Of a DNA stretch of 64,000 bases, positions 1 through 64,000 are shown piece after piece. The notes under the pieces are model-generated. The model was not told the origin of the DNA, did no database searches, and was given only the letters and a program-made list of their open reading frames with translations. Origin of the DNA: an uncultured Ruminiclostridium sp. (GTDB lineage Bacteria > Bacillota > Clostridia > Oscillospirales > Ruminococcaceae); NCBI GenBank assembly GCA_947630175.1, contig CANRGJ010000002.1, positions 62,001 to 126,000 of the forward strand, written 5' to 3'. The position numbers and the translations under genes were made by a program. Each line of letters starts with the position of its first letter. The first letter of the stretch is position 1.

Positions 1-2
1 TC

Positions 3-839
3 CCCAAAATGGGCGAAAAGGCGTACTTCGTGGCTATCCCCACTTCTGCGGGAACAGGCTCGGAGGTAACTCCCTTTGCCGTTATCACTGACGGAGCGAT
101 AAAATATCCGCTGGCGGACTATGAGCTGCTGCCGAATATGGCGATAGTTGACGCCGACCTGATGATGAGTATGCCTAAGGGGCTGACAAGCGCATCGGGT
201 ATCGACGCGCTGACTCATGCGCTGGAAGCGTATGTTTCGGTAATGGCTACGCCTTTCACCGACGGACTGGCGGAGCAGGCAGGCAGGCTGATATTTGAAA
301 ATCTTCCCTCCTGCTACGAAAACGGAGCTAAAGACCCCAAGGCTATTGAAAATCAGGCTCACGCTTCTACCCTTGCGGGTATGGCGTTTGCAAACGCTTT
401 CTTAGGCGTATGCCACTCGATGGCGCATAAGCTGGGAGCTTATCATCATATCGCTCACGGTATTGCAAATGCGCTGCTTATCGAGGACGTTATCCGCTAC
501 AACTGCGCTGAGGCTCCTGCAAAAATGGGGACGTTCTCCCAGTACGCTTATCCCAATGCAAAGGCAAAATACGCCGCTTTCGCAAAGGCTATGGGATTTG
601 CGGGCAAGAACGACGACGAGAGCGTTGAAAATCTGATAAAGGAAATAGGCAAGCTGAAAAAGAAAATAGGCATAAAGGCAACTATCAAGGATTACGGCGT
701 TGATGAAAAGGTATTCCTTGAAAAGCTGGACGAAATGACGGAACAGGCGTTCGACGACCAATGCACGGGCGCTAATCCCAGATACCCGCTTATGGAAGAG
801 ATAAAGGCGATGTATCTCAAGGCATATTACGGAAAGTGA
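3..839 (+). CDS. adhE: Aldehyde-alcohol dehydrogenase AdhE, C-terminal part (cut by window edge)
   Basis: This is the iron-dependent alcohol dehydrogenase half of a bifunctional acetaldehyde-CoA/alcohol dehydrogenase, which reduces acetyl-CoA to ethanol and recycles NADH in fermentation. The reading frame is open to the window edge, so the gene starts upstream and the ATG at 9 is internal. The segment GIDALTHALEAYVSVMATPFTDG and the His-rich stretch HSMAHKLGAYHHIAHG carry the Asp and His residues that bind Fe2+ in this family. FANAFLGVCHSMAHKLG is closer to AdhE than to stand-alone group III ADHs. The 5' half with the aldehyde dehydrogenase domain is not visible, so a stand-alone Fe-ADH remains a less likely alternative. 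Confidence 0.88.
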   Translation, partial: PKMGEKAYFVAIPTSAGTGSEVTPFAVITDGAIKYPLADYELLPNMAIVDADLMMSMPKGLTSASGIDALTHALEAYVSVMATPFTDGLAEQAGRLIFENLPSCYENGAKDPKAIENQAHASTLAGMAFANAFLGVCHSMAHKLGAYHHIAHGIANALLIEDVIRYNCAEAPAKMGTFSQYAYPNAKAKYAAFAKAMGFAGKNDDESVENLIKEIGKLKKKIGIKATIKDYGVDEKVFLEKLDEMTEQAFDDQCTGANPRYPLMEEIKAMYLKAYYGK

Positions 840-850
840 GGGAATGAGCT

Positions 851-1600
851 ATGAAACTGGACAACGTTATTGCGGTGAGAAAAGACAAGACCGTTTACCG
901 TGACGGGGATATGACCATAAAGGTATTCAACGAAAAATACTCAAAATCCGATATACTAAATGAGGCGCTGAACCTTGCAAGAGTTGAGGAAACGGGGCTG
1001 AATGTTCCCAAGATACACGAGGTCGGCGTGGTTGAGGGAAAGTGGTGCATAGTCACCGACTATATCGAGGGAAAGACACTTGCAAAGTGCTATGAGGAAA
1101 ATCCTGATATGCTGGAGGAATATCTAAAGCTGTTTGTGGAGATACAAATGGAGATACACAGCAAGAGAAGTCCCCTGCTCACAAAGCTGAAGGACAAAAT
1201 GGCAAGAAAAATTTCCCTCAGCGGACTGGACGCTACCACGAGATACGAGCTTTCCACCAGGCTGGACGGTATGCCTAAACACGTCAAGCTGTGCCACGGG
1301 GACTTTATTCCCACAAATATAATCATCAAAAGCGACGGCACGCCGTTCATCATCGACTGGGCGCACGCCACTCAGGGCAACGCCAGCGCTGACGTTGCAA
1401 GGACGTATTTGCAGTTCCACCTGAAAAACAATGCGGATATGGCGGAAAAATATCTGAATATGTTCTGCCTGATGAGCGATACGCCCAAACAGTACGTTCA
1501 GCAGTGGATGCCTATCGTTGCCGCTTCACAGATGGCGAAGGGCAAGGAGGAGGAAAGAGAGTTCCTTACAAGATGGGCAAGCGTGTGTGATTATGAATAA
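851..1600 (+). CDS. APH/choline-kinase-like phosphotransferase
   Basis: A 249-residue member of the aminoglycoside phosphotransferase/choline kinase-like fold. HGDFIPTNI near residue 158 matches the HGDxxxxN catalytic loop, and IIDW about 12 residues later supplies the metal-binding Asp. An early Lys and a VTDYIEGKTL hinge segment fit the N-lobe. It starts 11 nt after adhE and ends at a bidirectional terminator, so it is probably co-transcribed with adhE. The substrate cannot be read from the sequence: small-molecule kinase activity is likely, and a resistance role is not supported by context. Confidence 0.75.
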   Translation: MKLDNVIAVRKDKTVYRDGDMTIKVFNEKYSKSDILNEALNLARVEETGLNVPKIHEVGVVEGKWCIVTDYIEGKTLAKCYEENPDMLEEYLKLFVEIQMEIHSKRSPLLTKLKDKMARKISLSGLDATTRYELSTRLDGMPKHVKLCHGDFIPTNIIIKSDGTPFIIDWAHATQGNASADVARTYLQFHLKNNADMAEKYLNMFCLMSDTPKQYVQQWMPIVAASQMAKGKEEEREFLTRWASVCDYE

Positions 1601-1608
1601 GTAAATAT

Positions 1609-1641
1609 AAAAAACAGCTCCTGTGTGGGAGCTGTTTTTTT
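1609..1641. terminator. Bidirectional Rho-independent terminator
   Basis: An inverted repeat (acagctcc ... ggagctgt) is flanked by A-rich and T-rich runs, between the convergent phosphotransferase and lipoprotein genes. It can serve both strands. Confidence 0.85.
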
Positions 1642-1993
1642 ATTCATATTCTGCCTGCAAGCCGTCTGGTATTTCTGTCACGCTCTGTTCTTTGAGCAGG
1701 ATCGCGCCGCCGTCGGTGGTGAGCCAGCTTACAAGCCATTCTTCTGCGGGAAGGTCTTTATACCTGCTTATCCTGTTGTCTGTATCGCCGTTTACATAGC
1801 CTATCTGCTGTGAGCAGTCGCTTTTTGATACGACGCAGAAAGGAAAATATGTTCTGCCCTCCCATATAACGGAGAATTTTCCGTCCTGCTCCAATGAATG
1901 CATATTTATTAGATCAGCGGATTGAGTCTGAGCGCAGGAAGTAAAGGTCATAATAAAAATAACGGCAAATGCCATAGCAAAAAATTTCTTCAT
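1640..1993 (-). CDS. Small predicted lipoprotein of unknown function
   Basis: A 117-residue protein with a lipoprotein signal peptide: a positive N-terminus, a hydrophobic core and a lipobox-like TSC at residues 18-20, so Cys20 would be lipidated on the outer face of the membrane. The mature part (WEGRTYFPF, QIGYVNGD, WLVSWLTTDGGAILLKE) suggests a small beta-rich domain, but I do not recognise the family. It has its own promoter just upstream and stands alone between two terminators. Confidence 0.7.
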   Translation of the reverse strand: MKKFFAMAFAVIFIMTFTSCAQTQSADLINMHSLEQDGKFSVIWEGRTYFPFCVVSKSDCSQQIGYVNGDTDNRISRYKDLPAEEWLVSWLTTDGGAILLKEQSVTEIPDGLQAEYE

Positions 1994-2014
1994 AAAATCT
2001 CTCCTTCGTTTTTA

Positions 2015-2043
2015 ATTATATCACAGCGTGTGAAAAAATACAA
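2015..2043 (-). promoter_or_regulatory. SigA-type promoter of the lipoprotein gene
   Basis: On the minus strand TTGTAT (2043-2038) and TATAAT (2020-2015) are separated by 17 nt. They lie about 20 nt before the lipoprotein start. Confidence 0.75.
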
Positions 2044-2121
2044 TATTTTCCCAAAGGGCGTGAATATTTCGGCCTTTTAGCGGCACAATAACAACATAAA
2101 ATTTCACTCAGGAGGTATTTT

Positions 2122-2295
2122 ATGACAAGCAAGGAATTACTTTATATCGAAGACGCACTGGGACACGAGCAGTATTTTCAGTCCAAGTGCCAGCAGACCG
2201 CTGCTCAGTTGCAGGACGGCGAGCTTAAGACCTGCGTTCAGCAGATGGCGCAGAAGCACAGTCAGATCTTTCAGAGCTTTTACGGATTGCTTTAA
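2122..2295 (+). CDS. Small CotF-operon protein (57 aa)
   Basis: A 57-codon ORF with an excellent GGAGG 7 nt before its ATG. The product (MTSKELLYIEDALGHEQYF at the start, Gln-rich helical middle) resembles the short helical proteins encoded next to CotF-type spore coat proteins in Clostridia. Its stop is 12 nt before the CotF-like gene, so the two form an operon. It has no signal peptide or membrane segment. The link to the spore coat is inference from its partner. Confidence 0.75.
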   Translation: MTSKELLYIEDALGHEQYFQSKCQQTAAQLQDGELKTCVQQMAQKHSQIFQSFYGLL

Positions 2296-2307
2296 GGGGG
2301 TAGAAAT

Positions 2308-2553
2308 ATGAGCGACAAGAATTTGATGGAAGATATTTTACTGCTGGAAAAGGGCGTGTGCGACCTGTATATGCACGGCGCTATCGAATCCTCGACGGGA
2401 AACGTGCACCAGGCGTTCAGCTCGGCGCTGACTCAGTCCCTTTGTATGCAGGACGACCTTTACGGGAAGATGTCCCAAAAGGGTTGGTATCAGACGGAGC
2501 AGGTGGAGCAGAACAAGATAAACACTGTGAGAACAAAGTTCAGCGGTCAGTAA
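2308..2553 (+). CDS. CotF-like spore coat protein
   Basis: An 81-residue helical protein. The stretches LLLEKGVCDLYMHGAIES and LCMQDDLYGKMSQKGWY are characteristic of the CotF/YhcQ coat protein family. It is preceded by GGGGG at the proper distance and follows the 57-aa partner. Expression in the mother cell during sporulation would be expected from the family. No convincing vegetative promoter is seen upstream of the pair, which fits but does not prove control by a sporulation sigma factor. Confidence 0.82.
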   Translation: MSDKNLMEDILLLEKGVCDLYMHGAIESSTGNVHQAFSSALTQSLCMQDDLYGKMSQKGWYQTEQVEQNKINTVRTKFSGQ

Positions 2554-2566
2554 CGTTGAAAAAAGA

Positions 2567-2603
2567 AAACCGCAGTCCGTTTTATCGGACTGCGGTTTTT
2601 TTA
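2567..2603. terminator. Bidirectional terminator between cotF-like and HD-GYP genes
   Basis: The strong stem aaccgcagtccg/cggactgcggtt has a 6-nt loop and T/A runs on both sides. It overlaps the stop codon of the minus-strand HD-GYP gene. Confidence 0.85.
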
Positions 2604-5582
2604 TTTCTTGAACATTTCCTGTGGGTCGTAGGGCTTTGGCAGAAGGTCCATACAAGGCACCTTGCCCTCTTTGATAAGCTCCAGCATTATATCCACTATC
2701 TTGGGGTCAAACTGGGTGCCTGAGCCCTCTTTAAGCTCGTCTACTATAAGTTCGGTGTCCATATTGCCCTGATAACAGCGGACGCTTGACATTGCGTCGT
2801 AAGAGTCGGCAACGCAGATTATCCTTGCGAAATAAGGTATCTCCTCGCCTTTCAGTCCCTCGTTGTAGCCCTTGCCGTCATAGCGCTCGTGATGATAGCG
2901 GGCGCCGTCGCTAATACCGGGGAGTGAGGTAAAGTCCTTCAGTATCTCGCCGCCGAAGGTGGGGTGCTGCATTATCAGCTTGCGCTCCTCAGGGGTGAGC
3001 TTGCCCGGCTTGTTAAGGATATAATCGGGTATGCCTATCTTTCCTATATCGTGGAGCAGGGCGATATAATAGATTCGCTCCTGATCCTCGGGGGACATTT
3101 TCAGCTTTTTGGCTATTTCAAGGGTGTAGCGGGCTACTCTTTCGGAGTGACCTTTGGTGTATTCGTCCTTTGCGTCTATGGTGTTGGCGAAGGTCCTCAT
3201 CGCCTGATTGATTATATCACGGTATTCCTGCTGGCGGTGCTTAAGGCTTTCGGTCTTGACTCTCAGAATTATCACTACCACCGCAAGGACAACAAGCAGG
3301 AAGGCAACCGCCATAAGTATCCAGAACCAAGGGCGTTCCCACGCCATATATTCCTTATGGACGGCTATCGATACGGTATTCAGCACCGTTTCGCCGTCGG
3401 GAGCAAGCACTTCCAGGCAGAACTGATAATCCCCGCCTGACAGGTTGGTGTAGCTGGCGCTTAGCTCACGGTCGTTGAGTGCGGTGTAGGCTTTGTCGTC
3501 AAAGCCCAGTAACTGATACCTTACCGTTACGTCCCTGCCCGAAAATGACAGCGGCGCAAAGTAGAAGGTGAGACGGGTCACCTGACCGTCTATGACTACG
3601 CTTGCGGGGGCTTCAAAGGTCTTGTCGTCGGCGGTGACTCTGCTTATCACCGCCGCTATTTTGCTGTCTGTCTGCTGAAGGTCGGAGGTGTTGAGCAAGG
3701 ATATGCCGTTGGAGGTGCAAAGGTACATAACGCCGTCCTTAAGGTCGTTCCAGGTGTTGGCGTTCATAGTTCCCGAAAGTCCGTAGGCGGTTCCCACCAC
3801 GTTTACGGGAATATCCTTTCCTGACATAAGCTGAGCCTTATCCAGAATGTTTATGCCGTTGCTCTGCATAAGCCACAGCTGGTCGTCAACGATAGCTATA
3901 TCAAAGATACTTCCTGCGCTCTTGGAATAGTTGTCAAACATACGGAAATCTGAGCCGTCCCAGTAGTAGAGATTGTTCCCTGCGCTGATGAACAGGCCGT
4001 CGGTGTCGGTGTCCTGTATCATTCTCAGGACAACGCCCGCAGTCAGTCCCTGCTCAAAGCCGTACTGGGTGACGTTTCCGTCCTTGATGGCGTAAAAGCC
4101 CTGTCCGTCGCTCCCTGCGTACAGCGTGCCGTCCCTGCCCTCGCAAAGGCAGAGGATTATGGGATAGGAAAGTCCGTTTTCCTCGGTGTAGGTCTGAACG
4201 ACTTTTTTATCCTTTAAAATATTCACGCCGTTCTGGGTGGACGCCGCTATACTGCCGTCGGAAAGCTCAAGTATCATTCTTATGCGGGTGTCGGTCATTC
4301 CCTCCTCCTGCGTGAAGGAGGTGAACTCTCCGCTTTTCGGGTCATAAAGCACAAGACCGTTGTTGTAGTAGGTGCCTATCCAGATATTTCCCTTACTGTC
4401 GCAAAGGATATTTCTCACTCTGTCGCCGTCAAGGGCGTTTGTAAGGTCGTTTGTTACCTTGGAAAAATCCTTGTCAAGAATGATAAGTCCAGTGTCAGTG
4501 CCTATGTAATAGTTTCCGTCGGAAGCCGCTTTTACTACGTTTATTGAAGTTTCGGACAAGCCTGCCTTTTCGTTGGGGTCGTAGTAAAGTCCGTCTATAA
4601 GCTGAATTACGCCGTAGCTGCTGGAGGCTATCCAAACATTCCCCTCGTAATCGAATGCAAGGGCGTTTGCGGCGGAGGTGTGCTCTGCGGCTATCTCGTG
4701 CCAGTCGCCGTCCTCGTCTATGTAGCCCACGCCGTTCAGCGCCGCCGCCCAGATATTACCGTCTGCGCCCTCGCATACAGCGTTGAAGGTGGAGATATTC
4801 CCTGTGGCGTATTCTGTGAGGGAGAAGGAATCGTCGGTGTATTCATCGTCCTTTAAATCAAGGCGGTAAATGTATTTGTCGCTGGTGCCGATGTAAACGT
4901 TATGGGAATTATCGGAACCCATACAGTAAAGGGGGGATTTTGTAAACTTTGAGGAATCAAATCTGTATATCACCTTTCCACCCTTTACGACAGCGGCTAT
5001 GCCGTCGTCAAGGCATATCCAGAGAGCGCCGTTTTTATCGCAGACTATGTTGTACACGGTCATTCCCAGAAGTTCATCTGTAACGGGGACTAGACTGCCG
5101 TTTTCCACCTTGGCAAGTCCTGATGTAGTGCCTGCGTAAACGGTGCCGTTGTTGTCCTCCGCAAAGGTGCGCACGGACAAAAACTGCGTTCTGTCGGCGT
5201 GGGAAAGCAGTGTGAACTCGTTATTCTCAAAAAGATATACCCCAAGGTCGTTTGTTCCTACCCAGAGCCTTCCGTTGCTGTCCTCATACAAGGCACGAAT
5301 GCTGGAGGACTCTATGCCGCCCCAGTCGGAATAGTTTCTGAAGGTGGTGCCGTCGTAGCGGATAAGTCCGCCGTAGCTGCCTATCCACATATAGCCGTCG
5401 GAGGTCTGCAATACCGTGTTGGCTTCGCCTGTGGGGAGACCGTTTGTTTCGTTGTATTCTCGCACTATGCGGTTTTGCAGGGTCGGCTCCTCATACGCCT
5501 CCACGGAAACGGAAAATGCGGCAAATGTGAAAATAAGCGCCGTGGTCAACAGCAGAGCTGAGATTTTCTTTGATCTGTTCAT
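2601..5582 (-). CDS. Membrane sensor: extracellular Reg_prop beta-propellers + HD-GYP phosphodiesterase
   Basis: A 993-residue protein. Residues 1-29 form a signal peptide or first membrane anchor. Residues about 35-650 are repeated two-component-regulator propeller blades (recurring DGYMWIGSYGGL, NGRLWVGTNDLGV, KGNIWIGTYYNNG motifs). A Y_Y_Y-like Ig domain follows (about 660-740), then a membrane helix near 752-778 and a cytoplasmic HD-GYP domain (about 790-980). The HD pair is in LLHDIGKIGI; QHP, the HHERYDGKGY block and VADSYDAM supply further metal ligands. The signature reads GYN instead of GYP. The likely role is hydrolysis of cyclic di-GMP or a related dinucleotide in response to an extracellular, perhaps glycan, signal. 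In Bacteroides the same ectodomain usually sits on a hybrid histidine kinase. Confidence 0.85.
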   Translation of the reverse strand: MNRSKKISALLLTTALIFTFAAFSVSVEAYEEPTLQNRIVREYNETNGLPTGEANTVLQTSDGYMWIGSYGGLIRYDGTTFRNYSDWGGIESSSIRALYEDSNGRLWVGTNDLGVYLFENNEFTLLSHADRTQFLSVRTFAEDNNGTVYAGTTSGLAKVENGSLVPVTDELLGMTVYNIVCDKNGALWICLDDGIAAVVKGGKVIYRFDSSKFTKSPLYCMGSDNSHNVYIGTSDKYIYRLDLKDDEYTDDSFSLTEYATGNISTFNAVCEGADGNIWAAALNGVGYIDEDGDWHEIAAEHTSAANALAFDYEGNVWIASSSYGVIQLIDGLYYDPNEKAGLSETSINVVKAASDGNYYIGTDTGLIILDKDFSKVTNDLTNALDGDRVRNILCDSKGNIWIGTYYNNGLVLYDPKSGEFTSFTQEEGMTDTRIRMILELSDGSIAASTQNGVNILKDKKVVQTYTEENGLSYPIILCLCEGRDGTLYAGSDGQGFYAIKDGNVTQYGFEQGLTAGVVLRMIQDTDTDGLFISAGNNLYYWDGSDFRMFDNYSKSAGSIFDIAIVDDQLWLMQSNGINILDKAQLMSGKDIPVNVVGTAYGLSGTMNANTWNDLKDGVMYLCTSNGISLLNTSDLQQTDSKIAAVISRVTADDKTFEAPASVVIDGQVTRLTFYFAPLSFSGRDVTVRYQLLGFDDKAYTALNDRELSASYTNLSGGDYQFCLEVLAPDGETVLNTVSIAVHKEYMAWERPWFWILMAVAFLLVVLAVVVIILRVKTESLKHRQQEYRDIINQAMRTFANTIDAKDEYTKGHSERVARYTLEIAKKLKMSPEDQERIYYIALLHDIGKIGIPDYILNKPGKLTPEERKLIMQHPTFGGEILKDFTSLPGISDGARYHHERYDGKGYNEGLKGEEIPYFARIICVADSYDAMSSVRCYQGNMDTELIVDELKEGSGTQFDPKIVDIMLELIKEGKVPCMDLLPKPYDPQEMFKK

Positions 5583-5675
5583 CTGATACGCCGCCTGGAC
5601 TGTCAGGCGTTTCTCCTTACTTTTGTGGAGTTTACACTCAGTAAATTCTTAATTGTACATAATTATACACTATAA

Positions 5676-5704
5676 ATTATATCAATGAAAACGAATTTTG
5701 TCAA
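5676..5704 (-). promoter_or_regulatory. Consensus SigA promoter for the HD-GYP sensor
   Basis: On the minus strand TTGACA (5704-5699) and TATAAT (5681-5676) are separated by exactly 17 nt. The predicted leader is about 85 nt long. Confidence 0.85.
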
Positions 5705-5731
5705 TAGAAAAAAGGGGTACGGACAAGCCAA

Positions 5732-5765
5732 AAAATTCCGTGTCCGAATGGACACGGAATTTTCA
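5732..5765 (-). terminator. Terminator of the permease gene
   Basis: The perfect inverted repeat aaaattccgtgtcc/ggacacggaatttt with a 4-nt loop is followed on the minus strand by a T run. It begins at the permease stop codon and separates that gene from the HD-GYP promoter. Confidence 0.88.
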
Positions 5766-6884
5766 GAAGTCTAAAAGGGGCTGAATTATAAAGGCGAAGA
5801 TCAGCAGTATTATCAGCAATACAAAGTTCACGGCGGAAAAGACGAGCATATAACGCTTGTTATCGGCAGACCTGCTCCTGCTGTAAAGCTGGTAGGAGAT
5901 AAGGCTTGCAAGGGACGCAACGGGCGTTCCCAGACCGCCTATGTCCACGCCTAAAAGCAGGGCTTTTGCGTTTTCGGTAAAGCCTGACAGCATTACTGCG
6001 GCGGGGACATTGCTTATCACCTGGGACAGGAGGGCGGAAACTATCAGCTCCCTGCCCTGCATAACGGCGCTGAAAAAGAGGCGTACAGGCTCGATGCGGG
6101 CGATGTTCCCAACAAAAACGAAAAAGCAGACGAAGGTGGCGAGCAAGGCGTAATCCACCTTGAGAAACAGCTTCACGTCGGCTATGAGAGCGAGGAGCGC
6201 AACTATGATAAGGCATATCCAGCCCGGGATAAGGCGGAGGACGGTGGCAATGCTGACAACGAACATAACGGCGTATATCGCCGCTTTAACAGGCGGGAGC
6301 TTTTCCGTCTGTACAGCCTCGGCTTTGCAGGGAGCAGCGGGGAGCAGAAAGACAAGCAGAGTGAGTAGTATGTAGCTGAATATTCCCACAGGGAGCATTA
6401 CCGTGAAAAAGACGGTGACGTCAAGGTCGTATTGGGCGTAGATGTAAAGGTTCTGCGGATTTCCCACGGGGGTCATCATACTGCCAAGATTTGCGGCGAC
6501 GGTCTGTATCACTACTGCGGTAATAAGGCTTTTGCTGTCGTTTATGCGGGAAAACAGCATAAGCGTCAGCGGCACGAAGGTGATAAGGGCGACGTCGTTG
6601 GTAACAAGCATTGAGCTGAAAAAGCAGAGATTCATCAGCAGAAGTCCCAGCTTTCGCACCGTTCCCGCGCGGTGGAGGAGCATTGAGGAAATGCGGTCGA
6701 AAAGCCCTATCCTGCGAAAGCCCGCTACCGCCGTCATAAGGCAGAAAAGCAGGATAAGCACGTCGGTGTTTATGTAGGAGAGATAGGCGCTGTCGGGCGG
6801 GACGGCTATTGCGGACAATAGCGCCGCTAAAAAGGATATGAGAAGAACGAGATGGCTTCTGCACCAGAAAAGAACGGTCTTCAT
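5763..6884 (-). CDS. ArsB/NhaD-type (ion transporter superfamily) permease
   Basis: A 373-residue polytopic membrane protein with about ten hydrophobic segments. The motif MLVTNDVALITFVPLTLML near residues 92-110 and GSMMTPVGNPQNLY near 133-147 are typical of the ArsB/NhaD/citrate-transporter superfamily. A second inverted half carries SNVPAAVMLSGF, the matching signature. Either an anion (arsenite, dicarboxylate, sulfate) or Na+/H+ exchange is possible. No ars regulator or arsenate reductase is adjacent, so arsenic efflux is not supported. It is monocistronic with its own promoter and terminator. Confidence 0.82.
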   Translation of the reverse strand: MKTVLFWCRSHLVLLISFLAALLSAIAVPPDSAYLSYINTDVLILLFCLMTAVAGFRRIGLFDRISSMLLHRAGTVRKLGLLLMNLCFFSSMLVTNDVALITFVPLTLMLFSRINDSKSLITAVVIQTVAANLGSMMTPVGNPQNLYIYAQYDLDVTVFFTVMLPVGIFSYILLTLLVFLLPAAPCKAEAVQTEKLPPVKAAIYAVMFVVSIATVLRLIPGWICLIIVALLALIADVKLFLKVDYALLATFVCFFVFVGNIARIEPVRLFFSAVMQGRELIVSALLSQVISNVPAAVMLSGFTENAKALLLGVDIGGLGTPVASLASLISYQLYSRSRSADNKRYMLVFSAVNFVLLIILLIFAFIIQPLLDF

Positions 6885-6927
6885 TTTTATGTAAAGGCTC
6901 CTTGAGCAGTGAAAATTTTACTTTATG

Positions 6928-6956
6928 ATTATAACGCTTTGTGTGAAATTTTGCAA
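6928..6956 (-). promoter_or_regulatory. SigA-type promoter of the permease
   Basis: On the minus strand TTGCAA (6956-6951) and TATAAT (6933-6928) are separated by 17 nt. They lie about 45 nt before the ATG, next to the 3' end of the DUF3237 gene. Confidence 0.78.
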
Positions 6957-6964
6957 GGAAAATT

Positions 6965-7345
6965 TCAGGGCGCAAAAATCGATACGATAACGCCGCCGTC
7001 AAATGGGGATATTTCCGCTTTCAGCTTTGCCGCTTCAAATTTGGAAAGAGCTTTGCTGTCGGTAATAAGCGAGGGGGAAAAGCCGATTTCAAAATCGCCG
7101 TTGTTTTCGATGAAAATGCGGCAGGAAGAGCCGTCTATGTCAGTTCCCTCCAACATATAGCGGGCGGAAAGAAAGGTTTTTCCGCCGACGGTCTTTTGAG
7201 TATCCACGCCCGTACCGACGATATTTCCGCTGAAATATTTTCCCGCGGCTTCTCCTGTAAAGGGGAGCAGGCAGACCTCGGCGGAAGTTCCCTTTACTGC
7301 GGTGGGAGCGCCTGTGTGTACTTTTATTTCAAACAGCTTTTCCAT
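6965..7345 (-). CDS. DUF3237 family protein
   Basis: A 126-residue cytoplasmic protein with no signal peptide. The pattern (HTGAPTAVKGTSAEVCLLPFTGEAAGKYFSG, then ARYMLEGTDIDGSSCRIFIENNG) matches the single-barrel DUF3237/UPF0311 family, whose function is unknown. I chose the ATG at 7345 because GAGGAG lies 6 nt upstream; the longer frame up to 7408 runs through the promoter. It is divergent from the GH5-like gene. Confidence 0.75.
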   Translation of the reverse strand: MEKLFEIKVHTGAPTAVKGTSAEVCLLPFTGEAAGKYFSGNIVGTGVDTQKTVGGKTFLSARYMLEGTDIDGSSCRIFIENNGDFEIGFSPSLITDSKALSKFEAAKLKAEISPFDGGVIVSIFAP

Positions 7346-7379
7346 TTTTTGCTCCTCTGTCTTATGATATTGCATAAAT

Positions 7380-7408
7380 ATTGTACCATATTTTTGGCTG
7401 GCAGGCAA
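7380..7408 (-). promoter_or_regulatory. SigA-type promoter of the DUF3237 gene
   Basis: On the minus strand TTGCCT (7408-7403) and TACAAT (7385-7380) are separated by 17 nt. The promoter points away from the GH5 promoter at 7430. Confidence 0.72.
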
Positions 7409-7429
7409 CAGTTTCGTTTTCGTTCTCTA

Positions 7430-7458
7430 TTGCAAAAAAGTTGGGGATAATGTATAAT
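7430..7458 (+). promoter_or_regulatory. SigA-type promoter of the GH5-like gene
   Basis: TTGCAA (7430-7435) and TATAAT (7453-7458) are separated by 17 nt. A short leader and AAGGAG precede the ATG at 7496. It may also drive the aryl-acid operon, because only 19 nt separate the GH5 stop from the next gene. Confidence 0.8.
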
Positions 7459-7495
7459 GTAAAATGTAAAATTATATATTCAAGGAGAACAGGCC

Positions 7496-8641
7496 ATGCT
7501 TAAAAAAATCACAGCGCTGTTCATCAGCGCAGTAATGATGATATCCCTTGCCGCCTGCAATAACGAAAATGGCGAGGTACAGGACAGCGGCGAACAAAGC
7601 TCCTCCTCTTCAAGCGGAGAAGTCAGCGGCGAAAGCGGCGACAGCCGTGTCTATATCGAGGGGACGGACTTTTACGTCGGCGGGAAAAAGATATGGTTCA
7701 ACGGCGTGAACACGCCATGGGACAAGTGGAACGATTTCGGCGGCGGATTTGACTATGATTTCTGGGACACGCATTTTGCCCAGCTTAAAGAGGCAGGAGT
7801 AAATGCCACGAGGATATGGATAAACTGCAACGGTCTGGTGGGCGTGCTGATAAATGAGGACGGCTCCTTCGGCTCGGTGACGGACAAGCATTGGAGCGAC
7901 CTTGATTCCCTCTTTGAGCTTGCCGAAAAGCATAAAATTTACATAATGGCGACACTGCTCTCCTTTGACCATTTCAAGGACTCAAATCAGGGTTATCAGA
8001 ACTGGAGGAATATGATACAAAGCTCGGACAACATAGACGGCTTTGTGGACGGATACGTTATTCCCTTTGTGAAAAGATACGACGGCAACGACTATCTGTT
8101 CAGCATAGATCTGATGAACGAATCGGACTGGGTGTTTGAAAATCAGGAGTGCGGGCAGATATCATGGGACAATATCTCAAACCTGTTTGCAAGATGCGCG
8201 GCGGGAATACACGAAAACTCGGACGTGCTGGTGACTGCGGGAATGGGTATCGTCAAGTACAACTCAGACAGCTATGAGGGGAACAAGGTTTCGGACGAGT
8301 ATCTGAAAAAGCTGTCGGGAAACGAAAATTCCTATCTGGATTTTTATTCTCCCCACTATTACGACTGGCAGAAACAATGGTTCGGCTATCCCTTTGACAA
8401 GGCTCCTAAGGCGTACAAGCTGGACGGCACGAAGCCTGCCGTTATAGGTGAATGTGTGGCAAGGGACGACAAGGACCCGCTGGCACAGAGATATGAAAAT
8501 GCATATGACAACGGTTGGAACGGCGTGTTTGCGTGGACGTCCAACGGGATAGACGGCTGCGGAGGCTTTGACGACGTGAAGCCTGCCGCACAGCATATGC
8601 TGGAAAAAGCAAAAAATATGATATTCCCAAATGGAAATTAA
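7496..8641 (+). CDS. GH5-like lipoprotein glycosidase (cellulase/mannanase type)
   Basis: A 381-residue secreted lipoprotein. The signal peptide ends at a lipobox-like LAAC (Cys20), followed by a Ser/Gly/Glu-rich linker to about residue 50. The rest is a (beta/alpha)8 clan-A glycosidase: KIWFNGVNTPWDKW near the start of the barrel, LMNESDW with the Asn-Glu acid/base pair near 203, HYYDWQ near 283, and VIGECVA with the putative nucleophile Glu near 316. It resembles the GH5 beta-mannanase/cellulase group, so it probably cuts beta-1,4-linked polysaccharide at the cell surface. No carbohydrate-binding or dockerin module is present. Substrate specificity cannot be read. Confidence 0.82.
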   Translation: MLKKITALFISAVMMISLAACNNENGEVQDSGEQSSSSSSGEVSGESGDSRVYIEGTDFYVGGKKIWFNGVNTPWDKWNDFGGGFDYDFWDTHFAQLKEAGVNATRIWINCNGLVGVLINEDGSFGSVTDKHWSDLDSLFELAEKHKIYIMATLLSFDHFKDSNQGYQNWRNMIQSSDNIDGFVDGYVIPFVKRYDGNDYLFSIDLMNESDWVFENQECGQISWDNISNLFARCAAGIHENSDVLVTAGMGIVKYNSDSYEGNKVSDEYLKKLSGNENSYLDFYSPHYYDWQKQWFGYPFDKAPKAYKLDGTKPAVIGECVARDDKDPLAQRYENAYDNGWNGVFAWTSNGIDGCGGFDDVKPAAQHMLEKAKNMIFPNGN

Positions 8642-8660
8642 ATGAAAGAGAGGTTGTTTT

Positions 8661-9056
8661 ATGCCTACGTTGGACGAACTGAGAGAAAGATTTGAAAAAG
8701 ACCGTTTCGCTATGGTGACGGGGGTTGAGATAAAGGAGGCGGAGGCGGGACGCGCGGTCTGCACGCTGAAGCTGCGCTCCGATCATCTTAACGCAAACGA
8801 CACGCCTATGGGCGGAGCGATATTCACGCTGGCGGATTTTGCTTATGCGGTGGCTTCAAACGGCTTTACTGAGCATATCATAGTTTCTCAGCACTGCTCA
8901 ATAACTTTCCTTTCCACTGCAAAGGGAAAAGAGCTTATTGCGGAGGCGAAGTGCGTTAAGGCGGGGAGAAGCACCTGCCTGTATGAGGTGGAAGTAAAAG
9001 ACGAACTGGGAACGTTCGTGGCGCACGCTACGGTGAACGGATTTACCGTTAAATAA
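8661..9056 (+). CDS. PaaI-type hotdog thioesterase
   Basis: A 131-residue hotdog-fold acyl-CoA thioesterase. The block LNANDTPMGGAIFTLADFAYAVASN is typical of the PaaI/YbgC-like group, with the catalytic Asp in TLADFA. It opens a run of genes for aryl-acid and acyl-CoA chemistry, 19 nt after the GH5 stop and 17 nt before an acyl-CoA synthetase. The likely role is to release trapped CoA from aryl- or hydroxyaryl-acetyl-CoA, as PaaI does in phenylacetate metabolism. Confidence 0.85.
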   Translation: MPTLDELRERFEKDRFAMVTGVEIKEAEAGRAVCTLKLRSDHLNANDTPMGGAIFTLADFAYAVASNGFTEHIIVSQHCSITFLSTAKGKELIAEAKCVKAGRSTCLYEVEVKDELGTFVAHATVNGFTVK

Positions 9057-9073
9057 ACAAAAAGGAGTTTCAG

Positions 9074-10711
9074 ATGGTCATTACGGAACTGCTGGAGCGC
9101 AACGCACGGCTTTACGGTCAGGAAACGGCGCTGGTGGAGCTAAGTCCCACGGAGGAAAGGGACAAGGCGGTGACCTGGCGGGAGGCGAGCCTTATCGAAA
9201 GCGCTCAGCCTGACAGTCCTTACCGCAGGGCGATAAGTTGGAAGGAATTTGACGGACTGGCAAACAAGTTTGCAAATCTGCTGCTTACAAGAAATGTGAA
9301 GAGAGATACCAAGATAGGTATACTGATGATGAACAGCATAGAGTGGCTCCCCATTTACTTCGGCGTGCTGAAGGCGGGATGCGTGGCGGTGCCGCTGAAT
9401 TTCAGATATTCCAGCGATGAGATAAAATACTGTCTTGAGCTGGCGGACGTGGAGGTACTGGTGTTCGGTCCTCAGTTTGTGGAGAGAATGGACGCTATCG
9501 CAGACGAATTGCCCGACGTTAAAATGATGTTCTTCGTAGGGCGGGACAAGCCTGATTATGCGGAGGACTGCTTTAAGCTGATGGGATTCTGCTCCTCGGG
9601 TCCTCCACCTGTGGCGCTTACGGAAAGCGATAATGCGGCGATATATTTTTCTTCGGGAACGACGGGATTTCCCAAGGCTATACTGCACGACCACCTGTCG
9701 CTGTACAGTTCCTGCGAAACGGAACAGGCGCATCACGGTCAGACAAGGGAGGACGTGTTCCTCTGTATCCCGCCGCTGTATCATACGGGAGCGAAAATGC
9801 ACTGGTTCGGAAGTCTTATTTCGGGGAGCAAGGCAGTCTTGCTGAGAGGAGTAAAGCCTCAGTGGATACTGAGAGCCGTTACCGAGGAAAAATGCACTAT
9901 CGTGTGGCTGTTGGTGCCGTGGGCGCAGGATCTGCTGGACGCTATCGACGCGGGAAAGGTGAAATTAAGCGATTACCTGTTGGATCAGTGGAGGCTTATG
10001 CACATAGGCGCACAGCCTGTTCCGCCCAGCCTTATACACCGCTGGATGAAGGTGTTCCCCAATCATCAGTATGATACGAATTACGGACTCAGCGAATCTA
10101 TCGGTCCAGGGTGCGTTCATCTTGGGGTTGAAAATATACATAAAGTGGGCGCTATCGGAAAGGCGGGCTACCGCTGGGAAACAAGGATAGTGGACGAGCA
10201 GGGCAGGGACGTTAAGCGGGGCGAGATAGGCGAGCTTGCCGTAAAAGGGCGGGGCGTTATGCTTTGCTACTACAAAAATCCTGAGGCTACCAATGAGATC
10301 TTAAAGGACGGCTGGCTGTTCACGGGTGATATGGCGAGAGAGGACGAGGACGGGTTTATTTACCTGGTGGACAGGAAAAAGGACGTTGTCATTTCGGGAG
10401 GAGAGAACCTTTATCCCGTGCAGATAGAGGACTTCCTGAGAAAATATGACAAGATAAAGGACGCCGCGGTTATCGGTATGCCTGATCAGAGACTGGGCGA
10501 AATTGCCGCCGCTATCATCGAGATAAAAGAGGGTTTTGACTGCACGGAGGAGGAAATAAACGCGTTCTGCAACGAACTGCCGAGATACAAGCGCCCTCGG
10601 AAGATAATCTTCGACAAGGTCCCCAGAAATGCTACGGGAAAGATAGAAAAGCCTGCGCTGAGGGAAAAATACTGCGGCGGCAGGCTGGTTGAGGAAGAAA
10701 GCAGGTCATAA
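9074..10711 (+). CDS. AMP-forming acyl-CoA synthetase
   Basis: A 545-residue member of the ANL adenylating superfamily that activates a carboxylic acid to an acyl-AMP and then an acyl-CoA. Motifs: YFSSGTTGFPKAI (P-loop, near 192), YGLSESIGPG (A5, near 335), GWLFTGDMAREDEDGF (A7), DRKKDVVISGGENLYP (hinge) and ATGKIEK with the C-terminal catalytic Lys. An extra charged segment near residues 25-55 precedes the usual start of the domain. An AGGAG lies before the ATG. The neighbouring IorAB and PaaK suggest an aromatic or branched acid substrate; this is inferred. Confidence 0.88.
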   Translation: MVITELLERNARLYGQETALVELSPTEERDKAVTWREASLIESAQPDSPYRRAISWKEFDGLANKFANLLLTRNVKRDTKIGILMMNSIEWLPIYFGVLKAGCVAVPLNFRYSSDEIKYCLELADVEVLVFGPQFVERMDAIADELPDVKMMFFVGRDKPDYAEDCFKLMGFCSSGPPPVALTESDNAAIYFSSGTTGFPKAILHDHLSLYSSCETEQAHHGQTREDVFLCIPPLYHTGAKMHWFGSLISGSKAVLLRGVKPQWILRAVTEEKCTIVWLLVPWAQDLLDAIDAGKVKLSDYLLDQWRLMHIGAQPVPPSLIHRWMKVFPNHQYDTNYGLSESIGPGCVHLGVENIHKVGAIGKAGYRWETRIVDEQGRDVKRGEIGELAVKGRGVMLCYYKNPEATNEILKDGWLFTGDMAREDEDGFIYLVDRKKDVVISGGENLYPVQIEDFLRKYDKIKDAAVIGMPDQRLGEIAAAIIEIKEGFDCTEEEINAFCNELPRYKRPRKIIFDKVPRNATGKIEKPALREKYCGGRLVEEESRS

Positions 10712-10751
10712 GAGCGCAAGCAAAAGAAATAAATTTTTCAGGAGTTATGAT

Positions 10752-12497
10752 ATGAAAACCTTACTGCTGGGCAACGAGGCGGTTGCCAGAGGATTATATG
10801 AAGCGGGGTGCGGTTTCGTTTCAAGCTATCCCGGAACGCCGAGCACTGAGATAACCGAAGCCGCCGCAAGGTACAAGGAAATTTATGCGGAATGGGCGCC
10901 TAACGAAAAGGTAGCTATGGAATCCGCTTTCGGAGCAAGTCTTGCGGGGAAAAGGAGCTTTTGCGGTATGAAGCACGTGGGGCTGAACGTAGCCGCTGAC
11001 CCGCTGTTTACCATATCCTACACGGGCGTAAACGGAGGAATGATAATCGGGGTTGCGGACGACGCAGGTATGCATTCCTCACAGAACGAGCAGGATTCAA
11101 GGCACTATGCAAAGGCGGCAAAGCTGCCTATGCTGGAGCCTGCTGACAGCAGTGACGCTCTGAAATTCACAAAGCTGGCGTATCAGCTGTCGGAGGAATT
11201 TGACACGCCTGTTATTATGAAGATGTGTACCAGAGTTTCTCACTCTCAAAGCGTTGTGGAAACGGGGGATAGAGTCGAGCCTGACGTAAAGGCTTATGAA
11301 AAGAATGCCGCAAAGTACATAATGATGCCTGGAAACGCAAAGCGCCGTCACCCTGTGGTGGAGGAAAGGCTCGAAAAGCTGGCGCAGTGGGCGGAAACGG
11401 CAGAGATAAACCGTGTCGAGGAGGGCGAAAGCTGTGAAATGGGATTTATCGCTTCCTCGACCTCGTACCAGTATGTCAAGGAGGTTTTCGGGGACAGGTA
11501 TCCCGTGCTTAAGCTGGGTATGGTGTGGCCGATGCCGAAGAATAAGATCGCGGAATTTGCCGCAAAGGTGGATAGGCTGATAGTTGTGGAGGAGCTGGAC
11601 GGCTTTATTGAGGATTTCTGCCGCAGTATCGGACTTGAGCCTGAGGGAAAGGAGCTGTTCCCGCTTATTGACGAGCTGAGTCAGAATCTGGTTGCGGAAA
11701 GGCTCGGCGAGGAATACGGGAGTGGGATAAAGCTGAACGAAAACATTCCGCAAAGACCGCCTGTTATGTGCGCAGGCTGTCCGCACAGGGGGCTGTTTTA
11801 CGTTCTTTCGAAAAATAAGCTGACTGTGTGCGGGGATATAGGCTGTTACACGCTGGGGGCGGTTCCTCCTTTGGCGGCGATTGATACCACTATCTGTATG
11901 GGAGCGTCGGTTTCGGGACTGCACGGCTTCAACAAGGTAAACGGCGGGAACGGAAGCGGAAAGACGGTGGCGGTAATAGGCGATTCCACCTTTATACATT
12001 CAGGCGTTACGGGACTTATCAACGTGGCGTACAATGAGTCCAATTCCACCGTTATCATACTGGACAACTCAATAACAGGTATGACGGGGCACCAGCAAAA
12101 TCCTACCACGGGATATAATCTGAAGGGCGATCCCTGCACAAAGATAGATCTGGAGAGCCTTTGCCGTGCTGTGGGAATAAAGAGGGTGAGGGTCGTTGAT
12201 CCTTACGACCTTGACGAATGCGACAAGGCGGTGAAGGAGGAGCTTGCGGCGGAGGAGCCGTCGGTAATCATTTCAAGGCGACCCTGCGCACTGCTGAAAT
12301 ACGTGAAGCACAACGGTCCTATAACGGCGGATGTTGACAAGTGCGTTGGCTGCAAGTCCTGTATGAAGATAGGCTGTCCCGCTGTCAGCGTAAGCGGCGG
12401 AAAGGTGCATATCGACAACACGCTTTGCACAGGCTGCGGAGTGTGCGGTCAGCTTTGCAAATTCGGCGTGCTGAACGGCAAGGAGGTGCAGGCATAA
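10752..12497 (+). CDS. iorA: Indolepyruvate ferredoxin oxidoreductase, alpha subunit
   Basis: A 581-residue TPP enzyme subunit that, with IorB, converts aryl pyruvates plus CoA to aryl-acetyl-CoA, CO2 and reduced ferredoxin; the reaction is reversible in principle. The N-terminal pyrimidine-binding half carries SYPGTPSTEI and PNEKVAMESAFGASLAGKR. The C-terminal half carries GDIGCYTLG and GDSTFIHSG around the TPP/Mg site. The tail has two [4Fe-4S] motifs, CVGCKSCMKIGCP and CTGCGVCGQLCKFG. I chose the ATG at 10752 (GGAG 7 nt upstream); the longer frame overlaps the synthetase gene and lacks a good site. The stop overlaps the iorB start. Confidence 0.95.
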   Translation: MKTLLLGNEAVARGLYEAGCGFVSSYPGTPSTEITEAAARYKEIYAEWAPNEKVAMESAFGASLAGKRSFCGMKHVGLNVAADPLFTISYTGVNGGMIIGVADDAGMHSSQNEQDSRHYAKAAKLPMLEPADSSDALKFTKLAYQLSEEFDTPVIMKMCTRVSHSQSVVETGDRVEPDVKAYEKNAAKYIMMPGNAKRRHPVVEERLEKLAQWAETAEINRVEEGESCEMGFIASSTSYQYVKEVFGDRYPVLKLGMVWPMPKNKIAEFAAKVDRLIVVEELDGFIEDFCRSIGLEPEGKELFPLIDELSQNLVAERLGEEYGSGIKLNENIPQRPPVMCAGCPHRGLFYVLSKNKLTVCGDIGCYTLGAVPPLAAIDTTICMGASVSGLHGFNKVNGGNGSGKTVAVIGDSTFIHSGVTGLINVAYNESNSTVIILDNSITGMTGHQQNPTTGYNLKGDPCTKIDLESLCRAVGIKRVRVVDPYDLDECDKAVKEELAAEEPSVIISRRPCALLKYVKHNGPITADVDKCVGCKSCMKIGCPAVSVSGGKVHIDNTLCTGCGVCGQLCKFGVLNGKEVQA

Positions 12498-13069
12498 TGA
12501 AAACGATGAATATGATGATAGTTGGCGTAGGCGGTCAGGGAACGCTGCTTGCAAGCAAGCTGCTGGGGCGTATGCTTCTTAGCAAGGGCTTTGACGTGAA
12601 GGTGAGCGAGGTCCACGGAATGAGCCAGAGAGGCGGCTCGGTGGTAACCTATGTAAGATGGGGAGATAAGGTCTATTCCCCAATAATAGATAAGGGGCAG
12701 GCAGATATTATCCTTTCCTTTGAATTGCTGGAGGCGGCAAGGTGGACGGAATATCTTAAGCCTGACGGAAAGATGATCACAAATACTCAGCAGATAAATC
12801 CTATGCCTGTCATAACAGGGGCGGCGGAGTATCCCCAGGGGCTTGAAGAAAAAATGAAAGCGGCGGGGATACAGCTTGACGCTGTGGACGCTCTTTCACT
12901 CGCCGAGCAGGCGGGGAGCAGTAAGGCGGTGAACATCGTGCTTATGGGGCGGCTTTCAAAATGGTTCGATTTCAGCGAGGAGGAATGGCTGAAAGCCGTT
13001 GAGGAAAGCGTTCCGCCAAAGTTTCTGGAGATGAATCTGAAAGCGTTCAGACTGGGAAGAAACGGGTGA
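12497..13069 (+). CDS. iorB: Indolepyruvate ferredoxin oxidoreductase, beta subunit
   Basis: A 190-residue gamma-type subunit of 2-oxoacid:ferredoxin oxidoreductases. VGVGGQGTLLASKLLG at the N-terminus is the usual glycine-rich start, and SEVHGMSQRGGSVVTYVRWG is diagnostic of IorB/PorG. The ATG overlaps the last base of the iorA TAA, implying coupled translation and a 1:1 complex. A longer frame upstream lies entirely inside iorA and is rejected. Confidence 0.95.
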   Translation: MKTMNMMIVGVGGQGTLLASKLLGRMLLSKGFDVKVSEVHGMSQRGGSVVTYVRWGDKVYSPIIDKGQADIILSFELLEAARWTEYLKPDGKMITNTQQINPMPVITGAAEYPQGLEEKMKAAGIQLDAVDALSLAEQAGSSKAVNIVLMGRLSKWFDFSEEEWLKAVEESVPPKFLEMNLKAFRLGRNG

Positions 13070-13114
13070 ATTTTGCGGTACGTCCGCACAACATAAATTT
13101 AAAGGAGAATTTTT

Positions 13115-14413
13115 ATGGAGCGTTACTATCAACCTGAAATCGAATGCGCCTCACGGGAACAGATTTTAAGCTGGCAGAACGAACGTCTGGTGAAACAGGT
13201 GCGAAATGTGTGGGACCACGTTCCCTACTATCGCAAAAAAATGGAGGAAAAGGGCGTTTCTCCCGACGACATCAAGGGCGTTGAGGACCTGCACAAGCTG
13301 CCGTTCCTCACAAAGGACGACCTGAGAGAGGCGTATCCTTACGGCTTGCTGGCAAAGCCGCTGGGCGACTGCGTTCGCATACAGTCCACCTCGGGCACTA
13401 CGGGTAAACGTGTTGTCGCTTTCTACACACAGCACGACCTTGACCTGTGGGAAGACTGCTGTGCAAGGGCGATAATGGCGGCAGGCGGGACCAACGAGGA
13501 CGTTTGCCACGTTTGCTACGGGTACGGGCTGTTTACAGGCGGCCCGGGGCTTAACGGCGGAAGTCACAGGGTGGGCTGTCTGACGCTGCCTATGTCATCG
13601 GGCAATACCGAAAGGCAATTGCAGTTTATGGTAGACCTGGGTTCCACCATACTCTGCTGTACGCCCTCCTATGCCGCATATCTTGCGGAAAGCGCTATCG
13701 AACACGGCGTGAGGGACAAGCTGAAGCTGAAAGCGGGCATCTTCGGTGCTGAGGCGTGGAGCGAGGAAATGCGGCAGGATATTCAAAATAAGCTGGGGAT
13801 AAAGGCTTACGATATTTACGGTCTGACGGAAATTTCAGGTCCAGGAGTCAGCTTTGAATGCTCGGAGCAGACGGGTATGCACATAAACGAGGATCATTTT
13901 ATCGCTGAGATAATCGACCCCAACACAGGCGAAGTTCTTCCCGACGGGACTAAGGGGGAGCTTGTCTTTACCTCTATCACGAAAGAGGCGTTCCCGCTGC
14001 TGCGCTACCGCACAAGGGATATATGCGTTCTCACAAGGGAAAAATGCTCCTGCGGGCGCACTCACGTCAAGATGAGCAAGCCTATGGGAAGAAGCGACGA
14101 TATGCTGATAATCAAGGGCGTAAACGTGTTCCCGTCACAAATCGAAACGGTGCTTATGGAACAGGGCTATCCCGCAAACTATCAGATAATCGTGGACAGA
14201 GTAAATCATTCGGATACTCTTGAAGTCCAAGTTGAGATGACCCCCGAAAGGTTCTCGGACAATCTGGGCAAGATAACCGAAATGGAAAAGGAGCTTGTGG
14301 CAGCGCTGAAGGCTATGCTGGGCATTTATGCAAAGGTGACGCTGGTCGCTCCCAAATCCATCACAAGGAGCGAGGGCAAGGCTGTTCGTGTTATCGACAA
14401 GCGCAAAATTTAA
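13115..14413 (+). CDS. paaK: Phenylacetate-CoA ligase
   Basis: A 432-residue PaaK-type AMP-forming ligase, the usual family length. Motifs: QSTSGTTGKRVV (P-loop, near 90), YGLTEISGPGVSFEC (near 238), LRYRTRDI and GRSDDMLIIKGVNVFPSQIE (hinge, near 328-347). It activates phenylacetate, or a related aryl acetate, to its CoA thioester. With IorAB this allows either export of aryl acetates from aromatic amino-acid breakdown or, in the reverse direction, reductive carboxylation of aryl acetates to aryl pyruvates. It follows iorB by 45 nt with AAGGAG before its ATG. Confidence 0.92.
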   Translation: MERYYQPEIECASREQILSWQNERLVKQVRNVWDHVPYYRKKMEEKGVSPDDIKGVEDLHKLPFLTKDDLREAYPYGLLAKPLGDCVRIQSTSGTTGKRVVAFYTQHDLDLWEDCCARAIMAAGGTNEDVCHVCYGYGLFTGGPGLNGGSHRVGCLTLPMSSGNTERQLQFMVDLGSTILCCTPSYAAYLAESAIEHGVRDKLKLKAGIFGAEAWSEEMRQDIQNKLGIKAYDIYGLTEISGPGVSFECSEQTGMHINEDHFIAEIIDPNTGEVLPDGTKGELVFTSITKEAFPLLRYRTRDICVLTREKCSCGRTHVKMSKPMGRSDDMLIIKGVNVFPSQIETVLMEQGYPANYQIIVDRVNHSDTLEVQVEMTPERFSDNLGKITEMEKELVAALKAMLGIYAKVTLVAPKSITRSEGKAVRVIDKRKI

Positions 14414-14425
14414 GGAGGAAAGGCT

Positions 14426-14839
14426 ATGACAGTAAATCAAATCTCTGTATTTCTGGAAAACCGCACGGGACAGCTTGCGGATATAACCGCTGTGCTGTCG
14501 GAAAATCAAATCGACCTGAGAGCGATAAGTATGGCTGAAACAGCTTCCTACGGCGTTTTGCGGCTTATCGTTGACGACCCGCAGAAGGCGTCCGCCGTAC
14601 TGCTGGAAAAGGGCTTTATCATCACTATGACGCCTGTGGAGGCGGTGCTGGTTCCCGACCGCCCGGGCGGACTCAGCGAGCTGCTGGCGGCGGTGTCAAG
14701 GGCAGATATAGGGCTTGAATATATGTACTCCGTATTGGACAGAGGAAGCAACGCATATATGATACTGAAAACAGGCGACAATGCAAAGCTGGCGGAAGTG
14801 CTGGAGAATAACGGGTTCAGAACGGTTCCTGAGCAATGA
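14426..14839 (+). CDS. Tandem ACT domain regulatory protein
   Basis: A 137-residue protein made of two ACT domains: ISVFLENRTGQLADITAVLSE (1-70) and LVPDRPGGLSELLAAVSRA (72-137). Proteins of this kind often accompany paaK and iorAB and are assumed to sense aromatic amino acids, either by binding a partner enzyme or as a stand-alone sensor. It is the last gene of the operon, 12 nt after paaK, and is followed by a terminator. Confidence 0.9.
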   Translation: MTVNQISVFLENRTGQLADITAVLSENQIDLRAISMAETASYGVLRLIVDDPQKASAVLLEKGFIITMTPVEAVLVPDRPGGLSELLAAVSRADIGLEYMYSVLDRGSNAYMILKTGDNAKLAEVLENNGFRTVPEQ

Positions 14840-14847
14840 TGAAATTA

Positions 14848-14886
14848 TAAAAAATAAACACGGTTTTTTACCGTGTTTATTTTTTG
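14848..14886. terminator. Bidirectional terminator
   Basis: The stem aaaataaacacggt/accgtgtttatttt has a T-rich loop. It closes the aryl-acid operon on plus and the GTPase-NYN gene on minus. Confidence 0.87.
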
Positions 14887-14887
14887 T

Positions 14888-17473
14888 TCACTTTTTTAAG
14901 CGGTTCATCTCAATGTATTCCCGTATCGCTTTTTCAGCCTCTTTTACTTCCTCGTGAAGCTCGGAGGCGGAAACACGAAAAGCGCCGCTGCCGAAGATAA
15001 CGCTTTGCTCTGCTCCGTCGGAGGTGGCGACGCGCACCCTGCTGTTTTTTACAAGGTCGTGGGAAAGGCGCTCTATATAAGCGTCGGCGGTTTCGTTTTC
15101 CTTGGTGTAGACTATGCTTATGTTGCCTGCGGTCTGGTTTTCCCGCACTTCGCCTTTCACCTTGTAAGCGTCAAAGACGAGGATAAGCTCACAGCGGGTG
15201 AAGCCCTGATAGTTGCAGAGAACATTGATAAGACGGTTTCTTGCGATGTCAAGGCTTTTTTCCGCTTCGGCGCGAAGCTCCTCCCAGGCGAAAATTATGT
15301 TGTAGCCGTCAACGATAAGGTATTCGGGACCTGTTTTCACGGGTATGCGGCCTTTGTATTTTATCGGCTTTTCCGCAGGGCGCATAGCTTTGCGGCGGTC
15401 ACGGTCGATTTTTCCGTAGGTGCGCTCGAATATTTCAAGCAGCTCCTTGTCCTCTGCCGCCCGATCAACGTAGCTTTCAGCACGGCGATATGAAAGGATA
15501 CGGCGCTGTTCCTCACGGGCGGTTTTCAGGCAGGAGGGCAGGTGCATATACTCGCTCACCTTGTCCCAGCGGACGTTAAATCCTGCTCCGTGGGCGCAGA
15601 AAATTGAGTCGGCGGAATTTTCGATATCCCCGTCGCAGTCGTAGTTTATCTCCCTTATCACTTCGTCGGCGTCGGCGCACTCAGTGTATCCGCCAAAGGA
15701 AAAGAACAGCTTTCCCCTGCCGCTGGTGTAGCCTGACAGCTCACGCTGGTAGCCGCTTATCTTTGCGGCGGGGCAGGTGCCTTTTATCACGGCGTTTTCG
15801 CCCTCGGTGTATGGGGTCTCAAAATTGCCGTTCATTCGGCGTACGTCGGTGAGCGCTCTGCCTGAGCAGTCCTGGGGGAGTATCAGGGTGAAATTGCAGT
15901 AGGGCTCAAGGAGTATGCTCTTTGCACTGCGAAGCCCCTGACGAACTGCTCTGTAAACCGCTTGACGGAAATCCCCACCCTCGGTGTGCTTCAGGTGGGA
16001 ACGACCTGAGCAGAGGGTTATTTTAATATCGGTTATGGGCGAGCCTGTGAGTACGCCCAGATGAGTTTTTTCCGCAAGGTGAGTGAGGACAAGGTTCTGA
16101 TAGCTGCGGTCGAGGACATTGTCGCTGCACAGATTGTCAAATTGCAGTCCAGAGCCTCTCGGCAGGGGTTCGAGCAATAGGTGTACCTCAGCATAATGGC
16201 GGAGGGGCTCGTAATGTCCCACGCCCTCAACGGGTGCGGCTATGGTTTCCTTGTAGGCGACCTTTCCCTGTCCGAAATCTACTTTAATGCCGAATCTTTC
16301 CTCGATCATTCCGCGGAGAATTTCGAGCTGTACCTCTCCCATAAGTCGGACAAATATTTTCCCCACGGCGCTGTTCCATATAACGTGGAGCGCGGGGTCT
16401 TCCTCCTCAAGGCGCTTTAGATTTTCCAGCAGCTTGTACACGTCGACGTCGGCGGGCGGCTCCACGGAATAGGTCATTACAGGCTCAAGGACGGGGGAAA
16501 AGGAGTTTTCCTCAGCGCCCAGCCCCTGTCCCGCATACGAGAGGGAAAGCCCTGTCACGGCGCAGATACTCCCTGCGGAAACGCTGTCAGCAGTGGTGTA
16601 TTTGTTGCCCGTGTAAAGGCGTATCTCGTTTATTTTTTCGGCGTGAAGTTCGCCGTCGGAGCCGATATATTCTATCTGTTCACGGACGCTGAGAGAGCCG
16701 CCTGTGATCTTAAGGGAGGAAAGGCGCTTGCCCTTGTCGTCGGAGGAAATTTTGTAAATAACTGCGCCAAATCCTAAGCGGCGGGGCGGCTCCTGTGCAA
16801 AGCGGTCAAGCAGGCTCATAAGCTCCTCTATTCCCTGCATTTTTAAAGCGGAGCCGAAAATACAGGGGAAAATATGGCGCTTTGCAACGGCGGCGGCTAT
16901 GGTCTTGTCGGCGGCTTTTCCGCTGTCAAGATACTCCTCTGCAATATCGTCGTCCAGCATGGCACATTCCTCAAAAAATCTTTCCGAAGAGGTGTCGGTA
17001 AAATCCACGCAGGAAAAGGCAAGGCGGGTCTTTATATCCTCAAGCGCCCTTTGCCCGTCGGCATGGGGCATATCCATCTTGTTTATGAAAATAAAGGCGG
17101 GAACGCTGTATTCGTCCAGCAGTCGCCATATCGTCTCGGTGTGGCTCTGAACGCCGTCGGTGCCGCTTATCACGATCACCGCAAAGTCCAGCGCCTGAAA
17201 GGTGCGCTCGGTTTCGGCGGAAAAGTCAACGTGACCGGGCGTGTCCAGCAGGGTGTAGGTCCCGCCGTTTATCTCAAATTCTGCACGATGAGCGAACACG
17301 GTTATGCCCCTTGCTTTTTCTGCCTTGTCGGTGTCAAGGCAGGAGCTTCCGTCGTCAACTCTTCCCCGCTTCCTCGTTTCTCCTGCGGCAAAAAGCAGGG
17401 CTTCGGAAAGGGTGGTCTTTCCCGCGTCAACGTGAGCAGTTATTCCCAAAACGACGCGCTTTTTGTGTTCCGT
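14888..17473 (-). CDS. TetM/EF-G-like ribosomal GTPase fused to a Rae1/YacP NYN endonuclease domain
   Basis: About 861 residues. The N-terminal translational GTPase has G1 AHVDAGKTTL, G3 DTPGHVDF and G4 NKMD. EF-G domains II-V in TetM/TetO style follow: EDPALHVIW, VAYKETI, and EPYCNFTLILPQDCSGRAL. The TetM domain IV tip YSPVST is replaced by SHLKHTEGG, so drug resistance is doubtful. A charged linker of about 70 residues leads to an NYN domain over the last 144 residues (14891-15322). It carries VDGYNIIFAW, VFDAYKVKGE, YTKENETADAYIE and ATSDGAEQ, closely matching B. subtilis Rae1, which cleaves mRNA in the ribosomal A site. No ATG, GTG or TTG start exists after the promoter; ACG at 17473 sits 6 nt after GGAGGG. 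Confidence 0.88.
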   Translation of the reverse strand, partial: TEHKKRVVLGITAHVDAGKTTLSEALLFAAGETRKRGRVDDGSSCLDTDKAEKARGITVFAHRAEFEINGGTYTLLDTPGHVDFSAETERTFQALDFAVIVISGTDGVQSHTETIWRLLDEYSVPAFIFINKMDMPHADGQRALEDIKTRLAFSCVDFTDTSSERFFEECAMLDDDIAEEYLDSGKAADKTIAAAVAKRHIFPCIFGSALKMQGIEELMSLLDRFAQEPPRRLGFGAVIYKISSDDKGKRLSSLKITGGSLSVREQIEYIGSDGELHAEKINEIRLYTGNKYTTADSVSAGSICAVTGLSLSYAGQGLGAEENSFSPVLEPVMTYSVEPPADVDVYKLLENLKRLEEEDPALHVIWNSAVGKIFVRLMGEVQLEILRGMIEERFGIKVDFGQGKVAYKETIAAPVEGVGHYEPLRHYAEVHLLLEPLPRGSGLQFDNLCSDNVLDRSYQNLVLTHLAEKTHLGVLTGSPITDIKITLCSGRSHLKHTEGGDFRQAVYRAVRQGLRSAKSILLEPYCNFTLILPQDCSGRALTDVRRMNGNFETPYTEGENAVIKGTCPAAKISGYQRELSGYTSGRGKLFFSFGGYTECADADEVIREINYDCDGDIENSADSIFCAHGAGFNVRWDKVSEYMHLPSCLKTAREEQRRILSYRRAESYVDRAAEDKELLEIFERTYGKIDRDRRKAMRPAEKPIKYKGRIPVKTGPEYLIVDGYNIIFAWEELRAEAEKSLDIARNRLINVLCNYQGFTRCELILVFDAYKVKGEVRENQTAGNISIVYTKENETADAYIERLSHDLVKNSRVRVATSDGAEQSVIFGSGAFRVSASELHEEVKEAEKAIREYIEMNRLKK

Positions 17474-17479
17474 TTTTAT

Positions 17480-17489
17480 CCCTCCTTTT
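17480..17489 (-). promoter_or_regulatory. Ribosome binding site before an ACG codon
   Basis: The minus-strand AAAAGGAGGG ends 6 nt before ACG at 17473-17471, ideal spacing for initiation. No ATG, GTG or TTG lies in the window where this site could act; the next in-frame TTG is inside the first beta strand of the G domain. Confidence 0.75.
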
Positions 17490-17504
17490 CCCGGTCTTAT
17501 TTTT

Positions 17505-17533
17505 ATTATACAGTATATTTTGCGGATTGGCAA
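17505..17533 (-). promoter_or_regulatory. SigA promoter of the GTPase-NYN gene
   Basis: On the minus strand TTGCCA (17533-17528) and TATAAT (17510-17505) are separated by 17 nt. The TTG within the -35 box is the only upstream in-frame candidate start, so it cannot be on the transcript. The predicted leader is about 25 nt. Confidence 0.82.
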
Positions 17534-17539
17534 GCAAAA

Positions 17540-17571
17540 AATAAGCAGCCTGTTTTTCAGGCTGCTTATTC
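17540..17571 (-). terminator. Terminator of the large repeat surface protein gene
   Basis: The stem ataagcagcctg/caggctgcttat is followed on minus by a T run. It lies between the surface protein stop and the promoter of the GTPase-NYN gene. Confidence 0.87.
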
Positions 17572-17581
17572 GTTTTATCTT

Positions 17582-20500
17582 TTACTTTCTGTTTTTCTTG
17601 GATATTCCCAGAACGGTAACTGCAAGTGCTGTAACTACAAAAGGAATTACAGGGAGAGTGCTTCCCGTTGCGGGAGGAACGTCGTTATCTGTGGTATCAT
17701 CAGGTTTTGTTGTGTCATCAGGCGGTGTAGCTATCTCATCTTCAACGTAAACCACTGCGTAAGCAGAGAATTTGTCGGTAAGGAATGTGATGGTCGCAGG
17801 GTCGTCGTCGATATCCGCGAGTATTTCCGCCTTGCCGTCGTGTACTCTTACAACAGCGTACGTTTTGCCGCCCAGAAGCGATTCGGGGATTGCTAAGGTT
17901 ATCTTTACCGCCTTTGAAAGCTGGGTTACTATGGTGGCGGTGCTGTCGACGTACTTGGTGATGTCTATTTCAAGATACTGTCCGAGAACGTAATCTTCGC
18001 CAATCAGCTCTTCGGCAAGCTGCTTGTCGCTGTCGGAAACGGAGTCTGTTCCGTCCTTTACGGAAAGAACAACCTTTATGTCCGCACCCTCGTCTCTTGC
18101 CGCCTTGTCTTCATCGGTGAGAACAGCGTCCTCAAAGTCCTTTATATCCTCATCTGTCATTTCAACAGAGGGAGCGTTTTCATCAGTTTCAGGCACAAAT
18201 TCAAGGTCGCCCTGTGTTGCGGGGATAACTTCGCCTTTTTCAAGAGTTTCTCCGCAAACCTCACATACAACGTCGCCTGTGTAGCCGTCCTCGGTAGGAG
18301 TTGCAGGCTTCTCGCCAACAAGCTCTGAGGAGGGTGTGTGATGTCCCGGTGCGGGGATAGCGCGGCTGTCCTTGACTGCGTCGCAGTTCTTGCAGTGAAT
18401 GGATTCGCTGCCGTCGGTAAGGCAGGTCATTTCCTTATCCACCGTGTAGTGGTCTTCCCAGTCGTGTCCGTTTGCCGCAAGTCCCTTGGTCTCGGTAACG
18501 CCGCAGACCTTGCAAATCCTCTGCTGAGTTCCCTCGTCGTCACAGTCAGGGCTTTCTATTGTTTCCCATTCGCCCCAGTCGTGTCCGAGGGCGGGGATAA
18601 CCTCGCTGTCCTTGGTAGCGGAGCAGTTTACGCAGTGGATAGACTGACTGCCCTCTGTGGTGCAGGTGGGTTCTACGTCAACGGTTGCGTGGTCTTCCCA
18701 GGTATGTCCGTTTGCTTCAAGTCCCTTGGTCTCGGTAACGCCGCAGACTTTACAAGTTCTCTGCTGTGTTCCCTCGTCGTCGCAGTCGGGGCTGTCTATT
18801 GTTTCCCATTCGCCCCAGTCGTGTCCGAGGGCGGGGATAACCTCGCTGTCCTTAGTTGCTGAGCAGTTTACGCAGTGGATAGATTGACTTCCCTCTGTGG
18901 TGCAGGTGGGTTCTACGTCAACGGTTGCGTGGTCTTCCCAGGTATGTCCGTTTGCTTCAAGTCCCTTGGTCTCGGTAACGCCGCAGACCTTGCAAGTTCT
19001 CTGCTGTGTTCCCTCGTCGTCGCAGTCGGGGCTTTCAATCGTTTCCCACTCGCCCCAGTCGTGGCCGAGGGCGGGGATAACCTCGCTGTCCTTGGTAGCG
19101 GAGCAGTTTACGCAGTGGATAGACTGGCTGCCCTCTGTGGTGCAGGTTGGTTCTACGTCAACTGTTGCGTGATCTTCCCAGGTATGTCCGTTTGCTTCAA
19201 GTCCCTTGGTCTCGGTAACGCCGCAGACTTTACAAGTTCTCTGCTGTGTTCCTTCGTCGTCACAGTCGGGGCTGTCTATTGTTTCCCATTCGCCCCAGTC
19301 GTGGCCGAGGGCAGGGATAACCTCGCTGTCCTTGGTGGCGGAGCAGTTTACGCAGTGGATAGACTGGCTTCCCTCTGTGGTGCAGGTGGGTGCTACGTCA
19401 ACGGTTGCGTGGTCTTCCCAGGTATGTCCATTTGCTTCAAGTCCCTTGGTTTCGGTAATGCCGCAGACCTTGCAGGTCCTCTGCTGCGTTCCCTCGTCTT
19501 CACAGTCAGGGCTTTCAATTGTTTCCCACTCGCCCCAGTCGTGACCGAGGGCGGGGATAATTTCGCTGTTTTTAGTTGCTGAGCAGTTTACGCAGTGGAT
19601 AGACTGGCTTCCCTCTGTGGTGCAGGTAGGCGCTACGTCAACTGTTGCGTGATCTTCCCATGTATGTCCGTTTGCTTCAAGCCCCTTGGTTTCGGTAACT
19701 CCGCAGACTTTACAAGTCCTCTGCTGTGTTCCCTCGTCGTCGCAGTCAGGGCTTTCTATTGTTTCCCACTCGCCCCAGTCGTGACCGAGGGCGGGGATAA
19801 CCTCGCTGTCCTTGGTAGCGTCGCAGTTTACGCAGTGGATAGACTGGCTGCCCTCTGTGGTGCAGGTGGGAGCCTTGTCTATTGTGTATTCCTCATTCCA
19901 CTTGTGTCCTGACGCCAAAAGTCCTCTTGTCTCGGTGGCGGAGCAAACCTTGCAGATGTGCTGTTCGGTTCCTTCATCGTCGCAATCTGACATCTTGATG
20001 ACAGTCCACTCGCTCCAGTCGTGTCCGAGGGCGGGAATGACCTCGCTGTCCTTGGTAACGCTGCAGTTTACGCAGTGAACGGACTTGCTTCCCTCTGTGG
20101 TGCAGCTGGGCTCAACGTCGACTGTTGCGTGGTCTTCCCAGGTGTGACCGTTTGCTTCAAGTCCTCTGGTTTCGGTAACGCCGCAGACGGTGCAGCTGTG
20201 CTGCTGAGTGCCGCTGTCGTCGCAGTCGGGGCTTGCTACGGTTTCCCATTCGCCCCAGGTGTGACCTGTGGGGGAAACTTCAAATGATACTCTGTGAAGC
20301 TCATCTCTGCAATTCTTGCAGTAGATGACTTCGTCATAGCTGCCGCCTTCGGTGCAGGTGGCTAATTTTTCGTTTTCCTTTATAGCCTCATCATGGCTAT
20401 GTCCCGTTGCGGGAATGTCCTCGCTGACTTTTGCAGTACCACATACTGAACAAAGGATCGATCTGCTGCCGTTAGTGGTGCAGGTAGGTTCTTTAATAAT

Positions 20501-23176
20501 AGTCCAGTCGTCGTTCCACTTGTGGTCGGAATCGGTGGAATCCTTGGTGTCAAGATGTCCGCAGACAGAGCATTTACGCTGCATAACGCCGGAGGAAAGT
20601 TCCTCCCATTCGCCGTAGGTATGACCTAAAGCTGGTACTACCTCAGGATCTTCAAGAACCGTGCCGCAGTCCTTGCAGACATAACAGTGGATAGTATTTC
20701 CGTCGGAGGTGCAGGTAGCAGGACTTTCAATCTCATCTGTGGGTTCGCCGAAATTGTGATCCTTTGCGGGGATAACTGTCTGTTCCTTTGTCTGGTCGCA
20801 GTTTTTGCAGTGAATGGACTGGCTGCCCTCTGAAGTGCAGGTAGGAGCAACGTCAACCGTCACGTGGTCTTCCCAGTCGTGGCCGTTGGGGTTGAGGTTC
20901 TGTGTTTCGGTAAATCCGCATCTGCTGCAGGTCCTCTTCTGACTGCCGCTGTCGTCGCAGTCGGGAGAGTTCACCGTTTCCCAATCCTTCCAGTTATGAC
21001 CGAGAGGGTCGATCGGTCTGATCTCCGCCTGATATTTGCCGCCGCATTCTTTACAGCAGATGAATAAATATTCAAGACCGGACTCGGTGCAGGTAGGATA
21101 TGTGATCTGTTCGGTTATTCTATACCACACTGTATGTCCGCCGTTAAGGGTGACAGTGCGTGTGGCGGTATTTCCCGCCTTGTCGGTGACGGTTATGACA
21201 TAGTCCTCAGGCGTACCTGTGGTGTTCTCTATCTTGTAGCTTGGCTGAAGCTGATTTACAGGTACGATTACATCAGTTGAAACGATAGAGGGTCCTTCCT
21301 CAACGCCAGGATCGCCCTGAGCGTTGCTGTCGAACAAAACTTCATCGTTAACGATGATCTTTGCTACTGCCTCGTCTTTGACGGAAAATTCCACGTCGGC
21401 GCAATATTTGCCGTTTTCGGCTACGCCTGTGATAACAGGGTCGTCAAAGTCTATCACGATACCTGTGGTGCTGGCGTAAGAGGAATTTCCAGCCCCGTCG
21501 GTGACCTTTACGTATATTATAGCCTTTTGCTGAGTTTTCAACTCAATGCTGTCAGTGTATGCTTTCCAATCAACCCCGTTTTTAAGGTCTTCATCAGATA
21601 TTTTTTTATTGCTTATGTAATAAGATATTTTCAGATCGGCTTCGTTATGATCGTCCGTAGCCGTTACGCTTACAGTCTTTTGAGAATTGAAATAAAGGTC
21701 GAAGGTGGGATTCTCGTGGAGAGCGCTCCATTTATGGCTGTCCATAGTTATGGTGATCGTAGGAGCAGTGGCGTCGAGGTATACCGCTTCGTACGTCCTG
21801 TTGCCTGTGCTTCCCTGCGGGATAGTGATAGTTGCAGAGGCTTCGCCTGTGGAATCATCTTCCTGTGAGGAAGTCCAGCCGACGAAGTTATACCCGTCTT
21901 TTTTGGGAGCAGGCAGGGTAATGTCGTTTGAATTGACGTTGTATGTGCCCTTGTATACGTTGTCCTCTTTTTGCCACTTCCCGTCTTCAATCGTTCCGCC
22001 GTTGGTTTCAAGGGTTATGGTGTATTCTATGGGAGTTCTTTCGCTGTAAAGGGAAATGTCTTCGGTTACTGTGTCGCTATCGAAATTCCATTCGCTTGAA
22101 TGGTCCTCGTCCTTAAACCATTTGTCGCCTGAGGAATAACCTTCCTTAGCGTACTCAACCTTGGGAGTGGTCAACTTGTCGCCGCTGTTGGCATAAGCTT
22201 CGGCAACAGTTATATCGCCCAGCATATAGCTTACCTTGAATACTCTGTGTTCGGAGTCAAGTACAGGAACATTGTCTGTTTTCAGATCCTGACTCCAGAC
22301 AACAGTTTCTTTTTTATTATCCTGTCCGTTCTGAAGTCCCCACGCCGCAGAACCGCTTTTCAGTTCTTCCGTGGTAAGACCGTAAACGGTTTCGCTTTTG
22401 CCGCTGAGTATTGCGAGTGAGGTGTGATCCTTGTTGAAATAGCAGTTTTCAACCTTACCTTTTGCGCTGTCAACAAGTCCTGCAATTGCGCCGAAAGCGG
22501 TGCTGCTCTTTACGTTGGCAAAGCAGTTTTTGATATCCTTGTCACAAATACCTGCGATACCGCCCACCAAAAGCGAGCCGAATACGCTTCCGTCGGCTGA
22601 ACAGTTCTCGATCGTGCCGTCGTTTATACCGCAAATAAGTCCGACATAAAAGGCGGTTATGTTGACGTCGCCCTTAACGCTCAGATTTTTTATAACGCCG
22701 TCGTTCTTGCCGAACAGTCCGAAGGTGTACAGACGTCCTTTGCCGAACATATCGTTGTTGTTTATTTTTAATCCTGATATTATGTGTCCCTGTCCGTCAA
22801 AAACGCCTTTGAAGGATATAGTTTTTGACGAGCCAGACGAGCTTGATGTGGAATAAAAACCGTTTGAGTTTCTGCCGATAGGATACCAGACGGTTTCACT
22901 GTCCAGCGTGATATCCTGAGTCAGCTGAAAATGAGCCGATGAATATGTACCGTCGGTATCGCTGTTGATAGCGTCCCTCATATTTGCAAGGTCGTCCGAT
23001 GTGCTTATGAGATATGGACTGTCCGCTGTTCCTTGGCCAGTCAGTGAGAATGTAAAATTCTCCTCTGCGGCAGCTTCGGCATGATGCGTCAGACTGCCTG
23101 CGGGGATAGCAGCAAGCGCTAACGCTGAGGCCGTGATAATGCTAATGATACGTTTAAACTTGTTGCCTGATAACAT
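17582..23176 (-). CDS. Large secreted, wall-anchored repeat protein with Cys/His-rich GHxW modules
   Basis: 1864 residues. Signal peptide 1-36 (basic start, hydrophobic core, HAEAAA cleavage region). Residues about 45-270 are GLUG-like repeats (KNLSVKGDVNI, IENCSADGSVFG, GGIAGI). Next come a Listeria-Bacteroides-type beta repeat (about 380-450, YTITLETNGGTIEDG), Ig-like domains (450-690), and about 24 modules starting GHxW or DHxW and holding Cys-x8/9-Cys-x2-Cys (about 690-1650). A beta-rich domain (KAVKITLAIPESLLGG) follows. The tail is PPATGS plus a hydrophobic helix and SKKNRK, a likely non-canonical sortase signal. An adhesin or structural stalk is probable; the partner is unknown. AGGAG precedes the ATG. 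Confidence 0.85.
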   Translation of the reverse strand: MLSGNKFKRIISIITASALALAAIPAGSLTHHAEAAAEENFTFSLTGQGTADSPYLISTSDDLANMRDAINSDTDGTYSSAHFQLTQDITLDSETVWYPIGRNSNGFYSTSSSSGSSKTISFKGVFDGQGHIISGLKINNNDMFGKGRLYTFGLFGKNDGVIKNLSVKGDVNITAFYVGLICGINDGTIENCSADGSVFGSLLVGGIAGICDKDIKNCFANVKSSTAFGAIAGLVDSAKGKVENCYFNKDHTSLAILSGKSETVYGLTTEELKSGSAAWGLQNGQDNKKETVVWSQDLKTDNVPVLDSEHRVFKVSYMLGDITVAEAYANSGDKLTTPKVEYAKEGYSSGDKWFKDEDHSSEWNFDSDTVTEDISLYSERTPIEYTITLETNGGTIEDGKWQKEDNVYKGTYNVNSNDITLPAPKKDGYNFVGWTSSQEDDSTGEASATITIPQGSTGNRTYEAVYLDATAPTITITMDSHKWSALHENPTFDLYFNSQKTVSVTATDDHNEADLKISYYISNKKISDEDLKNGVDWKAYTDSIELKTQQKAIIYVKVTDGAGNSSYASTTGIVIDFDDPVITGVAENGKYCADVEFSVKDEAVAKIIVNDEVLFDSNAQGDPGVEEGPSIVSTDVIVPVNQLQPSYKIENTTGTPEDYVITVTDKAGNTATRTVTLNGGHTVWYRITEQITYPTCTESGLEYLFICCKECGGKYQAEIRPIDPLGHNWKDWETVNSPDCDDSGSQKRTCSRCGFTETQNLNPNGHDWEDHVTVDVAPTCTSEGSQSIHCKNCDQTKEQTVIPAKDHNFGEPTDEIESPATCTSDGNTIHCYVCKDCGTVLEDPEVVPALGHTYGEWEELSSGVMQRKCSVCGHLDTKDSTDSDHKWNDDWTIIKEPTCTTNGSRSILCSVCGTAKVSEDIPATGHSHDEAIKENEKLATCTEGGSYDEVIYCKNCRDELHRVSFEVSPTGHTWGEWETVASPDCDDSGTQQHSCTVCGVTETRGLEANGHTWEDHATVDVEPSCTTEGSKSVHCVNCSVTKDSEVIPALGHDWSEWTVIKMSDCDDEGTEQHICKVCSATETRGLLASGHKWNEEYTIDKAPTCTTEGSQSIHCVNCDATKDSEVIPALGHDWGEWETIESPDCDDEGTQQRTCKVCGVTETKGLEANGHTWEDHATVDVAPTCTTEGSQSIHCVNCSATKNSEIIPALGHDWGEWETIESPDCEDEGTQQRTCKVCGITETKGLEANGHTWEDHATVDVAPTCTTEGSQSIHCVNCSATKDSEVIPALGHDWGEWETIDSPDCDDEGTQQRTCKVCGVTETKGLEANGHTWEDHATVDVEPTCTTEGSQSIHCVNCSATKDSEVIPALGHDWGEWETIESPDCDDEGTQQRTCKVCGVTETKGLEANGHTWEDHATVDVEPTCTTEGSQSIHCVNCSATKDSEVIPALGHDWGEWETIDSPDCDDEGTQQRTCKVCGVTETKGLEANGHTWEDHATVDVEPTCTTEGSQSIHCVNCSATKDSEVIPALGHDWGEWETIESPDCDDEGTQQRICKVCGVTETKGLAANGHDWEDHYTVDKEMTCLTDGSESIHCKNCDAVKDSRAIPAPGHHTPSSELVGEKPATPTEDGYTGDVVCEVCGETLEKGEVIPATQGDLEFVPETDENAPSVEMTDEDIKDFEDAVLTDEDKAARDEGADIKVVLSVKDGTDSVSDSDKQLAEELIGEDYVLGQYLEIDITKYVDSTATIVTQLSKAVKITLAIPESLLGGKTYAVVRVHDGKAEILADIDDDPATITFLTDKFSAYAVVYVEDEIATPPDDTTKPDDTTDNDVPPATGSTLPVIPFVVTALAVTVLGISKKNRK
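18210..21140 (-). repeat. Array of about 24 GHxW/C-C-C modules, core units near-identical at 240 bp period
   Basis: Two alternating module types, GHDWGEWETIxSPDC... (39 aa) and GHTWEDHATVDVxPTC... (41 aa), form an 80-residue unit. Between about 18430 and 19900 the 240-bp units are almost identical at the DNA level, for example the recurring cgcagtggatagact at 240-base steps. Outer modules are more divergent. Each module offers three Cys and at least one His. Confidence 0.9.
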
Positions 23177-23210
23177 CTTGTTCCGTCTCCTTTTTCTTTA
23201 TTACAGCAGA

Positions 23211-23235
23211 GCGCTGAAACCCTTTATTTCAGCGC
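23211..23235 (-). promoter_or_regulatory. Hairpin in the leader of the surface protein gene
   Basis: A perfect 9-bp stem (gcgctgaaa/tttcagcgc) with a 7-nt loop lies between the promoter and the ribosome binding site, with no T run after it. It may stabilise the mRNA or bind a regulator. Confidence 0.5.
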
Positions 23236-23250
23236 ATTTGCCGCTGATTG

Positions 23251-23279
23251 ATTATAACATTTTTAAGGCGCTTTGTCAA
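23251..23279 (-). promoter_or_regulatory. Consensus SigA promoter of the surface protein gene
   Basis: On the minus strand TTGACA (23279-23274) and TATAAT (23256-23251) are separated by exactly 17 nt. The leader is about 70 nt. Confidence 0.87.
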
Positions 23280-23285
23280 TAGGAA

Positions 23286-23318
23286 AAGCGGCTGAAAATG
23301 AAAATTCAGCCGCCTTTT
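23286..23318. terminator. Bidirectional terminator after the hydrogenase-associated operon
   Basis: The stem gcggctgaa/ttcagccgc has T/A-rich flanks on both sides. It lies directly before the surface protein promoter and downstream of the PHP gene. Confidence 0.8.
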
Positions 23319-23372
23319 TTACGTTTTTATATTTACTGTCACAGATTATGTCATCAAAGTGTAATTTTTGCA

Positions 23373-24089
23373 CTATATTTTTGACAGCGCCGACAAAATT
23401 CCCTTTGCGTCAGCGGTCTCCACCTCTATCTTGTTGTTGGGGAGGGAAATGTTCTCCAGCATATGCGCATCGGAATCGAAGATCACCCTGCAATCGCCTA
23501 TGTAGGGGTATTTTGCCGTGAGATTTTCCACCGCCTCGGGGTACTTTATCTCCACGCAGTCAAAGCCTGCGTCGGGGGGAACGTCGCCCAGCGTGTTTAT
23601 CAGGCTGAACGCCTTGCGGTCGATATGGGCGGGTATCATTATCCCGCCGTAGCTTTTCACCAGCGGCTTTACCGAATAAAAATCAATGTCAGTGGCGTTG
23701 ATAAGGCAGATGTCCTCAACGGCTACGGTTTCGTCCTCTGTGTTTTTCACAAGCTGGTTGCCGTATATCTCAGGCTTGTTTTTTATGGGCATTATGCGTT
23801 CGTGAACGTACTTGTCAAACTCCATGGCGTTGTCCAGGGCGGGAAACAGGCACAGGACGTGTATTTCCTCTTGCGTAGTAAGCTCCATTCCCGCTATGGG
23901 TATCAGCTCCGCCGCCTTTGCCGCTTCAAAAAATGCTGGGCAGTTTTTGCAGGAATTGTGGTCGGTGAGCGCCGCCGTGTCAAGTCCCAGCATTTTCGCA
24001 AGCATTGCGATGTTCACGGGGGTGGATTCGTCGTCGCCGCAGGGGGACAGGCAGGAGTGTATGTGAAAATCATAGAATAACTCAGGCAT
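23373..24089 (-). CDS. PHP-domain metallophosphoesterase
   Basis: A 238-residue PHP-family protein. The metal-binding motifs are all present: HIHSCLSPCGDD near 9-18, LTDHNSC near 41, GMELTT near 66, HIDR near 154 and DSDAH near 206. Such proteins hydrolyse phosphoesters or nucleotides with a trinuclear metal site. The ATG overlaps the DRTGG gene stop (ATGCCTGA), so translation is coupled. It is the last gene of the sensory hydrogenase cluster. PHP proteins recur beside such hydrogenases in Clostridia, but their substrate there is not known. Confidence 0.88.
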   Translation of the reverse strand: MPELFYDFHIHSCLSPCGDDESTPVNIAMLAKMLGLDTAALTDHNSCKNCPAFFEAAKAAELIPIAGMELTTQEEIHVLCLFPALDNAMEFDKYVHERIMPIKNKPEIYGNQLVKNTEDETVAVEDICLINATDIDFYSVKPLVKSYGGIMIPAHIDRKAFSLINTLGDVPPDAGFDCVEIKYPEAVENLTAKYPYIGDCRVIFDSDAHMLENISLPNNKIEVETADAKGILSALSKI

Positions 24090-24408
24090 TTTCCTTCACC
24101 AGAAGCGCCGCCTCAAACACGGGCAGGTCGGTTTTCAGAACGTTTATTCCCTGCGCCTTTGCCTTTTGCAGCATTACCTCGTCTGCCGCCGCACCCTCAG
24201 CAAGTATGACGCAGCTCATATCCGCAAGGGACGCCACCGCCGCGGCGTTGACGTTTCCCATCACGGTGACCCACGCGCAGGAGGCGGGGGCTCTGCTCAT
24301 AACTATGCTAAGCAGGTCACAGCAGTAAATTTTTTCTATCTCTCTTGACAGGTCGCCTTCAACAAGGAGCTGAAAGCCGCTTTTGTCAAGCAGTTCCTTG
24401 ACTGTCAT
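24082..24408 (-). CDS. DRTGG-domain protein, second copy in the hydrogenase cluster
   Basis: A 108-residue single-domain protein of DRTGG type. The alternating strands and helices (VMSRAPASCAWVTVMGNVNAAAVASLADMSCVIL ... VLKTDLPVFEAALLV) parallel the other copy at 26169. The family is a ligand-binding-like fold found alone or attached to CBS or phosphotransacetylase domains. Having two copies flank the hydrogenase suggests they act as sensor or adaptor subunits; this is inferred. Confidence 0.78.
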   Translation of the reverse strand: MTVKELLDKSGFQLLVEGDLSREIEKIYCCDLLSIVMSRAPASCAWVTVMGNVNAAAVASLADMSCVILAEGAAADEVMLQKAKAQGINVLKTDLPVFEAALLVKENA

Positions 24409-24425
24409 AAATTTCTTTCCTTTCG

Positions 24426-25718
24426 TCAGCTGTCTATTCCACTCAATTCGCCTGAAAATTCGTGGAGGAATTTTCTCAGAATATGTATGCAGTCCTTTTC
24501 CTTTGCCTTGCCTTGGGCTACGTCCTCCGCAAAGGCACGGCAGGTGGGCGCTCCGCAGCAGCCGCAGTCAAGCCCGGGCAGCTTTGCGGTAAGCTCGTCT
24601 ACCTTTTGCATTATGCTTATGGATTCCTCAAGGCTGCTGCCCAGCTTGAACACGGGCATATACTGTATCTTTTCCTCCAAAAAGGCTTTGGGCGGTACTT
24701 CTCCGCCTAAATGAGAGCCTGAAACGGGAAGGTATTTTCTCAGCACGTTCAGCTTTACCTTTGCGAGATAGGGATTTTCCACCGCAAGAACTCCCCCCAC
24801 ACAGCCGCCTGAGCAGGCGTTAAGCTCAATAAAGGCAAGGTTCTGCAGCTTGTCGTCCTCAAGGTCCTCAAGCACTCTCAGCACGTTTTCGATACCGTCG
24901 GCGGAAAGGTAGTTGTCACGGAGTATTCCTCCCGCTTCGCCGCCGCTTCTGCCCCAGCTGACGCCGATCTTCCCCGCCTCGGGCTCGCCCTTGTAGCTGC
25001 TTTCGTCGCCGTTTTTGTAAACGTCCTTCATCAGCGGGAGCAGCTTGGGGTATATCTCGCTCATGGCGATAACGCCGTCTATCTCGCTTTTGCTGTTGGC
25101 GAGAGGGCTGTTTATGGCGGTGACCTTTGCGGGACAGGGAGTGATGAAGATAACGCCTATCTTCTCGCTGGGAAGTCCCGTTTCCTTCATAGCCTTTTCC
25201 CTTGCCATAGCCGCCGCAAGCTCCACGGGGGCGTTCAGCGGGGATATTTTATCTATAAGATTGGGAAAACGAACTCGTATAAGCCTTACGATAGAGGGAC
25301 AGGCGGAGGAGATTAGGGGAAGCTCCACCTTGTTTTCAGCTATCAGCTTTCGTGTCATCTCAGAAACCATTTCAGCCGCCGCCGCTACCTCAAAGACTGC
25401 GTCAAAGCCAAATTTCAAAAGCGCCGCCAGAACGATGCTCTTGTCGTCAAGATTGTTGAACTGAGCGTACAGTGACGGCGGGGGCAGGACTATCTTGTAC
25501 TCGTATTTGTCCATTACGCTTATGGGGTCGTAAATGGCTTTTTTGGCGTGATGAGGACATATCCTTATACATTCGCCGCAGTCTATGCAAAATTCTTTAG
25601 TTATGCTCGCCTTGCCGCCTCTTACTCTTATCGCCTGCGTGGGACAGCGCTTCAGGCAGTTTATACAGCCCATACAAAGGTCGGGGTCAAGGTTTACCGA
25701 GTGGAAAAAGGTATCCAT
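24426..25718 (-). CDS. [FeFe] hydrogenase-like protein, sensory/regulatory type
   Basis: 430 residues. The N-terminus has two [4Fe-4S] motifs (CMGCINCLKRCP and CIDCGECIRICP). The H-cluster domain follows, with variant signatures: SSACPSIVRLI where catalytic group A has TSCCPGW, TPCPAKVTA where it has MPCxAKK, and NACSGGCVGG for the third. The C-terminus carries a Fes-type four-Cys motif, LDCGCCGAPTCRAF ... KDC. The order of cofactors and the flanking DRTGG, HATPase and PHP genes match the putative H2-sensing hydrogenases of Clostridia and ruminococci. Substituted L1/L2 residues argue for sensing or slow catalysis, not bulk H2 production. Confidence 0.86.
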   Translation of the reverse strand: MDTFFHSVNLDPDLCMGCINCLKRCPTQAIRVRGGKASITKEFCIDCGECIRICPHHAKKAIYDPISVMDKYEYKIVLPPPSLYAQFNNLDDKSIVLAALLKFGFDAVFEVAAAAEMVSEMTRKLIAENKVELPLISSACPSIVRLIRVRFPNLIDKISPLNAPVELAAAMAREKAMKETGLPSEKIGVIFITPCPAKVTAINSPLANSKSEIDGVIAMSEIYPKLLPLMKDVYKNGDESSYKGEPEAGKIGVSWGRSGGEAGGILRDNYLSADGIENVLRVLEDLEDDKLQNLAFIELNACSGGCVGGVLAVENPYLAKVKLNVLRKYLPVSGSHLGGEVPPKAFLEEKIQYMPVFKLGSSLEESISIMQKVDELTAKLPGLDCGCCGAPTCRAFAEDVAQGKAKEKDCIHILRKFLHEFSGELSGIDS

Positions 25719-25749
25719 ATAATCACCCTTTCTCTCTTGGTCTCAGCGT

Positions 25750-26172
25750 TCAGGAGAGGTTGAACTCCATAGTGACGGTGGTGCCTTTTCCTACCTCGGA
25801 CTGAACGTCGATATTATCAGAGTATTTTTTCATATTGGGAAGTCCCATACCTGCGCCAAATCCCAGCGAACGCACGTCGTCAGGCGCGGTGGTATAGCCC
25901 TCCTGCATTGCCAGCGCCACGTCGGGAATACCCTTGCCTGTATCGGATATGACTATGGTTATCTTCTGGGAATCTATGGTGACGGCTATCTTTCCGCCGC
26001 CGCCGTGAATGACGCAGTTTATCTCTCCCTCGTAGGTGGCTATCGCCACGTTTCTCACAACGTTGGGAGCAATTCCTATCTGCTTCAGTTTATTTTTTAT
26101 GGCGGAGCTTGCTTCACCAGCTCTGGTGAAGTCCTCCCCCGAAACCTCATAATTCAGAACTATCGGAGTCAT
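25750..26172 (-). CDS. RsbW-like HATPase (anti-sigma-factor-type ATP-binding protein)
   Basis: A 140-residue GHKL ATPase domain without a dimerisation or phospho-acceptor domain. It shows the N-box ATYEGEINCVIH, the G1 box DTGKGIPD and the G2 box GFGAGMGLPNMK. It resembles RsbW/SpoIIAB serine kinases. I start it at the ATG at 26172, which overlaps the upstream stop (ATGA); the longer frame has no support. Position between a DRTGG gene and the hydrogenase makes it a plausible output of H2 or redox sensing, with an unknown protein target. Confidence 0.85.
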   Translation of the reverse strand: MTPIVLNYEVSGEDFTRAGEASSAIKNKLKQIGIAPNVVRNVAIATYEGEINCVIHGGGGKIAVTIDSQKITIVISDTGKGIPDVALAMQEGYTTAPDDVRSLGFGAGMGLPNMKKYSDNIDVQSEVGKGTTVTMEFNLS

Positions 26173-26516
26173 TTTGCATGACCTCCAAGCCCGTTGGTAT
26201 ACAGTATCCCGCACGCTTCAAACATACGCAGGTCGGTGGACAGTATGGCTATGTTCATCTCCTCCGCAAGGCTTATAACAGATTCGTCGGGAGTTTTCCC
26301 CCTGACAAAAACTATGCAGATTATGTCCATCATCTCGGCTGTCCTGATGACCTGAGGGTTCATCAGTCCCGTGAGAAGCACTGCCTGATCCTTGACGAAC
26401 GCCAACACGTCGCTCATCATATCAGAGCCGCAGGCGGTATGTACCTCACTTCCCAGAAGCTCCTCGCCGGAAAGCACCTTTGCGTCCAGAAGATTTTTAA
26501 TGTCATTGATAGTCAT
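26169..26516 (-). CDS. DRTGG-domain protein, first gene of the hydrogenase cluster
   Basis: A 115-residue DRTGG-like protein (GSEVHTACGSDMMSDVLAF, LLTGLMNPQVIRTAEMMDI, ILSTDLRMFEACGIL). An in-frame GTG at 26525 is only 2 nt from AAGGAA, so I prefer the ATG at 26516, about 11 nt from that site. It heads a five-gene minus-strand operon and its stop overlaps the HATPase start. Confidence 0.78.
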   Translation of the reverse strand: MTINDIKNLLDAKVLSGEELLGSEVHTACGSDMMSDVLAFVKDQAVLLTGLMNPQVIRTAEMMDIICIVFVRGKTPDESVISLAEEMNIAILSTDLRMFEACGILYTNGLGGHAK

Positions 26517-26586
26517 AAGAGTCACCGTTCCTTAATTTATGTTTTTCACAAGTCCCGTAGGACGTTTTTGTGTATGATACATTGAT

Positions 26587-26615
26587 ATTGTAACATAAAA
26601 CTTGATATTTGTAAA
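26587..26615 (-). promoter_or_regulatory. SigA-type promoter of the hydrogenase cluster
   Basis: On the minus strand TTTACA (26615-26610) and TACAAT (26592-26587) are separated by 17 nt. A leader of about 65 nt contains a short gtcc/ggac hairpin. Confidence 0.75.
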
Positions 26616-26667
26616 GAGCAGAAAAAATTATTGTTAACGGTGGAAAATTTTGGGCAGAAAGCACATA

Positions 26668-26696
26668 TTGACAGGAGGAGAGGCGTATTGTATAAT
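26668..26696 (+). promoter_or_regulatory. Perfect-consensus SigA promoter of the DUF3795 pair
   Basis: TTGACA (26668-26673) and TATAAT (26691-26696) are separated by exactly 17 nt, about 20 nt from the GGAGGG site of the first gene. Confidence 0.88.
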
Positions 26697-26722
26697 TTTA
26701 AAAAAGCTCGGAGGGAAAAGTT

Positions 26723-27100
26723 ATGAAAGAAATGATAACGCTTTGCGGGGACAACTGCGCCGAATGTCCCAGATACAATGCTCACAGCGAGGAGGAATTA
26801 AAAGCCGCCGCCCTTTTATGGTACAAAATCGGCTGGAGGGACAGGGTGGTTTCCTGTGAGGAGATGAAATGCTCGGGCTGTTCCTCCCATAAGGTCTGTA
26901 CATATAATTTGGTTGAATGTACCAAAGCGCATAAGGTGGAGAAATGCAATCAGTGCAAAAATTTTCCCTGCGAAAAAATATCGGATATGCTGAAGCGCTC
27001 GGCGGAATATCAGGATAAATGCAGGAAAATATGTTCCCCCGACGAATATGAAATATTGGAAAAGGCGTTTTTTGATAAGGAAAATAATCTGAAAAAATAA
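26723..27100 (+). CDS. DUF3795 Cys-rich protein
   Basis: A 125-residue protein with about a dozen Cys. The N-terminal CGDNCAECPRY and the later EMKCSGCSS and CNQCKNFPCEK are the hallmark of DUF3795, assumed to bind a metal or Fe-S cluster. Function is unknown. It has a consensus promoter, and its stop is 9 nt before a second Cys-rich gene, so the two are made together. Confidence 0.85.
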   Translation: MKEMITLCGDNCAECPRYNAHSEEELKAAALLWYKIGWRDRVVSCEEMKCSGCSSHKVCTYNLVECTKAHKVEKCNQCKNFPCEKISDMLKRSAEYQDKCRKICSPDEYEILEKAFFDKENNLKK

Positions 27101-27109
27101 GGAGCAAAA

Positions 27110-27586
27110 ATGGAAGAGCTTAGCATAAAGGACTATATACGCAGAGAATTGTCACCTGGGGAACAGAAAATCACATTGGATTTTGTGAATTATTTAGAGG
27201 AAAGATCCCTCGGATTTTATAAGGACGACTGCGGCTGCTGGAAAGATAAAATATATTATTGGGTGACGTTAAAGGACAGATGTGTTTGCTTTATAGCGAT
27301 AAAAGACCCTGATGAAAAGGAAAACAGCTGGACAGTGTGGTCGGACGATATTGACACCAATCAACCTGTCTGCGAAGAAGTAAAGGAATACGCATGGCAC
27401 TGTGTTGACCACTGTATAAACTGCGGCTCCTGCGGAGGTGGCAGACGAAAAAACGTGTTTGACAGAGAGTTTGACGACGTTTGCGGCTGTACTTTCAGAA
27501 TAGACGATCCCGACGCTAAGGCTCTGGCGTTTTTGAAAACAATGGTCGATATGAGAATAAAGGCAATCAACGGCTCTGAAAAATAA
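27110..27586 (+). CDS. Cys-rich hypothetical protein, partner of DUF3795
   Basis: A 158-residue soluble protein I do not recognise. The middle has DDCGCWKDKIYYWVTLKDRCVCFIAIKDPDE, which looks like a YdhG/DUF-type fold, followed by HCVDHCINCGSCGGGRRK, a cluster of His and Cys that could hold Zn or Fe-S, and FDDVCGCTFRIDDPD. No signal peptide or membrane helix. It ends in front of a bidirectional terminator. Confidence 0.7.
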   Translation: MEELSIKDYIRRELSPGEQKITLDFVNYLEERSLGFYKDDCGCWKDKIYYWVTLKDRCVCFIAIKDPDEKENSWTVWSDDIDTNQPVCEEVKEYAWHCVDHCINCGSCGGGRRKNVFDREFDDVCGCTFRIDDPDAKALAFLKTMVDMRIKAINGSEK

Positions 27587-27602
27587 ATTTTCTGCATAAA
27601 AT

Positions 27603-27640
27603 AAAAAATCGCTCTGCGGGCAAGCAGAGCGATTTTTATT
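27603..27640. terminator. Bidirectional terminator
   Basis: The stem aaaaatcgctctgc/gcagagcgattttt is shared by the DUF3795 pair and the bofA gene. Confidence 0.87.
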
Positions 27641-27641
27641 A

Positions 27642-27893
27642 CTAAAGCCAAAGTCCCATCGCCGCTATCATAATTGCTCCCGGTATGCCCAGAACGGCGC
27701 TTATCAGCACTGTCACGAGGTTTACCGCTATTCCGCTGCCGGAAAAGCCCGTCAGCAGCGCTGAAAGGACAAGCGAGGCTATTCCCAGTCCAGAATTTAT
27801 CAGCATCACTTTTATCGGTTTTTTCTGTCTGCCGCAGAGATAAAGATATGTAAGGGCAAGCGCCGCACCCAGTATCATCATCAAAACGTCCAT
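27642..27893 (-). CDS. bofA: BofA-like inhibitor of pro-sigmaK processing
   Basis: An 83-residue integral membrane protein. Two hydrophobic stretches end in NLVTVLISAVLGIPGAIMI, close to the conserved C-terminus of BofA. In B. subtilis BofA sits in the outer forespore membrane and holds SpoIVFB inactive until the forespore signals. Its place next to a YaaL-like gene is the same as in Bacillus, and a SpoIVFB-like protease is encoded at 45122. Confidence 0.83.
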   Translation of the reverse strand: MDVLMMILGAALALTYLYLCGRQKKPIKVMLINSGLGIASLVLSALLTGFSGSGIAVNLVTVLISAVLGIPGAIMIAAMGLWL

Positions 27894-27920
27894 TCTTTCA
27901 CCTTCCTTGATTTTGCGCCT

Positions 27921-28136
27921 TTACAGCCTGTCTGTATAATCTATCCTTATTCCCTTTTCCCTCGCCCGTTTCAAAAGATAGGCATAGCGGGACTGGAGGG
28001 CGCGCTGTTCGTATATAACAGCCTCTATCACTTCGTCCTCCGTAGCCATATTGAAAAGCTGCTCGTTTTTCACTATCATCTGACTGAGCTGACGCAGTTC
28101 CTCAAGTATATCAGTGCTTTCCCTGCTCATCAACAT
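27921..28136 (-). CDS. YaaL/DUF2508 family protein
   Basis: A 71-residue helical protein with the DUF2508 pattern: ILEELRQ at the N-terminus, EAVIYEQRALQSRYAYLLKRAREKGI at the C-terminus. Function unknown. Start may be the Met at 28130. It lies 27 nt before bofA, which reproduces the yaaL-bofA pair of Bacillus and supports both calls. Confidence 0.8.
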   Translation of the reverse strand: MLMSRESTDILEELRQLSQMIVKNEQLFNMATEDEVIEAVIYEQRALQSRYAYLLKRAREKGIRIDYTDRL

Positions 28137-28208
28137 TTTAACACCGCCTTGTCCGATTTGGGAATATTCAGATGTTAAAATATATGAAGGCGAGCTTTCG
28201 GATATTAC

Positions 28209-28241
28209 AAAAAATCCGCAAAGAAAATCTTTGCGGATCTG
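28209..28241 (-). terminator. Terminator of the tig-clpP-clpX operon
   Basis: The stem atccgcaaaga/tctttgcggat with an AAA loop is followed on minus by a T6 run, just after the clpX stop. Confidence 0.87.
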
Positions 28242-28245
28242 TTTT

Positions 28246-29541
28246 TTAACTTGCGTTCTTTTTGGGATTTTTGTTTATCAGGCTCTTGCGCTTGCCCGCG
28301 GTCTTAAGGGGCTGAGTTCCCTCACGGACGTTTTCTGCGGTGACTGTCACCTTTGTTATCTTTTCGTCGGAGGGCGCCTCAAACATCGTCTGGGACAGGA
28401 CTTCCTCAACTATCGAGCGAAGTCCTCTTGCGCCAGTTTTGCGCTCGATCGCTTTTTTTGCTATCTCGTGGAGCGCTTCGTCCTCGATCTCCAGCTCGAT
28501 CCCGTCCAGACCGAACATATAAATATACTGCTTTATTACGGCGTTTTTCGGCTCTACCAGTATTCTCACCAAAGCGTCCTCGTCAAGCTGGTCAAGGACA
28601 GTGATTATGGGAAGTCTGCCCACAAGCTCGGGGATTATGCCGTACTTTACCAGATCCTCGGGGGATACCTGATGATATACGTTGGCAAGGTCGCTGTCCT
28701 TTTTCTTGGTTTCAGCGCCGAAGCCCAGCGTTGAGGAGCTTATGCGGGAGAGAATGGTCTTTTCTATTCCCTCGAATGCGCCGCCGCAGATAAACAGGAT
28801 ATTTCTCGTGTCTATCTGGATAAATTCCTGATTGGGGAATTTTCTTCCGCCCTGGGGAGGAACGTTGGAGACAGTTCCCTCCACTATCTTCAAAAGCGCC
28901 TGCTGTACGCCCTCGCCGCTTACGTCACGGGTTATTGAAACGTTTTCGGAACGGCGGGATATTTTGTCTATCTCGTCGATGTAGATTATTCCCTTTTCGG
29001 CCGCCTCGATGTCGAAGTCCGCCGCCTGTATCAGACGGAGCAAAACGTTCTCAACGTCCTCGCCGACGTAGCCCGCCTGTGTGAGCGTTGTGGCGTCGGC
29101 TATCGCAAAGGGAACGTTCAGTATTTTTGCAAGAGTCTGCGCCAGCAGCGTCTTTCCGAGACCTGTGGGTCCCAGCAGAAGCACGTTGCTCTTTTGCAGC
29201 TCTATCTCCTTTTCCTTCTCCTTGTCGTTCTGGGAAAGGATACGCTTGTAATGATTGTACACGGCGACGGAAAGGACTTTTTTCGCCTCGTCCTGACCGA
29301 TAACGTACTGGTCGAGTATCTCCTTTATCTGGGCGGGCTTTAACAATTCGTTCTTTTTAGGCTTGCCGTTTGACCAGCGGGGGTCGCTTATGCTGCTTTC
29401 CTCGTAGCTGGGAATGTCCCCCTCTTCAAGCAGCATATTGTAGGAGGCTATCACGCATTCGTTGCAGATAACTCCGTTTTTGCCCACCAGCATTCTGGTG
29501 ACGTAGCCCTCGGTCTTGCCGCAGAAATTGCATTTCAACAT
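28246..29541 (-). CDS. clpX: ClpX, ATP-binding subunit of the ClpXP protease
   Basis: A 431-residue AAA+ unfoldase, usual length. An N-terminal zinc-binding domain ([11 protein letters not shown] ... ICNECV), Walker [15 protein letters not shown], Walker [11 protein letters not shown], the sensor region around [15 protein letters not shown], and TLGFGAE in the place of the ClpP-binding LGF loop. It follows clpP by 23 nt and feeds substrates to it. Confidence 0.97.
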
Positions 29542-29564
29542 ATTTCAGATAATTCCTTCTTAAA

Positions 29565-30158
29565 TCAGCGTTTGTCGTAGATCTTATCCACTATGCCGTA
29601 TTCAAGCGCTTCCTGAGCAGTCATATAATGATCGCGGTCAGTGTCTGCGATTATCCTTTCAAGTGGCTGACCCGTCATTTCGGAAAGCATACGGTTCATC
29701 TTGTCCTTGACGTAGATTATGTGCTTTGCAACGATGTCGATGTCGGAAGCCTGCGCCCTGCCCGTTCCGCCTGAGGGCTGATGGATAAGCACCTCGGAAT
29801 TGGGTAGGCAGATACGCTTGCCCTTAGTTCCCGCCGCAAGCAGGAATGCTCCCATTGACGCCGCCATTCCCATACAAATGGTGGAAACGTCACACTTGAT
29901 ATACTGCATCGTATCGTAAATTGCCATACCGTCTGTGATAGAACCGCCGGGGCTGTTGATGTAAAGCTGTATGTCCTTTTCGGGGTCCTGTCCCTCAAGG
30001 AATAGGAGCTGTGCGACCACAAGGCTTGCGGTCACGGAATTTACTTCCTCGTGGAGCATTACAATTCTGTCGTTGAGCAGTCTTGAAAAAATGTCGTAGG
30101 CTCTTTCCCCGTTGCCCGTCTGCTCTATGACGGTGGGTACAAGGCTCATATAATCCAT
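29565..30158 (-). CDS. clpP: ClpP, proteolytic subunit
   Basis: A 197-residue serine protease with the standard triad: Ser in [11 protein letters not shown], His in [10 protein letters not shown] and a downstream Asp in [12 protein letters not shown]. Oligomeric ring protease working with ClpX. It lies between tig and clpX, the usual Firmicutes order. Confidence 0.97.
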
Positions 30159-30184
30159 ATGCCGTTCCTTTCTGTCGATAAAAA

Positions 30185-31462
30185 TTATGCTTTTACGCTG
30201 TCCTTTACAAGATTAAAGGCTTTTTCCACTTTTATGTCCTCGCTGAGAGCTTCTGCGGAAATGAGCTTCTTTACCTGCTCAACTTCCATTTTGTGTTCCT
30301 CCGCAAGGTCGGCGTAGTGCTTTTCCAGCTCTTCCTCAGTCGCCTCGATGTTCTCAAGGGCGGCTATCTTTTCAAGAGCAAGTCTGAGCTTCACTCTCTT
30401 TACAGCGGAATCACGGAAGTTCTCCCTGAACTGCTCGATGGTGGAGCCTGTGTATTTTAGATAATCCTTTACGGTGATGCCCTGGTATCTGTTGTTGTAT
30501 TCCCAGTCACGGACCATATCGTTTATGCTGTTTTCGTACATAGCGTCGGGTATCTCACCCTCTACCTTTTCGATAAGAGCGTTGTTGATATCGGTCTCAA
30601 ACTTCATATCAGCAGAGCGCTCCGCCTGCTCCTCAAGTTTTTTCCTCTGGTCGGCTTTCAGCTCGTCAAGAGTATCGAACTCGCTTACGTCCTTTACAAA
30701 TTCGTCGTCAAGGTCGGGCAGCTCCTTGCCCTTTATCTCGTGGAGGAGGCATTTGAACACTGCGGGCTTGCCTGCAAGCTCCTCGGCGTTGTAGTCTTCG
30801 GGGAAGGTCACGTTCACGTCAAAGGCTTCGCCTACGTTCTTTCCCTCTATCTGCTCCTCAAAGCCGGGGATAAATCTGCCGCTGCCAAGCTCAAGGCTGA
30901 ACTTCTCCGCCTTGCCGCCCTCGAACGCCTTGTCGTCAACAAAGCCCTCAAAGTCAAATACAACGGTGTCGCCCTTTTGTGCGGCTCTGTCGTCAATGTC
31001 GATTATGCGGGCGTTTCTGTCGCGCATAGCTTCGATAGACTTGTCAACGTCCTCGTCGGTAACAGTTTTGACCTCTTTTGCTATATTTAATCCTTTGTAG
31101 TCGGAAATATTTATTTCAGGCTTGGTGGTGAATTCCGCCTTGAAGGAAACGCCCTCCTCCTTGCCGACAGCGGTGACTTCTATCTTGGGCATATCAACAA
31201 CGTCAAGTCCCAGCTCCTTTACAACGTCGTCAATGGTGCTTCTGTAAATGGCGTTTATGGCGTCGTCATAAAAAACGCCCTCGCCGTAATGTGTTTCGAT
31301 CATCTTTCTGGTGGCTTTGCCCTTGCGGAAGCCGGGAACGATTATGTTCTTTCTCTTTTTGAGAAATGCTTCCTGTACCGCAGCCTCAAATTCCTCGGGG
31401 CTGTTCTTGAATTCCACCTCTACGGTGTTGGTAGCTGTTTTGTTGTTGCTGATTATTTCCAT
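30185..31462 (-). CDS. tig: Trigger factor
   Basis: A 425-residue ribosome-associated folding chaperone and prolyl isomerase. The ribosome-binding signature appears as [14 protein letters not shown] near residue 45, the FKBP-like domain as [22 protein letters not shown], and a helical C-terminal arm follows. I use the ATG at 31462 with GGAGG 8 nt upstream; the frame open to 31489 has no site. First gene of tig-clpP-clpX. Confidence 0.96.
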
Positions 31463-31494
31463 TTTATTTTCCTCCGTTTTTACAGTCAAATTAT

Positions 31495-31523
31495 ATTATA
31501 GCATATTATTATCGGATTTTCAA
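31495..31523 (-). promoter_or_regulatory. SigA promoter of tig-clpP-clpX
   Basis: On the minus strand TTGAAA (31523-31518) and TATAAT (31500-31495) are separated by 17 nt, about 35 nt before the trigger factor start. No CtsR-like operator was noticed. Confidence 0.82.
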
Positions 31524-31565
31524 CTGTTTGTGAAAAAAAGATGAGCTAAATTTCGAATAATATCA

Positions 31566-31600
31566 AAACAGGGTTTCTGCGTGAACAGGAACCCTGTTTC
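31566..31600. terminator. Hairpin downstream of the adhesin gene
   Basis: The inverted repeat aaacagggtt/aaccctgttt (with a few extra pairs) has an open loop and A-rich flanks. It lies between the adhesin 3' end and the tig promoter and may act as its terminator, although it is about 90 nt from the stop. Confidence 0.55.
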
Positions 31601-31691
31601 AACCTTTTGTCAGGAACGGCAGTTTCAAAATCACAGCGCATTTCGTCAAAAAGCGACAATTTCAAAATCCACGTTCATCTTTAAAGCATTG

Positions 31692-34600
31692 TCAACTGCG
31701 CTGCTCTTCACGTCCCGTCTTTTTTCTTCTGATGTACCACACTGCGATGAGCATAACGGACGCAACCGCCATGATCGCTGCACCAAGGACAACGAATGTT
31801 CCTGTCCCGCTGCCGCCGGCGGACGGTAATTCCTTTATCTCGCCGTTGACGAACAAAAGCGTGGGATCCAGATTTGTATTGGAAATAGTGTTTATGACTG
31901 AAGCCGTGCCGCTCAGAACATTTCCTCCACTATCTTCAACACGCAGGAACATATAATCCGTCGGAATGTTAATTTCGCTGACAGTATACTCTGTATCAGT
32001 CGGAATATTGGCAAAAACGACGCTTTCCCCGTCTTTCAGCGTAAATTCATATGTCAGTTTGCTACCATCTAATGATTCATAAGCAACTACATCGCCGCCT
32101 TTTGTTGCGGTTATTTTATAGTCTTTTTCCGGAGTCATGGATTCGCCATATGTGAAAACTGCACGGAATTTAAATTCTTCTGAACTTGGGTCATTGCTGC
32201 TGACAACTTTTTTCTCTACGGTAAGCGTACTGCTCAAAACATTTTCAAAGGGGATAGTTACACCATCTGTTGTTGCGGTGTAACGGTCAGGTTTTTCACC
32301 ACTCACAACATGAGTATAAGTAGCAACAAGATTATTTTCTGTCGTTTCGCCGCCACCGGGATTCGTAGTTTCAGGTGTTACCGTAATAAATAAGTCTATC
32401 TTTGGCTCACGACAATACATACCTTCAGGTTCTTGTTCCGAAATGGTAAATTTGTATTGTGTTCCTTCTTTCAACGTGCCTGTATTGTTTATTGTAATTT
32501 CACCCAGGTTCAACGTTTTTTCGTTTTTGGTTTCATCTCCCGATGAATAGCTGAGAGCTGCTGTGTAAGAGGCGCCTGATTTTTCAACATGTTCAGGCAT
32601 AGTTAATACTTTATTATCTATTGCAGTTTTTGTGGGATCATCAGGTGTTATATTAAATTTGAATTCATCTCCGTCTTGCCATGTTCTGCCGATGATATTT
32701 TTGGAAATTCTGAGATCAAAAGCAGTGTCATAGTAGTTGTTAACAAATTCAATATCTGTGCCTTTCGTTGTGTCGACGTTGGTCAGCTTCATCGTACCGT
32801 CTCCGTTATCTTCAACTTTAACAGTAATGGTATATGTACCAAGCACAGTACCTCCATCAATGGTTTCTGTGACGGTAAAGGTATATTCTCCCGCCTCTGT
32901 GAAAGTGATCGAACCAAAATGGTCTGAATAGCTTTTATCTTTCTCCGGTTTATCATCATTTGTAATGTCAATATCTGCTAAAGAAGGCATATCGACTTTT
33001 ACCGTGTCGCCACTCTCTTGTTCAATTGTAAAGGAGAATTTGTCTGTATCAGTCCAGTCCCTATTCAACGTCTTTATGATATTAGGCGTCCACGTGCAGC
33101 TGGTGTTGTACTCGTTGCTGATGGTCATGGTGTGACCGTCGGCAGATTTATTTTCATGAGATTCTGTCTTTTTTATCAGTTTATCATAACCACCTGACGG
33201 CGTGCCTGTTGAATCTGTATATTGTATTAGTTGTTTGCTTTCAGTAAGGTACCACCATGTGACTGTTTTGTCACCATCCTTTGTTATTTCAGGATTCCAC
33301 TCAGCTTCAGTCACAACCGATTGAACAGTCTTGCAGTCAGCGACTAAATTGTCAGGATCCTTGGAACCCTTATACAGGTTCAGATCCATCTCGTCGATGA
33401 TACCGTCTTCTTCCTCGCTGTCAGTTCCCTCACTGCCCTCTTCTGTATTTCTCAAAATAATTTCAAGGTAGTAGACAGTATCGTCATAGGTGATACCGTC
33501 CAACACTTTGTCGTCATTTACTCCTGCCGGAATGTCCTCCTTTATTTCGAGCAAATACGTAACGGGGAGCGTTTCTATTGTGTAGTCACCTATCACACCT
33601 TCAGGCGGATATTCCTGACCGTTGTGCTCGTCCGGATCCCATGGCTTTCCAGTTTTGTCTACATACTGAACATGGAAAACAATATCCTTGAACGTAAATG
33701 AGCCAAATTGCCAAGCGCCTTGATTTGTCTTCGTAAACGTGTGAGTCCATCCTGAGGTACCATCGGCTAATGTGGTTAATGTAAAATCACTGCCGGCTGT
33801 ACCGTTGATCACGAGATTGCCGTTTTTTATTGCATTCTGCGTTTCGGTATCCTCGCCGGACACACTCACTGTAAATTTGTCATCTTCATTCCAGCCGCCA
33901 GGTCTGTCAAAGGTCTTTTCGATCGCATAGGACGTGGACTGTTTTGCGGGAGCGGGAGCGTATTTGTTCGTAAACAGAGGGCTGCTGCCTGCGAAAATCT
34001 GTGAAAGACTTGAAGGATCAGTAGTATCCCTGTAAGTGATAGAAGAAATTTCTGCAACAAGATGTGAGTTGTCTTTATTTATTTCTGTTCCTTCTTCAAC
34101 GCCTGCCTTTAGTTCACGTGTTACGTTTATCTTGATAGTGTACTCAAGAGGGGATTTTGTCAGCGTGTCATCGCCCGCAATGTTGATGTCATTTTCCTTT
34201 ATCGTGAAGGTATATACACCTGCCATTGGGAATGGTATATCGCGGAATGCTGCAGTAGCCCCACTTTCTTTACCATCAACAAGAAGAGGAGCTGATACTT
34301 TTCGGTCGGGGTATTCAAATGTGTATTCGTAATTATTGGCGTCTTTTGCCGTATACTTGTAAAAATCATTTGTATAACTTATTTCGACTGTGTTTTTATC
34401 TCCACTTTCTTGGAAATGTTTTGCAAATTCTCCAAGAGCACTTATAACATCAGCGTCAGTAGAGTAGTTCAGTATCTCCTTTTCGGTTAAATCAATTATA
34501 ATACCGTCTGCGTCACTAATATTACTTATACTGTTATCAAAAGCGTTAGATATGTTAAAAGAAAATGAATCCGCAGCAATACCTGTATCAGCGTCCTGCC

Positions 34601-37600
34601 ATGATCTGCCCTCAATTTGCTTTATAATATTAAAATTCTTATCGGCAGGCGCATTACCGATATTAAGAAGTGCATAGTTGCTTTCAAATACAGAATAAAT
34701 GCCACTGTCTTTTTCATCTTGTGTAAGGGTCGTGCCTTGCGCTTTTACAACATAAAATTCATTCAGAATACGATAACCGGCAGGCGCATACATTTCACGG
34801 ACAACGTAATTCTTTGATGAATCAAGTCCGGGGAAAGCAATACGGCCGTTTGATCTTGTGGTATCAGAGCCGACCTGAAGAGCGTTCAATTCGGATATTT
34901 TATTTTCTTCTACAAGCTTTTTGATGTCATCAACAGTCTCACCATTAGACAGCTCATAAACACGGAATGTAGCGCCTTGCAGGGCATTAGTTTCTTCTAC
35001 TGTATCGTGATATTTGAATATTTCTATCGTGCCGTGTTTCACAGCGTTTGTAATGGTGACGGAAATGGTATCGGAACCGAAATTACGGTCAATGACTGCT
35101 TTATATGGGGAAACTTTTTCGTCAAGCGGAGCTCCCCAACTTAACTGATCAAGCAGAGATAAATCAGGTATATTTGAAAAGCTCTCAACTTTTGATCCTG
35201 TTGTATCGTTAAATTTATCAACGATTTCGTTCAGTGATTTAAGCTCTGCACGGTAAGATTTGCCGACAAAAGTTGTATATTTTCCTGATGAGGCGTCGTA
35301 TTCAAATGTGTGTTTATAAATATATCCGTCCTTTATATAATATTCAGAATCGACATAGTAATTGTCAACAGCACCGCTTTCATCTTTTGAATGAGGATAT
35401 GTGTAAGTATACTGCCAGGAATTGATTGCTGACAAAACAGGATATGCATAGGTTTTTACGGTATTGCTGCTTTGCAGCTTATAGCAGACCTTGTATGCAA
35501 CGGCGTCGGGGTGCGACTTTTCCGGCTCGTCCCATACCTTTTTGAATTCAAGAGTCTGATCTAAGGTTTCGTAATAGTAACCGACGTCGACCGCGCAGAC
35601 GGTGTGAGTGGTATTATCTTCGCCGGTGCTGGTTATTTTTGTCGGATCAACGCCGCTGCCGCCGACAACGATGTGCTGCACTTCTGTGCCTTTATAGGAT
35701 GATTTTGTACTTAATGTCCCTGATGTTCTGGCATAGCTCTTATCAGCATAATAACCATATGGTTTACTATCTCTTGTTGGTGGAGCGGCGCTTTGACTAC
35801 TACTCGTCAATTCATAATTGCTGCCGGGAGATTTGACTTCGTATATGTATTCTGTACCTGCAGCGGGATCATAATTTAACCCTGTAAATTTATATGAGCC
35901 GTCGCCTGTGGTCTGAGCGGTGTCGACAAGTTCATATAAATTTTTTTGATATGTATCAAAATTACTTGCATTGACTTCGGTCAAGGAATTATCAGTGTTA
36001 TAAGCAACATATTTTTTCCCTTCAACAGGTGTAGTATCGCTGCTTTTTTTGTAAAGATTCAGCGTAATGTCTTTCAGCGGGTAATCGCCGGCGGTACTCA
36101 TGCCGTTTAATTTTCCGTCACTATTAGCGTCAAAAAATACACGACCTGTGAGCACAAAATAATTTTCATCAGGATCCACTATCGTGATTATCTGCTCTGT
36201 AACTTCGGATTTTGCAGGTTTTGCCGGTATGAATGTCCAGAAATTAGCTATACCATAGTCGGAGGTGCTGCTCTTTCCATCTCCACCACTACTGTTTGTT
36301 TTGCCGACAGGATATTCTTTACTGTCCAGGTACTTTATCATATTTTGCTGTGTGGCGTCGGGAGTTGTTATCAAATCTCCGTCTGATGTAAAATAATCAA
36401 TTACATTTGTGGTATGGCTATGGTCGCCTACACGAATATCTGGATTATTCGTAATGTAGTCAGATTGACGTGCATAATATTCGCCGCCATTATTGCCGGA
36501 ACGAACATTACTATATTCCCAATATCTTTTAGTATCCGTTGGCTTAAGACCGGCAAAAAAACTTTCTACTACCTCTACTTCGCTTTCAGAATAAGCAGAG
36601 GTAGGAGTTAGCTTTTCACCGTAATATACAGCTGAATCGTCGTAGTAGATAACATTTCGGGTCCAGTCATAAATATTGTTTTTCTCTGTCAGTTTGCTGT
36701 CAAGCTGATTCCCTTCTTTGTCATAGATATGGCTCATTCTTGTGAATGTAATGCCCTCTCTTGCAACCTCCATATCTATTATAGGGAAATGTATCTCGCC
36801 CGCCTTGGTGGTAACTGTAAAGGCAATGTTATCTAAATTATATTCACCTTTACGTATTACTTTACCATTACCGTCCTTACCGTTCCATAAAAAATAGTTT
36901 TGGGAATGCGGCGTTACGGCTTTTGAAATTTCGACAGGAGCATAAGGATTACCATCTTCATCTGTAATACCATTAAACTCAAGGCGCAATGTGGCAGTCG
37001 TCGCTTCCTCTACGTCAAAGACAAAATATCCGCCCTGACCTGTGTAAGCGCCGGGGATCATTTTACCGTCTTTATCTATCGTGCCCGCAAAGTAAAGATT
37101 GGTCGCAGGGTCGGGCTGAACAGCCTTTTCGTACAGTCTGCCCTCCAGCTGATCGTCAGGGTACTCCAAAAAGATGTAATAGCTTTTAAGCATATCGGTA
37201 TCCTTGGTGCCGGGATACCTGAATTCCACGCCCATTTCGTCAAAGGTGTTATCGTTATTTATGTCCTTTACCGATTTATAAATAATATCGCCGTTAGTGC
37301 TGTCAGGATCATAAATCCCCTTGTTGTTGGAAAAGAAGTTATAGGTATACGGTGATACGTTATTAAACTGCATTTTGTAGATGTAGCTGTCTTTTGTAAG
37401 AATATAATATGCGTCTCGTACTCCATTGCTGCTTCCTTCTCCCATTTCCATAGAGAGAAAGTCAGCATAAGTACGTCCGTGCTGTTCCACTCCGCTTTCA
37501 TCAAACACGGTCAGGTTCAATGCGGCGATCCAGCCGGTCGCATATTTTTCGCCAAACATATGGTTTGTTGCAGTTGATGGCATACTCAAATTTTTTCTTG

Positions 37601-38330
37601 CAATATAAGTAGCAGTGCAATAGCTTTTGCCACTAGAAATGCCAGTACCCTTATTATAGGAATAAAATTCAAAAGTATATACACCTGTTTCAGTAACGGT
37701 ATAGGTATATGGAGTATATGCATAAGTTTTTTCACCATTGCCATCATCAAATTGAGCTGTACCAGTAAACTTACCGTCTACCTTTTTCATATTCAGCGCA
37801 GCAAGTTCAACACCCGGATTTGCAATAAAACCGGTCTGGACAAAGCCTGCTTCAACTTCGCCGGAGGCAGTATCAGCCTTATATCTGATGTCGATAGGAT
37901 GTTTCACACCTTTCAGGTCGGTCATAACCACATCAACAGAACCTTTATCTTTTCCGGACCCAGTAACCTTAAAATCCATATCGATCTTTGAGTCTGCCAC
38001 ACTTGAACCGATACAGATAGTATCTCCCTCAAAAGCATAGACATGGAAAATCGTACGCTTTTCCACGCCTCCAAAGCTGCCATCCCTACAAGCATAAAGC
38101 GGGCGAGCGGCATTAACGTAATTTGTATCATTTTCCCATCTATATAACAATGTTTCGTTAGCATATTCATCCGGGTCAGAAGTGCTTGGCGCAGATGCGG
38201 CGCATACATTTCCTGCAAAAGAGAAAAAGGCCAGCAGATCGATCTCCGCCACTACCGACAAAGCCATGCTAAGGCTCAGAATAAGCGAGAGTGCGCGTTG
38301 AAACAATGAGTATGACCTGCATTTTTTCAT
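31692..38330 (-). CDS. Giant pilin-like wall-anchored adhesin
   Basis: 2212 residues. Signal peptide about 1-46, ending near AGNVCAASA. A novel N-terminal region runs to about 700. Next come an SdrD-B-like domain (GRVFFDANSDGKL, about 735) and Cna_B/SpaA-like domains (LEFKKVWDEPEKSH; GTIEIFKYHDTVEE ... GATFRVYEL; YVVREMYAPAGYRI). About five Spy0128/FctA-like domains follow (IIKQIEGRSWQD, IIKTLNRDWTDTDKF, ISKNIIGRTWQDGDEF), some probably with isopeptide bonds. It ends LPSAGGSGTG, a hydrophobic helix and YIRRKKTGREEQRS, a sortase-type signal with Ala for Thr. I start at ATG 38330 (GGAGG 8 nt upstream). No sortase is in the window. Codon choice is more A/T-rich than neighbours. Confidence 0.87.
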   Translation of the reverse strand: MKKCRSYSLFQRALSLILSLSMALSVVAEIDLLAFFSFAGNVCAASAPSTSDPDEYANETLLYRWENDTNYVNAARPLYACRDGSFGGVEKRTIFHVYAFEGDTICIGSSVADSKIDMDFKVTGSGKDKGSVDVVMTDLKGVKHPIDIRYKADTASGEVEAGFVQTGFIANPGVELAALNMKKVDGKFTGTAQFDDGNGEKTYAYTPYTYTVTETGVYTFEFYSYNKGTGISSGKSYCTATYIARKNLSMPSTATNHMFGEKYATGWIAALNLTVFDESGVEQHGRTYADFLSMEMGEGSSNGVRDAYYILTKDSYIYKMQFNNVSPYTYNFFSNNKGIYDPDSTNGDIIYKSVKDINNDNTFDEMGVEFRYPGTKDTDMLKSYYIFLEYPDDQLEGRLYEKAVQPDPATNLYFAGTIDKDGKMIPGAYTGQGGYFVFDVEEATTATLRLEFNGITDEDGNPYAPVEISKAVTPHSQNYFLWNGKDGNGKVIRKGEYNLDNIAFTVTTKAGEIHFPIIDMEVAREGITFTRMSHIYDKEGNQLDSKLTEKNNIYDWTRNVIYYDDSAVYYGEKLTPTSAYSESEVEVVESFFAGLKPTDTKRYWEYSNVRSGNNGGEYYARQSDYITNNPDIRVGDHSHTTNVIDYFTSDGDLITTPDATQQNMIKYLDSKEYPVGKTNSSGGDGKSSTSDYGIANFWTFIPAKPAKSEVTEQIITIVDPDENYFVLTGRVFFDANSDGKLNGMSTAGDYPLKDITLNLYKKSSDTTPVEGKKYVAYNTDNSLTEVNASNFDTYQKNLYELVDTAQTTGDGSYKFTGLNYDPAAGTEYIYEVKSPGSNYELTSSSQSAAPPTRDSKPYGYYADKSYARTSGTLSTKSSYKGTEVQHIVVGGSGVDPTKITSTGEDNTTHTVCAVDVGYYYETLDQTLEFKKVWDEPEKSHPDAVAYKVCYKLQSSNTVKTYAYPVLSAINSWQYTYTYPHSKDESGAVDNYYVDSEYYIKDGYIYKHTFEYDASSGKYTTFVGKSYRAELKSLNEIVDKFNDTTGSKVESFSNIPDLSLLDQLSWGAPLDEKVSPYKAVIDRNFGSDTISVTITNAVKHGTIEIFKYHDTVEETNALQGATFRVYELSNGETVDDIKKLVEENKISELNALQVGSDTTRSNGRIAFPGLDSSKNYVVREMYAPAGYRILNEFYVVKAQGTTLTQDEKDSGIYSVFESNYALLNIGNAPADKNFNIIKQIEGRSWQDADTGIAADSFSFNISNAFDNSISNISDADGIIIDLTEKEILNYSTDADVISALGEFAKHFQESGDKNTVEISYTNDFYKYTAKDANNYEYTFEYPDRKVSAPLLVDGKESGATAAFRDIPFPMAGVYTFTIKENDINIAGDDTLTKSPLEYTIKINVTRELKAGVEEGTEINKDNSHLVAEISSITYRDTTDPSSLSQIFAGSSPLFTNKYAPAPAKQSTSYAIEKTFDRPGGWNEDDKFTVSVSGEDTETQNAIKNGNLVINGTAGSDFTLTTLADGTSGWTHTFTKTNQGAWQFGSFTFKDIVFHVQYVDKTGKPWDPDEHNGQEYPPEGVIGDYTIETLPVTYLLEIKEDIPAGVNDDKVLDGITYDDTVYYLEIILRNTEEGSEGTDSEEEDGIIDEMDLNLYKGSKDPDNLVADCKTVQSVVTEAEWNPEITKDGDKTVTWWYLTESKQLIQYTDSTGTPSGGYDKLIKKTESHENKSADGHTMTISNEYNTSCTWTPNIIKTLNRDWTDTDKFSFTIEQESGDTVKVDMPSLADIDITNDDKPEKDKSYSDHFGSITFTEAGEYTFTVTETIDGGTVLGTYTITVKVEDNGDGTMKLTNVDTTKGTDIEFVNNYYDTAFDLRISKNIIGRTWQDGDEFKFNITPDDPTKTAIDNKVLTMPEHVEKSGASYTAALSYSSGDETKNEKTLNLGEITINNTGTLKEGTQYKFTISEQEPEGMYCREPKIDLFITVTPETTNPGGGETTENNLVATYTHVVSGEKPDRYTATTDGVTIPFENVLSSTLTVEKKVVSSNDPSSEEFKFRAVFTYGESMTPEKDYKITATKGGDVVAYESLDGSKLTYEFTLKDGESVVFANIPTDTEYTVSEINIPTDYMFLRVEDSGGNVLSGTASVINTISNTNLDPTLLFVNGEIKELPSAGGSGTGTFVVLGAAIMAVASVMLIAVWYIRRKKTGREEQRS

Positions 38331-38409
38331 AGTAAATACCTCCACATTTCTGCTTACATACCGAAGCATTTATGCGTGCGATCCCTTAAATTGCAAAATA
38401 TTGACAAAA

Positions 38410-38425
38410 GCGGTGTGGACACCGC
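38410..38425 (-). promoter_or_regulatory. Leader hairpin of the adhesin gene
   Basis: A perfect 7-bp stem gcggtgt/acaccgc with a 2-nt gap is followed on minus by ttttgtc, within a leader of about 150 nt. It could pause or attenuate transcription. Confidence 0.4.
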
Positions 38426-38485
38426 AAAACAGCGTATTTTCAGGCAATATACCAAAAGCAGAGTATAAAACTCCATTCTTGTATT

Positions 38486-38514
38486 ATTATAGCAAAATGA
38501 AGTAAAGAAGTCAA
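38486..38514 (-). promoter_or_regulatory. SigA promoter of the adhesin gene
   Basis: On the minus strand TTGACT (38514-38509) and TATAAT (38491-38486) are separated by 17 nt. The leader to the ATG at 38330 is about 150 nt, unusually long for this window. The rest of 38370-38678 holds no gene. Confidence 0.82.
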
Positions 38515-38582
38515 TAAAAATACAAGTTCAAAAATTCATCAAAATGCACAAAATATTTATGAAGAAGCAGTCTGCGGACATA

Positions 38583-38620
38583 AAAAAAACGGCGGCTTCA
38601 CCTTTTGTGAAATGCCGTCC
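38583..38620 (-). terminator. Terminator of the rplS-to-phosphoesterase operon
   Basis: On the minus strand cggcatttcac/gtgaagccgccg forms a hairpin followed by a T8 run. Confidence 0.83.
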
Positions 38621-38678
38621 GCTGAAACTGTTTGTATTTATAATGCTGAAAGAGCTTGAATGGTAATTTTTATGTGCT

Positions 38679-39368
38679 TTATTTTACCAGAACAGGGGTA
38701 AAATCCACGCAGTCGCACGACGCAATATGATAAGTTATCCCGTCCTGCTCGCCGATAAAGGCTTTTTTCCTTGCCGCGCCGTGAACGTGTCCGTAGTAGC
38801 AGTCCTTTACTCCGTGCTTTTGCATTACCTCGGTTATGTAATAATTCTTCTCCTCGCCGAAAATCGGGGGGTAATGAATAAACACCACAGGCGTTCCGCC
38901 CAGCTTTTCCCCTTGGGAGAGGGACGCTTCCAGTCTGCCCGCCTCGCGGTTCAGCAGCTTTACGTCGAACGGCTCGCCGTCGTCGTTTATCCAGCCTCTC
39001 GTGCCGCATATCGCTATTCCGTCCGCAAGAAAGGCGTTGTTGTGAAGTATCTTTATCCTGTCAAAGCCGCAGGTTTCGAGAAAGGCGTCCATTTTTGCCT
39101 TTGTGGTCCACCAGTAGTCGTGATTTCCCTTTATGAAAATTTTATTGCCGTAAAGCTCGTTGTTGATGAAGGCAAAATCCTTTTGAGTGTTCTGTAAGGA
39201 CATCGCCCAGGAAATGTCGCCGTTCACCACAACGGTGTCCTCCTCCGTCACAAGGGAGTTCCAGTTTTCTTTAAGCCTTTCAACGTGGTTGCTCCAGCCT
39301 TTGAATATGTCCATAGGCTTATCCGTGCCGAAAGACAGGTGCAGGTCGCCTAAAACGTATAAACTCAA
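38679..39368 (-). CDS. Calcineurin-like metallophosphoesterase
   Basis: A 229-residue soluble phosphoesterase. All family motifs are seen: GDLHLS (7-12), VVNGDISWAM (near 48), IKGNHDYWW (near 79), FIHYPP (near 168) and YGHVHG (near 192). The length and these motifs match the COG1768 group of unknown substrate. It follows thrC by 9 nt and is last in the long operon. Confidence 0.85.
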   Translation of the reverse strand: MSLYVLGDLHLSFGTDKPMDIFKGWSNHVERLKENWNSLVTEEDTVVVNGDISWAMSLQNTQKDFAFINNELYGNKIFIKGNHDYWWTTKAKMDAFLETCGFDRIKILHNNAFLADGIAICGTRGWINDDGEPFDVKLLNREAGRLEASLSQGEKLGGTPVVFIHYPPIFGEEKNYYITEVMQKHGVKDCYYGHVHGAARKKAFIGEQDGITYHIASCDCVDFTPVLVK

Positions 39369-39377
39369 CTTATCACC

Positions 39378-40868
39378 TTACTTTTTCAGGAAGTCAAGCA
39401 CTGCCTTGGGCATTTCGGAGCGATCTATAACGCCCTTGAAACGCACCGCCTTGTTCTCGGTGGCGGCAAGAGGCTGAGGTATCGTCGTGCCTGTCATCTC
39501 TTCCAGTTTTTCGATTATCGCAAATTCGTCAAGCCCTGCGGCGTCGCCCTTTAAGGCGTCAAATACCGCCGCGCCGAATTTATAGGGATTTGCGGTGGAG
39601 GCTATCAGGGTCTTGGTGTTGTCGCCGGTGGCTTTTTTGTAGTCGTTGTATACCTTGTAGGCAACGGCGGTGTGGGTGTCCATAAGGTAGGAATAGCTGT
39701 CAAAGCAGTCCTTTATCGCCGCCTTTGTTTCCCGGTCGTTGCAGCAGCCTGCGCAGAAAAGCTCCTGTATCTTCGCTTTGACATCGTCGGTGACCTCATA
39801 TCTTCCCTCGGTCTTGAGAGAGGTGAACCATTTGTTGATAAGCTGTGTGTTTTCGCCTGAAAGATGATACAAAAGACGCTCAAGGTTACTGGAAATAAGG
39901 ATATCCATAGAGGGGGAAACGGTAGTGTAGAAGGGTCTGTTGCGGTCGTAAACACCTGTGTTTATGAAATCCGTCAGGATATTGTTTGCGTTTGAGGCGC
40001 ATATCAGCTTGTTTACGGGAAGTCCCATTTCCTTGGCGTAGTAGGCGGCAAGAATGTTGCCGAAATTGCCTGTGGGGACTACTATGTTTATCTTCTCGCC
40101 GTACTCTATTTCGCCGTTTTTAACAAGCTCGGCATAGGCGGAGATGTAGTAAACTATCTGAGGGGAAAGTCTGCCCCAGTTTATTGAATTGGCGCTGGAA
40201 AGGACTATGTTCGCACTGTCAAGCTGTTCTATTATCTCCTTGTCGGTGAAAATTGCCTTTACGCCGTTCTGGCAGTCGTCAAAGTTTCCCTTTACGGCGC
40301 AGACGAACACGTTATTTCCCTCCTGAGTAGCCATCTGGCGCTTTTGCATATCGCTGACGCCGTCCTCGGGGTAGAAAACGGTTATGGTAGTTCCCTCCAC
40401 GTCTTTAAAGCCCTCAAGGGCGGCTTTTCCCGTGTCGCCCGAGGTTGCTACAAGAATCGCTATATCCTTGTCGGGAATGGTCTTTTTTGCGGAGGTGGTG
40501 AGCAGATAGGGCAGAATTTGCAGAGCCATATCCTTGAACGCGCAGGTGGGACCGTGCCACAACTCAAGAACGTAAGTTCCCTGCAAAAGGTGGGATATCT
40601 CCGCAATATTTTCCGTGTCGAAATTGTCGGCATAGGCGTTGTTCACGCAGTAGTGTATTTCCTCGTCGGTAAAATCCGTCAGGAACAGCTTGAAAATATC
40701 AAAGGCTCTGTCGGCGTAGGATTTTTCGCAGAGGGCTTTCACAAAATCTCCGTCTATCTTCGGCAGGCTTTCGGGAACGAAAAGTCCGCCCTCGGGGGAC
40801 AAGCCCTGAGCTATCGCCTGAGCGCTCGTTATGCTGACGTCATTGTTTCTGGTGCTTTTATAGTTCAT
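39378..40868 (-). CDS. thrC: Threonine synthase
   Basis: A 496-residue PLP enzyme that turns O-phosphohomoserine into threonine. The N-terminus MNYKSTRNN and LSPEGGLFVPE are typical. The PLP lysine lies in GPTCAFKDMALQ near residue 113, and VATSGDTGKAALEGF is the phosphate-binding loop. The length fits the longer class of threonine synthases. It follows yraN by 17 nt within the rplS operon; no other threonine gene is nearby. Confidence 0.95.
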   Translation of the reverse strand: MNYKSTRNNDVSITSAQAIAQGLSPEGGLFVPESLPKIDGDFVKALCEKSYADRAFDIFKLFLTDFTDEEIHYCVNNAYADNFDTENIAEISHLLQGTYVLELWHGPTCAFKDMALQILPYLLTTSAKKTIPDKDIAILVATSGDTGKAALEGFKDVEGTTITVFYPEDGVSDMQKRQMATQEGNNVFVCAVKGNFDDCQNGVKAIFTDKEIIEQLDSANIVLSSANSINWGRLSPQIVYYISAYAELVKNGEIEYGEKINIVVPTGNFGNILAAYYAKEMGLPVNKLICASNANNILTDFINTGVYDRNRPFYTTVSPSMDILISSNLERLLYHLSGENTQLINKWFTSLKTEGRYEVTDDVKAKIQELFCAGCCNDRETKAAIKDCFDSYSYLMDTHTAVAYKVYNDYKKATGDNTKTLIASTANPYKFGAAVFDALKGDAAGLDEFAIIEKLEEMTGTTIPQPLAATENKAVRFKGVIDRSEMPKAVLDFLKK

Positions 40869-40885
40869 ATTTTCCGTCCTTTCAG

Positions 40886-41275
40886 CTATATATCCATAGC
40901 GGTAAAATCCGACTTATAATACTCTATCTCCAATATCTGCGGGTATTTTTCATTTGTAACAGTGACGTATGCCACGTCAAAGCGTGTGTACAGATCAAGC
41001 TCCGTGTGCTCGCTCATATATTCCTCAGCGGTGAGGATAATGCGGCGCTTTTTCCCTTTGTTGACCGCGCCCGTTCCGTCCTCAAGAGCGCCGAATTTGC
41101 GGGTCTTGACCTCAACAAATGCGGCGGTATCGCCGTCTTTTGCTATAATATCTATCTCGCCGCACCGCTTGCGGTAGTTTCTGGCAAGTATCTCGCAGCC
41201 CTGCTTTTCAAGATATTCGCATACTGCGTCCTCGCCCGCTTTTCCTCTGGCGGCGCTTTTCTCGTTGCCGTACAT
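40886..41275 (-). CDS. YraN/UPF0102 endonuclease-like protein
   Basis: A 129-residue protein of the UPF0102 family. GKAGEDAVCEYLEKQG and GEIDIIAKDG ... FVEVKTRK hold the Glu, Asp and EVK residues of a PD-(D/E)XK-type nuclease fold. It sits directly after rnhB, its conserved partner. Its natural role is not settled. Confidence 0.92.
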   Translation of the reverse strand: MYGNEKSAARGKAGEDAVCEYLEKQGCEILARNYRKRCGEIDIIAKDGDTAAFVEVKTRKFGALEDGTGAVNKGKKRRIILTAEEYMSEHTELDLYTRFDVAYVTVTNEKYPQILEIEYYKSDFTAMDI

Positions 41276-41276
41276 A

Positions 41277-41942
41277 TCACTTTCCGCCTTTGTATTCGGG
41301 GAATTTTCCCCGCTTTGCCTCCTGCTTTTTCAGGAATGAACGCCTGTGAACGGGGGTTATCCCGTATTCCTGAAGGGCGGCGATGTGTGCCGCAGTGCCG
41401 TAGCCTTTGTTTGCGGAAAAGCCGTATTCGGGATATTCCTTGTCAAGCTCGTTCATATAGCGGTCACGGCTCACCTTGGCAAGAATACTGGCGGCGGCTA
41501 TACTGGCGGACTTGCTGTCGCCCTTTACTACGGTTTCGATTTGGCAAGGGAGGTGAGGAAGCCTGTTCCCGTCAACAAGGGCAAGGGCAGGCGTTGTCTG
41601 CAAGCCTTGAAACGCCCTTTCCATAGCAAGAAAAGTAGCTTGGAGAATGTTGAGCTGTTCTATCTCCTCCACCTCGGCGTAAGCGACCGAATATGCAGAC
41701 GCCTTGGTGATTATCTCGTCAAAAAGCTGTTCGCGTCTTGCTTCGGACAGCTTTTTGCTGTCGTCAAGTCCCTCTATGAAAACGTCGTCGTCAAAAATCA
41801 CCGCCGCAGCGTAGACTCTGCCCGCCCACGGACCTCGTCCCGCCTCGTCGATACCGCATACAACGCCGTTTTCTGCGCGTTTTGTTTTGTCAAATGCAAA
41901 GCGTTCCTCACATCGGAGGCGCTTCAAGAGTGATCTTTCCAA
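41277..41942 (-). CDS. rnhB: Ribonuclease HII
   Basis: About 221 residues. It removes RNA primers and single ribonucleotides from DNA-RNA hybrids. GIDEAGRGPWAG carries the first two catalytic acidic residues, followed by DDSKKLSEARRE and VDGNRLP. GIDEAGRGP starts about 32 residues in. I chose the TTG at 41942 because AGGAG lies 8 nt upstream; it overlaps rbgA by 35 nt. The frame is open up to 41984 without a better site. Confidence 0.93.
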   Translation of the reverse strand: MERSLLKRLRCEERFAFDKTKRAENGVVCGIDEAGRGPWAGRVYAAAVIFDDDVFIEGLDDSKKLSEARREQLFDEIITKASAYSVAYAEVEEIEQLNILQATFLAMERAFQGLQTTPALALVDGNRLPHLPCQIETVVKGDSKSASIAAASILAKVSRDRYMNELDKEYPEYGFSANKGYGTAAHIAALQEYGITPVHRRSFLKKQEAKRGKFPEYKGGK

Positions 41943-42759
41943 TTTTACTGCTCCTGTAATCGTCAAGCAATGCCGCCGCCGCACGCTCGGTATCAGGCTC
42001 TCCCCCCGATACCAGCATACCTCTCGCCTTTGCTATAAGCTCGGTGGCTCTGCCGTCGGAAAAATCCGTTCCGTAACGCTCTTTTAAGCGGGCGGGATAG
42101 TGTTCGCTCAGATAACGTCCCAGACTGTCCGCAAGTGCTTCCACGTCTATAACGTCGTCCTTTATAGCTCCTGTGAAGGCGAGCCTTTCGGCGGCGTCCT
42201 TGTCGTCAAATTTCGGCCAGAGGATACCGGGAGTGTCAAGAAGCTCCACCTCTTTGTCAATCGTTACCCACTGCTTTCCCCGTGTGACACCTGGGCGGTC
42301 GCCTACCGCTGTTTTTCTGGAATTTGCCATTCGGTTGATGAAGGAGGATTTTCCCACGTTGGGTATTCCCACCACCATAACGCGCAGGGCTTTTCCTATC
42401 ATTCCCTTTGCTCTGCGCCTTTCCAGCAGGTCGGCAAGCTGTTTTTTCAGCATGGGGACAAAGTTTTTTATCCCCTTGCCGCTTCGGCAGTCGCAGCAAA
42501 GCACTCCGAAGCCTTGCTTTTTATAATATTCACGCCAGCGGGAGGTCATCTCCTCGTCGGCGTAGTCGCATTTGTTCAGTATAATGATCCTGGGCTTGTC
42601 CTTTATAAGCTCGTTCAGGACAGGATTTCGGCTGGATTCGGGTATTCTGCTGTCAACTATTTCGGCGACTGCGTCCACCAGCTTTATGTCCGCCTCTATC
42701 ATACGGCGGGTCTTGGTCATATGGCCGGGGAACCACTGGATATTCCCTTCGTAACTCAT
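41908..42759 (-). CDS. rbgA: Ribosome assembly GTPase RbgA/YlqF
   Basis: A 283-residue circularly permuted GTPase that acts late in 50S assembly. The N-terminus IQWFPGHMTKTRRMIEADIKLVDAVAEIVDSRIP is diagnostic. G4 (NKCD) precedes G1 (VGIPNVGKSSFINRM), then G3 (DTPGILWPKF). It lies between lepB and rnhB as in Bacillus. Confidence 0.96.
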   Translation of the reverse strand: MSYEGNIQWFPGHMTKTRRMIEADIKLVDAVAEIVDSRIPESSRNPVLNELIKDKPRIIILNKCDYADEEMTSRWREYYKKQGFGVLCCDCRSGKGIKNFVPMLKKQLADLLERRRAKGMIGKALRVMVVGIPNVGKSSFINRMANSRKTAVGDRPGVTRGKQWVTIDKEVELLDTPGILWPKFDDKDAAERLAFTGAIKDDVIDVEALADSLGRYLSEHYPARLKERYGTDFSDGRATELIAKARGMLVSGGEPDTERAAAALLDDYRSSKIGKITLEAPPM

Positions 42760-42761
42760 TT

Positions 42762-43397
42762 TTATAAAGCTCCTATCCTTTCAAAGGGGAGAATGCGGAA
42801 CAACGCCTTTCCCACCACATATTTCATATCGATACAGCCAACGTATACCTCGGTTTTCCCGTCGTCCTCCCAGCGGCTGTCGGTGGAGTGATTGCGGTTG
42901 TCGCCAAGAACGAATATGCAGTTTTCCTCAACAGTATGAGGATAGGTCAGGTTGCCCCTGCTGTATTTGTCTATCTTCTCCGCCGCATATTCCTCTTCAA
43001 GAGGCTCTCCGTTGCGGTATACCGTTCCATCTTCGTCAATGTCGATAACGTCGCCTGCAAAGCCGATGACGCGCTTTACTATCAGGTCGCCCCGTTCGCT
43101 TTTTTCCTTTATCCCTGTCGCCCAGATAACTGCAACGTCGCCGTAATCCAGATCGTATAAAAGGGGAGATACGACTATTTTGTCGTTTTCCTGGAGGGTG
43201 GGTCGCATAGAAACGCCCATAATAACGTTCGTCCTTAATATCAACGTGAAAAACAGGACAGTTGCAAGCACCGCCTCGATCATAGACTGGAGCCATATAT
43301 ATGCGGTATCCGCAATGTCTTTACGCTTGCTTTTCGGGGAGATATGGGGATTTTCATTGTCAAAGGAATATTCCGTGCCGTATTGTGGGGTATTCAT
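42762..43397 (-). CDS. lepB: Signal peptidase I (second gene of tandem pair)
   Basis: A 211-residue type I signal peptidase with one membrane helix near 37-57 (AVLATVLFFTLILRT). The catalytic Ser is in GVSMRPTLQ and the Lys in DLIVKRVIGFAGD; GDNRNHSTDSR completes the family signature. It cleaves Sec signal peptides at the membrane outer face. It is 2 nt from rbgA and 21 nt after the first lepB. Confidence 0.93.
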   Translation of the reverse strand: MNTPQYGTEYSFDNENPHISPKSKRKDIADTAYIWLQSMIEAVLATVLFFTLILRTNVIMGVSMRPTLQENDKIVVSPLLYDLDYGDVAVIWATGIKEKSERGDLIVKRVIGFAGDVIDIDEDGTVYRNGEPLEEEYAAEKIDKYSRGNLTYPHTVEENCIFVLGDNRNHSTDSRWEDDGKTEVYVGCIDMKYVVGKALFRILPFERIGAL

Positions 43398-43418
43398 TCA
43401 GCGCCTTTCATTAGCGTC

Positions 43419-44327
43419 TTACTGCAAAAAGCCGAAGGAGTTGAACGGGAAAATGGAGAACACTGCTCTGCCCGCAATATATTTGCGGTCGATAAAGCCT
43501 ATCTCGCTGAAAAGGCGGCTGTCCTTGGAATTGTTGCGGTTGTCGCCCATAACGAAATAGCTGTTTTCGGGAACGGTATATTCCTGCCCGTTTACCATTT
43601 CAAGGTTGCGGTGAGTGAGGTCCAGTATGGTGTGCCCGTCCTCGTATATCTTGCCGCCTGAGGTTTCGGTCTTTAACGCTTCGCCGTTGCGGTAAACCAC
43701 GCCGTTGTCAAAGTCTATCTTTATCGTATCGCCGGGAAGTCCGATGACACGCTTTACTATCGGTTTTCCCCCGTCAAGCCTGGGCGCCTGCACGATGACT
43801 ACGTCATTGTAGGAGGGAGTGTAGAAAAGGTCGGTGACTATCAGCTTTTGTCCGCCTGTAAGAGTGGGGAGCATAGATTCGCCGTCCACCGTATTCACTC
43901 TGACAACAAAGGTGAACAGCAAAACGATGATGAGCACTGCCATAAGAATGCTTTCAAGCCAGTCGAAGACCTCTCCTGCGGCGGTGTGGGCGCTCTTGAC
44001 GTTTTCTATCCTCTGCTCTGCTTTTTGTTCGGCTTCTTTCTGAAGCTCGATATGGCGGGTGCTTTTCACTTCGATGGGCGTTATCGCTTCCATCGCCTTT
44101 TTCTCGTCAAAGTCGGAGCTTATGGACTTCTTATATTGCTCAAGGTCGTCGATGGAGTCCATCTTCACCTCTTCCTCCTGCTTGGGCTTGCGCTTCAGCG
44201 CTCCCAGATCAAGGGGAGGAGGGGCGTCGGGGTCGTCCTCGCCGCCTTGCATTTTCTTCATATATTCTTCTATGTCGTCAATGGAATCCATTGAGTCCTG
44301 CGCTTTTTTATCTTTTTCTTCCTGCAT
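43419..44327 (-). CDS. lepB: Signal peptidase I with acidic cytoplasmic extension
   Basis: 302 residues, about 100 longer than its neighbour. Residues 1-115 are a charged cytoplasmic extension that contains the motif MDSIDDIEEY near 13-22 and again MDSIDDLEQY near 56-65. One membrane helix (about 122-140) follows. The catalytic Ser is in GESMLPTLTGG and the Lys in PIVKRVIGLPGD; GDNRNNSKDSR is near the end. Having two SPase I genes in tandem after rplS suggests a high or varied secretion load, consistent with the large surface proteins nearby. Confidence 0.93.
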   Translation of the reverse strand: MQEEKDKKAQDSMDSIDDIEEYMKKMQGGEDDPDAPPPLDLGALKRKPKQEEEVKMDSIDDLEQYKKSISSDFDEKKAMEAITPIEVKSTRHIELQKEAEQKAEQRIENVKSAHTAAGEVFDWLESILMAVLIIVLLFTFVVRVNTVDGESMLPTLTGGQKLIVTDLFYTPSYNDVVIVQAPRLDGGKPIVKRVIGLPGDTIKIDFDNGVVYRNGEALKTETSGGKIYEDGHTILDLTHRNLEMVNGQEYTVPENSYFVMGDNRNNSKDSRLFSEIGFIDRKYIAGRAVFSIFPFNSFGFLQ

Positions 44328-44365
44328 GATTTTTTCCTTTCACAAAGGGCAGACAAAAAGAAAAA

Positions 44366-44435
44366 CTGCATTGCATGCGGCTTTTCGTAAGTGAAGCGTG
44401 ACTGCCGCACCAGTAAGCCGAAATATGCAATGCAG
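44366..44435 (-). promoter_or_regulatory. Long hairpin between rplS and the first lepB
   Basis: The perfect 10-bp inverted repeat ctgcattgca/tgcaatgcag encloses a 50-nt loop that has its own cggctt/aagccg stem; cagaca/tgtctg can extend the base. On minus it is followed by ttttt-c-ttttt. It may be a partial terminator that lowers lepB relative to rplS, or an RNA processing signal. Confidence 0.6.
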
Positions 44436-44457
44436 CTGTCTGTCCGTTGCCTTGCGA

Positions 44458-44802
44458 TCAGTTGAATTTGCTCTTGATCTTGGCAGCCTTGCCGACTCTG
44501 TCTCTGAGGTAATACAGCTTGGCTCTGCGAATCTTACCTGTTCTTACTACCTCGACCTTTTCAACAGCGGGAGCGTGAAGAGGGAATACTCTCTCAACTC
44601 CGCAGCCGTGAGCCACTCTGCGTACTGTGAAGGTCTCGGAGATACCGCCGTGCTTCTTGGCGATAACAGTGCCTTCGTAAACCTGGATACGGGTCTTGTT
44701 TCCTTCCGTGATCCTTACGTGAACCCTTACGGTGTCGCCTACCTCAAAAGAGGGAGCGTCCGTCTTGATGCTGTCCTGTGCAATAAGTTTCAGTGCATCC
44801 AT
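44458..44802 (-). CDS. rplS: 50S ribosomal protein L19
   Basis: A 114-residue ribosomal protein of standard length. [30 protein letters not shown] and the C-terminal [14 protein letters not shown] are diagnostic. First gene of the long operon; a structured leader of about 185 nt precedes it. AGGAGG lies just before the ATG. Confidence 0.98.
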
Positions 44803-44987
44803 TTTAAAATTCCTCCTGTTTCTTCAGACGATCATGCGTGATAATATGATAAAAACGGTTTTTCCGCAAAAGTAAGGAGTCGGGTCCATCGGCTCCCCGC
44901 AGCGGATCGTCAATAGTGAGCGCTTAAGCGCTACTCACGTTGCTTTCGCAACGGATAATGATTTTTTGCCGCATTATGGGCGGCGAC
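44803..44987 (-). ncRNA. Structured leader of rplS (possible L19 autoregulatory leader)
   Basis: Between the predicted start site and the rplS RBS, the minus-strand RNA can form gttgcgaaagcaac (44952-44939), a palindromic agcgcttaagcgct stem (44932-44919) and ggag...ctcc (around 44896-44876). L19 leader RNAs are known in Firmicutes, but I could not compare this one with the consensus. No ORF is present in this stretch. Confidence 0.5.
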
Positions 44988-44993
44988 TTATTG

Positions 44994-45022
44994 ATTATAG
45001 CATTTTTTCTTAGTAAATGCAA
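44994..45022 (-). promoter_or_regulatory. SigA promoter of the rplS operon
   Basis: On the minus strand TTGCAT (45022-45017) and TATAAT (44999-44994) are separated by 17 nt, about 190 nt before rplS. Confidence 0.82.
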
Positions 45023-45121
45023 GAGTATTATGTGAAATTTGTAAAAAATTTCATTTACGGCGACGAAATAAGCTGTATGTTGTGGAAAATGCACTCTAAA
45101 GTGCATTTCAACAATATGATA

Positions 45122-45706
45122 TTAGCATTTTTCGCTCCATAAGTCAACAAGAAAAATGTAGACAAGCGTTATCGCAGCTGTTTTGTTCAGAACGCCTGTC
45201 ACAAGGAGAAACGCTGCTCCTGCGCCTGCGGCTGTCAGAGCGACAAGTTCTATAACTTTCATGAAGCGCTGAGCCTTGTTAAAGGGCAGAATTGCAATAA
45301 GCAGGCGTTCAAGCAGTTTTTTGCCGTCAAGGTCGCCTATGGGAAGGAGGTTCATTATCCCCACGCAAAGGTTAGACACGGCGAAAACAAGGCGGTAGAT
45401 ACTGTTTCCCGCAGAAAAGTAAAATATGGTGAAAAGAATGAAATTCACAAGACAGCCCGCCGCAAGAACTGGGACGGACGCTTCTTTCCGCTGTTTTATG
45501 CAGATACCGCCGCCGCTGAACACAAGGGCTTTGGGAACGTCGCCTGAAACGAGCATTACCGCAAGATGTCCCGCCTCGTGGCAAAGGCAGGACGTAAGGC
45601 AGAGCAGACCGTAACCGCTTTTGTCAAGGGCGAGGATAATTCCCACCGCCGCAAAAAAGGAAAAGCGAAATACAAGCTCCACGCCGAAAAAGCGCAGGCT
45701 CACCAT
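45122..45706 (-). CDS. SpoIVFB-like site-2 metalloprotease
   Basis: A 194-residue membrane zinc protease of family M50. CHEAGHLAVML near 42-52 holds the HExxH motif, and NLLPIGDLDGKKLL near 137-150 holds the third zinc ligand Asp. Several hydrophobic segments surround them. Size and motifs match SpoIVFB, which cuts pro-sigmaK in the mother cell. It lacks the CBS domain seen in many homologues. A BofA-like inhibitor is encoded at 27642. It overlaps the preceding small membrane gene by 7 nt. Confidence 0.85.
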   Translation of the reverse strand: MVSLRFFGVELVFRFSFFAAVGIILALDKSGYGLLCLTSCLCHEAGHLAVMLVSGDVPKALVFSGGGICIKQRKEASVPVLAAGCLVNFILFTIFYFSAGNSIYRLVFAVSNLCVGIMNLLPIGDLDGKKLLERLLIAILPFNKAQRFMKVIELVALTAAGAGAAFLLVTGVLNKTAAITLVYIFLVDLWSEKC

Positions 45707-45927
45707 AGGAACAGTCTGCGAAAATACAGCAGAATGTTTTCATAAAGCGGCTGGGACAGCATTTCGGACAGCTTTATCAGCAGGCAGATACCCGCCGAGG
45801 TGCAAAGCTGAAAGACGATCACGTCACGCAGGCGTTTTCTTTTCACAGGTCTGGGGTCGGTGAAAAAGGCTTGCTGTTCCGTCTGAGGGGGCTGTACGGG
45901 CTTTTCTTCAACAAATGTTTCCTGCAT
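45700..45927 (-). CDS. Small single-pass membrane protein upstream of the SpoIVFB-like protease
   Basis: 75 residues: an acidic, Pro/Gln-rich N-terminus, a basic PVKRKRLRD patch, then one hydrophobic segment (VIVFQLCTSAGICLLIKL). It overlaps the protease gene, so they are translated together. SpoIVFA, the Bacillus partner, is much longer and ends in a LytM-like domain that is absent here, so this may be a minimal stand-in or an unrelated protein. GGAAG lies before its ATG. Confidence 0.65.
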   Translation of the reverse strand: MQETFVEEKPVQPPQTEQQAFFTDPRPVKRKRLRDVIVFQLCTSAGICLLIKLSEMLSQPLYENILLYFRRLFLW

Positions 45928-46018
45928 TTTAATATTCTTCCTTTCATTTTTTGTAAAATTCCTTATGATATGCTTATGCGGAAAAATAAAAATAAATGCG
46001 GGGCATACGGCGGAAATG

Positions 46019-46049
46019 AAAAAAGGGAGCCGTAAAGCCGCCCTTTTTC
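46019..46049 (-). terminator. Terminator after spoVM
   Basis: aaaaaggg...gc/gc...cccttttt forms a hairpin with T-rich ends directly downstream of the spoVM stop. Confidence 0.8.
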
Positions 46050-46055
46050 CGATAT

Positions 46056-46139
46056 TCAGTTGTCCGTTTTTTTGATCCCGAAAAACAGCCTTAAAAATCC
46101 AGCTAAAAATCTCGGACTTTTTACCACCACTATCTTCAT
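46056..46139 (-). CDS. spoVM: SpoVM, spore morphogenetic peptide (27 aa)
   Basis: A 27-residue amphipathic peptide, MKIVVVKSPRFLAGFLRLFF followed by GIKKTDN. It matches the plan of B. subtilis SpoVM (26 residues: KLPKFLGG centre, basic end), which marks the curved forespore membrane and anchors the SpoIVA coat base. GGGAGG lies 5 nt before the ATG. Its place downstream of rsgA and prkC is the same as in Bacillus, which supports the call strongly despite the small size. Confidence 0.88.
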   Translation of the reverse strand: MKIVVVKSPRFLAGFLRLFFGIKKTDN

Positions 46140-46176
46140 ATGTACCTCCCTTTCTATTTGCGGGCTCTCGCCCTTT

Positions 46177-46329
46177 TCAACGCTTCAGCAGCCATATTCC
46201 AGCCGCCGCAAGCGCTATTGCCAGCAGAACAAGGGTGAACTTTGCGGACAAAAGGCACAGGCATATCAGCGCCGCCCCGAACAGAACGGCGGACAGCTTG
46301 AAATTGTTGGAGCACCTTCTCCGTTTCAT
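46177..46329 (-). CDS. Small two-helix membrane protein (50 aa)
   Basis: A 50-codon ORF in a different frame from the longer overlapping frame. The product is basic at the start (MKRRRCSNN), then has two hydrophobic segments (LSAVLFGAALICLCLLSA and LVLLAIALAAAGIWLL) and ends KR. The membrane-like composition argues that this frame, not the longer one, is real. Its Shine-Dalgarno is weak. It stops 37 nt before spoVM and may share its mRNA. Family not recognised. Confidence 0.5.
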   Translation of the reverse strand: MKRRRCSNNFKLSAVLFGAALICLCLLSAKFTLVLLAIALAAAGIWLLKR

Positions 46330-46404
46330 ACCTTTTCACCGCCTTTGTGTTATTTTATTCCAAAGGGTGAAATTGTGTGAATTTTTTGGGGGAAATGGTG
46401 AGGT

Positions 46405-46419
46405 GGGAGGGAGGGTGGG
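46405..46419 (+). other. Perfect G-quadruplex motif
   Basis: GGGAGGGAGGGTGGG has four G3 tracts joined by single-base loops, the strongest class of parallel quadruplex sequence. It sits in a G-rich plus-strand stretch (46388-46460) between the rsgA terminator and the small membrane ORF, upstream of minus-strand genes, so the G-rich strand is the template strand. Confidence 0.85.
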
Positions 46420-46511
46420 CGATGGCGGGAAAATGGGGGGCAGGCGGCAAAAGTGGGGAGAGGTGACGCTCGTTTGCAAGTCAGCAGGTGGTTGAAGCTG
46501 AGAAAGTGAAA

Positions 46512-46546
46512 GAGAGGAGCAGGCGTTTTTCCTGCTCCTCTTTTTA
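46512..46546 (-). terminator. Terminator of the prpC-prkC-rsgA operon
   Basis: The stem gaggagcagg/cctgctcctc is followed on minus by tctttc, just after the rsgA stop. Confidence 0.83.
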
Positions 46547-46559
46547 GTTAGTACAACTG

Positions 46560-47441
46560 TTATTCATAGGTATTTTCCCTCTCAACCGCCTCGGCGTAAA
46601 GTCTGCAATAGCTTTCGTAGCGGGAATGAGGTATTTCGCCGTCGTTTACCGCCTGTCTGAGAGCGCAGCTTTCCTCTTTTATGTGAGCGCAGTCCTTGAA
46701 GCGGCATTTGCCGATATAGGGAGAAAATTCGCGGAAACAGCCTGCAAGCTGTTCTGAGGGGATATCTCCGTAGCGGCTCACTTCAACGGTTGAAAAGCCT
46801 GGGGTGTCCGCTATCAGCGTTCCGCCGTTCAAGCGGTAAAATCTTACTTCTCTTGTGGTGTGCTTTCCTCTGCCCAACTTTTTGCTTATCTGAGAGGTCT
46901 TGTGTTCGGCGGAGGGGAATATTCTGTTCATCAGGCTGGATTTTCCCACGCCTGTATTTCCTATCAAGGCGGTGGTTTTTCCGCTGACGTATGACAGCAG
47001 CCCGTCTGTTCCGCTGCCGTCAAGATTGTTTACGCAAAAGGTCTTGTAGCCTGCGGCGGAATATATTTTCTCATATTCCGACGGGTCGGAAAGGTCGGTC
47101 TTGGTGAAGACGAAAACCGTTTCTATCCCCTTGCTCTCAAATATCGCCGTCAGCTTATCCAATACGAAAAATGCGGGAGAAGGCTCTTTGCAGGACGCTA
47201 CCAGCAATACTGAGTCCAGATTTGCAAGGGGAGGGCGTATAAGCAGGTTTTTTCTGTGGAGGACGTCTGTTATCACCGCTTGTGAGTCCTGCTCGTACAA
47301 AAGCTCCACGTAATCGCCTGAAACAGGCTTTATACCCTTTTGACGGAAAACGCCCCTGCTTCTGGCAGGAACGTCTCCGTTTGGAGTTTCCACGGTGTAA
47401 AGACCGCCTGTAACTCCGATTATTCTGTTTTTTTCAGACAT
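46560..47441 (-). CDS. rsgA: Ribosome assembly GTPase RsgA (YloQ/CpgA)
   Basis: A 293-residue circularly permuted GTPase for late 30S maturation. An N-terminal OB fold, G4 (FTKTD near 101), G1 (LIGNTGVGKSSLMNRI near 157), G3 (DTPGFS), and the zinc motif CRFKDCAHIKEESCALRQAV near 245. It is placed 6 nt after the PASTA kinase gene, which phosphorylates it in Bacillus. Confidence 0.96.
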   Translation of the reverse strand: MSEKNRIIGVTGGLYTVETPNGDVPARSRGVFRQKGIKPVSGDYVELLYEQDSQAVITDVLHRKNLLIRPPLANLDSVLLVASCKEPSPAFFVLDKLTAIFESKGIETVFVFTKTDLSDPSEYEKIYSAAGYKTFCVNNLDGSGTDGLLSYVSGKTTALIGNTGVGKSSLMNRIFPSAEHKTSQISKKLGRGKHTTREVRFYRLNGGTLIADTPGFSTVEVSRYGDIPSEQLAGCFREFSPYIGKCRFKDCAHIKEESCALRQAVNDGEIPHSRYESYCRLYAEAVERENTYE

Positions 47442-47447
47442 TTACGG

Positions 47448-49619
47448 TTATTCCTCTCCGCCGCCTTCAGCGGGCGGTTCGTCTGTAACGGGAGGTTCGG
47501 TATCGGGAGCTGTTTCCGAGGTGTCGGAAACGGGAGGTTCAGTTACAGGCGGCTCGGTCTCCACATTCAGCAGCTCTCTGAATACGTTGCTGTTCAGGTT
47601 GGTCTCTTTCTTTACGGGGGTAACGTCAAAGTCCACCTTTGCTTCTATAAGCTGTGCGGATTTTCCTGTGGCTATGCTCTCTACCTTTATGACATAGGAG
47701 TGCTGTCCCGTGCCGCTGAATTCCCAAAGTATCTTCTTGCTTATGGCAAGGTCTCTTACCTCCGTCTTGTCGGATTGCAGAACTCCGTCGATATAGTATG
47801 TGAAGCGGAATTCGCCTGTGGTATCTTCGTTAATGGTGAGGGAGATGGACGAGCTCTTTGTTGCCGCCTCGCCGTTGCTTACCAAAATAGTCACTACCGT
47901 GTCCTTTTCAACGGGAGTATTTGGATCGATGCTCTGGCTGATGACTCTGCCCTTTTCCACGCTGCCGTCCTCGCTGGGACCGTATTCAACAACAAGTATT
48001 ATGTCGTTGCGCTCTGCGTTGCTCTGGGCGGTGGCTTCCATAAGTCCTCTGAAGTCGGGGACTATCGTTCCTGTGGGAGAGGGACCCTGGCTTACGTAGA
48101 TAGTTACCATGCTTCCCACCTCAACACGTGTTCTGGCGGGCGGGTCTGTCCTGATAACGTAGTTGTTGGGTATAGTATCGTTGGCTTCCCACAAAACCGT
48201 GGTCTGGAAGCCCTGGTTCCTCAGCTGGGCGACTGCTTCCTCTCTCGGACGGGAGCTGAATTCGTCTATCTCCTCCATACGAGGTCCGAGGCTGACGGTA
48301 ACGCCTATTTGCTGAGTGGATTTAATGGTGGTGCCTTCGCCTATGCTCTGGCGGATTATCTGTCCCTCGGGAGCAGCGTCATGCTCGCTGGTGATGTCTA
48401 TGCTGAGATTGGGGTAGGTCTGCTCAACCTGCTCCACGGTCATTCCCACAAGGTTGGGGACGGTAACCTCAACTTCCGTTGACTGCTGCGGCTGGGGTAC
48501 CGTGTCGTTGGCTATCTTGAACACGACTATCGCCGCCACTATAACGAACACCGCAGTCACCGCAAACAGCACGGACAGCAACGGCGAACGCCTTGGTGCG
48601 GGCTCGTCGTCCTCCTCTTCCTCCTCCTCATCATCGGGTTCTGTCGGCTGGGCGGGAACGTATCCGTGCTCCTCCTTCTTGGAGGGCGTCAGCACAGGAG
48701 TATGCTCGGCGCTGTTTTCGGCGGGAGTCACCTTGTCAAAATACTTGGTGGTCTCGTCAGATGAAAAATACTTATATTCAAAGACTATGCTGGGATTTTG
48801 CTTGAACTCGTCGATGTCCTTTATCATTTCGCCCGCCGTCTGGTAACGCTTGGAGGGCTCCTTCTGCATTGCCTTTTCGGTTATCTCCTCCAGTCCCTCG
48901 GGAATGTCGGGATTTATCTCGGACATTTTCTTCGCCTGGGACTGCATATGCATAAGGGCGATAGCGACAGGTCCGTCGCCGTCAAAGGGCTTTTTCCCCG
49001 ACAGCATTTCGTACATCATAACGCCCACGGAGTAAATGTCGCTGCGCTCGTCGGTGACGTCGCCTCTCGCCTGCTCGGGGCTGATGTAATGAACGGAGCC
49101 TATCGCCTTTTCAGACATGGTTTTGTCAGTCTCACGGTTAAAGCGGGCAATGCCGAAATCCATCACCTTTATTGTGCCATCGGCAAGGAGCATTACGTTC
49201 TGAGGCTTGATGTCACGGTGTACTATTCCCCTGTCGTGGGCGTGCTGGAGCGCCTTGAGTATCTGCAGGGTGAAATGTACTACGTCCTTCCATTTCAGAA
49301 CGCCGTTCTTTGCGATATAATCGGTGAGGGTTATGCCGTCGATGTATTCCATCACAATGAATTGCAGCTTGTCAGTAAAGCCCACGTCAAATATCTTCAC
49401 GATATTGGGGTGGGAAAGGAGAGCTATCGCCTTGGACTCGTTCCTGAAACGGCGGATAAAGTCCTCGCTGCCGATAAACTCGGTCTTGAGTATCTTTACC
49501 GCAACTATCCTGTCCTCGGTTATATCTCTGGCCTTGTAAATATCCGCCATTCCGCCCATTCCGATAAGCTCCAGCAGCTCGTATCTGCCGTCAAGCTTTT
49601 TGCCGATATTATTGTCCAT
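47448..49619 (-). CDS. prkC: PASTA-domain Ser/Thr protein kinase
   Basis: 723 residues. The kinase domain (8-270) has a GMGGMADIYKARD glycine loop, VAVKILK, HRDIKPQNVML, DFGIARF and an SPEQARG activation segment. A charged juxtamembrane stretch, a membrane helix near 350-372, and extracellular PASTA domains follow (VPNLVGMTVEQVEQ, a middle one, VPDFRGLMEATAQ). After these come a beta domain and a Pro/Glu/Thr-rich tail. It senses peptidoglycan fragments or lipid II in other Firmicutes. I start at ATG 49619; the frame runs upstream into prpC, but residues before it do not fit the family. Confidence 0.95.
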   Translation of the reverse strand: MDNNIGKKLDGRYELLELIGMGGMADIYKARDITEDRIVAVKILKTEFIGSEDFIRRFRNESKAIALLSHPNIVKIFDVGFTDKLQFIVMEYIDGITLTDYIAKNGVLKWKDVVHFTLQILKALQHAHDRGIVHRDIKPQNVMLLADGTIKVMDFGIARFNRETDKTMSEKAIGSVHYISPEQARGDVTDERSDIYSVGVMMYEMLSGKKPFDGDGPVAIALMHMQSQAKKMSEINPDIPEGLEEITEKAMQKEPSKRYQTAGEMIKDIDEFKQNPSIVFEYKYFSSDETTKYFDKVTPAENSAEHTPVLTPSKKEEHGYVPAQPTEPDDEEEEEEDDEPAPRRSPLLSVLFAVTAVFVIVAAIVVFKIANDTVPQPQQSTEVEVTVPNLVGMTVEQVEQTYPNLSIDITSEHDAAPEGQIIRQSIGEGTTIKSTQQIGVTVSLGPRMEEIDEFSSRPREEAVAQLRNQGFQTTVLWEANDTIPNNYVIRTDPPARTRVEVGSMVTIYVSQGPSPTGTIVPDFRGLMEATAQSNAERNDIILVVEYGPSEDGSVEKGRVISQSIDPNTPVEKDTVVTILVSNGEAATKSSSISLTINEDTTGEFRFTYYIDGVLQSDKTEVRDLAISKKILWEFSGTGQHSYVIKVESIATGKSAQLIEAKVDFDVTPVKKETNLNSNVFRELLNVETEPPVTEPPVSDTSETAPDTEPPVTDEPPAEGGGEE

Positions 49620-49698
49620 TTCGTTATCCGCTTTCTCCGCACGTTCAGATTTATCCTCAGCTCTCCCCGTGCGGCGGGTGAGCCTGTTCAAATCAAGA

Positions 49699-50433
49699 TC
49701 AGCACTGCAAAAGGGCAACGGTGACGTTGTCGCGTCCGCCGTTCGCCAAAGCGTAATCTATAAGCATATCACAGCATTTCTGCACGGGATTGTTCACGAT
49801 TATACCAGCTATCTCCGCATCGTCCCCGTAGGAGTGAAGTCCGTCGGAGCAAAGCAACAGATAATGTCCCGCCTCAAGGTCTATCTCAAAATAATCGGGA
49901 GTTATGTCGCGGGACGCTCCCACTGCTCTTGTGATACGGCTGCGCAGGGGGTGGGTCCTGCTTTCCTCCTCGGTTATCCTGCCCTGCTCTATAAGGCGGC
50001 GTATCTCGGTGTGGTCCTTGGTTATCTGCTGCATATTCCTGTCAAATATATGATAGCAACGGCTGTCGCCTACGTTTATTATGTACGCTCTTTGCTCATA
50101 TACGACTGCCGCAACGCAGGTGGTGCCCATTCCTCTCTTGTCAGGCTCGCTGTTGGAACGGTCGTAGACAAGACTGTTTGCGGCGGTGACTGAGGTGATA
50201 AGCAGGTTTCTTATGAAATTGCGGTTGTTGCTGATACGGAAACCGTCCTTTATCCTGTTGCTCATAAGATCGACCGTCATCTGGCTGGCACAGCTCCCCG
50301 CATTCTCACCGCCCATTCCGTCGCAAACTACCAATGCAACGGCTTCGTCGTTCTCACCGATAGTCTGCGCCCAGACTCTGTCCTGATTTTCATCACGGCA
50401 AAGCCCTATATCCGTTTTGGTAAAGAATTTCAA
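49699..50433 (-). CDS. prpC: PP2C-type protein phosphatase
   Basis: A 244-residue metal-dependent phosphatase opposing PrkC. Motifs: GLCRDENQDR near the start, VCDGMGGENAGSCAS (metal Asp), INVGDSRCY, LLLCSDGLHSYGDD and GRDNVTVALL at the end. Downstream of rlmN in the conserved order. Confidence 0.95.
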   Translation of the reverse strand: MKFFTKTDIGLCRDENQDRVWAQTIGENDEAVALVVCDGMGGENAGSCASQMTVDLMSNRIKDGFRISNNRNFIRNLLITSVTAANSLVYDRSNSEPDKRGMGTTCVAAVVYEQRAYIINVGDSRCYHIFDRNMQQITKDHTEIRRLIEQGRITEEESRTHPLRSRITRAVGASRDITPDYFEIDLEAGHYLLLCSDGLHSYGDDAEIAGIIVNNPVQKCCDMLIDYALANGGRDNVTVALLQC

Positions 50434-50477
50434 GTTAAATTCTCCTTCTATATTTCAAATATCATTTATTTTCAAGT

Positions 50478-51506
50478 TTACATATTGTCACGTCTCAGCT
50501 GTCCGCAGGCGGCTTCGATGTCGGCGCCCAGCGTTCTTCTCACCGTGGCGTTTATCCCGCCGTCGCAAAGGCGCTTGCAAAATTCCGCCGCTTTCGGGCT
50601 TTTGCTGTAACCGCCCTCCCGTATCTCGTTTATGGGGATAAGGTTGACGTGGCACACGCCCAGCGGCTTTAACAAAGCTATCAGCTTATCCGCCGTGTCT
50701 TTGTCGTCGTTCACGTCTTTTATCAGGGCGAACTCAAAGCTGATACGTCTGCCCGTCTTTTTGAAATAATCGTCGCAGGCTTTTATCAGCCGTTCTATGG
50801 GGTATCTGTCGTTTATCGGCATTATCTCGCTGCGCTTTTCATCGTTGGGGGCGTGGAGAGATACCGAAAGGGTAAGTCCTAAGTTTTTCTCCGCAAGGTC
50901 GTATATCCTGTCAACAAGCCCGCAGGTGGAGAGGGAAACGTGGCGCAGGCTCATATTCCGCCCGCTTTTGTGGGAAAGGAGGGAGAGGAACTTCATCACG
51001 TTGTCGTAATTGTCCAGCGGCTCGCCTATTCCCATAAGGACTATCGAATCCACCGTTCTCCCGCTGTCACGCTCGGTCTCGTATATTTGAAGAAGTATTT
51101 CTGAGGGCTGAAGGTTTCGCACAAAGCCCGCCTTTGTGGAGGCGCAGAAACGACAGCCCATTTTACAGCCCACCTGGGTGGAAAGGCAGATACTGTTTCC
51201 GTGGTGATATTCCATAAGCACGGTCTCCACCTTGCCGCCGTCAGGCAGTACATATAAATATTTTACAGTATTGTCAGCCTTTGATACAAGTCTTTTTTGA
51301 ATTTTCAGTGAATTTATATAAAAATGTTCATTTAAAATTGCTTTTGTTTGTGCAGAAATATTAGTCATTTTGTCAAAGCTGTCCGCTTTGTTCACATGGA
51401 GCCACCTGAAAACCTGTCCCGCACGGTATTTTTTGTCACCGAATTGTAACATTTTCGCTTCAAGCTCCTCAAGGGTCAGCGACAAAATATCTGTTTTTTC
51501 CTCCAT
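50478..51506 (-). CDS. rlmN: RlmN, dual-specificity 23S rRNA/tRNA methyltransferase
   Basis: A 342-residue radical SAM enzyme that methylates C2 of A2503 in 23S rRNA and A37 of tRNA. CKMGCRFCASTKAGFVRNL holds the CxxxCxxC cluster; LMGIGEPLDNYDNV and VSLSTCGLVDRIYDLAE are typical; the catalytic C-terminal Cys is near RLCDGGINATVRRTLG ... ACGQL. ATG follows the rsmB stop directly. Confidence 0.96.
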   Translation of the reverse strand: MEEKTDILSLTLEELEAKMLQFGDKKYRAGQVFRWLHVNKADSFDKMTNISAQTKAILNEHFYINSLKIQKRLVSKADNTVKYLYVLPDGGKVETVLMEYHHGNSICLSTQVGCKMGCRFCASTKAGFVRNLQPSEILLQIYETERDSGRTVDSIVLMGIGEPLDNYDNVMKFLSLLSHKSGRNMSLRHVSLSTCGLVDRIYDLAEKNLGLTLSVSLHAPNDEKRSEIMPINDRYPIERLIKACDDYFKKTGRRISFEFALIKDVNDDKDTADKLIALLKPLGVCHVNLIPINEIREGGYSKSPKAAEFCKRLCDGGINATVRRTLGADIEAACGQLRRDNM

Positions 51507-52811
51507 TTATTTCACCCTCCTGAGCGTTGCGGCAAAAAATCCGTCCCCGCCTGTCACGGAGGGGATAAAGGTGCGCATACAGGCTTCCTCCACGCCCTTT
51601 AATCCCAAGGGGACGACCACGGGCGCAAAATCGGGATTTTCCGACAGGAATTTTTCCACCACGCCCTGATTTTCATCGATGTTAAGGGTACAGGTGGAGT
51701 AGATCAGCGTTCCGCCTTTTTTGACGTAATTGGAGGCGGTTTTCAGAATGTGGTATTGAAGCAGGGGGAGCTGTTCCAGCAGCTTCATTTCCTTGTATTT
51801 TATCTCAGGCTTGCGGCGGATAACGCCAAGTCCCGAGCATACCACGTCGCACAACACCTTGTCCGCTTTGGGTAAAGTTTCGTCGTAAACGGTGGCGTCG
51901 TGAGCTTCAGCGATAATGTTCTTTATTCCGAGGCGTTCTGCGCCGCTTTTTATCATTGATACTCTGCCGTCATATACGTCGTAGCTGTACAGCTTTCCCC
52001 TGTCCGCCATAAGCTCCGCCATGGTAAAGCTCTTTCCTCCGGGGGCGGCGCATACGTCCATGACAGTTTCGTTGAAAATCGGGTGAGCGATAAGACAGCA
52101 AAGCTGAGAGGAAATGTCCTGCACGTGAAAAAGCCCGTCACGGTAGGCTTTTGTGCTTTCTATGCGGCTTATCCTGCCAAGCTCAAGACATTCGGGGAGA
52201 AGGGTGTTACGCTTTGCCTCTATCCCCTCCTTCGCCAGCTTTGAGATAAGCTCGTCGGGGGTGCATTTCAAGGTGTTTACACGAATGAAAAGAGGGGGTC
52301 TTCCAAAACTGCTTTTTAAAATTTCCACTGTTTTTTCTTCGCCGAACATTCCCACCCACTTTTTGACAAGCCAGCGGGGGCAGGAATATTCCACGGACAG
52401 CTTTGGGATACCTTGCAGATCCTTGTAGTCTATCGTCTTGCCGCTTCGGATAAAGCTGCGGAGTATACCGTTCACAAAGCCTTTACGATTATTTGGAGCA
52501 AGCTCCACGGATTCGTTCACGGCGGCGCTTTCGGGAACGGCGGTGTATAATAGCTGATACAGCCCCATTCTCAGCGGCTGTAAAACGTCGGCGTCTATCT
52601 TGTCAAATTCGGCGGAGGAGTAAAGTCTGATTATGTAATCCAGGGTCATTCTTCGCTCGATGACGCCGTAAAAAAGCATAGCGGCGAACGCCCTGTCCCG
52701 CTGAGACAGCTTTTCCCTGCTGAGGGCGTTGTCAAGAGCGATGTTAGAATACGTGCCGTTTTTGTGCATTGATATCAAAAGCTCGTTGACTACCTGTCTT
52801 GCGGTCTTCAT
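51507..52811 (-). CDS. rsmB: RsmB, 16S rRNA m5C967 methyltransferase
   Basis: 434 residues. An N-terminal NusB-like helical domain (1-145), then a SAM-dependent methyltransferase with DVCAAPGGKSFTMAELM, a catalytic Cys in DVVCSGLGVIRRKPEI and YSTCTLNIDENQ. I start at ATG 52811, with AGGAGG 7 nt upstream, in preference to the frame start at 52829. Confidence 0.95.
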   Translation of the reverse strand: MKTARQVVNELLISMHKNGTYSNIALDNALSREKLSQRDRAFAAMLFYGVIERRMTLDYIIRLYSSAEFDKIDADVLQPLRMGLYQLLYTAVPESAAVNESVELAPNNRKGFVNGILRSFIRSGKTIDYKDLQGIPKLSVEYSCPRWLVKKWVGMFGEEKTVEILKSSFGRPPLFIRVNTLKCTPDELISKLAKEGIEAKRNTLLPECLELGRISRIESTKAYRDGLFHVQDISSQLCCLIAHPIFNETVMDVCAAPGGKSFTMAELMADRGKLYSYDVYDGRVSMIKSGAERLGIKNIIAEAHDATVYDETLPKADKVLCDVVCSGLGVIRRKPEIKYKEMKLLEQLPLLQYHILKTASNYVKKGGTLIYSTCTLNIDENQGVVEKFLSENPDFAPVVVPLGLKGVEEACMRTFIPSVTGGDGFFAATLRRVK

Positions 52812-52847
52812 AACAGCTCCTCCTTTCATTGAAATGTGAAAATGCGC

Positions 52848-53549
52848 TTAATTCCTTCTTCGGCGGGACAAAAGTATCAGCCTGAAAAGCTGAGCCATAG
52901 CTACCATAAGTCCCGTAATATAGGTCATAGCGGCGGCGGAAAGAGTCTTTCTCGCTCCCGCCTGCTCGTCTGCTCCCAGCAGAAACTGATCCTTTATCGT
53001 TCTCATCGCTCTGCGGCTGGCGTCAAGCTCCACAGGAAGAGTCAATACCTGAAACAAAACGATAAGGGCAAAAAGTATCACTCCCACGTCCACAAGGAAC
53101 GGGATACTTGCAAACATTCCTATAAGGAAGAAATATATCCAGGTGCTTGAGCCGAACTGGGCGACAGGCACAAATATCGCTCTCAGACGTATGGGGAGAT
53201 AATTCGTGTTGTACTGCACGGCGTGTCCCACCTCGTGAGCTGCTACGCCGATAGAGGCGATGGTGGGATTGTCGAAAACAGAATCGGACAGGGCGACGAC
53301 GTTTGTCTTTGGGTCGTAGTGGTCGGTGAGATTTCCGCTTACGCGCATCACCTGAACGTTGTAAAGACCGTAGCTGTCAAGTATCTGCCTTGCTATAACG
53401 TTGGCAGGAACGCGGCCCGTTGTCACAACGCCGTTGTATTTGCGGAAAACGGAATTTACACGCCATTGTGCGATATAGGCAAACAATGTGACTATTATCA
53501 CCAGCATATATGCAAAGAAGTCGTTGTTCAGAAAAAATTCGTAAAACAT
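52848..53549 (-). CDS. YugP-type membrane zinc metallopeptidase
   Basis: A 233-residue membrane protein of the COG2738/YugP family. HEVGHAVQYN near 112 is the HExxH zinc site, preceded by DHYDPKTNVVALSDSVFDNP, typical of the family. Hydrophobic segments lie at the N-terminus, middle and C-terminus. Function is unknown. It is inserted between fmt and rsmB, a position that is common in Clostridia. Confidence 0.9.
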   Translation of the reverse strand: MFYEFFLNNDFFAYMLVIIVTLFAYIAQWRVNSVFRKYNGVVTTGRVPANVIARQILDSYGLYNVQVMRVSGNLTDHYDPKTNVVALSDSVFDNPTIASIGVAAHEVGHAVQYNTNYLPIRLRAIFVPVAQFGSSTWIYFFLIGMFASIPFLVDVGVILFALIVLFQVLTLPVELDASRRAMRTIKDQFLLGADEQAGARKTLSAAAMTYITGLMVAMAQLFRLILLSRRRRN

Positions 53550-53562
53550 AGTTCCTCCCAGA

Positions 53563-54498
53563 TCAGCCTAAAAGCGTTCCCGCAGGGACGTTCCTCCCGC
53601 GGAGAAAGTCGCTGTCGCTCATTCTTTTTCCGCCCTCAGGCTGAATGTCGGTAAGGCGAAGAACGCCTTTTCCGCAAGCTACGCACAGTCCCTCGCCCGC
53701 CGTTACCGTTCCTGCGGGAGCATTTGCGTCAAGGTCAAGGCGCCTGGCGAAATATACCTTCAGCCGCTTGCCCTCAAGAAATGTGTATGCGCAGGGGCTT
53801 TGGGACAGTCCTCTTATCTTGTTGTATATATTATCCGCCGTATCGCTGAAATCTATGCGGCACTCTTCCTTGGTGAGCATAGCGGCGTAGCAGGTGTTTT
53901 CGTCGGTCTGGGGGATCCTTGGAGCGTTCCCCGCTTCGATGAGGGAGAGGGCTTTCACTATCAGCCTTCCGCCCATCTGTGAAAGGACGTCGTGAAGCTG
54001 GGAAGCGGTCATATCATCGGGTATTTCCGTCTTTTCGCTGATTATCATATCGCCTGTGTCAAGCCCCTCCGCCATATGCATTATGGTGACGCCGCTTTCC
54101 TTTTCGCCGTTCATTATACAGCGGTTTATGGGGGCGGCTCCTCTGTATCGGGGCAGTAAGGAGGCGTGTACGTTGATACAGCCGTATTTCGGCAGGTAGA
54201 GAACAGATTTCGGGAGTATCTGGCCGTATGCTGCAACTACTATGCAGTCGGGGGCTATCTCTGTGAGAATATCAAGGGACTTTTCCCCGTCCTCGCCTCT
54301 GCGCAGGGAAAGGGGCTGATAAACGGGTATTTCACGCTCCACGGCGTATTCCTTTACAGGGGGCATTTGCATTTTGTGTCCTCTGTTCTTCGGCTTGTCG
54401 GGCTGAGTGAATACGGCGGAAACGTTATGTCCCGCCTTTATCAGTGCGTCAAGGCAGGGTACGGCGAAGTCGGGAGTTCCCATAAAAACTATATTCAA
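53563..54498 (-). CDS. fmt: Methionyl-tRNA formyltransferase
   Basis: 311 residues. NIVFMGTPDFAVPCLDAL at the start, then PDCIVVAAYGQILP and NVHASLLPRYRGAAPI with the catalytic Asn/His, and later MAEGLDTGD. I begin at TTG 54498, with AAAGGAG 8 nt upstream; the frame to 54558 overlaps def and adds residues foreign to the family. Formylates the initiator Met-tRNA, with def next door removing the formyl group. Confidence 0.96.
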   Translation of the reverse strand: MNIVFMGTPDFAVPCLDALIKAGHNVSAVFTQPDKPKNRGHKMQMPPVKEYAVEREIPVYQPLSLRRGEDGEKSLDILTEIAPDCIVVAAYGQILPKSVLYLPKYGCINVHASLLPRYRGAAPINRCIMNGEKESGVTIMHMAEGLDTGDMIISEKTEIPDDMTASQLHDVLSQMGGRLIVKALSLIEAGNAPRIPQTDENTCYAAMLTKEECRIDFSDTADNIYNKIRGLSQSPCAYTFLEGKRLKVYFARRLDLDANAPAGTVTAGEGLCVACGKGVLRLTDIQPEGGKRMSDSDFLRGRNVPAGTLLG

Positions 54499-54520
54499 GG
54501 GCTTTGCTCCTTTCGGAAAA

Positions 54521-54985
54521 TTATTGTTCCTTGCGTTTATCCACCATTTCGTCCGCAAGGTCGGTGAAGATTATGCCGTTTAGGTGGTCTATCTCATGGC
54601 AGAAAGCACGCGCAAGGAGCTCGGTCCCCTCGTATTTCACTTCCTTGCCGTAACGGTTTTGCGCAGTTACCTTTACCTTGGCGGGGCGCTGGACGTAGCC
54701 CCAGGTGTCGGGGCAGGACAGACAGCCCTCCACCTCGTGCTGTTTTCCCTTGGCGGAGGTGATGACGGGGTTTATCAGCTCTATCTTTCCGTCGCCTACG
54801 TCTATTACCACAACACGTCTGAGTATCCCCACCTGAGGGGCGGCAAGACCGATACCGTCTGCGGCGCGCATAGTTTCGTACATATCGTCCAGAAGCACCC
54901 ACAACTTGTCGTCAAACACCGTGACTTCCCTGCTTTTTTTGCGGAGTATCTCGTCTCCGAATTTTACGATATTCCTTTTTGCCAT
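54521..54985 (-). CDS. def: Peptide deformylase
   Basis: A 154-residue iron/zinc hydrolase. The three family motifs are [11 protein letters not shown] (near 41), EGCLSCPD (near 88) and [11 protein letters not shown] (near 129), which give the Cys and two His metal ligands and the catalytic Glu. It lies between priA and fmt. Confidence 0.96.
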
Positions 54986-55052
54986 ATTTTTACCTTTCCT
55001 TTTATGATTTTATCCTTTCTTTGTGTAAGGAATGTGAATTTTGTCGGAATTT

Positions 55053-57524
55053 TCAGGTTATTTCCCCGTTTATGTCTATGTAAAGGCTGACATTGGTGAA
55101 AGCGGGGTCTTTGTACGCTTTCATCAGCACCTCATGCATAAAGCGGCGGAAGGTCTTGTTAAAGCGGCATTTTATAACCAGCTTGTATCTGAATCGCCCG
55201 CCCAATCTGCCTGTTCCCATTTTGGTGGGACCGAGTATGCGCAGGGGGAGCTTTTCCGTTTCCGCCTGCGCCTGCTGTGAGATGAGCTGGGAAAAGCGCT
55301 TTGCGGCGTTGATACAAGGCTCGTTCATCAGGGAGGAAAATCCCGCAAGGCAAATGTCGCAGTAAGGCGGGAACAAAAGCGCCTGCCTTATTTCATTCTC
55401 CTGATAGTAAAATTCCTCGTAATCCTGCCTTGCGGCAAGCTCAAGCACGTAATGCTCGGGGGAGAAAGTCTGTATGTAGGCTCTGCCCGTCTTGCTCCCT
55501 CTGCCAGAGCGTCCAACCACCTGCGTCACAAGTGAAAAAGTGCGCTCGTAGCCCATATAATCCCCCGAATACAGGGATTTATCTATCATCAGCACTCCCA
55601 CAAGAGTGACGTTTTCAAAATCCAGCCCCTTGGCTATCATCTGAGTTCCAACCATAATGTCGTATTCCCTGTTGCGAAAGCGGGTGAATTTTTCGGAAAA
55701 GGCGTTTTTTGACATTGTGGTGTCGGCGTCCATACGCAATATCCTCGCATTGGGAAAATATTCCTTTATCTCGTCCTCAATGCGCTGGGTTCCCGTTCCA
55801 GTAGATAGAATGTATTTGCTTTTGCATTTGGGACAGGAATCGGGCATTTTCTGCGTGTAGCCGCAGTAGTGGCAGATAATGCTGTTGTTCGCCTTGTGAT
55901 AGGTCAGGGGTATGCCGCAGGCGGGACATTCCATAACGTCGCCGCAGTTTATACAGCTTATGTGGGTGTAATAGCCCCGTCGGTTGAGCAGGAGGAGGCT
56001 TTGCTCGCCCTTTTCAAGGTTGGTTTTAAGCTCGTTTAACAGCGCCTCGCTGAAATTCCCCCTGTTGCCGCTTTCGTATTCCGCTTTCATATCCACGATG
56101 TATACCTGGGGGAGCGACGCTTTGTTGAAACGCTCGCTAAGGGTGAAAAGGCTGTATCGCCCTCTTTTTGCGTTGTAGTAGCTGTCTATCGAGGGAGTAG
56201 CGGAGGCAAGGAGCAAAAGCGAATTGTGTCTGAAAGCCCTTTGCTTTGCCACGTTTCTGGCGTGATAGCGGGGGGAACGGTCGGATTTGTAGGTATGCTC
56301 CCCCTCCTCGTCTATGACGATTATCCCTATATTGTCAAGGGGAGCGAAAACGGCGCTGCGTGTGCCTATTACTATTTTTGCCTCGCCGCCGCTTATTCTT
56401 CTGTATTCATCGGCTCTTTTGCCCATGGAAAGATTGCTGTGTATTATCGCCACGTCGCTGCCGAAAAGCCGCCTGAAATTTTCCACCGTCTGAGGGGTGA
56501 GGGAGATTTCTGGGACTAACATCAGGGCAGTCCTGCCGCTGGACAAAGCCTGCTCTATCAGCTTGATGAAAACGCTGGTCTTTCCGCTGCCAGTAACGCC
56601 GTGAAGTAAGGCGCAATGAGGTTCTTTCCCGTCCATAAGGGCGCTTATGCCGTCGAATGCCTTTTGCTGTTCCGCTGAAAGAGTTATGGCGGCGGCGCTG
56701 TCCTCGGCTCTGAAATCGGCGCTGTCACTTCGGGAAACGGTGTAGGTAAATTCCTCTAAAAGTCCGTATTTCACCATCGTCTTTATTACGGTGGAGGTGA
56801 TGCCGCAGATGTAGCAAAGCTCCTTTACGGAGGCGGAGTCGTAATCGGCAAGGGCGTTTATCACGCTTTTCTGCCGTGAGGTGAGCTTTGACATACGGTC
56901 GTTCTGCTCAAAGTCCTCCGCAAGTCTTACCATATTTTCCGTTTCGTCGCCCACGCCCCGTTTCACCTGTTCGTTTTTCAGCAGAAAGCCCTTTTCCTCA
57001 AGGGAGGAAATTATCTTCTTCCCTGCTGGGGAGGAATAGCTTTCAAACAGCTTGGACTGGGCGGCGGCGCTTTTTGCGGCAAGAAAGCCGTCGTATGCCG
57101 CGCGCTCCTCCTCGGTAAGCGTTGAAACGTCCATATCCTGCTGGGGAGAATACTCCGCCTTTATGCTGAAGGTAAGTCCCGGAGGGAGAATGGTGCGTAT
57201 TGCGTCAAAATAGGTGCAGAAGGTGTTTTCTTTCAGCCATACCGACAGGTCAAGCAGTTCTTCGCTTATCCTGACGCTGTCGTCGGGAACGCTGTATATC
57301 GGTTTCAGCTTTGAGGGAACGCACTGCTTTTCCTCTACGGAATAGACCATAGCTATACGCTTTTTATTCCCGCCGCCGAAGGGGACCATTACAAATCTTC
57401 CTTTGTCAACGCTGTTCAGTCCGTCGGGGACGATATAATCGTAAAGCGTGTCAAAGGCGTAAAGGCATTTGTCAACGGCGACTGACGCAACGGTAAGCGT
57501 GGCTGTTCTGTCATTATCGGTCAA
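55053..57524 (-). CDS. priA: Primosomal protein N' (replication restart helicase PriA)
   Basis: 823 residues. An N-terminal DNA-binding part, the helicase Walker A GVTGSGKTSVFIKLIE near 319, a Walker B that reads VIDEEGEHTYK (many PriA proteins have DEEH), LLLASATPSIDS, and eight Cys in four CxxC pairs (CINCGDVMECPAC; CHYCGYTQKMPDSCPKC) binding two zincs. It reloads the replisome at stalled forks. It lies 25 nt after gmk. Confidence 0.95.
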   Translation of the reverse strand: MTDNDRTATLTVASVAVDKCLYAFDTLYDYIVPDGLNSVDKGRFVMVPFGGGNKKRIAMVYSVEEKQCVPSKLKPIYSVPDDSVRISEELLDLSVWLKENTFCTYFDAIRTILPPGLTFSIKAEYSPQQDMDVSTLTEEERAAYDGFLAAKSAAAQSKLFESYSSPAGKKIISSLEEKGFLLKNEQVKRGVGDETENMVRLAEDFEQNDRMSKLTSRQKSVINALADYDSASVKELCYICGITSTVIKTMVKYGLLEEFTYTVSRSDSADFRAEDSAAAITLSAEQQKAFDGISALMDGKEPHCALLHGVTGSGKTSVFIKLIEQALSSGRTALMLVPEISLTPQTVENFRRLFGSDVAIIHSNLSMGKRADEYRRISGGEAKIVIGTRSAVFAPLDNIGIIVIDEEGEHTYKSDRSPRYHARNVAKQRAFRHNSLLLLASATPSIDSYYNAKRGRYSLFTLSERFNKASLPQVYIVDMKAEYESGNRGNFSEALLNELKTNLEKGEQSLLLLNRRGYYTHISCINCGDVMECPACGIPLTYHKANNSIICHYCGYTQKMPDSCPKCKSKYILSTGTGTQRIEDEIKEYFPNARILRMDADTTMSKNAFSEKFTRFRNREYDIMVGTQMIAKGLDFENVTLVGVLMIDKSLYSGDYMGYERTFSLVTQVVGRSGRGSKTGRAYIQTFSPEHYVLELAARQDYEEFYYQENEIRQALLFPPYCDICLAGFSSLMNEPCINAAKRFSQLISQQAQAETEKLPLRILGPTKMGTGRLGGRFRYKLVIKCRFNKTFRRFMHEVLMKAYKDPAFTNVSLYIDINGEIT

Positions 57525-57549
57525 TTTATATCAACTCCTTTTGGGAGCG

Positions 57550-58155
57550 TTACCCGTTTATTATCCTGTCTATAAGCTCGGTATTCAGGCTTTCTCTGAA
57601 TCCCTCGGCGGAAACTATCGCCGCAAGGTCGTCCACCGCCTTTTCAAGCTCGCCGTTTACGATGACGTAATCATATTCCTTGGCGCGGGAAAGCTCAGTC
57701 CTTGCCTGCAAAAGGCGCTTTTGTATGGTTTCCTCGTCCTCCGTGCCACGCTTGTGCAGGCGGCGGGAAAGCTCCTCCATTGAGGGAGGGAGAATGAATA
57801 TCAGAACGGCTTCGGGAAACATTTTTTTCACGTTGGCGGCGCCCTCAATCTCGATTTTCAGCACAACGTTTTTTTCCTCAGAAAGCATATCCTCAACTGC
57901 CTTGCGGGGAGTGCCGTAAAAGTTACCGCAGTATTCGGTATGCTCCAAAAGCTGATTTTCAGCTATCATCTGCTGAAATTCCTCACGGGTCTTGAAGTGA
58001 TAGCTGACCCCGTCCACTTCTCCCACTCGTATCGCCCTTGTGGTGGCGGAAACGGAATAATGCAGGTTTATATCGCGCTTTAACGCCTGCTCCAGAATGG
58101 TGTCCTTGCCGCAGCCTGCGGGGGCGGATACCACGAACAAAATTCCTCTTTTCAT
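57550..58155 (-). CDS. gmk: Guanylate kinase
   Basis: A 201-residue nucleotide kinase converting GMP to GDP. The P-loop reads SAPAGCGKDTIL. HYSVSATTRAIRVGEVDGVSYHF and EYCGNFYGTP form the GMP site, and RKRL/RLLQARTE the lid. Its ATG overlaps the remA stop by 4 nt. Confidence 0.96.
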   Translation of the reverse strand: MKRGILFVVSAPAGCGKDTILEQALKRDINLHYSVSATTRAIRVGEVDGVSYHFKTREEFQQMIAENQLLEHTEYCGNFYGTPRKAVEDMLSEEKNVVLKIEIEGAANVKKMFPEAVLIFILPPSMEELSRRLHKRGTEDEETIQKRLLQARTELSRAKEYDYVIVNGELEKAVDDLAAIVSAEGFRESLNTELIDRIING

Positions 58156-58400
58156 TGCTGTTCCCCGTCCTTCTCCGAATTTTTCAGCAGTCTGTCCGTT
58201 TCCTTGGCGGAAAGTATTACGTGACCGCTGTCCATTACGATAACGGATTTTGTCTTTCTGCCGCAGGTGGCGTCCACCGCCAGATTTTTTTCCTTAGCTG
58301 CGGAAATCATTCTTTTGGCGGGGGCGGCGTCCGCCGCGGTGACGGCTATTATCCTGTCGGCGTTCACAAGGTTGCCGAAGCCTATGTCAAGTAATATCAT
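58152..58400 (-). CDS. remA: RemA/DUF370 regulatory protein
   Basis: An 82-residue protein. LLDIGFGNLVNADRIIAV and DATCGRKTKSVIVMDSGHVILSA are near-invariant in the RemA (YlzA) family, DNA-binding rings that activate matrix genes in B. subtilis. Gene order remA-gmk is conserved in Firmicutes. Confidence 0.94.
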   Translation of the reverse strand: MILLDIGFGNLVNADRIIAVTAADAAPAKRMISAAKEKNLAVDATCGRKTKSVIVMDSGHVILSAKETDRLLKNSEKDGEQQ

Positions 58401-58439
58401 TGCTTGTCCTCATATTGAAAATAAAAAGTTTATCATAAT

Positions 58440-58468
58440 ATTATAGCATTTTTCACTTAATAAATCAA
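58440..58468 (-). promoter_or_regulatory. SigA promoter of remA-gmk-priA
   Basis: On the minus strand TTGATT (58468-58463) and TATAAT (58445-58440) are separated by 17 nt. It abuts the mntP stop codon and may drive the whole block to rsgA. Confidence 0.8.
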
Positions 58469-58470
58469 GG

Positions 58471-59058
58471 TCAGCCGCCGAAAAAGGTGTGCTCGATAAA
58501 TACCTTTAATCCGATAGCCACAAGTATCACGCCGCCTAAAATTTCCGCCCTGCTTCCTAAAAGCTGACCGAACTTCTTGCCGAAAAATACTCCAGCAAGG
58601 CTGATGACAAAGGTGGTGAGCCCTATCAGAGATACCGCCGTCCAGATGTTCACGTCGGGCAGGGCGGCAAAGCTGACTCCCACTATCAGGGCGTCTATGC
58701 TGGTGGCTATCGCCTGTATCAGCAGGGCGGGGAGGGTCAGTTTAAACTCGGCGGGAGGTTCTTCACCTTTTTTCTTTGCACGAAGCTCCTTTATGCCGTC
58801 GAATATCATCTTCCCGCCGATAAATCCCAGGAAAATAAGGGCGATATAATGGTCGAACCGCCTTATTACGCTTTCAAAGGCTGTTCCCAGAAAATATCCC
58901 AAAGTGGGCATAAGCGCCTGAAAAAGTCCGAAAGAAAAGGCGGTGGCAAGCGCCGCCTTTACGTTCAGCTTTTTCATCGCAAGACCGTTTCCGATAGAAA
59001 CGGCGAAAGCGTCCATTGAAAGCCCTACGGCGATGAGGAGCAGCTCGATGATTCCCAT
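58471..59058 (-). CDS. mntP: Manganese efflux pump MntP
   Basis: A 195-residue protein with six predicted membrane helices. ELLLIAVGLSMDAFAVSIGNGL at the start and the second-half repeat ATSIDALIVGVSFA carry the paired Asp residues of the family. It exports Mn2+. It follows tgt by 20 nt. In some bacteria mntP is under a yybP-ykoY riboswitch; there is no space for one here. Confidence 0.92.
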   Translation of the reverse strand: MGIIELLLIAVGLSMDAFAVSIGNGLAMKKLNVKAALATAFSFGLFQALMPTLGYFLGTAFESVIRRFDHYIALIFLGFIGGKMIFDGIKELRAKKKGEEPPAEFKLTLPALLIQAIATSIDALIVGVSFAALPDVNIWTAVSLIGLTTFVISLAGVFFGKKFGQLLGSRAEILGGVILVAIGLKVFIEHTFFGG

Positions 59059-59078
59059 AAAAATTCCTTTCCGAAAAT

Positions 59079-60209
59079 TTACGCCTTTTGCGACAAAAGC
59101 TCTGAGTATTCTTTGCGAAATTCCTCAAAGGTGCCGTTGTCAAGGGCGTTTCTTATCCTTTCAAGGAGAGTGTTGTAAAAATAAAGATTGTGCTGTACCG
59201 CAAGACGCCCGCCCAGCATTTCCCCGCTTTTGAACAGGTGGCGGATATAGGAGCGTGAGAATTGGCGGCAGGTGGGGCAGTCGCACTCCTCGTCGATAGG
59301 TCTGTCGTCAAGGCGGTAACATTCGTTGGTCATATGAGTTATTCCCCGCCATGTGAAAACGGTGGCGTGGCGGGCGTTTCGGCTGGGCATAACGCAGTCG
59401 AACATATCTATGCCTCTTGCAACTCCCTCGATTATGTTGGAGGGAGTTCCCACTCCCATAAGGTAGCGGGGCTTGTTTACAGGCATATGCTCGGTAAGGA
59501 CGTCAAGAATGTGGTACATAACTTCCGTCGGCTCTCCTACCGCAAGCCCGCCCACGGCGTAGCCGTCAGTGTCAAGCTCCGCTATGTCCTTCATATGCTG
59601 TATCCTTATATCGTCGTAAGTTCCGCCCTGATTTATGGCGAAAAGGAGCTGAGAACGGTTTATGGTGCTTTCAAGGGAATTGAGCCGCTTCATCTCCTCC
59701 TTACAGCGGATAAGCCAGCGGGTGGTGCGTTCGGTGGACGCCTTGACGTAATCGTAAGGGGCGGGATTTTCAATACATTCGTCAAACGCCATAGCTATCG
59801 TGGAGGCAAGGTGGGACTGTATCTGCATACTCTGTTCGGGTCCCATAAATATCTTCCTGCCGTCGATATGACTGCTGAAGTACACGCCCTCCTCTTTGAT
59901 TTTACGCAGCTTGGCAAGAGAAAAGACCTGAAATCCGCCGCTGTCGGTGAGAATGGGCTTATGCCAGTTCATAAACTTGTGAAGTCCGCCCATTTGGTAT
60001 ATCACGTCGTCGCCGGGGCGCAGGTGCAGGTGATAGGTGTTGCAAAGCTCCACCTGACATTTAAGGTTCACAAGCTCGGGGGAGGAAATCCCTCCCTTTA
60101 TTGCGGCGGAGGTCCCCACGTTCATAAAAAACGGGGTCTGTATAACGCCGTGAGGGGTCGTAAACTCCCCTCGCCTTGCGAGATTTTCGGTTTTTATAAG
60201 CTTAAACAT
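59079..60209 (-). CDS. tgt: tRNA-guanine transglycosylase
   Basis: 376 residues. Exchanges guanine 34 for a queuosine precursor in tRNAs with GUN anticodons. TDSGGFQVFSLAKL, GGLAVGEP, MGVGTPSNIIEGVARGIDMFDCVMPSRNARH with the nucleophilic Asp, and the zinc site CDCPTCRQFSRSYIRHLF are all present. No queA, queG or yajC is adjacent. Confidence 0.97.
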   Translation of the reverse strand: MFKLIKTENLARRGEFTTPHGVIQTPFFMNVGTSAAIKGGISSPELVNLKCQVELCNTYHLHLRPGDDVIYQMGGLHKFMNWHKPILTDSGGFQVFSLAKLRKIKEEGVYFSSHIDGRKIFMGPEQSMQIQSHLASTIAMAFDECIENPAPYDYVKASTERTTRWLIRCKEEMKRLNSLESTINRSQLLFAINQGGTYDDIRIQHMKDIAELDTDGYAVGGLAVGEPTEVMYHILDVLTEHMPVNKPRYLMGVGTPSNIIEGVARGIDMFDCVMPSRNARHATVFTWRGITHMTNECYRLDDRPIDEECDCPTCRQFSRSYIRHLFKSGEMLGGRLAVQHNLYFYNTLLERIRNALDNGTFEEFRKEYSELLSQKA

Positions 60210-60220
60210 ATTTCTTTCCT

Positions 60221-61312
60221 TTAATCGTTTTTTATGCAGGAGCGTGGGATAAAGCCAACTTTTCCGCTTTGTGCTATGCCGAAAAGGTAATTTTCCGTTT
60301 TGGATACGACGAAAAATTTTTCACCCGCCTTGACGGTGGGAAAGCTGTCCAGGTGTATCCAGGAGTGAAGCCCGTTCCACTCCCCTGTGAAGGCGGCGGG
60401 GACAAGTCCTTTTTCGCCTGTGGTCGTGTTTTCGGCAAGCATAAAATCCCCCTGCTGTTCGATGAATTTTATTATGTGGTTTTCCCAGTCAACGTATTTG
60501 GGGGACTTGTCCGGGGTGAAGTCTGAGATTATTTCTGTTTCTTCGCCTGCGGGGACGTATGTTACGTCAAAATCGTACTTGCCGCCGTTGACGTTTATTA
60601 TAAGGGCGTTTATCTGTCCTGCGTATTTGGTGTTCATACCGCCGTCTATGTCTATGATACGCTTTTCCCTGTCGAAAATGGGAAGATTGGTGAAGTTTCC
60701 GCGGCGGAAGTTGTAGGTGGGATAATGCCCGCAGATAACGGTTTTGCTTTGCTGATGCTTAAGGCGCAAATACCACGGAGTTGTGAGAGCGAACCATTCT
60801 TCTTCTCCGTTTTCCCAATCAGGACGGTCCTCTATCCCCGCATGGACGAAGATGAAATGCGGGGTTTCTATCGCCATGGGAGCGTTTTGGAGAAAATCAA
60901 GGTCAGGCTTATAGGCGGCTATCACCTTTTGCCGCTTCGCTTCAAAATCTTCGCTGAAATCGGTTATGCCCAGGGTCTGCGCCATTTGAAGAAAAGTGTT
61001 GACAGGGCGGTATTGTATACGGTGGAGAAATTGCTCTTTGCTGTCTTTGTAAGCCATATGGTACGGCATTGTGTCGTTGTTGCCCTTGATAAAAATTGTT
61101 TTTGGGTTTTTGCAAAGCTCCCTGACGTATTGCAGGGTCTCAAGATTTTCCGTTCCCTTTTCCACTATGTCGCCCAGAATAAAAAGATAGTCGGTATCGG
61201 GGGCGTAGTTGCACTTGTCCAGCAGCTTTCTGAAATGTTCAAGCGAGCCGTGTATGTCGCTGACGCAGATTATTCGGCAGGGGTCGGGGAGAGACGGTCG
61301 CACTATGTTCAT
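60221..61312 (-). CDS. PPP-type metallophosphoesterase with SH3-like C-terminal domain
   Basis: 363 residues. The phosphatase part (1-245) has VSDIHGSLEHF, FILGDIVEKGTENLE, FIKGNNDTMPYH, FVHAGIEDRP and CGHYPTYNFR, as in the PrpE/ApaH/Ser-Thr phosphatase group. The last 70 residues (WIHLDSFPTVKAGEKFFVVSKTENYLFGI to GKVGFIPRSCI) look like an SH3-type fold. Its ATG overlaps the Nudix stop (TGATG), so the two are coupled. A nucleotide or dinucleotide substrate is plausible but not shown. Confidence 0.82.
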   Translation of the reverse strand: MNIVRPSLPDPCRIICVSDIHGSLEHFRKLLDKCNYAPDTDYLFILGDIVEKGTENLETLQYVRELCKNPKTIFIKGNNDTMPYHMAYKDSKEQFLHRIQYRPVNTFLQMAQTLGITDFSEDFEAKRQKVIAAYKPDLDFLQNAPMAIETPHFIFVHAGIEDRPDWENGEEEWFALTTPWYLRLKHQQSKTVICGHYPTYNFRRGNFTNLPIFDREKRIIDIDGGMNTKYAGQINALIINVNGGKYDFDVTYVPAGEETEIISDFTPDKSPKYVDWENHIIKFIEQQGDFMLAENTTTGEKGLVPAAFTGEWNGLHSWIHLDSFPTVKAGEKFFVVSKTENYLFGIAQSGKVGFIPRSCIKND

Positions 61313-61776
61313 CAGTATTCCCTCGTGATAATGTGTTTTATTTCCTTTGACGGGTCAAAAAGCTCAGTGCGGAAAAATTCGGGGTAAAGCTCGCCTTGGG
61401 GCAGGTGGTTCAGGTCAAGCCAGCAAAGCTCCTCCGTATCGCCGTCGCATTTTATTTTTTCAGGGTCGATAAGGCTGTAATCAAAGGGCTTTATGTAAAA
61501 TATAAGTGAAAATTCATGATAAGACATGCCCTTCACCCTGAAAAAGTTCTCATGGATAAAGCCGAGGCGGTCTATCTCCGCCTTTACGCCTGTTTCCTCG
61601 CAAATCTCACGGATCATAGCTTCCTCGGAGGCTTCGTGGAGATGTACCCTGCCGCCTACGGTGTAGTACTGGTTATAGCGGCGGTTATGAGCCATGAGCA
61701 GGCGGTTTTCGTCGAGAATTATCGCTCCTACACGGTAGTTGAATGTGCCTTGGTCGGTTGTGAAGGTGCAGTCCAT
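61312..61776 (-). CDS. Nudix hydrolase
   Basis: A 154-residue Nudix protein. The box GRVHLHEASEEAMIREICEETGV fits the consensus fully, and GAIILDENRLLMAHN and YTVGG precede it. I use ATG 61776 with AAAGGAG upstream; the frame to 61854 crosses the promoter. Substrate unknown; coupling to a phosphoesterase gene suggests a shared nucleotide-related role. Confidence 0.88.
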   Translation of the reverse strand: MDCTFTTDQGTFNYRVGAIILDENRLLMAHNRRYNQYYTVGGRVHLHEASEEAMIREICEETGVKAEIDRLGFIHENFFRVKGMSYHEFSLIFYIKPFDYSLIDPEKIKCDGDTEELCWLDLNHLPQGELYPEFFRTELFDPSKEIKHIITREY

Positions 61777-61825
61777 AAAAGCTCCTTTCGGCGGTGGGTG
61801 TCCTTTTTTTACATAAGTAAAATAT

Positions 61826-61854
61826 ATTATAACATATATTCCCGCCGTAATCAA
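61826..61854 (-). promoter_or_regulatory. SigA promoter of the Nudix-phosphoesterase-tgt-mntP unit
   Basis: On the minus strand TTGATT (61854-61849) and TATAAT (61831-61826) are separated by 17 nt. Confidence 0.82.
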
Positions 61855-61898
61855 TACCGAAAATCTCTTTTCATTCGGTTACTTTTGCGGAAAATCCA

Positions 61899-61927
61899 TT
61901 GACAAAAACCGTCAAAAGAGTTACAAT
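61899..61927 (+). promoter_or_regulatory. SigA promoter of mscL
   Basis: TTGACA (61899-61904) and TACAAT (61922-61927) are separated by 17 nt, divergent from the Nudix promoter; AGGAGG precedes the ATG. Confidence 0.83.
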
Positions 61928-61958
61928 ATTAAACAAGAAAATAAAATAGGAGGACAAT

Positions 61959-62411
61959 ATGGCAGACGAAAAAAAGAAAAAGTTAGGCATAATCGGCGAG
62001 TTCAAGGCGTTCATCTCAAGAGGGAACGTGCTTGATATGGCGGTAGGTCTTATCATCGGCTCGGCTTTCACGGCGATAGTCAATTCTCTGGTAGGCGACC
62101 TGCTGATGCCGCTGCTGGGCATTGTGACAGGCGGAATAAACTTTTCCGATATGAAATGGGTATTGCAGGAAGCGGTAATGGAGGGCGAAGAGATCTTAAC
62201 TCCCGAAGTTGCTGTGAATTACGGCGCCTTTATCCAGTACATAATCAACTTCCTGCTTATTGCGGTTTCCGTGTTCCTGCTGGTAAAGGGCATAAATGCG
62301 GTAAGAGCAAGAGCAGAGAGGAAAAAGAAGGAGGAAGAGGAGGCTGCTCCTCCCGATCCTCAGCTTGTTTTGCTTGAGGAGATAAGAGATCTGCTGAAGG
62401 AAAAGAAATAA
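61959..62411 (+). CDS. mscL: Large-conductance mechanosensitive channel MscL
   Basis: A 150-residue channel, usual length. FISRGNVLDMAVGLIIGSAFTAIVNSLVGDLLMP is the first helix region and pore. The second helix (FIQYIINFLLIAVSVFLLV) and a basic/acidic C-terminal bundle (RARAERKKKEEEE) follow. It opens under hypo-osmotic shock. Confidence 0.96.
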   Translation: MADEKKKKLGIIGEFKAFISRGNVLDMAVGLIIGSAFTAIVNSLVGDLLMPLLGIVTGGINFSDMKWVLQEAVMEGEEILTPEVAVNYGAFIQYIINFLLIAVSVFLLVKGINAVRARAERKKKEEEEAAPPDPQLVLLEEIRDLLKEKK

Positions 62412-62474
62412 TAAAAATGCAGGCGCTTTCCGAAGGGAGAGTGCCTGATTTATCCCGTTTTACGGAGGTGAAAC

Positions 62475-63347
62475 ATGAACAGCGACTGGTCAAAATACAT
62501 TCAGGGGATAAATACCCTTTACTGCTCACGCTCACTGCGTTTTTCGGATATGTTCAGAGAAAAATACCTCAACGCTTTCGGCATTGAAAACAAGGGGAGA
62601 TTTCTTGAAACAGGCTGCGGTCCCGGAGCACTGGCGGAGGCTTTGCACCGCTGGTACCCTGCCGCCGAGATAACAGGTGTTGACAGGGACGAGGCGTTTA
62701 TTGAATTTGCTAAAAGGAAAGCGCCCGAAATAAGGTTTCAAGTGGAAGATGCGACGGCGCTTTCCTTTCCCGACGACAGCTTTGACGTGACTATCTCCAA
62801 CACGGTGGCGGAGCATATCGAGCCGTCAAAATTTTACGGTGAGCAGTACAGAGTACTGAAAAAAGGAGGCGTTTGCCTTGTGCTTTCCTCAAGGCGGGGG
62901 ATAAAGATAAATGCGCCCTGCGTGGAGGAATTGTCGGACTTTGAGCTGGAAATATGGGAAAGGGCAAGTCTGCGCCGTGAGGAATACAACAAAAAAGCAG
63001 GCGTTTGTCTTTATCCCATGAATGAGAGGGAGATACCGCTTTGTATGGAGAAATACGGCTTTCACCACGTTTCTACCGAATATATCACCGTAAATCTCAC
63101 GCCTGACGAGCCTTTTTATTCAAGAGAAACGGCGCAGGCTATGATAAATTCGGACAGGGAGTGCGATCTGGAGGGGGCGGATACGTTGAGAGAAATTGCC
63201 GCCGATATTGTGAGCGAAAAGGAAACAGCCGAGCTGAAACGGCTGATAAATCAGAGGTATGATAAGCGTTTACAACTTTACGACAGCGGGATCAAGCAGT
63301 GGGATACGGATATTCTTATGATAATGATAGTTAAAGGTGTAAAATAA
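62475..63347 (+). CDS. Class I SAM-dependent methyltransferase
   Basis: A 290-residue protein. ETGCGPGALAEALHRWYP is motif I, GVDRDEAFIEFAKRK holds the acidic residue of motif II, and DDSFDVTISNTVAEHIEPS is motif IV/V of UbiE-like methyltransferases. GGAGG precedes the ATG. Substrate unknown. It is downstream of mscL across a weak hairpin and may be partly co-transcribed. Confidence 0.85.
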   Translation: MNSDWSKYIQGINTLYCSRSLRFSDMFREKYLNAFGIENKGRFLETGCGPGALAEALHRWYPAAEITGVDRDEAFIEFAKRKAPEIRFQVEDATALSFPDDSFDVTISNTVAEHIEPSKFYGEQYRVLKKGGVCLVLSSRRGIKINAPCVEELSDFELEIWERASLRREEYNKKAGVCLYPMNEREIPLCMEKYGFHHVSTEYITVNLTPDEPFYSRETAQAMINSDRECDLEGADTLREIAADIVSEKETAELKRLINQRYDKRLQLYDSGIKQWDTDILMIMIVKGVK

Positions 63348-63384
63348 AAAACAGGGGCGTATAAGGTCGCCCTGCATAAAACAG

Positions 63385-63415
63385 CAAAAGCAGACGGAAA
63401 CCGTCTGCTTTTTTG
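63385..63415. terminator. Bidirectional terminator
   Basis: The stem aaagcagacgg/ccgtctgcttt with a short AAA loop and T run lies between the convergent methyltransferase and GNAT genes. Confidence 0.85.
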
Positions 63416-63424
63416 TATCAGTAT

Positions 63425-63925
63425 TTACAGCTCCCGCTGTGCTACGATAACGGTATAGTTATCCGTATCGTAAGTAACGCCCGTTTCCGCAAACCCGTTC
63501 TTGTGCCAGAAATGCTCTGCCTGGGGATTGCCTTTGACCCAGCCCAGTCTTACAGCCGAAAGCCCGTATTCTTTCAAATATGCGCACAGCTCGTGAATGA
63601 TTTCGCTTCCGACCCCTTTGTTCTGAACGGAAATATCTGTCATAAAGAAACCGATAAATGCCGTTTTTTCATTGGGAAATTTATTTATAAGATCCATTAC
63701 GGCGATAAGCTTATCCTTGTCATAATAACCTATGTAGTATTTATCGGAATGATCCTTATTCGGCGGCAACACTTTCATATCGTCGGCTATGCTCTGTTCG
63801 GTGACGAACGGAGGGCAATGTTTATAATACAGGGCATTATTCCTGCACAGGGCGTATATTTCCGCAATATCTTTTTCTGTCATACACCGCACAAAGTAAC
63901 GATTTGAAAAAAGTGAAACGTCCAT
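63425..63925 (-). CDS. GNAT-family N-acetyltransferase
   Basis: A 166-residue GNAT protein. MTEKDIAEIYALCRNN at the start, GYYDKDKLIAVMDLI as beta4, and QNKGVGSEIIHELCAYL as the acetyl-CoA-binding motif A; the end reads WHKNGFAETG. It lies at the window edge, with no partner visible. Substrate unknown. Confidence 0.85.
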   Translation of the reverse strand: MDVSLFSNRYFVRCMTEKDIAEIYALCRNNALYYKHCPPFVTEQSIADDMKVLPPNKDHSDKYYIGYYDKDKLIAVMDLINKFPNEKTAFIGFFMTDISVQNKGVGSEIIHELCAYLKEYGLSAVRLGWVKGNPQAEHFWHKNGFAETGVTYDTDNYTVIVAQREL

Positions 63926-64000
63926 TGTATGCCCACCTTTAAATTTATCGAATTGACTGCCGTATCTGTAAGTACCGTTTTTATTTTACCGACATCGTTC

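Follow-up and report, generated by a model that had tools for sequence, protein, structure and literature searches.

The window, a stretch of 64,000 nucleotides from an uncultured Ruminiclostridium sp., carries on its minus strand a reading frame (14888-17473) that stays open across 861 codons and encodes a translational GTPase, a charged linker and a C-terminal nuclease domain of the Rae1 (YacP) type (Table 1). The frame has no ATG start. Because the usual upstream start, a TTG at 17533, falls within the -35 hexamer of a sigma-70-like promoter that agrees with the consensus at 11 of 12 positions, because an in-frame TTG at codon 9 of the ORF is TTA in relatives of 98% and 91% identity, and because an ACG codon at 17473, 6 nt past GGAGGG, is kept in these relatives (L129 and L049, 98% identity; L160, 91% identity), the start codon appears from this comparison to be the ACG at 17471-17473 of the minus strand. 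Within the segment that begins 75 nt ahead of the ACG and ends 36 nt past it, no in-frame ATG, GTG or TTG located downstream of the promoter-like site was common to the three relatives. The gene looks like a single transcription unit, with a putative promoter and a hairpin on either side, as judged from scans whose counts were near chance (2 promoter-like sites found in the stretch against 1.8 expected in shuffles, and 5 terminator-like hairpins against 4.6).

Table 1 Features of the fusion gene and its flanks. Positions are those of the window; residues are those of the encoded protein.
Feature	Positions	Strand	Basis
Fusion gene	14888..17473	-	861 codons plus stop; ORF translation and Pfam
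GTPase (G) domain, residues 5-227	16793..17461	-	Pfam GTP_EFTU, 1.2e-50
Domain II, residues 236-315	16529..16768	-	Pfam EF-G_D2, 9e-5
Domain III, residues 330-401	16271..16486	-	Pfam EFG_III
Domain IV, residues 403-518	15920..16267	-	Pfam EFG_IV
Domain IV tip GRSHLKHTEGGDF, residues 490-502	15968..16006	-	KHTxGGDF conserved in relatives
Domain V, residues 521-601	15671..15913	-	Pfam EFG_C
C-terminal extension with FCxHGAG, residues 602-646	15536..15670	-	Unfused relatives stop near here
Charged linker, residues 647-717	15323..15535	-	H644-to-V721 spacing across fused proteins
Conserved linker motif DKELLEIFERTYGKI, residues 675-689	15407..15451	-	Conserved alignment positions
NYN_YacP (Rae1-type) nuclease domain, residues 719-857	14903..15319	-	Pfam, 1.1e-49
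Shine-Dalgarno-like GGAGGG before the ACG start	17480..17485	-	Sequence comparison with relatives
Promoter-like TTGCCA-17-TATAAT	17505..17533	-	11 of 12 consensus positions match
Terminator-like hairpin upstream of the fusion gene	17539..17571	-	Pattern scan
Terminator-like hairpin between convergent genes	14847..14887	+	Pattern scan

The surroundings of the gene were compared by clustering the ORFs of 80 related loci (see below), at 77 of which the fusion itself was recognised. No neighbour family recurred in more than 12 loci, those being on mixed strands, and the fusion protein matched 0 families of the PADLOC anti-phage defence models at E 0.001. An operon or a defence island was rejected on this lack of recurrent neighbours together with the lack of a PADLOC match. 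Upstream in the window, positions 17582-23176 of the minus strand encode a 1864-aa protein containing many near-identical repeats like GHDWGEWETIxSPDCDDEGTQQRTCKVCG, which by its sequence looks like a surface protein.

A preliminary description of the window had presented the protein as a full TetM/EF-G-like GTPase carrying a complete Rae1-type NYN domain on a charged linker of about 70 residues, and the Pfam domains, the GTPase motifs and the four acidic motifs of the NYN domain all bear this architecture out. The GTPase motifs AHVDAGKTT, RGIT, DTPGH, NKMD and GSALK were all found in the fusion protein, at positions mostly invariant among 49 aligned fusions. The five G motifs and domains II-V, by which a translational GTPase of the EF-G/Tet fold is recognised, are present, the match to domain II (EF-G_D2, 22.9 bits) lying under its curated cut-off of 27 bits. 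When the fusion protein was compared with the PDB by phmmer, it matched EF-G, TetO and TetM, and over residues 718-853 YacP of B. subtilis. The tip of domain IV reads GRSHLKHTEGGDF and differs from YSPVST, in agreement with the preliminary description; its His493 aligns with a His of EF-G that we take to be the domain IV tip His of that factor.

The nuclease half gave a PF05991 (NYN_YacP) match of 169 bits against a cut-off of 24.6, so the profile search proposed in the preliminary description came out in favour of its assignment. Residues 718-853 align with chain residues 3-138 of 181 in the B. subtilis YacP chains 5mq8 and 5mq9, and, counted on this alignment, D722, D768, D797 and D819 of the fusion face D7, D53, D81 and D104 of Rae1, presumably its active-site acids. 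These four columns hold Asp in 111 of the 112 fused NYN rows, the exception (L206) being a gap, and in 34 of 34 separate NYN domains. Adjoining the acidic motifs, the fusions typically have F728 (98/112) and Y770 (111/112), positions at which separate clostridial NYN domains mostly have N and H. From this likeness we infer that the NYN domain of the fusion would cleave mRNA in the A site in a ribosome-dependent manner. According to an older prediction cited in the accessible text of PMC4342817, which is all that speaks for this view, the substrate that such a domain trims at or close to the ribosome would be rRNA or tRNA; we consider this very improbable, as excerpts of later papers describe Rae1 as a translation-dependent endoribonuclease of mRNA in the ribosomal A site (PMC6613710, PMC10100781, PMC12320835) and propose its entry into that site (PMC10100781).

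The segment joining both halves is indeed charged, with E, K, R, A and P abundant, and its length varies, the spacing from H644 to V721 ranging from 65 to 122 residues in 102 fused proteins. Beyond what had been described, this otherwise variable linker has a conserved short motif, DKELLEIFERTYG, embedded in it. The motif recurs as DxELxxIFERTYG, a relaxed form of which was present in the linker of 77 of the 102 fused proteins, and no second copy was found elsewhere in the genome of origin. A long and variable linker is what one would expect if the chain bore two independent activities, the GTPase having a ribosome task of its own and the NYN domain cutting like free Rae1, with the fusion providing proximity and a fixed ratio and no GTP-driven hand-over, a simpler scheme than the one favoured below. 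The excerpted evidence that B. subtilis Rae1 functions unfused (PMC6613710) agrees with such independence, which we nevertheless regard as rather unlikely: the conserved motif within the variable linker speaks against it, as does part of the distribution data presented below.

A search of named genomes returned at least 574 stretches encoding some relative of the protein, from which 80 loci with 48-98% identity were kept; they include Ruminococcus, Blautia, Faecalibacterium and Oscillibacter, and a full-length fused frame was present in 79 of the 80. The fused set drawn from this search consisted of the window protein and these 79 loci, a locus with a split frame (L092) being left out. The fusion is also matched, along 99-100% of its length, by two 'Bacteriophage sp.' records without annotation, both from human faeces (MT835563.1 and MT835514.1); these may be bacterial sequences deposited as phage.

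Unfused relatives of the GTPase were found as well. The 20 that were read have open frames of 645-700 aa, are 41-47% identical and end near the start of the linker, and none of their 20 eight-kb loci contained a YacP-like ORF of at least 80 aa beside the GTPase. The exact tip KHTxGGDF is shared by 101 of the 102 fused proteins and by 19 of the 20 unfused ones. In four GTPase trees, the fused and unfused proteins formed sister clades that lay next to the Tet proteins and apart from an EF-G-type clade, to which proteins were assigned according to their length and similarity. The fused clade was supported at 0.94, 0.76, 74 and 83/90, the values of 0.76 and 74 being moderate, and the unfused clade at 0.96, 0.99, 93 and 97/93; the tree with 0.94 and 0.96 left out L150, L151, L182, whose frame is split, and L159, which is the window itself, and that with 83/90 and 97/93 comprised 27 of the 102 fused and 14 of the 20 unfused proteins, together with 5 of the 12 Tet-type and 4 of the 7 EF-G-type ones. 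As placed by these trees, the GTPase is a family of its own, sister to the Tet ribosomal protection proteins and with an unfused sister clade; the term TetM/EF-G-like of the preliminary description holds for its general likeness but not for its family membership. The same trees need a single fusion or a single fission, and fusion is the simpler reading, since separate YacP was also found in B. subtilis and in a cyanobacterium, which served as search controls. In a tree of the NYN domains, 33 of 34 separate YacP fell on one side of a branch with support 0.91. The exception, L044, groups with weak support among the fused NYN domains and comes from a genome (G247) whose GTPase (L173) is unfused, a possible case of fission as far as these placements go.

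With respect to its distribution, the fusion is dispensable, since NYN_YacP was absent from 23 of the 41 nearest genomes (17 of the 30 well-complete ones); the remaining 18, the genome of origin included, had it in frames of at least 850 aa (17 genomes) or in a 477 aa frame (one). We searched 20 of the 23 genomes without NYN_YacP for an unfused close copy of the GTPase and found none, their best matches being Tet-type or EF-G-type proteins with roughly 24-42% identity. Both halves therefore come and go together in the near genomes, contrary to what two independent activities would predict. The preliminary description had named a separate intact yacP as an argument against its reading; none was found in the genome of origin (2.7 Mb in 46 contigs, listed as 100% complete), which has no NYN_YacP other than that of the fusion.

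The preliminary description had left open how widespread the fusion is. In a sample of 393 genomes of the class, 250 had an NYN_YacP match and 166 had the GTPase part at E 1e-95 or better, and the fusion was present in 135, so that it looks widespread in the class. Fused or separate status was assigned mostly from open-frame length, in genomes that are partly drafts, and in eight cases (G083, G101, G110, G194, G210, G228, G273 and G333) fusion was called from GTPase and NYN pieces in split frames or at contig edges instead of from one frame. An intact separate YacP was found in only 1 of the 135 fusion genomes, as compared to 114 of the 258 others (66 genomes were re-searched; G299, with a 19-position fragment below the cut-off, was dropped, and G223, with an unclear 451 aa frame, was kept among the 114). 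The corresponding Fisher p value of 9e-25 ignores ancestry and is inflated; owing to shared ancestry it is not to be taken literally, and the exclusion is nevertheless strong. The single fusion genome with an intact separate YacP was G322; another, G407, had an additional separate copy that is apparently decayed. A sample of 239 genomes of the phylum contained 16 fusion genomes, 5 of them shared with the class sample, and 0 of the 16 had a second YacP. Judged from these counts, the fusion seems to substitute for the free-standing YacP/Rae1 where it is present.

The unfused GTPases showed the opposite association. Separate YacP was present in 23 of the 29 class genomes with an unfused GTPase, compared to 91 of the 229 other non-fusion genomes (p 9e-5), a comparison biased toward co-occurrence, as nine of the 29 (G099, G168, G184, G315, G328, G358, G373, G413 and G427) were inferred to be unfused from a GTPase match plus a separate YacP; for those read in sequence the figure was 14 of 20. 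Two genomes with weak GTPase matches (G274 and G418) were classed as neither fused nor unfused and yet are counted within the 258 and the 229. In the phylum sample, 3 of 3 genomes with an unfused GTPase had a separate YacP, one of these GTPases (that of G634) being only 36% identical. The unfused family, often found in genomes with free YacP, is thus a candidate partner of Rae1. Six of the 29 unfused GTPases came from genomes without any YacP, indicating that the GTPase does something in its own right, apart from YacP, and these six genomes also speak for the independence of the two activities.

The accessible text of Atkinson 2015 (PMC4342817) reports, for ten species of Clostridiales, Tet proteins that carry a YacP-like NYN domain, and suggests an RNase-based resistance to tetracycline. 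That the fusion could be a protein for tetracycline resistance to which an RNase has been added is in line with its position as sister group of the Tet ribosomal protection proteins, and with the public label 'TetM/TetW/TetO/TetS family' of a fused protein from Agathobacter rectalis; a fused Monoglobus protein is labelled 'translation factor GTPase family protein'. This explanation appears improbable to us in view of the curated NCBI Tet model (NF012153, cut-off 775 bits), on which the window protein scored 406 bits, L050 376, L088 429 and the unfused L161 456, all of them below the cut-off, and a true Tet control (L132) reached 832. Moreover, YSPVST was absent from the tip of all fused (0/102) and unfused (0/20) proteins, 0 of 122 in all, and was present in 11 of 11 proteins above the Tet cut-off, L132 included; one protein below it (L227, 561 bits) lacked YSPVST. 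A plain Tet resistance gene was rejected on the basis of this cut-off and the tip motif. In a sample of 118 genomes, 8 had a Tet protein above the cut-off and 3 of these (G037, G063 and G080) also carried the fusion, which is therefore unlikely to be the Tet determinant. Also against this explanation, the two plasmid records that matched at more than 80% coverage were replicons of 252 kb and 518 kb typed as non-mobilizable.

A plasmid record of Ligilactobacillus salivarius (L231, 2998-4917) encodes an unfused relative with 46% identity and the tip HTVGGDF that carries the label of a Tet ribosomal protection protein; drug-resistance evidence for it was considered and dropped, as the accessible portions of two papers tie no phenotype to the gene.

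Altogether, the tetracycline-resistance label of the fusion is probably misleading, as the preliminary description had anticipated from the tip of domain IV, and the best reading is that of a protein that serves quality control as a housekeeping function, or the regulation of genes, and not tetracycline resistance. This suggests that some of the tetracycline-resistance labels given in databases to these genes of gut commensals are mistaken, with consequences for resistome counts.

On balance, we think it probable that the fusion is the Rae1 of its lineage, that is, an mRNA endonuclease that depends on the ribosome and is joined to a translational GTPase dedicated to it, and its wide occurrence suggests the participation of a translational GTPase in the step at which Rae1 acts. 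Domain IV of EF-G and TetM reaches the decoding region. Most likely, the GTPase of the fusion would bind ribosomes with an empty or blocked A site, with the KHTxGGDF tip of its domain IV placed in that region; upon GTP hydrolysis domain IV would leave, and the Rae1 domain, on its tether of 65-122 residues, would enter the freed A site and cut the mRNA. The cut transcript would then decay, and the ribosome left on it could be rescued through trans-translation, a possibility raised by the presence of an SmpB gene in the genome of origin. Weighing against this reading are the six unfused GTPases from genomes without YacP, the moderate support for the fused clade in two trees, the placement of L044, the inflation of the exclusion statistic by ancestry and the absence of NYN_YacP from 23 of the 41 nearest genomes. 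The preliminary description had imagined GTP-driven entry into the A site as the act that delivers the cut. A contribution of GTP at the A site is retained in the scheme above, but direct delivery meets a steric clash: Rae1 has reportedly been modelled in the A site, and its simultaneous occupation by domain IV and the Rae1 domain is probably not feasible, so a sequential hand-over is favoured because the two would compete for the site.

More tentatively, the fusion may be a GTPase-delivered nuclease of the no-go type, in which the GTPase would recognise stalled ribosomes, clear the A site and hand the codon to the tethered Rae1, the linker motif would be the switch, and in the unfused GTPases this machine would operate together with a free Rae1. 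Eukaryotes pair Hbs1/Pelota with a no-go nuclease, and this possibility, if true, would make the fusion a one-chain bacterial counterpart of that pairing.

The combination of a Tet/EF-G-like protein with an NYN domain is not new, having been in print since Atkinson 2015, as the accessible text of PMC4342817 makes clear, so the question of prior description that had been left undecided is settled. A limited literature search found no further paper on the fusion besides that one: neither PMC8547433, whose main text contains no NYN, nor PMC11780869, in which tetM serves solely as a reporter, deals with it. The Tet-NYN proteins of PMC4342817 have, by the description in its accessible text, the same architecture as the window fusion and, compared by description only, very likely belong to the same family. 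That text treats them as Tet proteins, whereas we find that they form a sister family lacking the Tet tip, with a far wider spread and a near-exclusion of separate YacP. EF-G provided the best PDB matches of the fusion across domains II-V, yet the GTPase falls outside the EF-G-type clade and scored 298 bits on the EF-G model TIGR00484, whose cut-off is 659. With Tet(M) and Tet(O) the fusion shares the G, II, III, IV and V domains followed by a C-terminal extension, which in Tet(M) matters for function according to the accessible text of PMC4750697, but it differs in having KHTxGGDF in place of YSPVST, an extension of its own with FCxHGAG, and a score under the Tet cut-off. The NYN domain aligns with B. 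subtilis Rae1/YacP (5mq8 and 5mq9) and keeps the four acidic positions; that Rae1 is a free protein, whereas the Rae1 of the window is the C-terminal domain of a fusion.
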